A DNA stretch of 47,048 nucleotides from Porphyra umbilicalis (lineage: Eukaryota > Rhodophyta > Bangiophyceae > Bangiales > Bangiaceae), in contig KV919215.1 in NCBI GenBank assembly GCA_002049455.2, positions 1 through 47,048 on the forward strand. Direction: 5' to 3'. The position numbers were made by a program, and so were the translations under genes. The number at the start of each line of letters is the position of its first letter. The stretch's first letter is position 1. A model generated the notes under the pieces. The model had not been told where the DNA came from and ran no database searches. It was given only the letters and a program-made list of their open reading frames with translations. Shown piece after piece: positions 1 to 47,048 of this stretch.

Positions 1-661
1 GGGGGGGCGCCGCGGCGCGGTCGGTGGGGACGACGCGCGCGGCGGCGGCGGGCGGCAGCTGCGCAGGTCGCTGCAGCTGCCGCGCAGCGGCGCGCCGCGC
101 TCTGCGCGCGCGGGCGGGGGATCATCCGCCCGTGGTGCCGGATCTCCGACGGGGGGGCGGCCGCCAATCGGACGCGGCGCTGGGGGGGGAGACCCCATCC
201 GCATCCGCGTGGTGCGTGCGCTGGTGCGGCGCTGCGCCGCCGCGGTGCCGAGCTCGGCGCCCGCACCGCGGCGGCTCGGCGCGCGCCGCGACGCCGGGTG
301 TCGACGGCACGGTGGCGTTGGCGTCGTGGGGGCAGCGGCACACCGCCGCGCCCCACCCAACGGCGGCGGGCGGCCCGGGCGGGGGCGCACGCGGCTTCCC
401 CCGCGGGCGCCGCCCCGCGCCGCCGCCCCGGCCGGGCGGCGGGGAGGCGCGGGCGGGCGCCGCGCTGCCGGCGCGCGCGCCCCCCCCCCTCCGCTCGCGG
501 GGCGCTCGGGCGCCGTTGTACGGCGTCTTTGTGCGTGTTGCCTGCTGCCAAAGCGCACCCAACGCAGTTTTTTTTTTTTTTTCTCTTGTCAAAAACGCCC
601 CCAACGCAGACGGTCACGGGGCGCGCGCGCCCCCCCCCTCCTCGGTCGTCCCCCCCGCGCC
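1..661. other. GC-rich stretch downstream of the ankyrin gene, no supported gene
   Basis: Long frames are open here on both strands at once, which is what extreme GC content alone produces. None has a recognisable domain. The only distinct feature is a T run at about 568-581, flanked by two copies of a CCCAACGCAG-type motif (about 556-567 and 598-609). It lies downstream of the minus-strand ankyrin stop and could belong to its 3' region. Confidence 0.5.
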
Positions 662-3600
662 TCAATCGAGGGCCTCCACCACCTCGGGCCCCCCCGCCGG
701 GCGCTTGATCCGCCGCGTGGTCGTCAGCCGCGCCGCCTGCCGCGGCCCGAGGGTCGGCACGCTCGCAACGACGCGCGCGGCGAGGGCGGCGGCGCGGCGG
801 CTCAGGCCGACCGTGTCGGCGCCCGCGTGCAGCAGCGCCACGACGACGACCCGCCAATCGTCGAGGCGGGCGCGGTCCGCGGCGCTGACGCTCGCGCGCT
901 CCGCCGCGCCGCGGCCGCGGCGCAGCGCGTGGCCAACGGCAACGGCGCGGAGGGGGATGTCGGGCCGCGAGTCGGGCGACAGCGCCGCCGCCGCCCGCCG
1001 CCGCGCCAGCAGGTCGAGCAACCACTTGAGGGCGGCGGCAAGGGGCGTCTCGTCGACGCCATTGGGGCGCCGCGCGTCGGCGCCGCGGTGGAGGAGGGCC
1101 ACCACCGCCTGGCGGTCGGCGCGGCGGCTGGCCACGTGCAGCACCCGGTCGCCAGCGTCCTTGTCAGCAGCGTGGAGGAACGGGCGCACCGTCGGGTGGT
1201 CCAGCAGCGTGAGGCGCTTGTGCCGCACCGCCTCGAGGGCGGGCGTGCTCGTCGCGTCAGCCGGGTGCTCGGCGGGTAGCAGGTCCATGATGGGCTGGTG
1301 GCCGAGCGTCACCGCCATGCACAGGGGCGTGACGCCGAGGAGGATCGCGGCCGTGGGGTTGGCGCCGTGCCGGAGGAGTGCGGCCACCATGGCGGGTTTT
1401 CCCTGGCTTGTGGCACAGTGCAATGGGGTCCACCCGTCTTGGTCGGTGGCGTGCACGTCAGCGACTGCCTCGAGTAGCGCCTCCAAGACTTTTGAGTGGT
1501 AGTTCCACGCCACCAAGTGCAACGCAGTCCTGCGGTCACTGCGCTTGGCGTGCACATCGGCGCCCGCCCCCAGCAGTGCTTGTACCGCCTTGGGGCACCC
1601 ACGTTCACAAGCCGGGTGCAGCGCAGTCGTACCGTGGGTGCACGTGGCGTGCACGTCGGCGCCCGCCGCTATCAGCGAGTGTACCGCTCCAGCGCGCCAG
1701 CACCAGCCCGCATAGTGCAGCGCCGTCCTGCCGTCGTCTGCCTTGGCGTGGACGTCGGCGCCCGCCGTCAGCACCACCTGTACCGCCTCGGCGCACCCGC
1801 TCCTGCCAGCATAGTGCAGCGCCGTCATGCCGTTGTCTGCCTTGGCGTGGACGTCGGCGCCCGCCGTCAGTACCACCTGTACCGACTCGGCGCACCCGCT
1901 CGCGCCAGCCCAGTGCAGCGCCGTCATGCCGTTGTCTGCCTTGGCGTGGACGTCGGCGCCCGCTGGCAGCACCACCTGTACCGACTCGGCGCACCCGCTC
2001 CAGCCGGCACAGTGCAACGCCGTCATGCCGTCGTCTGCCTTGGCGTGGACGTCGGCGCCCGCCGTCAGCACCACCTGTACCGCCTCGGCGTACCCGCTCC
2101 AGCCGGCACAGTGCAACGCCGTCATGCCGTTGTCTGCCTTGGCGTGGACGTCGGCGCCCGCCGTCAGCACCACCTGTACCGACTCGGCGCACCCGCTCCT
2201 GCCAGCATAGTGCAGCGCCGTCATGCCGTTCTCTGCCTTGGCGTGGACGTCGGCGCCCGCCGTCAGCACCACCTGTACCAACTCGGCGCACCTGCTCCTG
2301 CCAGCATAGTGCAGCGCCGTCATGCCGTTGTCTGCCTTGGCGTGGACGTCGGCGCCCGCCGTCAGCACCACCTGTACCGCCTCGGCGCACCCGCTCCTGC
2401 CAGCATAGTGCAGCGCCGTCATGCCGTTGTCTGCCTTGGCGTGGACGTCGGCGCCCGCCGTCAGCACCACCTGTACCGCCTCGGCGCACCCGCGCGAGCC
2501 GGCACAGTGCAACGCCGTCATGCCGTCGTCAGCCTTGGCGTGGACGTCGGCGCCCGCCGTCAGTACCACCTGTACCGACTCGGCGCACCCGCTCCAGCCG
2601 GCCCAGTGAAACGCCGTCATGCCGTTGTCTGCCTTGGCGTGGACGTCGGCGCCCGCCGTCAGCACCACCTGTACCGCCTCGGCGCACCCGCTCCTGCCGG
2701 CACAGTGCAACGCCGTCATGCCGTCGTCTGCCTTGGCGTGGACGTCGGCGCCCGCCGTCAGCACCACCTGTACCGCCTCGGCGCACCCGCTCCTGCCAGC
2801 ACAGTGCAACGCCGTCATGCCGTCGTCTGCCTTGGCGTGGACGTCGGCGCCCGCCGTCAGCACCACCTGTACCGACTCGGCGCACCTGCTCCTGCCAGCA
2901 TAGTGCAGCGCCGTCATGCCGTTGTCTGCCTTGGCGTGGACGTCGGCACCCGCCGTCAGCACCACCTGTACCGCCTCGGCGCACACGCTCCTGCCAGCAT
3001 AGTGCAGCGCCGTCCTACCGTCGTCTGTCTTGGTGTGCACGTCTGCGCCTGCCGTCAAGAGCGCCTGTATCGTGTTGGTACACCCGCTCTGTCCCGCCAC
3101 GTGAATCGCTGTACGGCCGTTGTCGTCACGGGCTTCAAGATTGGCCTTCGCCGCAAAGAGGACGTCCAAGATCGCTGCTCTTCCAAACGCAGTGGCGTGA
3201 TGCAGTACCGTTTGGCCACTGCCGTCTGTGGCGAGCACATCCGCACCCGCTTGCACCAACACCTCCATCGTTCGAGCGTTCCGGCTCCACGCCGCGTGGT
3301 GGAGAGCAGTCGCACCGTTGTCTGCCGTGACGTGCACATCCGCGCCCGCTGTTAGCAGCGCCCCCACAACTTCGGTGCGCCCACCCCACGCCGCATAGTG
3401 CAGCGCGTTCTTGCCCTTCACTCCTGTAGCGCGCACGTCGGCGCCCGCCGCCAGCAGCGCACCCACAGCATCGGCGCTTCCACCCCACGCACTCGCGTGC
3501 AGAGCTGTCCACCCGTCGCCGTCTGGCACTTGTACGTCGTTTCCGGCGGCCAGCAGTGCCGTCACGGCCGCGGCGCTGCCGCGCAAGCCCGCCTCGTGAA

Positions 3601-3781
3601 GCGTCCAGCACAGTGGGTGCGCCCCGTCGGCGGACCCGCCGTGCCCCAATGTCATTGTTGCCGCATCCGCGCCGCCGCTGGCTGGGGGTGGAGACGGCCG
3701 GTCACCGCCGCTCGACGCGTCGGCGGGAGTCGCCGAGTCGACTGTCGGCGACTTGGACGCTTTGGACGCGCCGCCGCCCAT
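662..3781 (-). CDS. Ankyrin-repeat protein, about 25 repeats, possible N-myristoylation
   Basis: This 1039-residue protein is almost entirely ankyrin repeats of the form G-x-TALHxA...VxxLLxAGADV. Ankyrin repeats are protein-protein interaction modules, so a scaffold or adaptor role is likely; no enzymatic domain is visible. About six diverged repeats (residues 50-255) are followed by 13 nearly identical 33-residue repeats (about 255-685), five or more diverged repeats, and a less repetitive Ala/Arg-rich C-terminus. I chose the ATG at 3781 over the in-frame ATG four codons upstream (3793). It gives MGGGASKASK, which fits the N-myristoylation pattern (Gly2, Ser6, Lys7) and suggests membrane anchoring; this is inference. 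The Ser/Pro-rich segment at residues 8-40 is probably disordered. The partner is unknown. The frame is intact with no intron. Confidence 0.85.
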   Translation of the reverse strand: MGGGASKASKSPTVDSATPADASSGGDRPSPPPASGGADAATMTLGHGGSADGAHPLCWTLHEAGLRGSAAAVTALLAAGNDVQVPDGDGWTALHASAWGGSADAVGALLAAGADVRATGVKGKNALHYAAWGGRTEVVGALLTAGADVHVTADNGATALHHAAWSRNARTMEVLVQAGADVLATDGSGQTVLHHATAFGRAAILDVLFAAKANLEARDDNGRTAIHVAGQSGCTNTIQALLTAGADVHTKTDDGRTALHYAGRSVCAEAVQVVLTAGADVHAKADNGMTALHYAGRSRCAESVQVVLTAGADVHAKADDGMTALHCAGRSGCAEAVQVVLTAGADVHAKADDGMTALHCAGRSGCAEAVQVVLTAGADVHAKADNGMTAFHWAGWSGCAESVQVVLTAGADVHAKADDGMTALHCAGSRGCAEAVQVVLTAGADVHAKADNGMTALHYAGRSGCAEAVQVVLTAGADVHAKADNGMTALHYAGRSRCAELVQVVLTAGADVHAKAENGMTALHYAGRSGCAESVQVVLTAGADVHAKADNGMTALHCAGWSGYAEAVQVVLTAGADVHAKADDGMTALHCAGWSGCAESVQVVLPAGADVHAKADNGMTALHWAGASGCAESVQVVLTAGADVHAKADNGMTALHYAGRSGCAEAVQVVLTAGADVHAKADDGRTALHYAGWCWRAGAVHSLIAAGADVHATCTHGTTALHPACERGCPKAVQALLGAGADVHAKRSDRRTALHLVAWNYHSKVLEALLEAVADVHATDQDGWTPLHCATSQGKPAMVAALLRHGANPTAAILLGVTPLCMAVTLGHQPIMDLLPAEHPADATSTPALEAVRHKRLTLLDHPTVRPFLHAADKDAGDRVLHVASRRADRQAVVALLHRGADARRPNGVDETPLAAALKWLLDLLARRRAAAALSPDSRPDIPLRAVAVGHALRRGRGAAERASVSAADRARLDDWRVVVVALLHAGADTVGLSRRAAALAARVVASVPTLGPRQAARLTTTRRIKRPAGGPEVVEALD
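1727..3013 (-). repeat. Tandem array of 13 x 99 bp ankyrin-coding repeats
   Basis: The sequence accacctgta recurs on the plus strand at 1774 and every 99 bases up to 2962, giving 13 exact periods. Units differ at only a few positions, for example NG versus DG, HY/HC/HW, and SGCAEA versus SRCAES in the encoded repeat. Each unit encodes one 33-residue ankyrin repeat, so copy-number change keeps the frame. Boundaries are approximate. Confidence 0.93.
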
Positions 3782-3793
3782 GGCGGTGGGCAA

Positions 3794-4215
3794 GCAGAGG
3801 GAGCGCCAGTGTAGGACGAAACCCCGAGAAAGACGGATGGAGACCGGCAGGCACGGTAGTCGTGCCGTGCGGGGGTGGGAAAAAACACACGCGCGGCGGC
3901 AGGCTCGGCTTGAAGGTGTTTGCCGGCGCGCTCAACAGCGGCGTGTGCACGACCGCCGCTCGCGGCGAGATGGGGATACTGCTGTTGGCGAGAACAAGAA
4001 AAGGGAGGGTACGCGAGGATGGTGCAGCGGAGGGGTGGTGAGGTCACCCGCGGTGGGCTGTGCGTGCACGCGCGCCCGCCCGTGCTGGCTCTTGTTGGCC
4101 CGCACCGGCGGCCGTGGGGCCCCCCGCCGGGACTCATGACTCCCCCGCTCCGACAGCAGGTCGTGCCCCATGGCGCAGCACGGCCAGCCCCCGCAGGGTC
4201 ACCTGCAGCCCTGCC
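3794..4215. other. Intergenic region upstream of the ankyrin gene
   Basis: No supported gene. It should hold the promoter and 5' UTR of the minus-strand ankyrin gene, but I see no convincing TATA or initiator. The TIR element starts at its distal end. Confidence 0.4.
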
Positions 4216-4218
4216 GCG

Positions 4219-4252
4219 CGCATCGTCAGCTTTGACTAAGTTGCCCAACGGA
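4219..4252 (+). repeat. Left terminal inverted repeat
   Basis: It begins CGCATCGTCAGC and pairs with 5938-5971. The one mismatch is at 4243. Confidence 0.85.
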
Positions 4253-4796
4253 TGCCAATTCCGTTGGGGAACCGTTGGAGGTTGGGCCTCAACGCGTCTG
4301 CTTTTAGTTGTGCGTTTTTGGGCGCTGTGGGGCGTTCGTTGAAGCCCTTTCCTCCGTTGAAGAGCGTTGGGGAACCGTTGGGCATTGCCCCAACGGAGCC
4401 GAGCGCATGAGTCTGACGCGATCGTGTGCAAGGACAGAGCTTCCTGGCCACACAGACGCCATCGACGGGAAGCACGTCTCTAACTACCCGACTTAAGCTC
4501 ATGTCATGGACTGTAGTTCTGCAGTTATGTGGAGCATCGGTCGCACTTTCTTGATATTTATTTTGGCAGCCAACCACTCAACAAGCCCGTCCTGAGTGCA
4601 CAGGGCGCGCGGGCTCGGGGGGTAGACGCACACCGTGGTTCTGTGCGTGTTGTCTGCAGCTACGCCGCTTCGTGCTGACCCGCGCTACAGGCCGTGATGC
4701 TGCGATTTTTGAGGCTGGCCTGAACCGGTACCGGCTGGTGGACATGCTGATATGTACAACGACGCTTTCTGTGTGCCATGAACTTTTCAACCACGC

Positions 4797-5277
4797 TTGA
4801 CGTGGAAGCAGAAGATGTCGACAGTAGCGAACGAGAAGATGCGTGCGACTGCTGTGGAGGAAAGGTCTTCTGTATGGGAAGGGGACAAGAAGGCAGCCGC
4901 TGCGACCGCCGCATCCCCGTCAATGCAGGCGTCCACAGCCGACGCTCTTGCCACCGTCGCTGCCTCGGCGGCGCCGGCACCGGCAGTGCTCTTTTCACCC
5001 GCCTCGCCGACCGTGTGGACAGGCCTCTCATTGGCTTGGTTTCCATCGACGCCAACATTGCGACCGCTGCCAGGACAAGCACGACGTCTAGACGGACTGC
5101 GCACTACGGGTGGTGCCGTTAGCCCGCGTCCGGCGGGTGATCCATGTCGTGCCCGAACTCGCAGAGCTGACGGAGCGCAAGGATCTTGGGGCTTCCCCTT
5201 CCGCGCTGGACAGCCAGCTCGCTGAGCGTCTAGCAATGCATTACTTTTTGAACGTCTTTTATCCATGGGACGTTTGA
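4797..5277 (+). pseudogene. Possible broken ORF carried inside the TIR element
   Basis: Three plus-strand frames read like consecutive pieces of one protein. The first, from 4797, is Lys/Ala/Ser-rich. A middle piece near 5000-5080 includes RPLIGLVSIDANIATAA. A last piece near 5110-5277 includes VIHVVPELAELTERKD and ends FYPWDV before a TGA. The last piece has a more protein-like composition than its surroundings. No domain is recognised. It could be a captured host gene fragment or the decayed transposase region of the element. The joins are inferred, not seen. Confidence 0.25.
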
Positions 5278-5937
5278 TTTTCGTCGGTCTCTTGCTCTAT
5301 TGCTATTGCTAAACTGTAGACACTGTGCTCCTTTGACCCAGTGGAGCAACACTCTTTCTGTGTTCGCCGTCCCTTCCACTCTTCTTGGCAGCCCAAGTGC
5401 GCCGCGTAGGATACTCAGAGCACCATCTGTCCCCGTCAGCATGCCCCAGTGTCGTACTGCAGCGACCAGTGGCCCGAAGTCTCGTGGATTGCTCGGCACA
5501 CACGAGCTCCCCCCTCGCAGCTTGGACACATGGCTCATCAGAGAGCCGTGCGAGGGGCAATTGGGCCAGCTGCTACGATTCCCACTGTGTCTTCGGGTGG
5601 GCCTGGCTCGAAGGACACGCCACATACCATTGCCACGATCTCTCATTGCAATCGCCTGGAGTCCTTAGCCTCCGTCAGATCTACTTTAATGCACCAATCC
5701 GGTCCATAACGCGGCCTTACCGCGTCTCTATCGTGTTCGACATGTGACCATCATGAGTCTATCTTTTACGACGTGTGACCATCGCGAGCCCACCCCCCCC
5801 CATGGGCTGGAAACGCTTAACGGAAATGGCGTTCGTTGGGGCTCCGTTGAGCTCCGTTGAGCTTCAACGGAGCCCAACGGTTTCGCGTTTAGTTGGAGGT
5901 TGTCTTCAACGGGCCGTCCGTTGAAGAACCGTTGGGC

Positions 5938-5971
5938 TCCGTTGGGAAACTTAGTCAAAGCTGACGATGCG
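5938..5971 (-). repeat. Right terminal inverted repeat
   Basis: It is the reverse complement of 4219-4252 with one mismatch. CCCTGCC follows directly outside. Confidence 0.85.
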
Positions 5972-5978
5972 CCCTGCC

Positions 5979-7146
5979 CGTGCCGTCGGAGGGGGGGGCC
6001 GCCAACATCTCTGTTTCCCTGTCGCTGTAGCGCCTCTCACGGTGCTGCCACACCAGTGTGTCGGGACGAATTTCTCTTTTTCTTTTTTTTGGCTGGTCAC
6101 CCTGTCACCCCGGGCCCGCGGCTGCCGGCGGGCGCGCCTGCCGTGGCCCGCCGGTCCAGCAGCCGGGCGGGATCCAGCGTGGCCGCCCGACGTGCGACCG
6201 ACGGCCAGACGCGTCGGCGGGCCCACGGCGGGCGCCGCCGCACGGGCGGGCCGCGCGCGCGACGCGGCGCGGCGCGGTCACCGACGCCCGACCAGCCACC
6301 CAATGGGCGCGCACCGAGCGGTCACGCGGAGGGAGACCAGCAAAGCTCCTTGCTGCCTGCCGACGGTTGGGGTGGAGAGGGTGGCGGCGGCGCGTGCGGC
6401 AGGCGCACGTGGCGGGCCACCCGCCCCGACCCGCGGCGCGCGCCGGCCGCCGCCCGAGACGGCGGGCCCGCGGGCCCGCCGCGTGTTGCGGCGACGCGTC
6501 CCCCCCGCGCGCCGCCCCGCCGCGGCGGCCGCCGCCCCCGCTCGGCGCGCGCGCGGCACGGCACCGACGCGCGCGCGGCGCGTGCGCGGGGTGCCCGACC
6601 GCGTGGCGCGGAGGGGGGGGGCGGGTGGCGGGTGGGGGTCTCACCCGCGACCGCGTCGCGGCGGCCGTGGCCGCCCCCTTGACACGCCCGCACTGGGGCG
6701 GGGGATGACGGCGCCCGCCGGGGGCAGCGGCAGCGCGCCGCCGCCGCCGTCGCCCGCATTCAGGCCTCCCGCCACGCCGCCCGCCGACGGAGCCACTGGT
6801 GCGGCCGGCGGCGGCGGCGGCGGGTGTCGCCGCGGCCGCTCGGCGGGCGAGAGCTGCAGGGAGGCGTCCGCACCCCGCTGGTGGGCAGCCGCCGCCGCCG
6901 CCGCCGCCGGCGGTACCGCCACGCTTGGTGCTGGAGGCAGGCCTAGTGCGGCCTCTAGACAACAAAGTACGGCCAGCAGCAGCAACGGGCTATCGGCGAC
7001 TTGTAGAGCAGAAAGGAGTATGCGACGGGGGTCCAACTATTCACAGATGACAGTGATGGAACCGGCGTCGTGTGATTAAACAAAAAGGAGCCAAGAGAGT
7101 CACCCGAATACGCTTCTCACGGGAACCGACCACGCAGCGGCGCCCC
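5979..7146. other. GC-rich intergenic stretch, no supported gene
   Basis: Bases 6100-6950 are open in almost every frame with Arg/Ala/Pro/Gly-only translations and no domain. The last 150 bases (about 6990-7146) are less GC-rich and probably contain the 3' end of the minus-strand gene that follows. Confidence 0.5.
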
Positions 7147-8303
7147 CTACACCACCACGGGCGGCGGCAGCACCACCGACGTGGTCCGCGCCGGGTCTGC
7201 CGCCGCCGCCACACCCGCCGGCAGCGCCGCCGGCCGCGCCGCCGTCGCCGCCGCCCACCCCCCCACCTCGGCCGCCCTCCGCGCGACCGCTGCGCGGCCC
7301 GCCGCCGCTGCCGCGCGGTCCGTCGCCGCGGCGCCTCCCCCCCCAAGGCAGCCGCCCGCACCCCCCCCCCCGCGCCCCGCAGGTGCGTGCGCGCAAAGTG
7401 GCACGCCGCCGCGCGCAACGGCATCCACGCTGATACCGCCGCCACCGCCGCCGCCGCCGAGCCGTACACGTCAGCCGCCACCGCCACCGCTGCCGCATCG
7501 GCGCGCCGAGCAGCGGCGGCGGCGGCGGCTGTGCGGCGGGCGGCCGCCCGCCCCACCCCGCCGCCGCCACCGCACGCGCCACACAGGGCGGCCGGAAGCA
7601 CCGCCTCGGCCCGCCGGAACGCCGCCACCGCCGCCCCCGACGCGACGTCGAGCGCCGCAAAGAGTGCCGCCATCCGCTCGTCGGGCGCCCGCGACGCGGC
7701 GAGCGCCGCCCACGACTCGTCGGCGCCGTCGAGGGTGGCGGTGAGGCGTGCGAGGGCGCTCGCCATTGGCGCCGCCGGCATGCCTGCCGCCGCCGCGCGC
7801 GCGTCGACGGTCGCCACCCACCGCCCCCACACGATGTCCGCCACCGCCACGTACAGACGCAGCAGGCGCGCCGCGTCGGCCCACACGTCGGCCAGGACAG
7901 CGACGTGGTCGTCAGCGAGCACCAGCCGGTTGGACTGCAGCGCCCCCATCACCGCGTGCACGGGCCGCAGCGCCACGCGGCCCGCATTGCCGAGGAGCAC
8001 AAAGACGTCCCGCGGCCGTGTCGACGCCCCGACGCCGTAGGGGACGGTTGCGAGTACCGGCTCGCGCAGCCGTGCGAGGTCCGTCGGGGGCGTCGTGTAG
8101 GCTGCCAGCCGGTGGGGGGCGGCGAGCACCAGGGGCGGGGCGACCGTGGGCGCCTGAGGGGGGGGAGGCACGGGTGTGTCGCCGCGGGTGCGGCGGCGGA
8201 GGGAGACGCCGCCGGCGCGAGGGCGGCGGGCGGGGGGAGCCCCATCAAGGGAGCGGGCGGGAGAGCAAGAGGCGGAGGTGGGAGCGATGGTCGAAGAAGC
8301 CAT
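7147..8303 (-). CDS. Unknown Ala-rich protein, possibly plastid-targeted
   Basis: I do not recognise the family. The chosen start at 8303 gives MASSTIAPTSASCSPARS, a Ser/Thr/Ala-rich, acid-poor N-terminus like a plastid transit peptide, followed by an Arg/Pro-rich stretch. The central part (about residues 55-270) is helical and Ala/Leu-rich, with motifs such as DVFVLLGNAGRVALRPVHA and YVAVADIVWGRWV, and looks soluble. Near 7340-7372, inside two C runs, the most protein-like frame changes. One frame continues as Arg-rich nonsense to 7041. Another gives a plausible Ala-rich tail ending RTTSVVLPPPVVV with a stop at 7147. I prefer the second, which needs a homopolymer-length correction or a small intron. 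Targeting is inferred from composition alone. Confidence 0.5.
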
Positions 8304-11300
8304 GACGCCCTTGAAGAGTGGGCGTGAGGGGAGGGGACGACGAGAAATGGTGGACCGTAGGCGAGCGAGGCGAAAGAGCCGAGTACGAGGTCGGCGAGGT
8401 GATGGCGTCGTCTGCAATGTTGTGCGCGGTGGTCGATGGTTGGGGAGAAGGCCGGGAACACTGCCAGTGAATCGCCTTTATCCCCTCTGGCCACCAACGC
8501 CGCCTCGCGACGGCGACACGGTTGATGGGGCACCGACAGTCACCCGCGTGTGCCATGCGCAGCGGCACGGATCTGCCTCGCGGCAGGCCGACAACGAGCG
8601 GCGATAGTGGCGCCCGGTTGGGCGAGCGCCACGCGTCGGAGGTGCCAGCGGGAAGAGGAGACGAAAGCGGAGCGCCATCCGGTACGGCCATGGGTGCCCC
8701 GCCATGATGGCGAAGACGGAGAGGCTGGCACAAACGCGCGGGTAGAGCAGGTACGGGCGCCACGAGGCGGCTGCTCGGCCACCTGCACAACAAATTGGTG
8801 GGGGCGATGGGGAGGCCCGCCGGGGGCGGCAAAACGGTCGACGCGCGGCTGCCGAGGCCGCCACCGCCGCTGCCTGCATGGGGCCCGTGGAGCGGCAGCG
8901 TTGGTGCCGCACGGCACAGCACCAGCGGCAACCGTAGCCGGGCGGGCGGTGCCTCGTCAGTCGTCGGGCAGGTTGCATCTGGCCGAGGGGCGACGTCCCC
9001 AACGCACCTGAGGCGGGGCGGACGCGCTTGCCATCCACCCGGCGGCAGACGTCGTCGCGACCACGAGGGGAGCGGCGGATCGAACAACGGACAACTGTGG
9101 CGCTGTACATATTTTAGAAATCTCATCTTATGAGGCTCGGCGAGTTTGCAAGATGTGACAAACGCCCCACGTGCTCTTTTTGATGGTGCTCCCTGCGATC
9201 TTCATGCTTCTCTCCTTGTCACGTAGCACTTGTATCTGTCCAAGAACACATGTCAGGTATTAATACGTTCGACCAGGACGGAGAGCCTTGCACGAAATCG
9301 CTCTCTCCGGGGCAGTCCGCATGGATTAAAGTCTGTCTCACTCTATTAGTCCTCTGAGAACCGCACTTTTTTTGGAGAGACCAGAACTCCGCCGCTACGA
9401 CCGCAAATGACAAGCAGTCTTCACACAAGGGATAGAGACCCCCCAAGCCTTTTTACTGCGAGAAATGGTACGCATTCTTCTGTAGGAAGCCCTTCAACGG
9501 CACACCTATGTCGAATTGATACGGCTCAGACGCTTCGTTTTCAGGCCTTCCCGCACACTGGGCGAGCCGCACGAGGTCACAGCACCGTTTCTCGCATTTG
9601 TCCCATGTTCACATACCTCGTGCATTCGAGTGCACTATTCTGCGCAGCGCTCCAATCCCACTGGCCGAAGGTAGACGTCCGTAAAGAGTATGTCGAGAAG
9701 AAGCGTAAGCGTTTTGTTGCAGCGATCCCCTGACATTGGGAGGCTACTTAAAAGTTCGCTCATCCAGAAGTGCGATCTCTTGCGCGACTTTTTGAGATTC
9801 GATCTCACAAGATCCGCAGTCCATCGAGTCGCGCGCTTCGTCAGTAGCCAATGAGCGCCTGTGCATGGGCACTCCCAAATTAAATCCAGGAATGCCCCCG
9901 AAAGCCTCTCTGAGTGGCTCAAGCGCCATCGCACAACTACCCCCCCACCCCTCCCCCGCCGTCGCTGTCGTGCCTCCCGCGGTCGCCGTCGTGGGGCAGC
10001 GTGTGTGTGCCACTGCACCGGTGGCCGAAGCGGACTATTCGCTCCAGAAAAGCAACGGCGCCGCCGGGGAGCGCTATGTGGGGGGGGGCGGGGGGGCGGG
10101 GGGGGGGGGTTGGGGGAACAGCTGCTCCGCAACTGCAGTTTCTTTGCGTCGGCGGTGACGAGCGTCGCGCCTGCGGCGACGAGCGCCGCACTGCACTTCG
10201 GCGCGGCGGCTGACGCCGCCGGCGACGGGAGTGCTCTAACCGCCGACGTGGTCACGTGCGCCGCACCCGCCGTGGCAAGCGGCGTCAGCGCTACGGCTGC
10301 ACCCGCTGCTGCCGAGGCCGGCGCTGCGATCGCAACCGTATCCGCCACCGCGCCTACATCCACCGCCCCGTTGCCGACCCCACAGCCCGCACGGGCCAGC
10401 CGCGCCGGCCCACCACCAGAAGGGCCCGAGCGTGGGCGGGTGGGGGGGGGGGGGGGCAGGGGACGGAGGCGGCACTGCGCTCAGACGGCGCGCGTGCGGG
10501 GGCGGTGGCAGCCGGCGCCGACAGCCAGGGAAGCGTGCCACCGACGCCGGTGGGCGTCCACCGGTGCACATTAATCGGAGGCCTCTGCCAGTAAGTTGAT
10601 ATGGCTGACGCTTCTCAGATACTTGTTCACCGTGAAATCTCTTCCTGTGGTCAGCCGTCACCGTCATTGCTCCTTATCCGTGCGGCATCATGAGATCTCG
10701 CTCACGAGGCTGGAAACATAGCCTCCCTGTCCTTGCATTCCTCCCGATTTGGTCAGTCATAAATCGGGTGCTGTCGAGAATCGGGCGGATCGGATGCCCC
10801 TGATCGATACGAATACGGAAGTGGGCATCAACGGGTGGGATGCGCTGCGCTTCGTGCTCCGTTTTTTCTTCTGAGGACCCGAGGGCCACCCTCTGATACT
10901 TCTACGAAGTTTGGGATCGATTGATGTACATGCGCCGAAACCAGAGCCGTTTTTCCATAGGACTAATAAGATGAGATAGACTTTAGTACTGGGAGGTTGC
11001 CTATCATCTGACTTTTTATGAACAAACAAACACAGAGAAATAGAGCGTGGGCGAGCCGTAGCGGAAAAGATGTATTTTTATTACGCTGATGACGTAGCAG
11101 AATATGTTCTGTTAAGAAAAGCGTTGCCTGGCCTCTCTGTTTTTTTCTTTTATTGCGGCATTGTGTCTCCCATATAGGCCCAAAATCGGGCGGATCGGTG
11201 CCCAACACCTGATCTGTAAGCACCCGTTTCTGACCCCGTCAGGGCACATTTTCTTGTGCGGATCATCATCTTTGCGCCTCCTCCCCAACCTCATTCGACT

Positions 11301-12585
11301 GCTTGAGGCCATACAGCCTGCAGGGTTGTGCCCATCGAAGCGCGTGGTGACCTTCCTGCTACCAAAAAAACAACCACAAAGTGGCAGATGGCTCGCTGCG
11401 CTTGTAAACGGTATCTTGAGTGGATGCTTTACTTTCAGTAGTCCGTCTACCGGCCCCACACCGCCCGCCTCCCCCCCCCCTCCACCGCCCATCGACAAAA
11501 AGCTGGTGTCTCCCTGTTTTTTGGGGGCCACTGAGGGTGCGCAGACACCCTCCACTGTCAAAGAAGACCTCCCCTTGACAAAGGCACAATTCACCTGGCT
11601 CCAGGGACTCGACATCGACACCAGTTGCCGCTCTCCTGGTGGGATTGCCCCCCGATGATGCAGAGTGAAGGACGTGTAGTTTCTTAGTCCTTCAGGCCAA
11701 TCATCTCATACCTTCACACAGGACTGGAATATGCCCCTGCTTGGCCTATGCTCAGCCCTAGATGCCAGGTCTGTTTTACTCAGTCGTCTGGACGGCGCAG
11801 ACTCTAGATTTCTGCCCCTTCTTGCCGTTGACTTGGTCAGAAGCAGGCAGAAAGGTGGCTCAGGGAGCTGCAATCGACTGCTTACAGCCGGATCAGTCTT
11901 TAGGCACCCGGTCAGTCATTGGGCAACCTCCCGGTAGCTTCGACCTTTGAATGCCTCTAGCTCCGTTCGGCACTGCACAAAAAAAACTGAGATTTCTCAA
12001 GTAAAGCGCCACAACTCGTCCCTATGCGCAGACTCGGAAGCACCCGTGGAGCCGCGTGCACCACGCGTTGCCACTGCCACGGCGCGGACGCGCCACAGCC
12101 GACGCGGTGCGGTGCGCGGGCCGGGGATGGCGGCGGCACGGGGGCGGGTGGGGTTGGGGGTCACCGGCCGCAGCGCCGCCGCGCTCGACCGCCGCGCCGG
12201 CGGTGCCGTCGAGGGACGCGGCGCGGCGCGCCCGCTCGCACGCGGGCGCTGCGGGGCCGTTGCCCATGGGCGCGGCACGAGGCGGGGCGTGGGGGGGAGG
12301 CCTCGCCGGGCGGGACGGCGAGCGCGGCACGGACGCGCCGCCGCCCGTCCGTGCCGCCGTTCCGTCAGGCCCCGGCCCCTGCGACGCGAGCGCAGCGTCG
12401 AGATACATGCCGTCACAAACCACCAAACGTGCAGCAGTTGAGGAGGTACCGACACGCGTGGCGGCACGCGCCCACGGCGGCTGCGCGGCGCGCGCCGCCG
12501 TCGCACAGCCGGCGGCTCCCCACCCCCCCCCCCACACGCCGCCCGCCACGTCCACGCCGTTCAGGCGCTTCCCCCCCCCCCCCCC
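8304..12585. other. 4.3 kb without a convincing gene
   Basis: Bases 8304-9120 and 9930-10560 are GC-rich, with overlapping frames on both strands and no domain. Bases 9120-9930 and 10570-11990 are clearly less GC-rich and only short frames are open. A plus-strand frame at 11161-11658 (165 codons) and an Ala-rich pair of opposing frames at 9861-10574 were considered but not supported. The phrase AATCGGGCGGATCGG occurs twice (about 10781 and 11184), hinting at a dispersed repeat. Bases 11990-12585 are again GC-rich, with C runs near 12525 and 12571. Confidence 0.4.
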
Positions 12586-13544
12586 CTACACCTCAAACCG
12601 GTCCGGCAGCGCCCCCGCGGGCGCCCCCCCAACCGCGTCGCCGCCAGCCGGCGCAGCAGCACCCCCCCCGCGTCGCCCAACCCCACATCCCGCCCCGCCG
12701 CGGCGGTCGCCCACCAGCGCTCCGCGGCGGCCCCATCCCCCCCGCGTGCGCGGCGAGGCCCGCGTAAAAGGCCCACCGGAGCGCCTCCCCGGGCGCCACG
12801 GCCGCGCCCGCCGCCGCCGGCTCGGTCGCCGCCTCCGCCGCCGCCGTCACGGCGGCCGCCGACACGGTGCCCGCCGCGAGGCGCGTCATGGCCACCACCG
12901 CCCCGTCGGCCACGTCGACGGTCGCCGCCCGCCCGTCGGTGCCGTCGGTGCCCCCAAAGGGCACCCCCCCCGCGCGCGCCGCGGCGGCGGCACGCCACAG
13001 CCCCACCTCGGCGGCGCCGAGGCCCGCCGTCGCCGACCCATCTCCCCCCCCCCCGCCGTTGCGACGGCCGCGGCCATAACCGCCTCCTTGTCCGCCCCCA
13101 CCGCGTAGGCGGCCATGACCGCCACCGCCGCGGACGCCACGCCCGGCGGCGGGGGCAGGTACCGCGCAAAGTCCGCCTCAAACGTCACCGACGGCGCGTT
13201 GACCGTGCCGACGGCGCCGACGCGGAGGGTGGCGGCGCGGCGTGCCGCCGCCGCCGCGCCGCCGACATCCCCCACCGCGAGGCACACGGCCGACGCGCGC
13301 TCGTGCGCGTCGGCAATGTCGGCAAAGGCCACGGCGAGGGCGGCCGCCGTCGCGGCCGCCGCGGCAGACGGACAATCCCACGCCGCCAACGCGGCGGCGC
13401 GGAGGTACACGGGCCACACGTCCGTGGGGGGGAGCGTCGCCGCGTAGGCGTCGAGGTAGGCGAGCTGCTCGGCGAGCGACGGGAAGCGCACGGTCGCGTA
13501 CGCGTCGGCGGTCGGTGCGTCAGCGTCGGCGGTAGCGTCAGCGT

Positions 13545-13576
<32 letters not shown>

Positions 13577-14049
13577 GTGGGGGCCGCCACGCCCGCGGGC
13601 GTGGCGGCCGCGTCGGCGGCACCTGCGGCGGCCGCGGGGGTGGCGGGCGCAGACGCGCCAGGGGGGTCCGCCACCTCCACCATGGCCGCGATGCGTACCG
13701 CGCCGTTGGTGCCGTCGGGGGCGGCGCCGAGCGTCACGGGGGGGGGACCGCCGCCCGTGCCGGCCGCCGCGTCGGCGGCGGCGGCGTCGGCGGCGGCGGC
13801 GGCGGCGGCCGTGCGCGCGGCGCGGATGGGGGCAAGGTCGGTGAGTTCCACGCCTTTGGGGACGCCCGAGTCGGGCGGGGGCGCCGTCGGCGACGGCGAC
13901 GACGACGGCTCGGGGGGGGGGGGGGGGGGGGACGCGGGGGGGGGGGGCGCCGCCGCCGCCCGCACCGTCGCCGCCGGTCGCCGGCGGACGGCGCGGGCGG
14001 GGCGGCCGCCGCGGGTGAGGCCCGCCGACGCGGGAACCACAAACGCCAT
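12586..14049 (-). CDS. Unknown Ala-rich protein with red-algal-type plastid transit peptide
   Basis: The start at 14049 gives MAFVVPASAGLTRGGRPARA. Phe3 in a basic, Ser/Ala-rich leader resembles transit peptides of red algae and glaucophytes, where an N-terminal Phe is typical, so plastid import is inferred. A long Ala/Pro/Asp low-complexity linker follows (to about residue 190). Then comes a helical domain starting FPSLAEQLAYLDAYAATLP with VWPVYLRAAALAAWDCPSA, whose helix-pair spacing is TPR-like, though I cannot assign a family. The frame shifts at the C run near 13045-13058, continuing in another frame (TDGRAATVDVADGAVVAMT, GEALRWAFYAGLAAHAGG), and again near 12737. The most natural end is LPDRFEV with a stop at 12586. 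Two or three homopolymer errors or true frameshifts are needed. The gene is intact only up to about 13050. Confidence 0.5.
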
Positions 14050-14624
14050 GGCAGGCGGCGGTGGCGGAGAAGAGCGGGAAAGAATGGGGGGGGGGGGGAA
14101 GAAGCCGTGGGAGCGCCCCCGAGCAAGGGGGGGGAGGGGGGAGCGGCGGGGCGCCGCGCGACAAGCAGACGCGGGGGGCCGGCCAGCGCAGGGGCTATCC
14201 GTCGGCCCAAAAAAACGAGGAGCACGAAAGAAAAAGTTGCAGCCAGAGAGGGGGGGAGCGTGACCCGCAACCGGCGGCGGGCGACGGTGCACACGGGGTG
14301 AGGTGGGGCGGCGGGCAAGGGCGCGCGCGGTCGCGTGAACCGCGTAGCTGGGGGTGCCGCGGACGACGGCGGCGGCCGTCGCGGGCGGATCACGGATCAC
14401 GCCCCCGGTCGGCGAGCTCCCCACCACACACGGAATTGAGCCGCACACGGAATTGGGCAGTACGCTGCTTGAAAACGAAAACTCTTTTGGTCTTTAAAAT
14501 TCAGGAAAAAAGTAAGTGTGGATGAGTCACCGCTCCACAGTTGGCAGCCGACGAGCTCCCCCCGAGCGGCCAACCCCCCGCGCCCCCCCCCCCCCCCCCC
14601 CCCCCCCCGTGGATCCACGACCGT
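14050..14624. other. Intergenic, contains a G/C homopolymer
   Basis: No gene. It holds the 5' flank of the Ala-rich gene (to about 14400) and then the 3' flank of the carbonic anhydrase gene. A run of about 20 C lies at 14589-14608. The 14420-14530 stretch is AT-richer. Confidence 0.5.
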
Positions 14625-16268
14625 CTATGCCCACGACACGGCCGCCGCCGCCGAGCGCGCGGCTTCGGCGAGGCGCCCCCCGTCGCCGTGGAGCCACTGG
14701 GGGCTCCCCAGCCCCGCGCGGTAGGCCCAGCGCAGGGGCGCGAGCAGCGCCGCCGCCGCGCCCGGCGCGACCGCCGTCGTCAGCGTCGACACGCGGAAGC
14801 CGTCGACGACCATGTCAATGCCGTCGAGCACCGCCGGCGCGTAGAGGCCCTCGGCGGTCACCGCGTCGACGGCCACGACCGGGTCGGCCACCGCCCCCGA
14901 CGCCGCGCACGCACCGTCGGCGGTGGGGAGGCGCTCGAGGGTGGCCCCCACCGCCACCGAGCCGGCGCGCACGAGCGCGCCCGACGCGTAGATGAGGTGC
15001 CCCGCCGACGCGGTCAGCGTCGCGCCCGACGCGGTCGTCAGGCGCACAAAGGGGAAGGTGCCAGCCGTCAGCCGGTGGCTCCACATAAACACCTCAGAGG
15101 TCGTGCCGGCGCCCGTGGCGACCGCGTCGCCAGTGGCCACATCCCGCATCGCAACGGTCGAGCCGTCGGCGAGACGCACCGAGGCGGCGCCGGGGAAGCA
15201 CACCGGGTCGTCATCGTCATCGATCGGCGTCGGCTCGGAGGTGTCCTCGGGGGTGGCCTCGGGCGTCGGCGCGGGCGTCGGCGCGGGCGTCCGCGCAGGC
15301 GTCGGCGCGGGCGTCGGCGCCGCGCCGCCCTCGTCATCATCATCATCCCCCTCGGTGGTGACCGCCCCACCCGCAGCGGAACCGCCGCCGCCACCGCCAT
15401 TGTCGTTATCGGCGGCAGAGACGGTGGCGAGCCTGCCCGGCGGCCCGTAGCAGACGATCGAGCGGCCATTGGTCGGCTGGATGGGCCGGTTGTTGGCCGT
15501 CTCGTCCAAACCCGTCTGGACGCGGCGGAAGCGGCGGAAGCGCTCCACCTGCGCCGCCGAAACGGGCAGAATCGACAGCTCGAGGAACCACGTCAGCTGG
15601 TCTTCCGTGCAGGGGGGCGTCGTCAAGGAGCCCGGCCACGAGCAAAAGCCGGCTTCGGGGCGCTCGACCGTCCCCCACTCGGTCGTCGTGACGCCGACGG
15701 TCGTGTTAGTGGCCCCGCCGACCGCCGACTCTTGGGCGTCGAGCAGCCGGCTGAGGAGCTGGTTGGGCGTCGACGACAACTCAAAGAGCACCCCCACAAC
15801 GGCAATGCGGCTGCCGGCCGTGTGGACAAAGTGGAGCTCCAGCGGGAATTCCCTGCCATTCACCGTGTGCTCTGCCGGCGCGTGCGCGTGCACATTGACG
15901 AGGGAATAGGTGTTGAACCGCCACTGCAGCTGCCCACACTGGTCCGTCGCGCACTCGAGCGGCACATTGTTGATCGACGTGCGCGCGGTGAAGGAGGCCG
16001 TCCCCGGGCGAACGAGGGAGAAGAGCGTCGTGTCAACGTCGACCGTCGGCGTCAGGAGCACGTTGATGGGGGACTGGCGTTCGCCCGCTTGGCACACGTC
16101 AAAGCGGTTGTCGAGCTCGTGCCAAAACTCGGGACCCGTCTGCCCCGTGTAGTTCCACGGCGTCGAATCGTCGGCGCGCACCGTCGCCGGCAGGGCAGTG
16201 GCGGCGGCGGTGGCGGCCGCGGCGGCCGCCGCCACGGCGGCGAGCGCCACCGTCACGGGGCGGACCAT
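14625..16268 (-). CDS. Secreted alpha-carbonic anhydrase fused to a C-terminal Hog/Hint domain
   Basis: This 547-residue protein joins two recognisable modules. Residues 1-32 form a signal peptide with a long Ala/Val core. Residues 38-275 are an alpha-type carbonic anhydrase, which interconverts CO2 and bicarbonate. Visible are QSPINV (65-70), zinc ligands His127 and His129 in VHAHAPAEHTVNG and His146 in LELHFVH, and the SLTTPPC segment (214-220) with the catalytic Thr216. Cys59 and Cys220 probably form the disulfide usual in secreted members. A Gly/Asp-rich stretch and a Thr-Pro repeat linker (about 287-354) follow. Residues 357-500 are a hedgehog-type Hint domain: CFPG with the nucleophile Cys357, SAGHLIY with His424, and GLYAPAVLDGIDMVVDG. 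In known Hog proteins this module cleaves itself off by thioester chemistry. A role in periplasmic inorganic carbon supply, with release or modification of the enzyme by Hog, is inferred. The frame is intact without introns. Confidence 0.93.
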   Translation of the reverse strand: MVRPVTVALAAVAAAAAAATAAATALPATVRADDSTPWNYTGQTGPEFWHELDNRFDVCQAGERQSPINVLLTPTVDVDTTLFSLVRPGTASFTARTSINNVPLECATDQCGQLQWRFNTYSLVNVHAHAPAEHTVNGREFPLELHFVHTAGSRIAVVGVLFELSSTPNQLLSRLLDAQESAVGGATNTTVGVTTTEWGTVERPEAGFCSWPGSLTTPPCTEDQLTWFLELSILPVSAAQVERFRRFRRVQTGLDETANNRPIQPTNGRSIVCYGPPGRLATVSAADNDNGGGGGGSAAGGAVTTEGDDDDDEGGAAPTPAPTPARTPAPTPAPTPEATPEDTSEPTPIDDDDDPVCFPGAASVRLADGSTVAMRDVATGDAVATGAGTTSEVFMWSHRLTAGTFPFVRLTTASGATLTASAGHLIYASGALVRAGSVAVGATLERLPTADGACAASGAVADPVVAVDAVTAEGLYAPAVLDGIDMVVDGFRVSTLTTAVAPGAAAALLAPLRWAYRAGLGSPQWLHGDGGRLAEAARSAAAAVSWA

Positions 16269-18670
16269 GGTGGCACGCAGAGGGCGGGCGGGCGCGTTCT
16301 TGGCGGGGGCCCACCGGGCGCGTCCTTTGCGGGGGCCCACCGGGCGCGTGTACTGAGAATATGACACGCACACCAGAGCGGCGGCTCGCGGGTGGGAGGA
16401 GGAGGAAAACCGGGAAGAAGGGCAGGAAGAAGAACGGGAAGAAGGCCGTCCGTCTCCGCGGGGCCCTCGGGCGGTGGCGGACCGACGGGCAGCGCACGAG
16501 TCGGCGCTCAGCCGCCTTGGCCTCGCACGAGTGTCTGCAGACGGATTGAGGGGGGAGGGGGAGTGGTAGTGTAGGTCCTTGATTATCGGGTGCTTCTGTT
16601 CTTTGGTTGATGGCCGGTCGAGGTGGCCAGAGTCGACCGCCCCCCCCGACCTATATAGGCGGCCGGCATCGCGGGCGGGGAGGTTGGCAGTCTGGCCGGG
16701 CACATTGAGGCGCCTGACCGCCGCCCCGCGGGCCCTCCCCCCCCCCATCCGGCCCGCCGCCTGGGCGGGTCGGCCCGGCCCCCGCCGGTGACTGGTCGGC
16801 GGGGGGCCGGTGGGCCGCCGACGCCCGTTGCGGACACCCGCCACCCTGCTGTGATCCCGTCTCAGCCGTCCGCCGTCCGCCGCCCCCGGCCGGACGGCGA
16901 CGAGCGGCCGTATGGGCCATCCGCCACCCCTGCCGTCACCCCAGCCGCCTCCACCCCCCCCCCCCCGGCGCCCCCCCCCCCCCCCCAGCAACCTGCCCGT
17001 CGGCCAGATCGCGCCGCGACGCACCACCTCCCCATCTCCCGGACGGCCTGCCGCTCGCGACGCAGCGGTGCTGTGGCCTAGCCTGCCAGGCGGGCCCCGC
17101 GGCGGGGCTCGAGGGCGCCATCCGACCAACCACCGCGGGGGGCGCTCGGCCCAACGCTTCGCCCAGGCTGCCCCTTCCCCACCGCGTCCCGTACAGCGTC
17201 CCAGTGACCTCCCCGGGCATGCGCTACTCCTGCGGGGGCACCTCCAACACCCCCCTATGGCCGCGGCGCGCTGGCGGGCGCGCGCCGCGTCCACACGCAA
17301 GCGGCGGGGGCGGGGCGCCTACCCGCCGCCCAGCCGCCGCTCGGGCAACGTCGGCCACAAGCGCCCGCCAGGCCCCACTCTCCAGCGCTTTTTTGATCCG
17401 CAGCTGCGCGGTTGGCCCTCCTTTGAAAGGACGAGCGAGGCCAACCGCAGCGCGTCTCGCACTCAATGCGGGTCACTCAAGTTAAGCCATAGTCTCGAGG
17501 CGCCCATGCAGGGATACCAGCCCCAATCTCCCACCGACACGCCTGGTGTTCGTCCCGGTCAGTGCAATTACACCAATGGCCACCCTTGCTTCTCTCTCTC
17601 GCTACTGTACTCCCCCCTTCCCCCAATGTGTATCGTCCTGGCACACACGTTTCTGGTTGCCAAAGCTCAGTATGAACTCGTGGCTGCGTCTGCCCGTTTC
17701 GTCAAGCGGTGGCTCCTGAATTTTTGCCGGCCGGTGCGGACCTCGGTCGGCCGGGCAGTCAGGCGCGTCTGCGGACGCGTCGCGCTCGGCGCGTCCGCCG
17801 CTTTCAGACTTTCTGCGTGAATACCCTCCTGGGCAACAGCCGCACAGCCTCGTCGTTGTGGCTCGCACGGAGCTGCCACCGTGGACATTCATACGCACCT
17901 CATAGCGACGACCGCCAGAGCGGCGTCGGCGGGGGAGCCACATGGCCGGCCCCTCGCCGCAGATCCCTGGTCTCTTTCGTGTCGGTCTGCCACTCGTGGC
18001 ATCTCGGCCGGCCGCCGTCTGTTTGCCGGGGCAGCGGATGTGGCAGTTGGGTGGCAACAGCACTGCGACCCAGATCCGCAGATGATCTCGGAGGGGAGAG
18101 GGGCGCGGCCCAGTACGCGCAGCACGGTGGCGGCTGCACTAGCAACCAATTGTGGTTGTGGTCCGGTCCTGAGCTTTGAATGCGTTGGGTCTGTCGGGGT
18201 GAAGCGGGACCAACCAACGCTTGGAGCGCTGATCATCAGCGCCATGATGGGGGGGTAGCTGCCCCCAAGACACCTCGAATGGAGGGAGTGTCCGGCTCTC
18301 GACTCGTGCGGAACAAGGAGAGCCGACGGACACATGCGGCCGGGGTCATCGGCAATCCAATACTGCTTACCAGGTTCCCCCACCCAGATTGGCTTGCGGG
18401 CAGGGACTGGGATGAGCGAGGCAAAGGATGGCGAGAAGGCGATCTCTGGTGGCCACGCGCTGTGGCATGAGGGTTCTCCATGACCTTGTTTGATTGGTGA
18501 CATTTTCACATTGCTGTCTTCCCAAGTTTGGCTCTTTTGGGAGAAGTTCAGACACGGTCTGACTTGAATGTCGATTCTTCCTGTAACCGGTTGGGATTAT
18601 TTCCCGTCGGTCGCCACGCCGGTGGCACGCGCCTCGGTCGGCGGTCGGGCAAACCGGTGCGGTCGTGTCA
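16269..18670. other. 2.4 kb without a supported gene, left flank of the Harbinger element
   Basis: Bases 16270-17400 are GC-rich and open in several frames without domains. Bases 17400-18670 are closer to balanced composition. Short hairpins are visible at 17411-17452 (GCGGTTGGCC pairing with GGCCAACCGC) and at about 18287-18335 (GTGTCCG/CGGACAC with GCTCTC/GAGAGC). No coding frame has support. Confidence 0.45.
16647..16661 (-). promoter_or_regulatory. TATA-like palindrome upstream of the carbonic anhydrase gene
   Basis: CCTATATAGG is a perfect palindrome in otherwise very GC-rich DNA, about 380 bases upstream of the carbonic anhydrase ATG. If used on the minus strand it implies a 5' UTR of roughly 350 nt. 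Being palindromic it gives no direction. Functional use is inference. Confidence 0.3.
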
Positions 18671-18718
18671 GGCCCATTCTTAGCTGCGGCTTCGTTCGTG
18701 TGACGGTTCATGTGACGA
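18671..18718 (+). repeat. Left TIR of Harbinger element
   Basis: It pairs with 24132-24179 over 48 nt with two mismatches. TCA precedes it. Confidence 0.93.
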
Positions 18719-18764
18719 TGTGGGGCGGCCAGCTATTGGCTGCAACGCGTAACAATGTGATCAC

Positions 18765-18825
18765 ATGTGATCACACGAAGCAATGTCGGAAAAGAACTTT
18801 CCGACGTTGCTTCATGTGATCACAT
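18765..18825. repeat. Subterminal 28-bp-arm hairpin
   Basis: Bases 18765-18792 pair with 18798-18825 (26 of 28 positions) around the loop AGAAC. The arms contain the palindrome TGTGATCACA, repeated once more just upstream, and the TCACACGAAG motif shared with the right end. It lies 47 bases inside the left TIR. It is likely a transposase or accessory-protein binding site; function is inferred. Confidence 0.85.
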
Positions 18826-19536
18826 CGACCTTGCGGCGTGCTGGTCTCGTGGAACGATTTCAAGTGCGAACTTGGAAACCATCAATTCCAATTCGACTGG
18901 TGTGATGGACATTCGAGTCCGTCGGCTCCTGCTGTCTGCAGCCGAAAGCGACGCCACAGTCGAGTCGGGCCACATCTGCCCCCTTCGTCGGCGACGCCGC
19001 ACACGCTCCCCAGCCTTGTCCGAATGACCAGCTGGCCCCCTACGCTGCCCTGTGGCGGATGGCCGCCTCTTCGTCCCCGTTTCTGTACGACAGCACAAAT
19101 TCGAGGATTCCTCAGTACGCCCGTAGCGCGACACGGGCCTGCGCTGCGGGTATCATGGAGGGCCCAAGCTGCCCAATGGACTTCTTCCCCGGCTCTGCAC
19201 AGCCGGTTGCATGGACCATCCAGGAAAGCTATCCTGGTGCGGCGAACGTGGCGCCGAGAGTTTAATTTCAGGCGGTCTGGCTCGGCAACGAGACGCCGGC
19301 AACGAGGCGAGGGAGACAAAGGCGTCGCCCTCATGGCATATGTTGAACCACAGAGTTCTACAGCATCAGTGTGCGCGCGCGACAAGCCGCGGGCCAGACC
19401 GCAGCCGTGTCTCTGCAAGCGGCCACGCCCAAAGGCGTCGCTGTCGCGCTCACCCCCTGCCCGCCAATTGCGGACGCCGCGCCATCCCCCACCCATCCAC
19501 CATCCGACATCGACCGCGCTCACCTGGTGACCAACT

Positions 19537-21094
19537 ATGGTCACCGTAAACGCCCTGCGGATGATCCTCAAGGCCGCCGGTGTCTCCTGCAACGGTAACA
19601 AGCAGGCCCTGGTGAACCGCTGCCAGGCGCACGGCCTGGTGTACGAAGATACTGCCGCTCCGGCCACTCCTGCAATGGCATCTACTGCCGCCCTCTCATC
19701 CTTGGCGCCGGCCCCTGTGGGCACTGCCGAGATCGTGGCGGCGCGCCTTGACGCGGAAGCTCCGGCCGCGATTGCGGCCCTGGCAGCAGTCGTTCCGGCT
19801 CCGAGCCACATTCATGGCGTGCCACTTCTTGTGATGGAGCCAATGAGCGCCCATCGTTCATCCGAGATGCCGGGGGCTACTTCTACATTGGTCGCACGTA
19901 GCCCGGCCGGTGGCCCCACGGGACTGTCTGGCAACTCGTCGCGGCCGGCTACAACTGCGGAGGCCACGGCAGCAGAGACAGCAACATCGGCTGCGGCGCG
20001 GACGGCCGTGACTGCGCCCGCACCCGTCACGGACGCACTCATTGGGAGCGCCCGCAGCTCGCCAATCACCAAGCACGAGGTTGCACGCTTGTGCCACGAC
20101 ATGTCGAAGGGTGAGGTGGCCGCTGGAGTAGTGGTCTCGCGGGGGCCCATGTCGCGTATGCAGCAAGATGCCCGCAGCAGGCGCGGTGCCGTCTGGGTCG
20201 ACGTGGTGGCGCCGGCCTTCAACTGCAACGAGACCTTCGACGTGCCGGCCACGTGTAAGGACATGGGACACAACCCCAACGTTCATCCAATTGTCCGTAC
20301 TGGCGAGCGCCTCCAGGCCAAGTGGACAGAGGTACGTTTTTTCTGTGCTGCGCATGCTTTTAGGTGTGTTTCTCGGCATTTTATTGGTGTTTTTCACGTG
20401 TTTTTTTCACCTTCCATTTTTCTTGTCTGTACGAGGACCCCACTTTTCAACCTTCTAACGCGACGTTCTGCTTTCTTGGCATTTTTTCAAGTCGTTCCTT
20501 GCTTGTGCTCACTACCAAACTGGAGTGAACCCCCCACAGTACGCGTCCAAGTTCAACGCCGCCAGTCAGCGCTTCTCCGCCTCCGGGAAAAACGATGTGA
20601 CCACATTTGGCAACTACACGGGCGGGAACGACACCCTCGTCTACATGTTCACGCTGTTCCAGAACAACGACATGGTGCTCGATCTTGTCAAGCGGGAGCT
20701 CGGCGAAGAGGGCGTTGAGGGGGACGCCGCGGGTCCTGCCACGGCGGCCCGGAAGCCTCGCACCGCGAAGCGTGCCGCGGCCGGGCCGCAGTCGGACCTG
20801 TTGCACACCATCGTGGAGAACTCTGCGTCCATGGTGCGGGCGGTTGAGAAACAGAGCACTTCCACTGAGCTTGCCGCGCTCTCTCAGACGCTCAAGAATC
20901 TTAAGGAGGCTGGCGCTCCCGTAGATATGGTGGAGCAGGTCCAGTCACAAATGTGGGACGCGCTGCGCTCCAACAAACTGCGTCGAGCCGATGGCACTTC
21001 CACGGCCGCCAAGGCATCGGGTGCCGGCGAATCCCGCCCCAAGGATGCGGCCAACGTGCGTGACACGAGCGACTTTGATGAGGACGAGGGCTAA
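19537..21094 (+). CDS. SAP-domain accessory protein of the Harbinger element (two exons)
   Basis: Exon 1 is 19537-20331 and exon 2 is 20492-21094, giving 465 residues. The N-terminus (about residues 3-35, VNALRMILKAAGVSCNGNK) matches a SAP motif, a helix-turn-helix that binds DNA. A long Ala/Thr/Pro linker follows. A conserved-looking region starts near residue 220 (WVDVVAPAFNCNETFDVP). It runs across the splice junction through a helix reading RLQAKWTE joined to SFLACAHYQTGVN, then NYTGGNDTLVYMFTLFQNND. This resembles the KWxxL...F...SG helices of Myb/SANT-type partners in PIF/Harbinger elements. The C-terminus is Lys/Arg-rich then acidic. The likely role is to bring the transposase to DNA or the nucleus. 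It is convergent with the transposase gene, and both open frames are intact. Confidence 0.75.
20332..20491 (+). other. Intron of the SAP-domain gene
   Basis: The 160-nt intron runs from GTACGTTTTTT to TTTTTTCAAG, is phase 0, T-rich and AT-richer than the exons. Removing it joins two frames whose products run on naturally. Confidence 0.8.
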
Positions 21095-21721
21095 GGGCGA
21101 CAATTTTGGGTGATGGGCGGTGCGCGGGCGGTTGTCGTTTGCTATAGAAAACCCACTATTGTAAGCAACTTTTCCCTTGTTTGCTGTCCTCCGCCCCGTC
21201 CTCGACCAATAGAAGAGTGGAACGACGCCACAGCAGGCAATTCGTGGAAAGACGCACCGTGATCCGCATTGGTGTTCGTCGTCTGCGAGTTTGGATTGCC
21301 GAGAACGCTGCTGGCAGCGCCCACCGCCTGCCCCGACCTTCCAACGCATTCCATGCTATTTTTGCGCTTCTCTTAACCCCCCCCCGCCTGCTTCCCCATG
21401 CTCTTGTACTTTCGTACATACTCCCCCCCCTCCACCGCTCCCAGCTCCGCCCGACCCCTCCCCCCTCCGCACAGCGCGTTTTGCATACAGTGGTAGCAGC
21501 GTCTGAAAGCAGGTTCTCTGAGGCGAAGGGCGTTCCGTAGTGTGCTGAATACCTACGTCTGGCGCGAGCAAAAGAGACAGGTCTGCTGCACAAGAAGAGG
21601 CCGCGCACGAGTTTTTAGCGGCGGCCGATTGACCGTGTATGGACAACTGCCCGCCCATGGAAAAAATAGGAAAGAAGGGCAGGCAATTTTAGATGCATCA
21701 GAGGAGGTACGAAAAAGTATT
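21095..21721. other. Intergenic region between convergent Harbinger genes
   Basis: About 630 bases with C-rich patches (about 21376 and 21424) and no supported ORF. It presumably holds the facing 3' UTRs of the SAP gene and the transposase. Confidence 0.5.
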
Positions 21722-22918
21722 TTAATACATGGCAGGTGTGTACGGCCGCCGAAGCGCAAGAGTCTCCATTCGCGCCGTCATACGCACCCGCAAGTCCGAA
21801 CGCTCACGGTCTCGCCTCCGCCCCCTACGGTCCGGTGCATCGTTTTCGCTGAAATATATTCCAGCGGCGTCGCCGTCGCCGCCATATGGTCCCGGAGCTG
21901 GTTCCCCGTCGCAATCCACCCGCCTACAAAAATTGTGGAGCTTGAAGCAAGCGCGGATGAGACTGGGTCTCTTGCAAAAGGGCACACGCAGTGGGCGCCA
22001 AAACACCCCCCACCTCCACACCAACATACCAAAAGCCTGCTCTATGTGGATGCGTGATGATGATTGGTGGAAGTTGTATGAGTCCCGCCAGACGTCTCCG
22101 CCGCCCCCACCAGGCCAGGGCGTAGCCAGCAGCTCTGAAGCGCCGTACGCCTCGTCCGCGGCGATGCAGTAGCCGTCCGCGATCATCTCCATGATGGCGC
22201 GGTCACCGACAGACGGGAACATGAGCCGCCGCCCAAGCTTCGTGTTGGCGAAGGCGGAGGCATCGTGCACGGACCCGGGGCTTGTACAGCTCATCCAGGT
22301 AAACTCGTAGGAGGCGTTGCAGATAGCTTGAGTGTTAAGGGCATAAAATCCCTTCCGGGAGTAGTGGTCTGCGAGGCATTGTCCGCTGCTGACGGAGGGC
22401 TGCTCTTGCTTCACCGCAATTCCGTGGAGTGCCCCAATAATGTTGTCAAACGGCCCCTCCCCTCGCGCCTGGAAGCCTGCAGCGGTATGCATCCTCCATA
22501 TGGGGTCGCCCAGGGGCAGGGAGAACTTCAGCGCCGGCACGGCGTTGATCGCGTCCACCACCGACCACAGGGAGTTGTAAAATGACGCCACGGAGCAGCC
22601 GAATACGGCCGCAATGTCGATATAGCTCCCACCGCCCATGTACCGTAATGCCATCGCCGTCTTCATAGCCGGCGAGTACGCATGTGTGGGCAGGTGGGGG
22701 CGCAGCGTGTCGACGAGGGTGTCAAACGCCGACTCCGACATCCGCATCGCGCGCGGGAACATGGCGCCGTACCGCTCGCGTACGTCCGCAAAACCCATCA
22801 AGCGCGGCACAGCGCGCCGGCCAGCGGGGGAGGCAAATATGCCCCTCCGAAGGGTGCACACAGCAACAATGGAGTCGGACAACGACGTCCACGCAGGATA
22901 AAAGGACGCGGTTTCCAT
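21722..22918 (-). CDS. PIF/Harbinger DDE transposase with a substituted catalytic residue
   Basis: This 398-residue protein starts at METASFYPAW (22918). Residues 60-125 hold the helix-turn-helix-like region typical before the catalytic core (MSESAFDTLVDTLRPHL, YIDIAAVFGCSVASFYNSL). The core of DDE_Tnp_4-type transposases follows. The GALHGIAV motif (residue 165 is His) stands where the family has Gly-x-x-Asp-Gly. Then come PGSVHDASAF with Asp219, AADEAYG with Asp255, and IHIEQAFGMLVWRWGVF with Glu293. These enzymes cut at the TIRs and integrate the element. His165 (codon CAC at 22424-22426) is one base from an Asp codon, so this copy is probably inactive by point mutation or a base error. 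The reading frame is otherwise intact. An upstream in-frame ATG (23119) would add 67 residues unlike the family. Confidence 0.9.
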   Translation of the reverse strand: METASFYPAWTSLSDSIVAVCTLRRGIFASPAGRRAVPRLMGFADVRERYGAMFPRAMRMSESAFDTLVDTLRPHLPTHAYSPAMKTAMALRYMGGGSYIDIAAVFGCSVASFYNSLWSVVDAINAVPALKFSLPLGDPIWRMHTAAGFQARGEGPFDNIIGALHGIAVKQEQPSVSSGQCLADHYSRKGFYALNTQAICNASYEFTWMSCTSPGSVHDASAFANTKLGRRLMFPSVGDRAIMEMIADGYCIAADEAYGASELLATPWPGGGGGDVWRDSYNFHQSSSRIHIEQAFGMLVWRWGVFWRPLRVPFCKRPSLIRACFKLHNFCRRVDCDGEPAPGPYGGDGDAAGIYFSENDAPDRRGRRRDRERSDLRVRMTARMETLALRRPYTPAMY

Positions 22919-24131
22919 CACGGGAGGGCGGCTGGCAGTCGAGGGGCATAGAATTGTGGGTAGGTTACGGACACAAAGAGCGAAACAAGAGAGAACAAAT
23001 AGAGGGGGTGTATTTATACCCGTCGCAGGGGATCCAGAGCGACGGCTCGTGCTCCGCGCTTGGGCCATCCCACGACCCTCAATAGCCGACAGTGGCCTCC
23101 ATGGGTCCGGTCTGAGCACAGCTGGTCTACAGGCGGCGTCGAGAGGTACACCCGCCCAGCATGCCCCCCTTCCTGCGAGGCTGCAGATCGCAGCTGCCTC
23201 CTCTGTGGCCGGAAAGGTGGGAGCACAACACCCTCGGTCGCCACGTCCTGATGGACCGCGTCGCTCTCTTCAGGAGTGCCGCCGCAGTAGGCAGCAGCGG
23301 GTGCTCCCGCGCATCCCCCCCCCCTCCCCCCACCCCCGCATCTCACGCCCACCGCGTCTAGCGACCTCGACAGCCGTGGTCGGTTCCTTCAACGTCGCTG
23401 GGCGACGTACTGTCGGCCCAACGCCACGACAGCCGAAACCCCACCCCCCCCCCGCCCGACATACACGTCCGCTCCTCGTCACAGCCGCCACTGGTAGCGG
23501 AGTTGCTGACGGCAGGCCCCACGGTCCGCCTAGACCATGACGGCTGAGCCCGCCCCCCCCCCCCCCCCCCCCCGCTCGCCCCCCCGCCCCTCCACCGCCC
23601 CAACAAGCTCGTGCGGTCACCACGACGGGTAGTCGGCAGTTGACGACCAAGAAGGCCTATCCGAGAAGAATAAGAACACAAACAGCAGCAGCACAAAAAG
23701 GATGGCACACAGACAGAGGGGGAGAGGGGGGAACCACAACAAATACTGGAAGGGGAACATGGAGGAGGGCTAGGGTTTGCACTGCGGGCGTGTCAGCGAC
23801 CACGTCCGCCGCCAAGCGCTCGAGATGCAATCGCCATCGACTAAAAACGAGGTGCCCGAGAAGCCACAGTCTCCAGGTTCACGTACGTGGTAGGAAGGAG
23901 GGGGGGGGCGGAATACGTGCGGCGGCAGGCAGCGGCAAAGAGATGGGCAAGGGGGGGGCGGAGGTGGCGGTCTGGTCGCGTTGCACGACGTGCGCCGTGC
24001 TGAGCCCAGCAACCGAGCGCTCGAAATCAGCCCTTGGATCGACAATCACTTAACTTCGAATTCATCAAACAATTCCGCCTGACACTGTCACACGAAGGGA
24101 CGACCCACTGCGACCTTTCTAAGCTGAGAGC
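22919..24131. other. 5' flank of the transposase and right subterminal region
   Basis: No supported gene. It contains C/G runs (about 23318, 23441, 23550-23572, 23890-23909) and probably the transposase promoter. Closer to the right end, TCACACGAAG motifs appear. Confidence 0.5.
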
Positions 24132-24179
24132 TCGTCACACGAAGCGTCACACGAACGAAGCCGCAGCTAAGAATGGGCC
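24132..24179 (-). repeat. Right TIR of Harbinger element
   Basis: It is the reverse complement of 18671-18718 except at two positions. TCA follows directly. Confidence 0.93.
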
Positions 24180-24268
24180 TCAGTCGCGTCCAGCTCCGGA
24201 GCGGGTGGCGCGCTCCCCCGGGTGTCACTCCCGCTTCCCATATCCCCACCCGTGCGTGCCGCCTCCCT

Positions 24269-24728
24269 GCGCAGCGGGCCCACAACCGTCGTCAAAAGCA
24301 CGTCTGTTTTTGCCTGTTTTGAGCCTCTCGGAGGCCCGTGTTCCTGTTTGATGCAACAGAATTCCTGTGCAAAAAACAGATCGACCCCCCTTGACAGGCT
24401 CTCAGAGGCCATCCCATGCGAGGTCCTTGCATATTTGTGTTTGCGAGAACAGGAATCGTTCCACACTCCACACATTCCGCCTGCTAGCAGGGCCATAGAT
24501 GCTTCTCCATCTCTCTCTCTTTCTGGAAGGGTGAAGTGTATACGTCTCATGCTGTGTCTCTCTTTTTACGAGTGGAGATGCATCTATCCCGGCGAACAGA
24601 TGATTTTGGCGCCCTTTCTGGAAAAAACCAGCCTCGACAGAACCCCAGAGCGGTTTGCAGATTATCTGTTCGTCCCGAAACACCCAAAAGCAGACGTGCT
24701 TTTGACGAAGGTTTTGGGCCCGCTGCGC
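24269..24728. mobile_element. MITE-like element, about 460 bp with 45-bp TIRs
   Basis: Bases from 24269 (GCGCAGCGGGCCCACAACC) match the reverse complement of sequence ending at 24728 over about 45 nt with three mismatches, including GTCAAAAGCACGTCTG on both sides. Length and lack of coding capacity fit a MITE. The target duplication is ambiguous because the outermost GCGC is itself palindromic. The TIR differs from both the Harbinger element and the 4.2-kb element, so it is a third family. It sits 87 bases outside the Harbinger element. Confidence 0.78.
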
Positions 24729-24779
24729 TGGCGGTTGGCGACCCACGCACCGCCTGTCGGTCTGGGCGGGCGCGCGCGC

Positions 24780-25193
24780 GCGCGCGCGGCGCCATGATGC
24801 CGTGCGTTTCTCTCCCCCTCCCGCCCGCTGCTGCTGTCGCCCCGATTGCCTCTGCGTGGGGGGGGGGCTGCTGCTCCTGCCTTTTGCTGCCTTTGCCGTG
24901 GCGCGGACGCGCCGCGGGCGCCCACACGCGCTTGCCGCTGCAGCTGCGCCACACCGCTTGCCTGTGCCTGTCCCGGCTCCTGTGGGGGGCGCCGGCAGAG
25001 ACGGCGCAACCCACGGCGGCCGTTTCGAGACGGCCGCGGAGCTGGGCTGGCCACTGCCGATTTGGGGTCGGCAGCGTCCAGTTCTTCTCGCGCACCCTTG
25101 TGCACGAGAAGAACTCTTCCCCCTCTCAGGCCTTCCTGTGGCTCCGTGACCGCTCCGCCGCCCTTCTTGGCCGGCTCACGATGGCTGGTTGAC
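24780..25193. other. GC-rich leader of the DIRS-like element
   Basis: A plus-strand frame runs through this stretch without a recognisable domain. A CG dinucleotide run lies at 24770-24787 and a strong hairpin at 25080-25115. It may be the untranslated leader of the retroelement. Confidence 0.3.
25080..25115. repeat. Hairpin upstream of the gag-like ORF
   Basis: AGTTCTTCTCG (25080-25090) pairs perfectly with CGAGAAGAACT (25105-25115). The inner bases extend the stem to 16 pairs with one mismatch and a CCTT loop. It could be a structured RNA element of the retroelement leader. Confidence 0.7.
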
Positions 25194-25237
25194 CTTGTGA
25201 CGTCCCCCCGGCTAGGACGCCCTCCACCGAGTCGCCC

Positions 25238-26298
25238 GTGACTGCTGCTCTCCGCGCCCGCCTGGCCGCTGCCGAGGCGGCTCTGTCGGACACGCAGCGG
25301 GACCTGACGACGGCTCGCGACGCCGTTGCCGCCCGAGAGGCCGCCGCCGCTGCTGCCGCCACCGGCAAGACGGACGACGCGCTCGGTGACGGCGGAGCGC
25401 CAACTGGCGCTGACGCTGGACGCGGCCCGGCTGCTGACAGCCTCGCAGCCGCGGGGTCGGCGGCGACGAACGCTGACCGCCGCGACGCCGCCCCCCCCGC
25501 GGGTGCCGGAGCCGCGGACGGCGGCTGCAGCCCCGCAGCCCCCCCTGCGGGTGTCCTCGGCGCTGCCGGTGCCCCCCTCGGGGGCGACGACGTCGGCAAC
25601 TATGACGGCTTTGACGAGGGTGACGACGACGCGGCTGCCGGCGGCTGGGTGCCCGCCCACGTCGGCGACGTCGGCCGCGCCGGTCTCCCTCGGCGCCCGG
25701 CGGCTGACGATCACGGCGCCTACGACGACGGGTTTGACTTCCCCACTCGCATCTCCTCGTCGGAATGGCTGCAGAGCTTCGATATCCCCCGCTCCTTCAT
25801 GCGGGTGGACGGATTGCCCATTCCGTTTGCGCCATGTGACCCCGTCCACATCGCCACTTTCACGGTCAGCAGCAGGGATGAATTCGAGGAGCGCCACTGG
25901 TGCTGCTCTCTCTCCTGGACGCAGCAGCTCTATGACGACGTTCTTGACGCCAACTTTGCCGACAAAAACACCATGGAGTACCTAGAGGAGCTCGTCGACT
26001 TCCTCGTCGCTGCTACCCGCCGTGTCTCCGCCCTTTCCGTCTCGCGCTACGATTATCTCGCCTTGGGCCAGTCGGAGCCCGACCTCGCTGACGCCTTTGC
26101 GCACGCGGAATCCATCCCTCGCAACTCCCTTCGGGGCGACGGTGCGCGCCGCGTCATCTTCCGCGTTGTCCGCGCCGAAACCACCGCCTCGGTCAAGATC
26201 GGCGCCGCTGAGCGCGGATTCACCTATCCGCAGCGCGCCAATCGGGCCAACGCCCTTGCCCCTGCTTGTAGCGGCCGCGTGGGTGGGCCCGCGGTCAA

Positions 26299-26337
<39 letters not shown>

Positions 26338-26404
26338 ACGTGGCGGCGGCAGCGGCCGCGGGGGCCGTGGCGGCGGCCGCGGCCGTGGCCGTGGCCGGGC
26401 CTAA
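25238..26404 (+). CDS. Gag-like ORF of the DIRS-like element
   Basis: The frame is open from 25196 without an ATG; 25238 is a GTG used here only as a marker, so the real start is unknown. An N-terminal heptad pattern (LRARLAAAEAALSDTQRDL) predicts a coiled coil. An Ala/Gly/Asp-rich acidic linker follows, then a folded-looking domain (about residues 165-340) with FDIPRSFMRVDGLPIPFAP and RHWCCSLSWTQQLYDDVLD. The C-terminus is a Gly run and an RGG/GRG-rich basic tail typical of nucleic-acid binding. Position directly before the reverse transcriptase and the RGG tail support a nucleocapsid-like role. No CCHC knuckle is visible. It ends nine bases before the next ORF, in another frame. Confidence 0.6.
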
Positions 26405-26412
26405 ATTTCGCT

Positions 26413-27549
26413 GTGCCACGGGGGGGTCGCTTCTCCCCTCCCGTGGCATTGGCCGCAGAGAGCACGCGCGGCCGCCCACCCGGCCGCGCGCACCGGACGG
26501 AGCTGCCAAGGCCCAGCCCCTCCCGCCCAGTGCCGGTGTTCGAGGCCCTGTGGGCCGCTCTTCCGCGTTGGTTGCGGATGGGCGTGTCCCCTTGGGTCTC
26601 CGACACCATCTCGGGTGGCGACCGGGTCGAGTGGGCCTCTCCCCCGACACCGCTTATTTCGCCCGAGTACCCGGTGCCGCCCGAGGACCGCCCCTTCCTC
26701 ACAGCCGAGATCCAGCGTGGGCTAGACCGTGGCTACATCGAGGAGGTGACCAACCCGGACGACATCCACGCGCTCGTGTGCACAAGCTCGGCTTTCGTCG
26801 TCCACTCGGCGCAGAAGCCGCGGGTGGTCTACGACTACAAGCACTTCAACAGCTTCACGGCGACAGCGAGCTGCAAGTACGAGACGCTGCTCGAGATTGC
26901 CCAATCCTTGCGTCCGAACGATGCGCTGCTGACATGGGACGTGCAGGATGCTTACCACCACCTCCTACTGCGCCCCGCGGACCGCAGATACCTCGCGTTT
27001 CACTGCCTGTCTCGGTTCTTCGTTCCCGTGACGATGCCTTTCGGCCTGGCGAATGATCCCCTGACGTGGACAAAGCCTATGCGCCCGGTCGTCCAGCACC
27101 TGCCGGAGGCTGGCTTCCGCATCCTTCCGTACGTGGACGATTTTGGCGGCGCCCCTCCGGCAAGACCAGGGGTAGCGGGGACCCGGGAGCAGGACGTGGC
27201 GGCCTACTGCTACGCCAAGCACCTCTTTGGGGAGCTCGGCCTCCGAATGCACCCAACCAAAGGGGTCAAGGACGGGCCGACGTGTGTGCGGCTGCTCGGC
27301 CACTTGGTCGACACCAAGCTGGCCCGCTTCCTCCTGCCGCCCGACCGCGTCGACAAGATTGCAGCCATGGCGGATGGCCTCCTGCGTCGCACCACCGACC
27401 ATCGACGATGGGTCAACTTTGTGATGTTGCGCCGTTTTTGCGGCACCGCGGTGTCCACGACCCTCCGTGCCGTCGGCTCGCTACCACCTGCGCAGCCTCT
27501 TTACCGCAATGCAGCTCCGCCGCCCACGCAGCGGCGACGTGCAAGTTGA
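26413..27549 (+). CDS. Reverse transcriptase of the DIRS-like element
   Basis: The 378-residue frame contains a reverse transcriptase: PRVVYDYKHFNSF (template-grip region), DALLTWDVQDAYHHLLLRP (motif A, catalytic Asp), MPFGLANDPLTWTKPMRPV (motif B) and ILPYVDDFGG (motif C; YVDD at 27130-27141). LGLRMHPTKGVKDGPTCVRLLGH follows as thumb-proximal sequence. It copies element RNA into DNA. Near 27470 the natural continuation moves to another frame, where the RNase H domain lies, so the RT frame ends in an unrelated tail at 27549. A single-base indel is the simplest reason. Relationship to DIRS elements is inferred from the RT/RNase H style. Confidence 0.85.
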   Translation: MPRGGRFSPPVALAAESTRGRPPGRAHRTELPRPSPSRPVPVFEALWAALPRWLRMGVSPWVSDTISGGDRVEWASPPTPLISPEYPVPPEDRPFLTAEIQRGLDRGYIEEVTNPDDIHALVCTSSAFVVHSAQKPRVVYDYKHFNSFTATASCKYETLLEIAQSLRPNDALLTWDVQDAYHHLLLRPADRRYLAFHCLSRFFVPVTMPFGLANDPLTWTKPMRPVVQHLPEAGFRILPYVDDFGGAPPARPGVAGTREQDVAAYCYAKHLFGELGLRMHPTKGVKDGPTCVRLLGHLVDTKLARFLLPPDRVDKIAAMADGLLRRTTDHRRWVNFVMLRRFCGTAVSTTLRAVGSLPPAQPLYRNAAPPPTQRRRAS

Positions 27550-27730
27550 ACGGCAAGCCCTCAAGGACCTCAAGTGGTGGACCGCCCTGCGGAAACACGG
27601 GGCAACTGGTCGGCCCCTGTGGCCCGGCGCCGCAACGATGCTGCTCGACACGGACGCGAGCGGAAGCGGATGGGGCGCGGTGTTTTTCGTTCTCATTTTT
27701 TTGCCCGCTGTAGACCCCCGTCGTTCCTGA
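27467..27730 (+). pseudogene. Frameshifted, truncated RNase H domain
   Basis: This frame continues the RT polypeptide with RYHLRSLFTAMQLRRPRSG, a Trp-Trp helix (ALKDLKWWTALRKHGATG) and TMLLDTDASGSGWGAVF, the first catalytic block of a retroelement RNase H. It then runs into a T-rich stretch and stops at 27730. The remaining RNase H blocks are not found downstream. A very short intron (GTGTTTTTCG to CCCGCTGTAG) would be another explanation, but the sequence after it does not look like RNase H. Confidence 0.7.
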
Positions 27731-28266
27731 CGACGCGTGACGGGCGAGCTCCCCCGCACGCTGCCGCCCGTCTCCCTTTCGAGCCATTCGCGCGCCGGAC
27801 GGCGCGCATGGTGCTCCGTTGGTGGCAGGTCGCGCCCGCCACGGCCCGGGGATATGCGGCCTCGTCGACCTCCCCTGCAGCGACGGTCACAGGCGGCGCT
27901 GACGCGCGGCGGCGGCCGCGCAGAACGCGGCTGCAGCGTCGATTACCGGCGGTGCTGACGGGCGACGCGGGCGTGGTGGCCCGCCGCCGACCCCCTCGCG
28001 GCCGCCGCGCAGGGCTGAGTGCGGTAGCAGGAAACAGGTGCGGGGCGCTGGCGGCCGCCGCTGCAGGAGCCCCCTGTTTTGTTGGTGGCAGCCAGAGGCA
28101 GCGGCAGCGGCGGCGGCAGTGCGGGAGGCGGTGGCGGTGCCATCGGCGGCGGCATGGTTTTCACCCCTTACCTACTGCGCCCAACCGCCGGAGGCGGCCG
28201 CAGGAGCGCCGCCCAGCGGCCGCCGGTGCCCGCACCGTGGACGGTGGGTCGGGCGCCCATCCCTAC

Positions 28267-28510
28267 GGGCGCGCTCACGGTGGCGGCGCGGTGGCGGACG
28301 CCGACGGCGGCGAGTCGAGCGCCCCCCCCGATGGGCGCGCCGTAGGCGGTGGGTCAGGCGCCCCCCCCAATGGGCGCGACGACGGTGGCGGTGCGGCGGT
28401 GGACGCTAACGGCGGCGGGTCGGGCGCTTCCTTCGATGGGCGCGCCGTTTGCGGTGGGCCGGGCGCTGATCCCGATGGGCGCGCCAGCGGTGGCGGCGCG
28501 GCGGCACCGT
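28267..28510 (+). repeat. 105-bp tandem repeat, about 2.3 copies
   Basis: GGGCGCG occurs at 28267, 28333, 28372, 28438 and 28477. The alternating 66 and 39 bp spacing gives a 105-bp period, which would encode a 35-residue Gly/Ala/Asp repeat (GGGSGAPPNGR type). It lies at the degenerate 3' end of the DIRS-like element. Confidence 0.75.
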
Positions 28511-28545
28511 CTGGGATGTCTCGTGGTTCTGTGTTTCTTCTGTAG

Positions 28546-29184
28546 ATGCTGCAGGAGCGACTGTGGCGTCCATTGGACGATTTGCCGCTGCCGCTGGCGC
28601 CCGCGCTTCAAACGTTTTGTCAGAATATTACCCCATACCTGTGCGCTTACAAGAAGAGCGTCACGAAACCTACCTCAAACGAGAGGATCGGGCCGCACGA
28701 AGGACGAACCGCCTCCGAGCGGCGGGCGAGGCATGTTGCGTGGCTGAAGCTCGCCAGAAGCACCGGCGCTAGCATCCTTGCGGAGCTTTCCTGGAACACG
28801 GCGAAAACGGCCGTTGTCGTGCTCAAAACGGGGCCGACGTACTCTGGTGATCATACCAAGGCCGTGAGGGAGATGGTCATCCGCAGCGAGAAGGACATCG
28901 CGGTGCATCAGAACAATATCACACTCGAGTGGCATCTCCGGTGCGTTGACGGCCTACTTCTCGTGTGCAAGAAGTGTTACGCCTCGAGGACTGTTATCAA
29001 AATGGAGCACAAGATCACCTCCGCGTTGAAGCCGCTGCTGCCCGCCTTGGACACCGTGACGCCGCCGTTGTACGCCCAAGCAGTGGTCTTCTGGCTGCTG
29101 CGGAGACTCTCTCCGCACGTGCCAGTGCTCATCGCCCGCGCTGTCGAGACCTCGTGGTTCCAGTGGCGGGCCGTGAAGAGCTAA
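28546..29184 (+). CDS. Unrecognised 212-residue ORF
   Basis: I do not recognise this protein. It is less GC-rich than its surroundings, uses all amino acids in normal proportion and reads as a real basic helical protein (HVAWLKLARSTGASILAEL, VVVLKTGPTYSGDHTKAVR, CVDGLLLVCKKCYASRTVI). The ATG follows directly after TTCTTCTGTAG, which looks like a 3' splice site, so this may be the last exon of a longer gene rather than a complete ORF. The preceding frame is the 105-bp repeat region in the same phase, separated by that TAG. A role within the neighbouring retroelement is possible. No catalytic motif is visible. Confidence 0.5.
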   Translation: MLQERLWRPLDDLPLPLAPALQTFCQNITPYLCAYKKSVTKPTSNERIGPHEGRTASERRARHVAWLKLARSTGASILAELSWNTAKTAVVVLKTGPTYSGDHTKAVREMVIRSEKDIAVHQNNITLEWHLRCVDGLLLVCKKCYASRTVIKMEHKITSALKPLLPALDTVTPPLYAQAVVFWLLRRLSPHVPVLIARAVETSWFQWRAVKS

Positions 29185-30004
29185 AAATCGTGCATGCCCG
29201 GGTTCCGACACAGAGTTGCAGATCGTCGCGCCAAGTGCTGCTTCGGCGGCCCTCTATAGACTTTCTGCCACCTTAGACGAAACGAAGATAATCAACCTGA
29301 GCAGACATTCAAGGCCCTTCTCTCAAAGCTCGCCCATCCACAATTCGGGGTGCCGTTTTTTGGGAGTGGGCCTCGCGGGCGGGAGCGGCTTCGGTCACGG
29401 TGGCTCAACTGGTGGCTGCATCAGCACACCGGGCCGCCCCGCCCGCCCTAGGTTCAAAACCGGGGGGGGGGGGCGCCAGGAAGTCACCAGGGACAGAAAC
29501 ACGAGCTGCGCCCGGCCCAGGGACCGCCGCAAAAGGCACCGCGACCGCCGCCGCGCCGGCACCGCCGGCCGCCGAGACACCGCCAGCGGAATGAAGACGC
29601 AGGGGACACCCCCCCGTCGTGGCGCGGGGGTCCCCCCCCCGGCACCGACGGGAACCCCCGTGTGAAGGGAGGAGGAAGGCGCCCCCCCCACCCTAATCCC
29701 AAGCGGTGCCGGCAAGACGGGCGCGGTTACGCTCGTAACCCCGCTCGTAACGCCCGGCCCCGCGAACACGGCCACCCCATTGGCCGAGATTTCGGCGAAA
29801 ACCAAATCCAGTAATTCAAAGCAGGCTACCTTTCCGCGCTAGCCCGCCGCCGCGTCGACCACCGACACCACCACCGCCGCTATGGCCGCCACCCGGCCCC
29901 GATCGGCGCCCAAACCACCCCCCGCCATCAAACAAAAGCGATGGGGGGGCGCCCCGGCACCCCCCCGACCCCCCGCGCCCAAAAAACGGCGAAAAACGAA
30001 CCAC
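29185..30004. other. Intergenic, no supported gene
   Basis: It begins with moderate-GC sequence and becomes G/C-run rich after 29460. A CTCTATAG motif at about 29253 could be TATA-like. Opposing frames at 29395-29805 have no recognisable content. Confidence 0.4.
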
Positions 30005-30007
30005 CGG

Positions 30008-30036
30008 AACGGACAAGGGGCTCGAACCCTTGACTT
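30008..30036 (-). other. tRNA 3'-half-like sequence
   Basis: On the minus strand the sequence reads as a perfect T-arm: AAGGG, loop TTCGAGC, CCCTT (30015-30031). It is preceded by AAGTC like a variable loop and followed by GTCCGTT like the 3' acceptor strand. No matching 5' acceptor strand (AACGGAC) or valid anticodon stem is present upstream, so it is not a complete tRNA. It may be a tRNA relic, a retroelement junction or a primer-binding site seen from the plus strand. Confidence 0.5.
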
Positions 30037-30160
30037 TGGCCGGCGCGGCGGTGCTCTACCTCTCGGCGGCCAAGGCCAAGGACGTGCACACCCTCGACGA
30101 CATCAAGGTCAAGTTCAAGACGGCGGCCAAGGTCGTGACGGGGGGGCTGCGGGTGGTGTT
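30030..30160 (+). pseudogene. Possible host gene fragment
   Basis: This short frame reads LAGAAVLYLSAAKAKDVHT followed by DDIKVKFKTAAKVV, a balanced protein-like stretch unlike the surrounding Ala/Gly/Pro frames. It directly abuts the tRNA-like sequence. It has no start, and after about 30160 it becomes low-complexity. The family is unknown. Confidence 0.25.
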
Positions 30161-30199
30161 CGTGCACGTGTCCGCGGCGTGGGTGCTGTCGGTCGGGGT

Positions 30200-33100
30200 G
30201 CGGCGGGGGGTGTTGGCGCTTCTTCTGCGTCGGCGGGGGCTGCTCCCCCCGCTGCTGCAGCTTCTCCTCCTGCAGGGGAGGCATGGACTTCTGTCGTTCG
30301 TGGTGGGCATCGGCGTGGGGTTGGACGTGGGGGTGCGTGGGTGGCTGCAGCTGGTGGATCTGCCGGCGGCGCTGTCGCTCCACAGGCTTTCCCTCCTGTT
30401 GGTCGCCGCCCTGCCCCCCCTGTCGCCACCATGCCAGGGCACCGCGTGCAGCTGACGCCGGCGGAGCGGGCGGCGCGTGCCGTAGCGTTCCTGATGCGCG
30501 CGCGGCCGAGCGCGGGGGCGCTGGTCGCCCTCGAGACAATCTAAGTCTCGGGGGTGAACCGGGACGTCCCCGCTCAGCACCTGCGCGGGGTGCTGGCGGA
30601 CCTGACGAGCGTCCACGTACATAGAATCGTGGACGTCGGTCGGGTCGGCGCGGCCACCGCGGTCACCCTGACGGCAACCGGGGTGGCCGCGTTCACCGCG
30701 GCCCTGGGGGTCGGCGCCGCGGCGGGTGTTCTGACTCTGCTGCCGGGCGCCGACCTCTGGTCCCCCGCTTTCTTGGGGCCCCGGCGGCGCTCCCAGCTAC
30801 CGGGCGCCGCCGCGGCGGCGGAGGCGGTCCCGCGTTGCCGCCGCCGCCTGATTGACCACGTGGCGGAGATGGCAACGCGGACGGCCATGCCCGCATTCCT
30901 GCGGGCGTCCCTCGAGGCGCATTACAATGCGGACCTCGAGGCGCACGCTGGTGCAGGGGAGGTGGCCGCCGCGTCGTCGGCGGCCGCCCGCGGCGGATCC
31001 AGCGCCGCGGTGGCGGTAACGACCGCCGGCGCTGCCGCCAGTTCGTCGGGCGGGGGTGCCGCAGCGTATGGCGCCGCGCATCCCGCTGCCGTTGCGCCCC
31101 CGCCCGGCCACGTGTCGGGCCCGGGGGCGACGGAGGCTGACGTTTTCGCGCCGGGGGCGGCCGTCGCGACGACGACGGCCACCCCCGGCTATTCCGCCGA
31201 GTTGGCGGCGGCCACTGCCGCCGCGGCCGCGTTTTCTGCGGGTGGAGGCGCCACGGCGGCCACCGCCGCGCCCCCCGCTGCCATCCCGCCTCCCCCCCGC
31301 CACGTGTCCGCCTCGGCCACGCGAGGGGCTGCTTCCGCCGGGCGAGGGGTGGCCGCCGCGTCGACAGCGGCCACTGCCGGTGGTGCCGTGGTGTTGGCGG
31401 CGGCATCCGCCGCCGCATCAGCACTTTCGGCCGGCGGGGGTCACGCGCTGACCCCCACCGCCCCGCCTGCTTTCCGTCCGCCCCCGCCCCGGTCCGAAGC
31501 TGCGGCCAGGGCGCACGCTGGCGCGGTGTCCGCGTCGGCGGCGGGCTTAGCGATGGACCTGTCGTCCGACGCCGATCCCGCCGCCGGCGCGCTCCCCGCC
31601 GCGACCGCGTCCCCACCGGCGACCGCGGCGTTGGCCGCCGGGCCTCCTGCAGCCGCGGGCGTCCTCGCAGCTGCGTCTCTGCCCCTGCCGGCCGCCCCCC
31701 CGCCCCTGGGCGGGCCGCCTGGCCCGCCCCTGCATAAAAAGGCACGCCGCCGCCGGTCTGGTTGGCGGAGGGGGGCGTCGCCGACGTCCGCCGTGCACGT
31801 CGAACAGGCATTCGGCATGGACGTCGACGACGTCCTCGCCGCCGCCAACGCGGCGGCAGGCCAGGGCGGATCTTCGTCGGCCTCGTCCCTGTCGGCGGTT
31901 GTCGCCCCTCCCCCCGCCCCAACCGGGTCCGCCCCGTCACCCCCCGTCGCAACAACGATGTCGGCGGCGGCGGGCGCCACGACGGATGCTGCTACGGCGC
32001 TGCCGCCGCCACCGGCGGGGGCGTCCACGCGCGACAGCGGCGCCGCCGCCGCCACACGCGCGCGGCGTGGCGCGGCGGCGGGGGGTTGTCCGAGTGTCGC
32101 AAAACGACGCACCTGGACCACCCCGGCCGGGTTGGCGCGCACGCTTACCGCCGCCGGCGGCAGCTTGCTGCGTGGCGCGATTTCGTTTCCGCCGCCGGCT
32201 GGGTGGGGCGCGGCCGCCGCGGCTGCCCCCCCCCTCCTCCTGTGCCCGCTGCGGCGGCTGGGGCTGCTGCCTCCTCGCCACCCCCACCTGTTGTGGCGTG
32301 GGGCCCCTCCCCTGGACCTGCTGGGGGGACGGTCGCCGCTTCGCCGGCGGGGCTGCCCTAGGGGGCCCAGCCTGTCGCGGCTGCCCCGCCGTCGCCGCCG
32401 CCGCCTGCGGCCGTCGGCGCTGCTGTCGCGGCCGCGGCGTCGGCTGCGCCGCCGCCCTCGCCCACTACCCCCGGCCACTCGACACCGGGGGGGGCGGCCG
32501 ATGTTGCCGCCGTGCGTCGTCATGATTGACGCCGCGCGGGGCGGCGGCGCCGCCGGCGGGGCGGGGGGACCGGATCCCGTCCTGCCTGCGGCGGCCGCGT
32601 TGCCACCCGACACGCCGCCGGCTGCTGGAGGCGAGCGAGTGGGCGGGGGGGTGCCGCAGGTCGGCACCTTGGCGGGCGGGGCGGCCGGGGGGGGGGAAGG
32701 CGCCACGGGCACACCCGGCACCTCTGACGAGGTGCTCGCGGTGTGCCCCTGCGCGGGCTGGGAGGTGATGCTGCCGGGGGGGGTGAGGTCTAGGATGGTC
32801 CTCACCCACCTCGGCAAACACCACCTCCTGCGGGACATGCCGGCGGACACGGTGGCCCAGCAGCAACTGGAAGGCTGCCGCTGGTGCCGCCAGCCGTACC
32901 GGTCGGTGCGGGGGAGGACTGGCAAGTCCTCTCTCACCGCCCACGAGGCGCGGTGCGGGGGAAACCCGCGCAAGCGTCTCGCCCGAGAGGCCGCCGCGGC
33001 GGCGGCGCGGGGGGGGACGGCGGCGGCGTCGGCGGGCGGGGGGTCGGCGGCGTCGGCGGTGCGGGGGGGGTCGCTGACGGTGGCGCCGCGGGGAGGGACA

Positions 33101-33750
33101 GCGGCGGCTGCCGCTGCTCGCCCCGCTGGTGCTGCGGCGTCGTTGTCGGCGCCTGTGGGGGACCCGGGGTGGCGGGGGGGGGGGCCGACCGGCTGTTCTC
33201 CTCCGCCTGCTCGGAATGGACGCGGCGGCGGGAGGACTTCCTCTGCCGCGTCGCCCCCACCGCCGACGACTGGGCGCCGCTTGTCGCCTCCGGCGCTCGC
33301 ACGGCGGCGCACGTGCCGTCGGCGTTAGCGGGGGCGTGGTCGGTGCTGACGGGGGACGCGCTGGAGTGGGTAGGGCGGGAGCCTGGGCAGCGCCACGCTT
33401 GGCTGTGGCTGCTCCTCCTGCCCTCCCTTCTCCTCCACTTCCCCGTCGCCGACCACGCGGGCGACTCCCCCCCCCCCCCCGAGGGCTGACACACGCGGGG
33501 CAGGCGGCTGCGGTGCTGGGCGGCGACTTTGTCGCCGCCCTAGCGGACCGCCACGCGGGGGTGTGGCGGCCGGCGGCGCGTGGCACCGCGGCCGCTGACA
33601 AGCGGGGAAGGGGGCGCGCACCCGCTTCGTTGGTGGTGGCCGCGGCGCTGGCGTTCTGTACGGACGCCCTGCGCGCCGGCGCGGGGTACTTCCCCGCTCT
33701 GCGCGAGCTGGCGGCGTGGCTGCGGGGGGGGGGGGGGGGGGGGGGGTGAG
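30200..33750 (+). mobile_element. 5' part of a LINE-like (non-LTR) retroelement, reverse transcriptase missing
   Basis: One frame runs from about 29882 to 33328 apart from an in-frame TAA at 30542-30544. It starts with a helical region (VQLTPAERAARAVAFLMRA, then after the TAA VNRDVPAQHLRGVLADL), continues with about 600 residues of Ala/Pro/Gly low complexity, and reaches a Cys/His zinc-finger region. After a G run near 33175 the frame changes to a stretch reading HVPSALAGAWSVLTG and AWLWLLLLPSLLLHFPV. This resembles the helical segment that precedes the reverse transcriptase in LINE-type polyproteins. No reverse transcriptase motifs follow, so the element is truncated or rearranged. The assignment is inferred from arrangement. 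Confidence 0.5.
30554..33328 (+). pseudogene. LINE-like ORF with CCHH/CCHC-type zinc fingers, broken by a stop and frameshifts
   Basis: The open part after the TAA at 30542-30544 is 924 codons. The informative region is 32742-32955. A first finger has C-x-C (VCPCAGWE) followed by HLGKHH. A second has CRWCRQPYRSVRG followed by HEARC. Such Cys/His fingers bind nucleic acid in non-LTR element proteins. The Ala/Pro-rich middle is probably disordered. Since the sequence upstream of the TAA continues in the same frame, the TAA looks like a disabling mutation. Further frame changes occur near 32250-32500 (with a TAG), 33175 and 33470-33480. The product is not functional as it stands. Confidence 0.5.
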
Positions 33751-34730
33751 GTCGGCGGCGCAGGTGCGCTGCCGCCCGTCGACGCCGCGGCGCCTCCGCG
33801 GTGGCGGCCGCGGGTGGCTGCTGCCTCCGCCGCTCGCCCCGCCCCCACGCTGGCCCCGCCTACCCCCGCCCGGCGTCGGCCGCCGTCGCGGCCTCTTCCT
33901 GCCGCCGAGGAAGGGGGGGCGCGTCCGCCGCGCGCCTCCCCCCGGCTGAGGGTTGCGCCGACCCCGCGTGGCCGGCGCCGTGTTGCTGCGGCCCCACCTG
34001 CGGCCGCGACGGGGTGTGTCGGCCTGGCGGCGACGGGGTTTTTCTTCTCCGCGGGCGTGCGGGTCGTTGCCCCGCCGCCCCCCGCACGTCTGCCAGCGGC
34101 GCCCCGCGCTGCCGCCCCGCAGGCGGCCCGGACCGCCGGCGCCGGACCGCCACGTGCGCCTCCAGGCCCGCCCCCGGCGGACTCGGGCAGGACCTCGCCC
34201 GCCGTGACGGGGGGACCGTCGGATGGGGGCGCACCGGTGGTGTGGTACGGGCACGATGATGTGCCCGTCACCCTGGCACCGGTGTCCCCCCCCCCCCGAC
34301 TCCTCGCCGCCGCCGCGCCTCCCCCCCGTCCCCCACCCGGCCCCGCGTCCGCCCTCGGCGGCCACCGCGGCCCTGCGGCGGGACCTCTTGGGGTTTTGCG
34401 ACGCGGCGGCGTGCCTCTTCCGCGCCCCCGCCACCGGGGTGCTGTGGTCGCCGCCGTGGCGCGCCCCGCGCCCTGGCGGCCCTGCCGCCGCGCCCGCCGA
34501 CCCGCTCGCGGTCGCTACGGGTGTCCGCCCCCCCTATAGACGTGCTCTGAGCCCACCCCCTGGACCGGTCAAAACTCGCCGCCCATCGTAAATGATGGTG
34601 ATCACGTCCAATGCATACTGCGGCCGGTCGCCAGTAGGTGCCGGCTCATACGACCGGGTGGCCTCCACAGCCGGCTGACGACTGCGTGACGTAGGCGTCG
34701 CGCCGCACGCGCCGACACAACCGTTGCCGC
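33751..34730. other. GC-rich stretch, no supported gene
   Basis: Many overlapping Arg/Pro/Ala frames without motifs. If the LINE-like element continued here the reverse transcriptase would be expected, and I do not see it. Bases 34560-34730 are less GC-rich. Confidence 0.4.
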
Positions 34731-35094
34731 TCAGGCCAGGTCGGGGCTGAAGTCCCCCAACTGCGGCTGAGGCACTGTCAGCAGGCAATACCCGCGGCGA
34801 TCCGCCACAATCCCCGCGTCAAACCGCATGTGAGCGCCCGCCGTGTCAATTGGGGCCCACGTCGCCCCTGCCGCGGTCCCTCTCGCGACCGCCGACGCGA
34901 CCTCGATGATGGCCACGACCCACCACGGGCGCGATTTTGCGACCGGTGCCGAGGGAAGACAATGGGGCAGGTACCGCAGTGTGCTCGACTCGTGGCGCCA
35001 CCGCAAATGCACCTCGTTCGACCGCACGTGCCGCATTGACGGCCCAAGCGGCTTCCTCAGCCACCCGAGCAGCTTCAGCAGTCATGGCCTCCAC
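34731..35094 (-). pseudogene. Unrecognised ORF remnant
   Basis: Two overlapping minus-strand frames read like consecutive parts of one protein. The first, from 35094, is an Ala/Glu helix (MEAMTAEAARVAEEAAWAV). The second, to the stop at 34731, contains LRWRHESSTLRYLPHCLPS, SRPWWVVAIIEVASAVARG and VPQPQLGDFSPDLA. The second is protein-like with a normal C-terminus. The family is not recognised. Its position next to decayed retroelements suggests it also belongs to one. Confidence 0.3.
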
Positions 35095-35232
35095 CCGTTT
35101 CTGGTCGCGCGCTACTTGACGACGCTAGTTGCGACTCAATTCCTCCGAGATAGGCCTAAGGCTCTCCGAAGCATCGTGCTCATCCTAATTTAGCTGTCAT
35201 CAGGAGAGAGACAAACCAATATTCTCAAAGAA

Positions 35233-35720
35233 GACCGCCCACCCGGCGTGGCGGCCACTCGTAAATCTCAGCGGTTGGCCCCAGATAAGGGGACACAATC
35301 CGCGGTACCACAACAGCGCGATCGCCCGCGTGGGCAATCGGCACCAGTTCCGCACGCACCCACCAGCGGGGTGGCGAGAAAAACTCGAGCAGTGAAGCCG
35401 GCCCGCTTCGCGTGCCGGCGACGTGCACAGCCAACGGTTTGCCCCAGAAAACGGGACACAGCCCGCGGAACCACCCAGTCCCACTCACCCTATTTGGCGA
35501 CTGATAACAGTCCCACGAGCACCCACAAGCGGGGTGACGAGTGAGAAAACACGGTAAAGACCGCCCACCCGGCGTGGCGGCCACTCCAAAACACCAGCGG
35601 GTGGCCCCAACCAGAGGGAGACAGCCCCCGGCTTCACGGACACCCAATCGCCCGTAGGGGCGGTCGGTCGTGGTCTGGCCCGCACCTTCCGGCGGGGTGG
35701 CGGGCCTCTCTCCTCAAGGG
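35233..35720. repeat. Three-copy tandem repeat, period about 163 bp
   Basis: Related units begin at 35233, 35397 and 35559 (GACCGCCCACCCGGCGTGGCGGCC or diverged forms). Each contains a TTGGCCCCAG...GGGACACA-type core and a CAGCGGGGTGGCGAG-type end. On the minus strand each unit can be read as a roughly 54-residue peptide (WPPRRVGGLY, VTPLVGARGT), but in different frames from unit to unit. It is therefore either a frame-broken repeat protein or non-coding satellite-like DNA. Confidence 0.75.
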
Positions 35721-35740
35721 TGCGACCAAAAAACATATGA

Positions 35741-36927
35741 AGGGGGGCAAGGGGGGAGCGGGGGGCGCATCAACGAACGGGAATGGAGAAGGAAGAACGA
35801 AAAACAAGCGAGGAGGGGATGGAAAATTGAGTCGTGGAGGAGACGAAGTGGTGGTGCAGACACGGTCACCGCACGAGCGTGACGGCGCTGGTCGGTGGCG
35901 GCGACTGAGCGTGGCGGTCCCTGGATGTAGTGCATGCCGCGACTTTGCTCGCCAGAGGGTACTGTGAGTGCCGCCACCGGGCGTGGCAGTCCGTGGGGAG
36001 CGTGTCAAGAGCAGGCGTGGCCGGAGCAGCGGCGCGTGTGCCTGGGACGCCGTGCTCTCTCGGTCTCACATCGGATACATGCGGTACCCAGATCTAGTGT
36101 CCACTCTCCTGGTCCCGAGGTTCAAATGAGCCTCAGGTCAGGTTCAAATGAGTCTCATATGGCCTGGAAACGCGGCTCTTTTGGGGTGTCTGGGGCACCC
36201 CCTCCGAGTTTTCATCGTACACAGCCGCCTAGGAAGCCCATAGATAAGTGGACTGCGCTGAGTCCAGATCTCTTTTCAGAAAGAGCAGCCAAGGCCGGGA
36301 ACAGTGTCACAGAGAGGCACCAAAAATGGGCTCAAAGGAGTCTGAGAAGCTCGAATGAGGCGGTCAGTAGAATGGACACCAGGCGCGGCACAGATCCCAA
36401 ATGTGTCGACGTGGCACTCTCTTCCCTGCTCCTCAGAGCAATGCTCGTTGCCTTGGGCCCTGTCACGATTGCACAGAAACCGTCCTTCACTGCGACTCTG
36501 CTGCGCTTGGGTTCGCTGGTGTCTGGACTGCAAATGAACTGCGTTGACCACTAGACTCGATAGCTTTTTGCCCATGGTATGAGAGAGATGTGCTCCGTGA
36601 TCTGTTACTATCTTACCAAGAATTGCACCGTGTCTAACCCGTAGACATCGTCGTCGTACTCGTGCACTGCTGTCGACGTGTTGCATATTGTGCTGAACCA
36701 GGATGACCTGAGTGCTTTTATTTGGCGATACGCACAGGCCATGTTAAGGAAGATTTCCAATGGGACTGTCAGTCCCTGAACGAATGGAAGCACGGCCGAC
36801 CCGCCCGAACACAATTGTTTCTCATGGCTGTCCCCCCCTGGACGACTGGAGGGTCCCGAAAAATACTGTACTGACTCTCTCCGAGCAGTTATGACTCCAG
36901 TGGTTGAAAGTATTCGAACCAGATTGA
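35741..36927. other. AT-richer gene-poor DNA
   Basis: No supported gene. A 22-bp imperfect tandem duplication (GGTTCAAATGAG core) is visible at about 36118-36160. The longest frames (136 codons) have no recognisable content. Confidence 0.45.
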
Positions 36928-37443
36928 TTGCACCACCAGTGGCTAGTCAGGCAATCGACGTGCTGTGAAAGTGGCTCTGAAGATGGGTATTCATTCTCAC
37001 TGCAACAGGCGACGCACCTCTGCTCTGCTGCTCACGTATCACACCTTGGAGTCTACATGGAAGATGACGAACAGAAGACGTCCATGGAACGCGTGGTGCT
37101 TCCTGCAGACTTTTCAGGTGCCTCTGCCGCCAGCGCGCAAGCTGAGAGTCCAAGCGTTGATTACCGACTGAGTCTGAAGGACGGCCACAACGAGTCGGTC
37201 CGCGAGCTCGAACGGAGCGGCGGCGGCCATCATTGCTGAGCGTCTGTTTCTGGACGCCAGCGAAGTGTGGATCTCTGTGCAGGCAGCCGGAGCCATCTGT
37301 CTGGAAATCTTCGTCGACACGGCAGAGTACCCCAAGTTTTTGCGACCAGAGAGCCACGAGGCTCGCAAGGACGTTGTGCGGTGCATGCGGGATGAGTTGA
37401 AGGACCTCAAGGCTGGAGATGACCCAAATTTGCCAATATACTG
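36928..37443 (+). pseudogene. Unrecognised protein fragment with one frame change
   Basis: The first frame (36928-37239) includes VYMEDDEQKTSMERVVLPAD and SVDYRLSLKDGHNESVRELE. At the GCGGCGGCGG run near 37215-37226 another frame takes over with IIAERLFLDASEVWISVQAA, GAICLEIFVDTAEYPKFL and a normal C-terminus DDPNLPIY before TGA at 37441-37443. Composition is balanced and protein-like in an otherwise non-coding region. The family is unknown. It is a gene remnant or an exon pair of a small gene. Confidence 0.35.
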
Positions 37444-39736
37444 AGTTAAGATACAGTTTTAAAAAACTTGTAAATGTTCGCTTTTCTTTCGCCTACTGGA
37501 AAGTACGCTTGAACCTGACCTTTCGCGCTCGGCATACGCGGACGCTACACAGCGTTTTGTCCCCGATTCCTTAAAACTGAGAACTGCGAGATTCGAACAC
37601 GCCCACCGATGGTTCGCAGAACAGTCGCACATTGATCACGCGATCAAATGATGCCCACTTTTTGTTGATCTCGGAGACAGAGCCCGCAGTGGAGTTCAGA
37701 AGTGCTCGAAGACCATCTGCACCGATATTCAGTGGGAATTATCCTCACACCAGCACCTGCAGATTTGGCAATTGTCCGGCGAAGTTGCTGCCCCATGCTC
37801 ATGAAGGATCATTCCGATTCGCTGGTTCTAATCGTTCTGCGTATCGTGCTGAGAACTGTCCTGAAGTGGGAGTAAGATCATCCTGAGGATCGTGCTCAGG
37901 ACTATCCTGGCGTCGGAGTACAATCATCCTGGGGATCGTCGTCATAGATTGAGTGAACGAGTGCGCAAGATTGATATAGATTCCTGCCTCAAGGACTCGA
38001 TCGTAGATGATAGCCTAGACTACTTCGAGTGACGTCGTGAGGAGGGTCTGCCGAAACCGATCAGAGAGCAAGACCTGCCCATGGGGCGTCGCTCCTGGGC
38101 CACAAAGCGTGTGCAGAGGGAACCTCAATGTTACTTGGTAGTCGTGCGACCGACACGCTGTTTCCCGGCGCAGAGGGGATGGGAACTGGGTAAACATGCG
38201 TCGGCTCGCACATCGAGAATACCGTGAAGTCCCGGACGCACCCAGTCCCGATTTATCAATGATTGGGTCTCCTTCACGCGCAGTAAATTCGTTCTCAGCT
38301 CAGTGGCAATCTCGTCCCCTTTCGTCCTCACACAGCACGTCCCGAACTCGCAATCCCCCGGTTCAATACGGTTCAGAAGCACTCGCACCAGTGTCTCAAG
38401 CGCATGAGCGATGTGTCAGATTGCAAGTTGGGCATTGCTCTGAACGAAGAGAATGTCCACAGGTTTGTGTTCACACTGTTGACGAAATAGGCAGACATTT
38501 TGTTTGCGGAAGAGGCAGTCAGACTATCAGTTGAACAAGTCCTCACATTTTGTTCGAATGACAGTCCCCGAGATGATCTGTGGGTCAGGATGACACTGCT
38601 TCTGGAACGATCCCAGAGTCAGTCCCGAAGATGATCCGTTGAACGAGTCCAGAACTGTAGTGATGAACTGCCGAATCACAGAGGTCACTCGAGAATCAGG
38701 CAATCTGAAATGTAGGATTTTCGCTGATCCACGGAACTTTTGTGCACATGATCCTCCGAATCATGCTGAGGCCATCTCACAGGAGCTTTGCATGGCTATC
38801 TCAAAACATTCTTTCGCGTCTACTCGTTATAGATTTACAAGCCGGCAAATTTAGAACTATCCCGGCGATGAAATACCGACCCGCAGTGTAGCCATGGTAC
38901 TTACCGAATATGCCAACGCTACCCTGAAATGGGTACGCTTGAAGACCCCTGGTATTGGCCGATGTATTTTGAGGAACCGGGTCATCCGGTTTTGCCATCT
39001 AAAATCGATTGTCCGGAAGTTTTTCAGATAACCAAATTCCACCGACTTTCAACCGGTTACTACCCAACCGGTTGCCCCTCCCTCCAGGGTACATGTCAGA
39101 ACAGAGTATGGAAGGCTATATCTCGATCTGGTGGTCCAATCACGGCCTTCCATTGTTTGCGATTTGCTTCCTTTGAGTGCCCCTCACTCTCCGCGAGACC
39201 CAACTCACGGTGAAGGGCGCCCAGTCGGGGACGTGCGGCACCAACCCGCTGCCCCACCGCCGCAGCGTCGGCTCCCGTCCCTTCCATCCTCTGGCCGCTC
39301 AACGGGGGACCCGCCCCGCGGCGCCCCAAGGGGGAGAAAACGTCGTTGGCGTGCGCCGCCAGGCTGCCACGGGAGGCAGGGCGCCGCCCAATCGTCGCCG
39401 CCGCCCGTGGCGCGTGGGCAGACGGCGGGGGCGGCCACGCACGTGCCGTGGCGCCTGTGCCATAACCGACGGGATCCCACGCGTCGACACGCGGGGGCGG
39501 GGAGCGGGGGGGAGGGCGGTGCGCGCACATAAGCGCGGCGAGGGAGACCGTACTGTACCGCCGACCACTGGCCGTCGCACAACCCGCCGCACCCCACACA
39601 CCGCCACCGCGGCGCTCGACCGACATCTTCCCCGTCCCCCCCCCACCCGCAGCCCGCATCCGCTACACGGCAGACCGCACGCGGCCACCACCGCGCCGCC
39701 GGCCACGTGCCCCTCCCGCTCCCATTGACCGTCGCC
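37444..39736. other. AT-richer intergenic DNA, then the promoter side of the DUF4336 gene
   Basis: No supported gene. Bases 37800-37945 hold two to three decayed copies of a roughly 50-bp unit (GATCATCCTGAGGATCGTGC type), with further GATGATC-type echoes to 38640. Composition switches abruptly to GC-rich near 39180. The last 500 bases are the 5' flank of the DUF4336 gene. Confidence 0.45.
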
Positions 39737-40754
39737 ATGGCGTCGTCGGTGGTGGGCACGCCCATGGAACCCGTGCCGGCGGTCAAGTGGAGCTCGACCA
39801 CCGCCAAGGGGTGGTCCAACCCGACCGGACAGCTGCTGCGCCCCCTCGACGACAACATTTGGGTGGCGGAGCGTACCTTTTTTCCCTGTACGTCGGTGGC
39901 AGGGGGGGGGAGTTCCTCTACCATTTTCTCTTATCATTGTGTAGGGCGGGGTGGTTGGTGTTGTTTGCTCCTCAGAAGTGTGCGCAGTAGCTCTTCTCTG
40001 ATGCCAGTGGCTGACGCTCGTCCACCTCTGCATCCCCTCCTCCCTGATCCACTCATCGTCTTCTTGGCGCCCCCCTCCCCCCGCCCCCCCCCGGCTGCGT
40101 CAATCCTTCTCCCTGCCCCGCCAAACAGCCGCGTCGGCCCCCGACATTGGCGGCAAGACGACCATCATCAAGCTCGCCGACGGCTCCCTCTTTGTGCACA
40201 ACCCCCTGCTGCTGACGCGGGAGCTGGTCGACGCGCTCGCCGCCCTCGGCCCCGTCTCCCACATTGTGTCGGCGAGCCTCGCGCACCACGGGTACATGGC
40301 GCAGTGGCTGGGCAACTTCCCCAACGCGGTCGGCCTCGGGCCGCCCGGGCTCGCCGACAAGTGCCCCCACATCCCCCTGGCGGGCGCCCTCGGCGACACG
40401 CCCGTCCCCGCCCTCGCGGCGGACGTGGAGCAGGTGTGGGTGTCGGCCGTGCCGACCTTTTCCGAAACGGTCTTTTTCCACCGCCCCACCCGCACGGTGC
40501 TCGTCACGGACCTGCTGATGCACTTTGGGGGCAAGGCGGAGGGGTACAGCTGGGGCTCCCGCCTCGTCGGCGCCGTCTTTCGGGGGCCCGTCCGCCGCGC
40601 GACGCGGAGCGTGTTGGCCACGGACCGCGCCGCGTTCCGGGAGCAGATTGGCCGCGTGGCCGCGTGGAAGGCGCAGCGGCTGGTCATGGCCCACGGGTCG
40701 ATTGTGGAGGGGGACGTCGACGCAGCGTTGCGCAACTGGTTTCCGTTCCTTTGA
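39737..40754 (+). CDS. DUF4336 family protein (two exons)
   Basis: Exon 1 is 39737-39872 and exon 2 is 40129-40754, 253 residues. Splicing gives LLRPLDDNIWVAEP followed by DIGGKTTIIKLADGSLFVHN. This is the start of DUF4336, a family of cyanobacteria, algae and plants thought to have a metallo-beta-lactamase-like fold. Family-like segments follow in order: ELVDALAALGPVSHIVSA, a His pair at residues 98-99 (ASLAHHGYMAQW), FPNAVGLGPPGLADKCPHIP, and SETVFFHRPTRTVLVTDLL. The last block corresponds to the FFHrpSrTLivtDl motif. The biochemical function of the family is not established to my knowledge. The short N-terminus (MASSVVGTPME) shows no clear targeting signal. The frame is clean across both exons. 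Confidence 0.85.
39873..40128 (+). other. Intron of the DUF4336 gene
   Basis: The 256-nt intron runs from GTACCTTTTTTCC to CCGCCAAACAG and is phase 1. It is T- and C-rich. Its removal joins GAG C to CC GCG, restoring family-like sequence across the junction. Confidence 0.82.
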
Positions 40755-42014
40755 GGGGCTGAGCGGGAGGGGGGGGGGGGGGGGGGGGGGTTGGTGGGAG
40801 GCCGTCTGTAGCGCACCTCGTTGGATGGGCAGCTGTGGTGGGGCGGCTGATGGGAGGGGGGGGGGGGGGGATGGTCGGGGCACCCAGTGCACCCACGCGC
40901 GCGTCAGCGCAGACCTACCGTTGCGTTGTAGGTTTCACTGCCAGACGGGCACGACCCGTGCTTTCAATGAATAACAGTCACGTGTCCTGCGCATCCACGC
41001 CCTGTCTGCACGCGGTTTCTCCATGCAGGCAGCGTTGACGGCAGCACACTCCCGCGTGGCAAGGAGGTGCGACGCGACCGCTCGCCGCGCCCGCGCGTCG
41101 CTGTCCGACGAGCCCCCCTGGGGCGCTGCGGTCACGCGCAAGGGGCAGCCCCCCGGCTCCCGTCGTCGACGCCGCCCCGCCGGTGCACCCTGCCGCGAGC
41201 CACCGCGCGCCAGCGCGCCCCCTCCATTGCACGCGTCGGCGCGCACACACGCGTCCCCACCCCCCGCCCGTCATCGCTTGACGACGCCGCCCGCGGCCGC
41301 GCCAAACCGCCGGCGGCGCCGTTCGCGGGGGGGGCCGTCCACCGCCGCTCCCCCCGTCGGCGGCGGTCGTCCCCGACACCGCGCGGGTGTGTCGGGGTGG
41401 GTGCGTCGGGCCCGGTGGCGGCGGCGGCCACGCCGCCGCTGCGCGACGGGGGCGGCGGGGGCGGGGGCGGCGGCGCCACCCCTGCCCCACCCCCGCACCC
41501 ACGACGGCGGTGGCAGCCGCGCCGCAGACGACGCGCCGTCGGCCGCGTCGCCGCGCGGTGCGGCAGACCGACGGCGGGCGGCGCCGGCGCCGGCGCCGGC
41601 GGCCACCTATGGCATCAGCACGGGCGTCGACGGCGCGGCGGCGCGCGCGGGCGGCGGCGGCGCGCGACGGCCACGTCGGGGTGTGCCCAGCACCGCCGCC
41701 GCCATCCACGGCGGTGGCCTCCACCCGCAGACGCCCGCCGCCGCCGCTGCCGCCGCCGCGGCCGCCGCCGTCGGCGTCGCCGATCGACGCGACCGGTCGA
41801 CGGCGCCGACCGGGGGCGTCCCCCCCCCGCGGCGGCCGCCCGACGGCGCGGCGCGGCGCCGCGGCGGCGGCGGCGGGCGGCGGCGGCGCGGGGGCGGGTG
41901 CCACCCCGCCTGCTCCGCCGCTCGGTCCGTCGTCGTCGGGCCGACGTGGGCGGGCGCCGCGGGGGGGGGGGGGGGGGGGGGGGCCGTGCGCCGCTGCGCC
42001 ACCCCCGCCGCGGC

Positions 42015-42120
42015 GGCGCGCGCCAACGGGCCTGCTGCGCCCGCCCCCACCGTGGCGGCGGCGGCGGCGCGCGCCAACGGTCCTGCTGCGCCCGCCCCCA
42101 CCGTGGCGGCGGCGGCGGCG
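42015..42120. repeat. 51-bp tandem duplication
   Basis: The unit CGCCAACGGxCCTGCTGCGC plus the following CCGCCCCCACCGTGGCGG recurs after 51 bases (starts 42021 and 42072) with one base changed. Confidence 0.8.
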
Positions 42121-42383
42121 GCGGCCGTCCGACCGACCGGCCGGCCGGCGCCGCGCGACGCACGCGCGGGGGGGGGCGTCGGGCCGCCCCGCGCCGCGCC
42201 GGTGGCCGTGGGCCCACGCCGCGGCCGGCGCGGCGGCGGGGGGGGGGGCGGTGGGGGGGGGGGGGGGCGCCGCCCCGGCGGGGCGCGCGCCGCACGCGGC
42301 GGGGGCGGTGGCGGCCGCGCGGCGGGCGGAGGGGGGGGGGGTTCGCCCGCGTCGGGCAGCGGGGATGCGCGGTGGGAGGGGAA

Positions 42384-42470
42384 CGGCCGTTCCCCCCCCC
42401 GGCCGTTCCCCCCCCGGCCGTTCCCCCCCCACCCGGGGAACCCGGGGGGACGGCCGTTCCCCCCCACCGC
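42384..42470. repeat. GGCCGTTCC short repeat cluster
   Basis: GGCCGTTCCCCCCC occurs three times in a row at about 16-bp spacing and once more after a palindromic CCCGGGGAACCCGGGG-like spacer. Confidence 0.75.
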
Positions 42471-43783
42471 GGCAGGGGCGCACGTGCGCGGGGTGTTTGG
42501 TGGTGGAGCTCGGGTGGGGTTGTTTGGGTCGCGCGCCCCCGCACCCACCGGTGCACAGAGGCCCCGCGGCGGGCCGCGCGGGGCGGCGGGCGGCGACCGC
42601 GCTTGGCGCGCGGGCGCCCAATCATGTCGCCGCAGCGGTGCGGGCGATCCGATCCCACCCCCGCGGCGGCCCGACGCGTCCTAGGATAATCCCGCCAGCG
42701 GCGGCGGGGTGGCGGGAAAACGGGCGTGTCTAGTCTTCCCGAGCCCGCCCCGGCGTGACGACGACCAACCCCCAGCAACAATGAAACGGCTGCCAAGGGG
42801 GGGGGGGGGGGACCACCCCCCATCCCGGTCGCCGCCCCGCCGCCCGCGACAGCCGACCGCCGACTGCCACCGTGGGCGCCACACGGCCGCGCGGCAGCGG
42901 ATCAGCGCGTGCGGTCGGATCATCCGGCCGAGGAGACCCCCTCGGCCGGCGCCAGCGCGGCCGGCGCGGCGCGGCGCCGCGGCCGCGGCGGCAGCGTGCC
43001 GCTTGGCGCCGCGGCGCGGCGGGGCGGCGCCAAGTCACCCCCGCACCCCGCCCGACGTGGTGGATGCATTCCACGCCCGCCCGTCCGTGTTGCGCGCACC
43101 AGAGGGGGGGGGGGGGCTGTCGGTCCCAGTCCCGCACGGGCAAACGCCAGGTGGCGGCGCCCCCTCCCCCTCCTGCTCATGGCCGCCCCGCGGCGGCGCG
43201 GTGGCGACCGCCCGGGCGCCCGCGCACCGCGCGTCTGCCGCACGTCGGCACACGGGTGCGCGCCACTTGTCCGACCTGCGCCGGCAACGAGGTGCGCTTG
43301 GCGGCAGGGGGGGCCGGCGCGCCGCGCCACGCGTCCCGCTCACCCGTCCGCTTTGTTTTGCACCCCCCGGGGCGCGTCAGCCCCTGCAGGCGGCCGTCGC
43401 GTACAGCTTTATGCGCACGGGGGCGGGCGATGCGGGGCACGGCAGCGCCCTCTGGGGAGCTGCCTGCCGCGCCGCGCGGTGGCTGCCGCCGCCGCCCGCG
43501 CGCGGGCGATGGGCGGGCCGCTTCTTTATCAAGGGGCGCGCGGCGGTGGTGCCCGCGGCGTCGCCGCCGGCGTAGCCATCCGTGTGTCGTGTGCGCGTCA
43601 GCGTCACCCGCCGCGGTGCACGTCGGGACCGTCGTCCCCCATTGTCGGCCGCCGTCGTTGCGGGGCCGCTGACGTTGTGCGCGCCGCCGGTCGTCACGGC
43701 GCGCTCCCGCCCGCGGCGGCTGCGCGTCGACTCGTAGAGTGTATCTGGTGCCTGTCCCCCTGTCCCCCCCCGCCTCCCCCACG

Positions 43784-44849
43784 ATGCCCATGGACCGCCC
43801 CCCTGCGCTAGGATCCCGCTCCCCCCCCCCCCCGCCACCCCACCGCCGTCCTCTCGGCGGCGCGGGCGGGCGTGTGCCCCCCTCCTCGCCCTGCTCGTCG
43901 GCATCACCCTCCTCACGGCCGCCGCGTCGGCAGCCGCCACCCGCACGTGCCTCGTCCATGGCGTGTGCACGACGCGCCACTGCGAGTGCCGGGAAAAGGC
44001 GTGCATCCCCCGCTCGTGCTTCACCGCCACCAAGCGGCCGGCCGAGTGCACCAAGACGGTCGTGACGTGCTGGAGTGAGTACAACTGCAAGCTCGACCGC
44101 TCCTGCACCCGCAAGGCGTGTGAGTGCAAGGACAAGAACTGCCGCCCAAACCACTGCGGCAACAACAACGGCGGTGGCGGCGGCGGCGGCGGCGGCGGCG
44201 CACGGCCGACCAAGCGCCCGACGCCCAAGCCGACGCGCAGGCCAACCCCCAAACCGACGCCGACGCCCAAGTGCCACATCCCCGCCAAGGGGGATGACGA
44301 CGACGACGACCACGGGCGGTGCAAGACGCTCGGCGACTGCCCCGTCGGCACCGCCTGCTGCCGCTACACGGCGCCCATCCGCGCGCTCGCGTGCGACGAT
44401 TGGGGCGTCTGCGAGCGGGGGCGGTCCGAGTGCACGCGCTTTGGCGCCTTTGCCGCCACCGCCGTCATTGTCAACACGGAGGACCACGGGCTGTCGGGCG
44501 GCGCCATTGCGGGGATTGTCATTGGGTGCGTCGTCGGGGTGGCGCTGCTCATCGGGCTGCTGCTCCTCGGGCTCCTCGCCATCCGCCGGCGGGGGGAGGC
44601 CAAGGCGTCTGCCTCCGCGTCGGCGGCGGCGGCGGCGGGGGGGGGGGGGTCTGCGTGCCCGTCGCCGTCCCGTGCCCGCCGCCGGCGCACCGGGGACACG
44701 GGGGGTACGGCGGGCACGGGGGGTACGGCGGGCACGGCGGCGGGTACGGGGGGCACGGGGGGCACCACCACCACCACTCGTCCCGCCGCCCGTCGCCGTG
44801 CACGAGCGGGCACGGGCGGTGTCCGGTGCACCCGCGGGGGAGGTGTTGA
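43784..44849 (+). CDS. Cys-rich single-pass membrane protein, Gly/His/Tyr-rich tail
   Basis: The order is signal peptide, Cys-rich ectodomain, Gly run, Pro/Thr-rich stalk, second Cys-rich part, transmembrane helix and tail. The signal peptide (LLALLVGITLLTAAASAAA) lies in the frame of the ectodomain. The best start, ATG at 43784 (MPMDRPPALGS), is one frame off and separated by a C run (43821-43834), so a homopolymer error is likely. The ectodomain has two units with identical spacing, CTTRHCECREKACIPRSC and CTRKACECKDKNCRPNHC. The stalk reads KRPTPKPTRRPTPKPTPTPK. The helix is GAIAGIVIGCVVGVALLIGL plus LLLGLLAI, followed by RRR (about 44500-44595), giving an extracellular N-terminus. After a G run near 44640 the tail GYGGHGGHHHHHSSRR continues in another frame, ending at 44849. 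Function is unknown; surface adhesion or metal binding is a guess. Confidence 0.65.
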
Positions 44850-45412
44850 GGGGTGCCGGCGCGCCCGGTCGGTCGACGCGCCGCGTTTGCTTGTCGGCGT
44901 GGGCCCGTGGGGGGGGGGCGTGTGGACCCGTAGGCTACTACTACCCCGTGTGCGAGCTGGGGGGGCTCGTCCACGGGTGCGTGGCGTTGTGACCTTGAGT
45001 GTGACTGGCGTGGTGATCATAAACTTTCCTTTCCGCGTACGCACCACGCTCGGGCGCTTGGCGTGCGCTGCACGGCGCACAAGCACCACGCTTGGCGTCT
45101 CGACTGCACAGCGCAAAAAGCGCTCAGTGCGGCCGCCACGGGGCGCGTGGACGGCACAGCGTGCACCCACCATGGGTGCCCCACGGCAGGGGCAGCGCGA
45201 CCGCGCGTGGCAAAAGCAAATCAGCGGGCAAGCCCCAGCCCAGCGACCGACCCCCTGCCGCGACCACCCACCCCCGAGACAGACCACGCCACACACCGTT
45301 GCAAGGCAGGGTGCAAGGCACACGCGGGGGTCACCCCCACAGTCAACAAACGAGCGCGAGTAAGAGGGGCGGCGGTCGCACGGGGGCGCACCGCGCGCGG
45401 CGGCCGCCCCCA
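44850..45412. other. Intergenic between convergent genes
   Basis: No supported gene. A frame reaching 44992 ends with a stretch reading GYYYPVCELGGLVHGCVAL, which could be a further frame-shifted continuation of the Cys-rich protein. Otherwise this holds the facing 3' flanks of that gene and the PEN-2-like gene. Confidence 0.4.
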
Positions 45413-45947
45413 TCACGCCACGTCTTCCAAAAATTCAAGCGCGCTCGACGTGCGCAACACGCTCAACGAGGAGAGCGCCCCGTCCTTGAACACCAAAAAG
45501 GTGGCGTACCAGCCCGCGAGGGCGACCGTGTAGACGACAAAGACGATAAAGGCCCACTTGTAGTCTGTCGGGCGCGCGCGCAGCCGCGGCGGTGCAGGGG
45601 GGGGGAGGGGGGGGGGAGGCGCGGGCGGCACAGTCAGAGCACCACCAAAAAAAAAAAAAAAAAAAAAGCGGGGGCGCGCCATGACACGCGCGCAGGACCG
45701 GGAGCCCAAACGGGCTTGCGCCGCCGCCGCAAGCAACCATGCGCCACACACCACCGTCAGCAGGGGTGCCCGAGAAACGGGCCCAGCACGCCGACGGCCG
45801 CCCCGCCGCAGGGCGCTCTCTCCCGACACGCCGTCCGCCACAGCCGTGCGTCGCAGCAGGGCGCGCGTGCAGGGCGCCCACCCCCGACGTGCAGCGCCGC
45901 CCCCCCCCCCCCCCCCCCAGTGGCCAGCGACGACGCACGCGCACCAG

Positions 45948-45987
<40 letters not shown>

Positions 45988-46387
45988 ACGTACACGACTT
46001 GATCACTGGCGACGCCTCCTCGTCCCAATACTCGTTCCAAAAATAGACGAGCATCATGGCGAGGAGCCACGGCAGCCCGACGCAGCCGGCGTAAAACATG
46101 CGGCGGGCGACGAGCTCGAGCTCCTTCTCCACGCTCGCCGCCCGGTCCCCCTCCTCCTCCCGCCGCGCGTTGGCCGCTTGGGCAACCTCCTCCGCCTCCC
46201 GCTCCGACGCGCGCACCGCCTGCTCCTGCGCGAGGAGGGCGGCGACGCGGCGCTCGAGGAGGTCCGTCGTGTTGACCGACTCATTGTCCGAGGGGGACTC
46301 CACTTGGTACACCCCGTCTTCGGCGTGGGGGGGGGGCGGGGGGGGGGGCGGCCCCCACCGCCGTTGAAAAAGCCGCTGCCCGTCGCC

Positions 46388-46424
<37 letters not shown>

Positions 46425-46754
46425 TGCCGCCGCCGCCGCCGCCGCCGCCGCCGCGACCGCCGCCGCCGCTGCCGCCGCCGCTGCCGCCGCCGCCACCACC
46501 GCCGCCACCGCCGCCACTGCCGCCACCGCCGCTGCCGCCGGCGCGGCTCGAGTCGGACCGCCCCCGCCGCCGCGCCGTGTGGTTCATCCACGGCGACGGG
46601 CCGAGGGGGCGGCCGAGGGTGGGCGCGGAGCTGCCACCGCCGCCGCCGCCGCCGCCGCTGCCGCCGCCGGGGGGGGGGGTTGGGGGGGGGGTTGCGGCGC
46701 GAGCGCCGACGAGATGGCCGCAATGTCCGCCCGCGCCTTGGCCGACGCGTCCAT
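45413..46754 (-). CDS. PEN-2-like gamma-secretase subunit with long N-terminal extension (two exons)
   Basis: Exon 1 is 46754-45994 and exon 2 is 45564-45413. The conserved core reads VARRMFYAGCVGLPWLLAMM (first hydrophobic segment), LVYFWNEYWDEEASPVIK, then across the junction SYYKWAFIVFVVYTVALAGW and YATFLVFKDGALSSLSVL. This follows PEN-2 in order and spacing: RR/K-x-FYxGGF-LPxLW, acidic loop, IK-x-Y, second hydrophobic segment with Trp, GAL. PEN-2 activates presenilin inside gamma-secretase in ER/Golgi membranes. Known PEN-2 is about 100 residues. Here a start at MDASAKARADIAAISSALA is followed by Pro/Gly low-complexity and a charged coiled coil (LLERRVAALLAQEQAVRASE). The extension crosses G runs near 46328-46345 and 46670-46690 where frames change, so its exact sequence is uncertain. 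The core frame is clean. Confidence 0.75.
45565..45993 (-). other. Intron of the PEN-2-like gene
   Basis: On the minus strand it runs from GTACGTTTGGGG to GCGCCCGACAG, 429 nt, phase 1. It contains a G run of nearly 40 just after the donor, and a T run (A run on the plus strand, about 45648-45667). Splicing restores the PEN-2 core across the junction. Confidence 0.8.
46376..46530. repeat. CCG trinucleotide microsatellite in the PEN-2-like extension
   Basis: A nearly pure (GCC)n tract with few interruptions. On the minus strand, in the most plausible frame, it encodes Gly runs broken by Ser. Confidence 0.8.
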
Positions 46755-47048
46755 GGCGGACCGGGGGGGGGGGGGGGGGGGGGGAGGGCGCGCGTCTCGC
46801 GGCGCGACGCGCGGGGACGTCCGCGTCGGGCCGGTCGGCGGGAAGAGGGGAGGGGTGAGCGAGGGGGACTGCGTGGGGGATGACCAGTGGGCGAGGGACG
46901 ACGGACGGTGGGGAGGGCGGCGGCGGCGGTGACGGGGGGGGTTTGCGGGCGGGGTCGTCAGCCGGCACGGCGGGCCAGGGGGCGTCGTCTGTCACGGCCG
47001 CAAACAGCGCGGGAGGGTTGCGGGGTGTGGGTGACGCACCCAAAACGG
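46755..47048. other. 5' flank of the PEN-2-like gene
   Basis: It contains a G run at 46764-46784. No TATA-like or other regulatory motif stands out, and no other gene is supported before the window ends. Confidence 0.45.

Follow-up and report, generated by a model that had tools for sequence, protein, structure and literature searches.

A Porphyra umbilicalis gene joining an alpha-carbonic anhydrase to a Hog-type module with histidine at the place of Hedgehog Asp303

The window analysed here, a 47,048-nucleotide stretch of Porphyra umbilicalis DNA (contig KV919215.1), contains a gene encoding an alpha-carbonic anhydrase (CA) followed by a linker and a Hog-type module (Table 1). Translation of the frame gave no internal stop, the frame running over 547 codons and a stop, and the coordinates given in the earlier note were correct, as were its positions for His127, His129, His146, TTPPC (216-220), Cys357 and SAGH (421-424). 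The first 32 residues resemble a signal peptide by eye and by hydropathy, and the CA-Hog protein, with its carbonic anhydrase, is probably secreted. The Thr-Pro linker described earlier corresponds to an Asp- and Thr/Pro-rich stretch between the two domains, with pLDDT below 50 at residues 284-354 in the AlphaFold2 model. A near-identical protein (P0002, 99%) was recovered in the homologue search from other contigs, where it sits on two contigs, neither longer than 2092 bases, about the size of an mRNA. The window also holds a frame consisting largely of ankyrin repeats, a frame with a DUF4336 match and, on the higher-coordinate side of the CA-Hog gene, transposase-like and reverse-transcriptase frames that are mobile-element remains.

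Table 1. Features of the CA-Hog gene and other frames of the window (positions counted from the first letter of the window).
Feature	Positions	Strand	Basis or remark
CA-Hog fusion gene	14625..16268	minus	single open frame, 547 codons and stop
Signal-peptide-like N-terminus, residues 1-32	16173..16268	minus	hydrophobic stretch after first Met; cleavage site inferred by eye
Alpha-carbonic anhydrase domain, residues 45-272	15453..16136	minus	Pfam Carb_anhydrase
Zinc ligands His127 and His129	15882..15890	minus	sequence alignment
Zinc ligand His146	15831..15833	minus	sequence alignment
Low-complexity Asp- and Thr/Pro-rich linker, residues 276-356, last residue Val356	15201..15443	minus	composition, low conservation
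Cys357, predicted nucleophile; predicted cut Val356/Cys357	15198..15200	minus	aligns with Hedgehog Cys258
Hint fold, residues 357-497	14778..15200	minus	Pfam Hint, alignment, model
His398, at the place of Hedgehog Asp303 (D46)	15075..15077	minus	aligned with His of 6TYY and Asp of 1AT0
[S/T]xxH motif, Ser421-His424	14997..15008	minus	alignment
C-terminal helix-loop-helix, helices 502-520 and 532-546, with P511 and R513	14631..14765	minus	AlphaFold2 model and fly Hedgehog alignment
1089-aa open frame, largely ankyrin repeats	665-3931	minus	PF12796, E 1.6e-177
DDE_Tnp_4 transposase-like frame	21725-23269	minus	E 7e-19
Reverse-transcriptase match	26272-27546	plus	E 6e-8
Frame with DUF4336 match	40002-40751	plus	E 2e-15

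The domain at residues 45-272 is, judged from sequence and predicted fold, an alpha-carbonic anhydrase, having a match to Carb_anhydrase above the cut-off (PF00194; E 4.3e-26, 92.5 bits, cut-off 27), an alpha-CA fold, the zinc ligands and the Thr gate. The three ligands align with His residues of 4C3T, a solved bacterial alpha-CA, and the gate is present as SLTTPPC (Thr216/217). The 50 Foldseek matches listed are all carbonic anhydrases or the CA-like dioscorin. No His was found in the alignment at the usual proton-shuttle place, where the protein has Asn-Asn-Val-Pro (100-103) with Val102 opposite a His of 4C3T that we take to be the proton-shuttle position. Because this place lacks a His, the CA of the fusion may be slow.

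The Hint profile (PF01079) matches residues 356-516 (E 1e-14, 55.1 bits, cut-off 29.7), so that the comparison with Pfam Hint/Hog profiles proposed in the earlier note came out above the curated cut-off; Vint scored 14.8 bits, below its cut-off of 27. The assignment rests on a VIA-align structure match together with sequence, the Foldseek matches listed being of the CA type only, and the AlphaFold2 model is moderate (mean pLDDT 64, pTM 0.46, last two blocks 51 and 45, from an alignment of 15 sequences). Cys357, Ser421 and His424 stand opposite Cys258, Thr326 and His329 of Hedgehog in the alignment, the Cys pair also by VIA-align. Among 61 Hint places read out of the genome, 60 have Cys at the position of Cys357, in an alignment anchored on the C[FYLIV]P motif. 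The first position of the TxxH motif is Ser in 37 of the 61 and Thr in 24, and is Ala in one of 86 proteins from other sources. With Ser the commoner state, the earlier suggestion that Ser in this motif may alter activity is without support, and Ser-for-Thr was rejected as a defect. Of the earlier proposal, the fusion and its domains held, with conserved active-site residues and predicted folds; self-cleavage and sterol attachment are supported only by inference from the retained catalytic Cys and His and the His at the general-base place.

After the Hint core, a helix-loop-helix stands where, in the alignment with full-length fly Hedgehog, that protein has its sterol recognition region. Motifs J and K (named as in PMC2362128) were found as VSTLTTA and LLAPLRW, opposite SCYA and LAPMR of fly Hedgehog, and helix 502-520 is predicted; no HWY motif (motif L, on the second sterol helix of animal Hedgehog) was seen by eye in the tail, where the AlphaFold2 model places helix 532-546 at low confidence. 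Opposite H374, a residue of the first sterol helix, stands Ala506 (His in 17/61 genome places), and Thr495 takes the position of the second Hedgehog Cys, Cys400 (Cys in only 5/61). The residue before Cys, which is Gly (G197) in SHH according to PMC7906309, is Gly in none of 60 genome places and in one of the 86 other proteins; the Val before Cys357 may slow the chemistry. The evidence supports a protein made of an alpha-CA joined to a Hog-type module, that is, a hedgehog Hint with C-terminal helices. Hedgehog proper was rejected, as the protein has no N-terminal Hedge domain, with only Carb_anhydrase and Hint above cut-offs, and has His398 and Thr495 instead of Asp303 and Cys400; an intein was likewise rejected, there being no C-extein, terminal Asn or His-Asn end, and 50 residues in predicted helices following the Hint core.

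The interesting departure from animal Hedgehog, overlooked in the earlier note, is His398 at the place of Asp303. His is found here in 61/61 genome places and in 86/86 proteins from other sources, which are not all independent (8 are at least 95% identical to genome Hints, 9 are at 80-95% and 69 are below 80%) and come from a collection in which two source searches scored only 7999 and 7995 candidates sharing most words. This set includes P0045, a Gracilariopsis chorda protein bearing the annotation 'Indian hedgehog B protein', again with His, and leaves aside P0009, P0010 and P0091, which have no C[FYLI]P start for alignment anchoring; this biases the counts of the Cys, but not those of the two His. 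Because the Hint paralogues of the genome have a mean pairwise identity of 45%, the invariance of this His is strong evidence of function. In Hedgehog, as described in PMC9163320, Asp303 takes part in cholesterol activation and in coupling of both steps, and D303A keeps DTT cleavage and loses full cholesterol transfer. The engineered D303H (6TYY) is reported there to keep the fold and Hedgehog activity with a wider sterol range, reacting far better with coprostanol and epicoprostanol.

The earlier note had also overlooked that Hog tails occur on dozens of proteins in this genome, the CA-Hog fusion among them. At least 80 Hint match rows were found in 83.8 Mb, with at least three genes giving two rows each. 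Pfam on the 61 places found Hint in all, fasciclin in two, kelch in two, imelysin in one and carbonic anhydrase in the same frame in one, with a weak DOMON match under the cut-off in one more; most remaining N-termini had no Pfam match. Many N-termini have a signal-like start (by hydropathy only), and Ala, Pro, Gly, Thr and Asp abound in the 60 residues before Cys (59 places). Proteins from other contigs combine a similar Hint with a kelch, Cu monooxygenase, fasciclin or trypsin domain, with one protein for each. The imelysin (Peptidase_M75) fusion (L027, C21:227242-227730, E 3.6e-27) has an enzyme- or transport-like cargo. Contig C243 has seven Hint match rows within 20 kb (31984-51783), and the four places read there (L060, L064, L074, L078) have in common a short N-terminus with an EIAxLPPL motif. 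On C145 (131720-137368), a fasciclin-Hint gene lies about 3 kb from a frame with apparently two tandem CA copies.

Among the 31 homologues listed by a search that scored 7999 candidates sharing most words, 13, including P0002, have both Pfam domains, so the fusion is not due to chance. The same fusion, for which the earlier note had proposed a search in other red algae, is present in other Bangiales, to which all named close relatives belong, and continuous two-domain proteins were found in P. vietnamensis, in P. umbilicalis and in other contigs. Between the window protein and P0003, 159 of 237 positions are conserved in the CA and 112 of 154 in the Hint, and much fewer in the linker (17 of 60). 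PF00194 matches occur on 12 genome contigs, with a Hint adjoining the CA on the same strand in C439, C220 and C455; in C439 and C220 it lies directly downstream, in another frame in this assembly. In C439 (L002/L003, 41811-43849, minus strand) about 165 bases, falling inside a linker of MPVAPFPQQPQ repeats, separate the matched parts of this CA-Hint paralogue; P0008 holds both parts in one frame at 100% identity, and the frame split may be an intron, an allele or an assembly difference.

Other relatives depart from this arrangement. Two Porphyra umbilicalis proteins, P0014 and P0016, have lost zinc ligands and kept the Hint residues (His127 is Ala in P0014 and lies outside the coverage of P0016; His146 is Gln in both), and probably represent a dead CA with a live tail. 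For P0016 the genome has no near-identical copy, its three best matches there reaching 43-47% identity. The short-contig CA proteins P0009 and P0010 have no Hint match, and their differing C-termini resemble, by eye, out-of-frame Hint after a shortened linker; they may be Hint-less splice isoforms or assembly errors. Viral contigs gave 11 loci, each matching the CA part only, in a scan whose patterns came from the CA part alone and in which Hint was not sought.

A careful tree was built from 63 rows, comprising 54 of the 61 genome places (L068, L079, L080, L062, L073, L014 and L032 omitted) and nine CA-Hint proteins from other sources. It grouped ten core CA-Hint rows at 94/89 and joined them with the P0014/P0016 pair at only 60/25, by which a single origin for all CA-Hint fusions is not established; the 12 CA-Hint rows form one side of a branch (94/92) against the other labelled rows alone, and support for the whole set was 84 in a quick tree of 145 rows. 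At least two CA-Hint lineages are, on sequence, older than the split of this alga from P. vietnamensis, with C220 placed in the trees beside P0011, and C455 and C439 grouped with P0005 and P0006. In the careful tree, fasciclin and DOMON-like cargo are intermixed, C260 grouping with C145 at 99/87 within C100 at 100/98, with the DOMON-like label given by eye to four of the five rows. As cargo types are intermixed, tail or cargo seems to have been exchanged during evolution.

The most likely reading, which we consider slightly more probable than not, is that the window protein is a Hog-type precursor that is cut before Cys357 and whose enzyme is passed to an alcohol, perhaps a sterol. The precursor would be secreted as an alpha-CA cargo followed by a flexible, possibly glycosylated linker and the Hog module. 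In the secretory pathway, Cys357, aided by His424 and Ser421, would attack the Val356 carbonyl to form a thioester; His398 would activate the incoming alcohol, which the C-terminal helices would present at the membrane, and the acyl group would pass to it, giving a CA with an ester at its new C-terminus and a shed Hog part. At the plasma membrane or in the wall, the released CA could then convert HCO3- to CO2. We rate cleavage as likely, since the residues of the first step are retained. That the acyl group goes to an alcohol or a lipid and not to water is mildly favoured by the invariant His at the second-step place, workable in D303H, and by the largely conserved Pro/Arg helix. A sterol in particular, our best guess for the alcohol, is tentative: it is the natural guess because PMC8234223 names cholesterol as the main sterol of 37 red algal species (with detection in Pyropia tenera), and the lack of Gly before Cys (60/60), of Cys400 and of a visible HWY motif counts against it. 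The same source puts cholesterol at only 1.3-8.6% of analysed sterols for Porphyra and Palmaria, an argument against cholesterol itself. The role in carbon supply is conceivable, at a little under even chances; the use of external CA stated for Pyropia yezoensis gametophytes in PMC7491142 fits such a role and is no pointer to the CA-Hog gene.

The module might instead cut itself by thioester hydrolysis, acting as a timer or propeptide that frees a plain soluble enzyme without lipid. The Cys, [S/T]xxH and fold are those that the first step requires, and the non-Gly residue before Cys and the lack of a Cys400 counterpart and of a visible HWY motif put the module at a distance from cholesterol transfer; hydrolysis is nevertheless unlikely, since it offers no clear reason to keep the mostly conserved Pro/Arg helix or an invariant His at a place that in Hedgehog serves the transfer step and not DTT cleavage (as described in PMC9163320). 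Decidedly unlikely is an attack on the thioester by a cell-wall sugar or amine, linking the protein covalently to matrix polysaccharide or protein, like eukaryotic wall sorting; wall- or matrix-like cargo (fasciclin, kelch, DOMON-like and CA, with trypsin and Cu monooxygenase in other contigs) and the broadened substrate tolerance of the engineered His reported in PMC9163320 would suit it, whereas the modelled C-terminal helices look like a membrane or sterol reader. A Hint that is still folded and has lost processing, remaining as a fixed C-terminal domain, is improbable given two invariant His and a Cys in 60/61 places among paralogues only 45% identical on average. An artefact of gene model or assembly in which two adjacent genes are read as one, as the differing frames of the C439 and C220 paralogues could suggest, is extremely improbable and was rejected in view of the stop-free window frame, the continuous fusions from other contigs and from both P. 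vietnamensis and P. umbilicalis, the union of both C439 parts in P0008 and the fused relatives with differing linkers in several species.

Hog-related domains in red algae and protists, mentioned in the earlier note, were already known from Burglin 2008 (PMC2362128), which records them in Porphyra, Chondrus, Griffithsia and Gracilaria, states that the region upstream of the Porphyra Hog matched nothing in other organisms and proposes that an ancestral Hog protein was secreted and added a sterol or a comparable moiety. Kelch-Hint proteins have been described in Cyanidiales (PMC9812998), a diatom with more than 290 Hint genes has been reported (PMC12803021), and a paper of 2026 still gave the function of non-Hh Hog proteins as unknown, naming matrix building via lipid modification as a possibility (PMC13353863). 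No published CA-Hint fusion was found in the open-licence PMC literature, where most subscription papers are missing; red-algal Hog proteins were thus known before, and the carbonic anhydrase cargo appears new. The dozens of Hog tails predicted here suggest a little-known route to release proteins, or to anchor them by lipid, outside the cell. Their extension to a general system, in which dozens of secreted enzymes and adhesion proteins of red algae swap a self-cleaving tail for a sterol or other alcohol, with the His as base and a broad choice of alcohol, is a speculative possibility; its role would be likened to that of GPI signals or sortase motifs. If true, protein sterol esters would occur beyond animals, covalent cholesterol attachment being described as Hedgehog-only in PMC4695875 and PMC7242414, and one cargo anchored by a sterol would be the external carbonic anhydrase of laver. 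Because this natural Hog family has an assayable enzyme as cargo and a natural His, it can be tested directly whether the chemistry predates animals. The carbonic anhydrase would serve as a read-out, and carbon uptake by the seaweed is a plausible physiological role for it; natural His-type Hog domains could be of use for attaching other alcohols to protein ends.

With the bacterial alpha-CAs 4C3T, 1KOP and 4XFW, the fusion has in common the fold, the three His zinc ligands and the SLTTPPC block, and differs from them in its Hog tail, an added insertion and the absent shuttle His. The animal Hedgehog autoprocessing domain (1AT0; D303H in 6TYY) shares the fold, the Cys nucleophile, [S/T]xxH and a Pro/Arg helix after the Hint, whereas the fusion has His instead of Asp303, Val where Gly precedes Cys, Thr instead of Cys400, no visible HWY motif and an unrelated N-terminus. 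Non-Hh Hog proteins from red algae and from other protists are described in PMC2362128, where Porphyra Hog ORFs are listed: as in the fusion, they have a variable N-terminus, a Hint with motifs J and K, and Ser, Thr or Asp replacing the Cys of motif J; the N-terminus of the fusion is a recognisable enzyme, in contrast to the upstream region without a match. The kelch-Hint proteins of Cyanidiales, as described in PMC9812998 and PMC13353863, likewise join another domain to a Hint through a Thr/Pro/Ala-rich linker and are multicopy, but differ from CA-Hog in having kelch cargo, in being mostly subtelomeric and in belonging to unicellular extremophile red algae.
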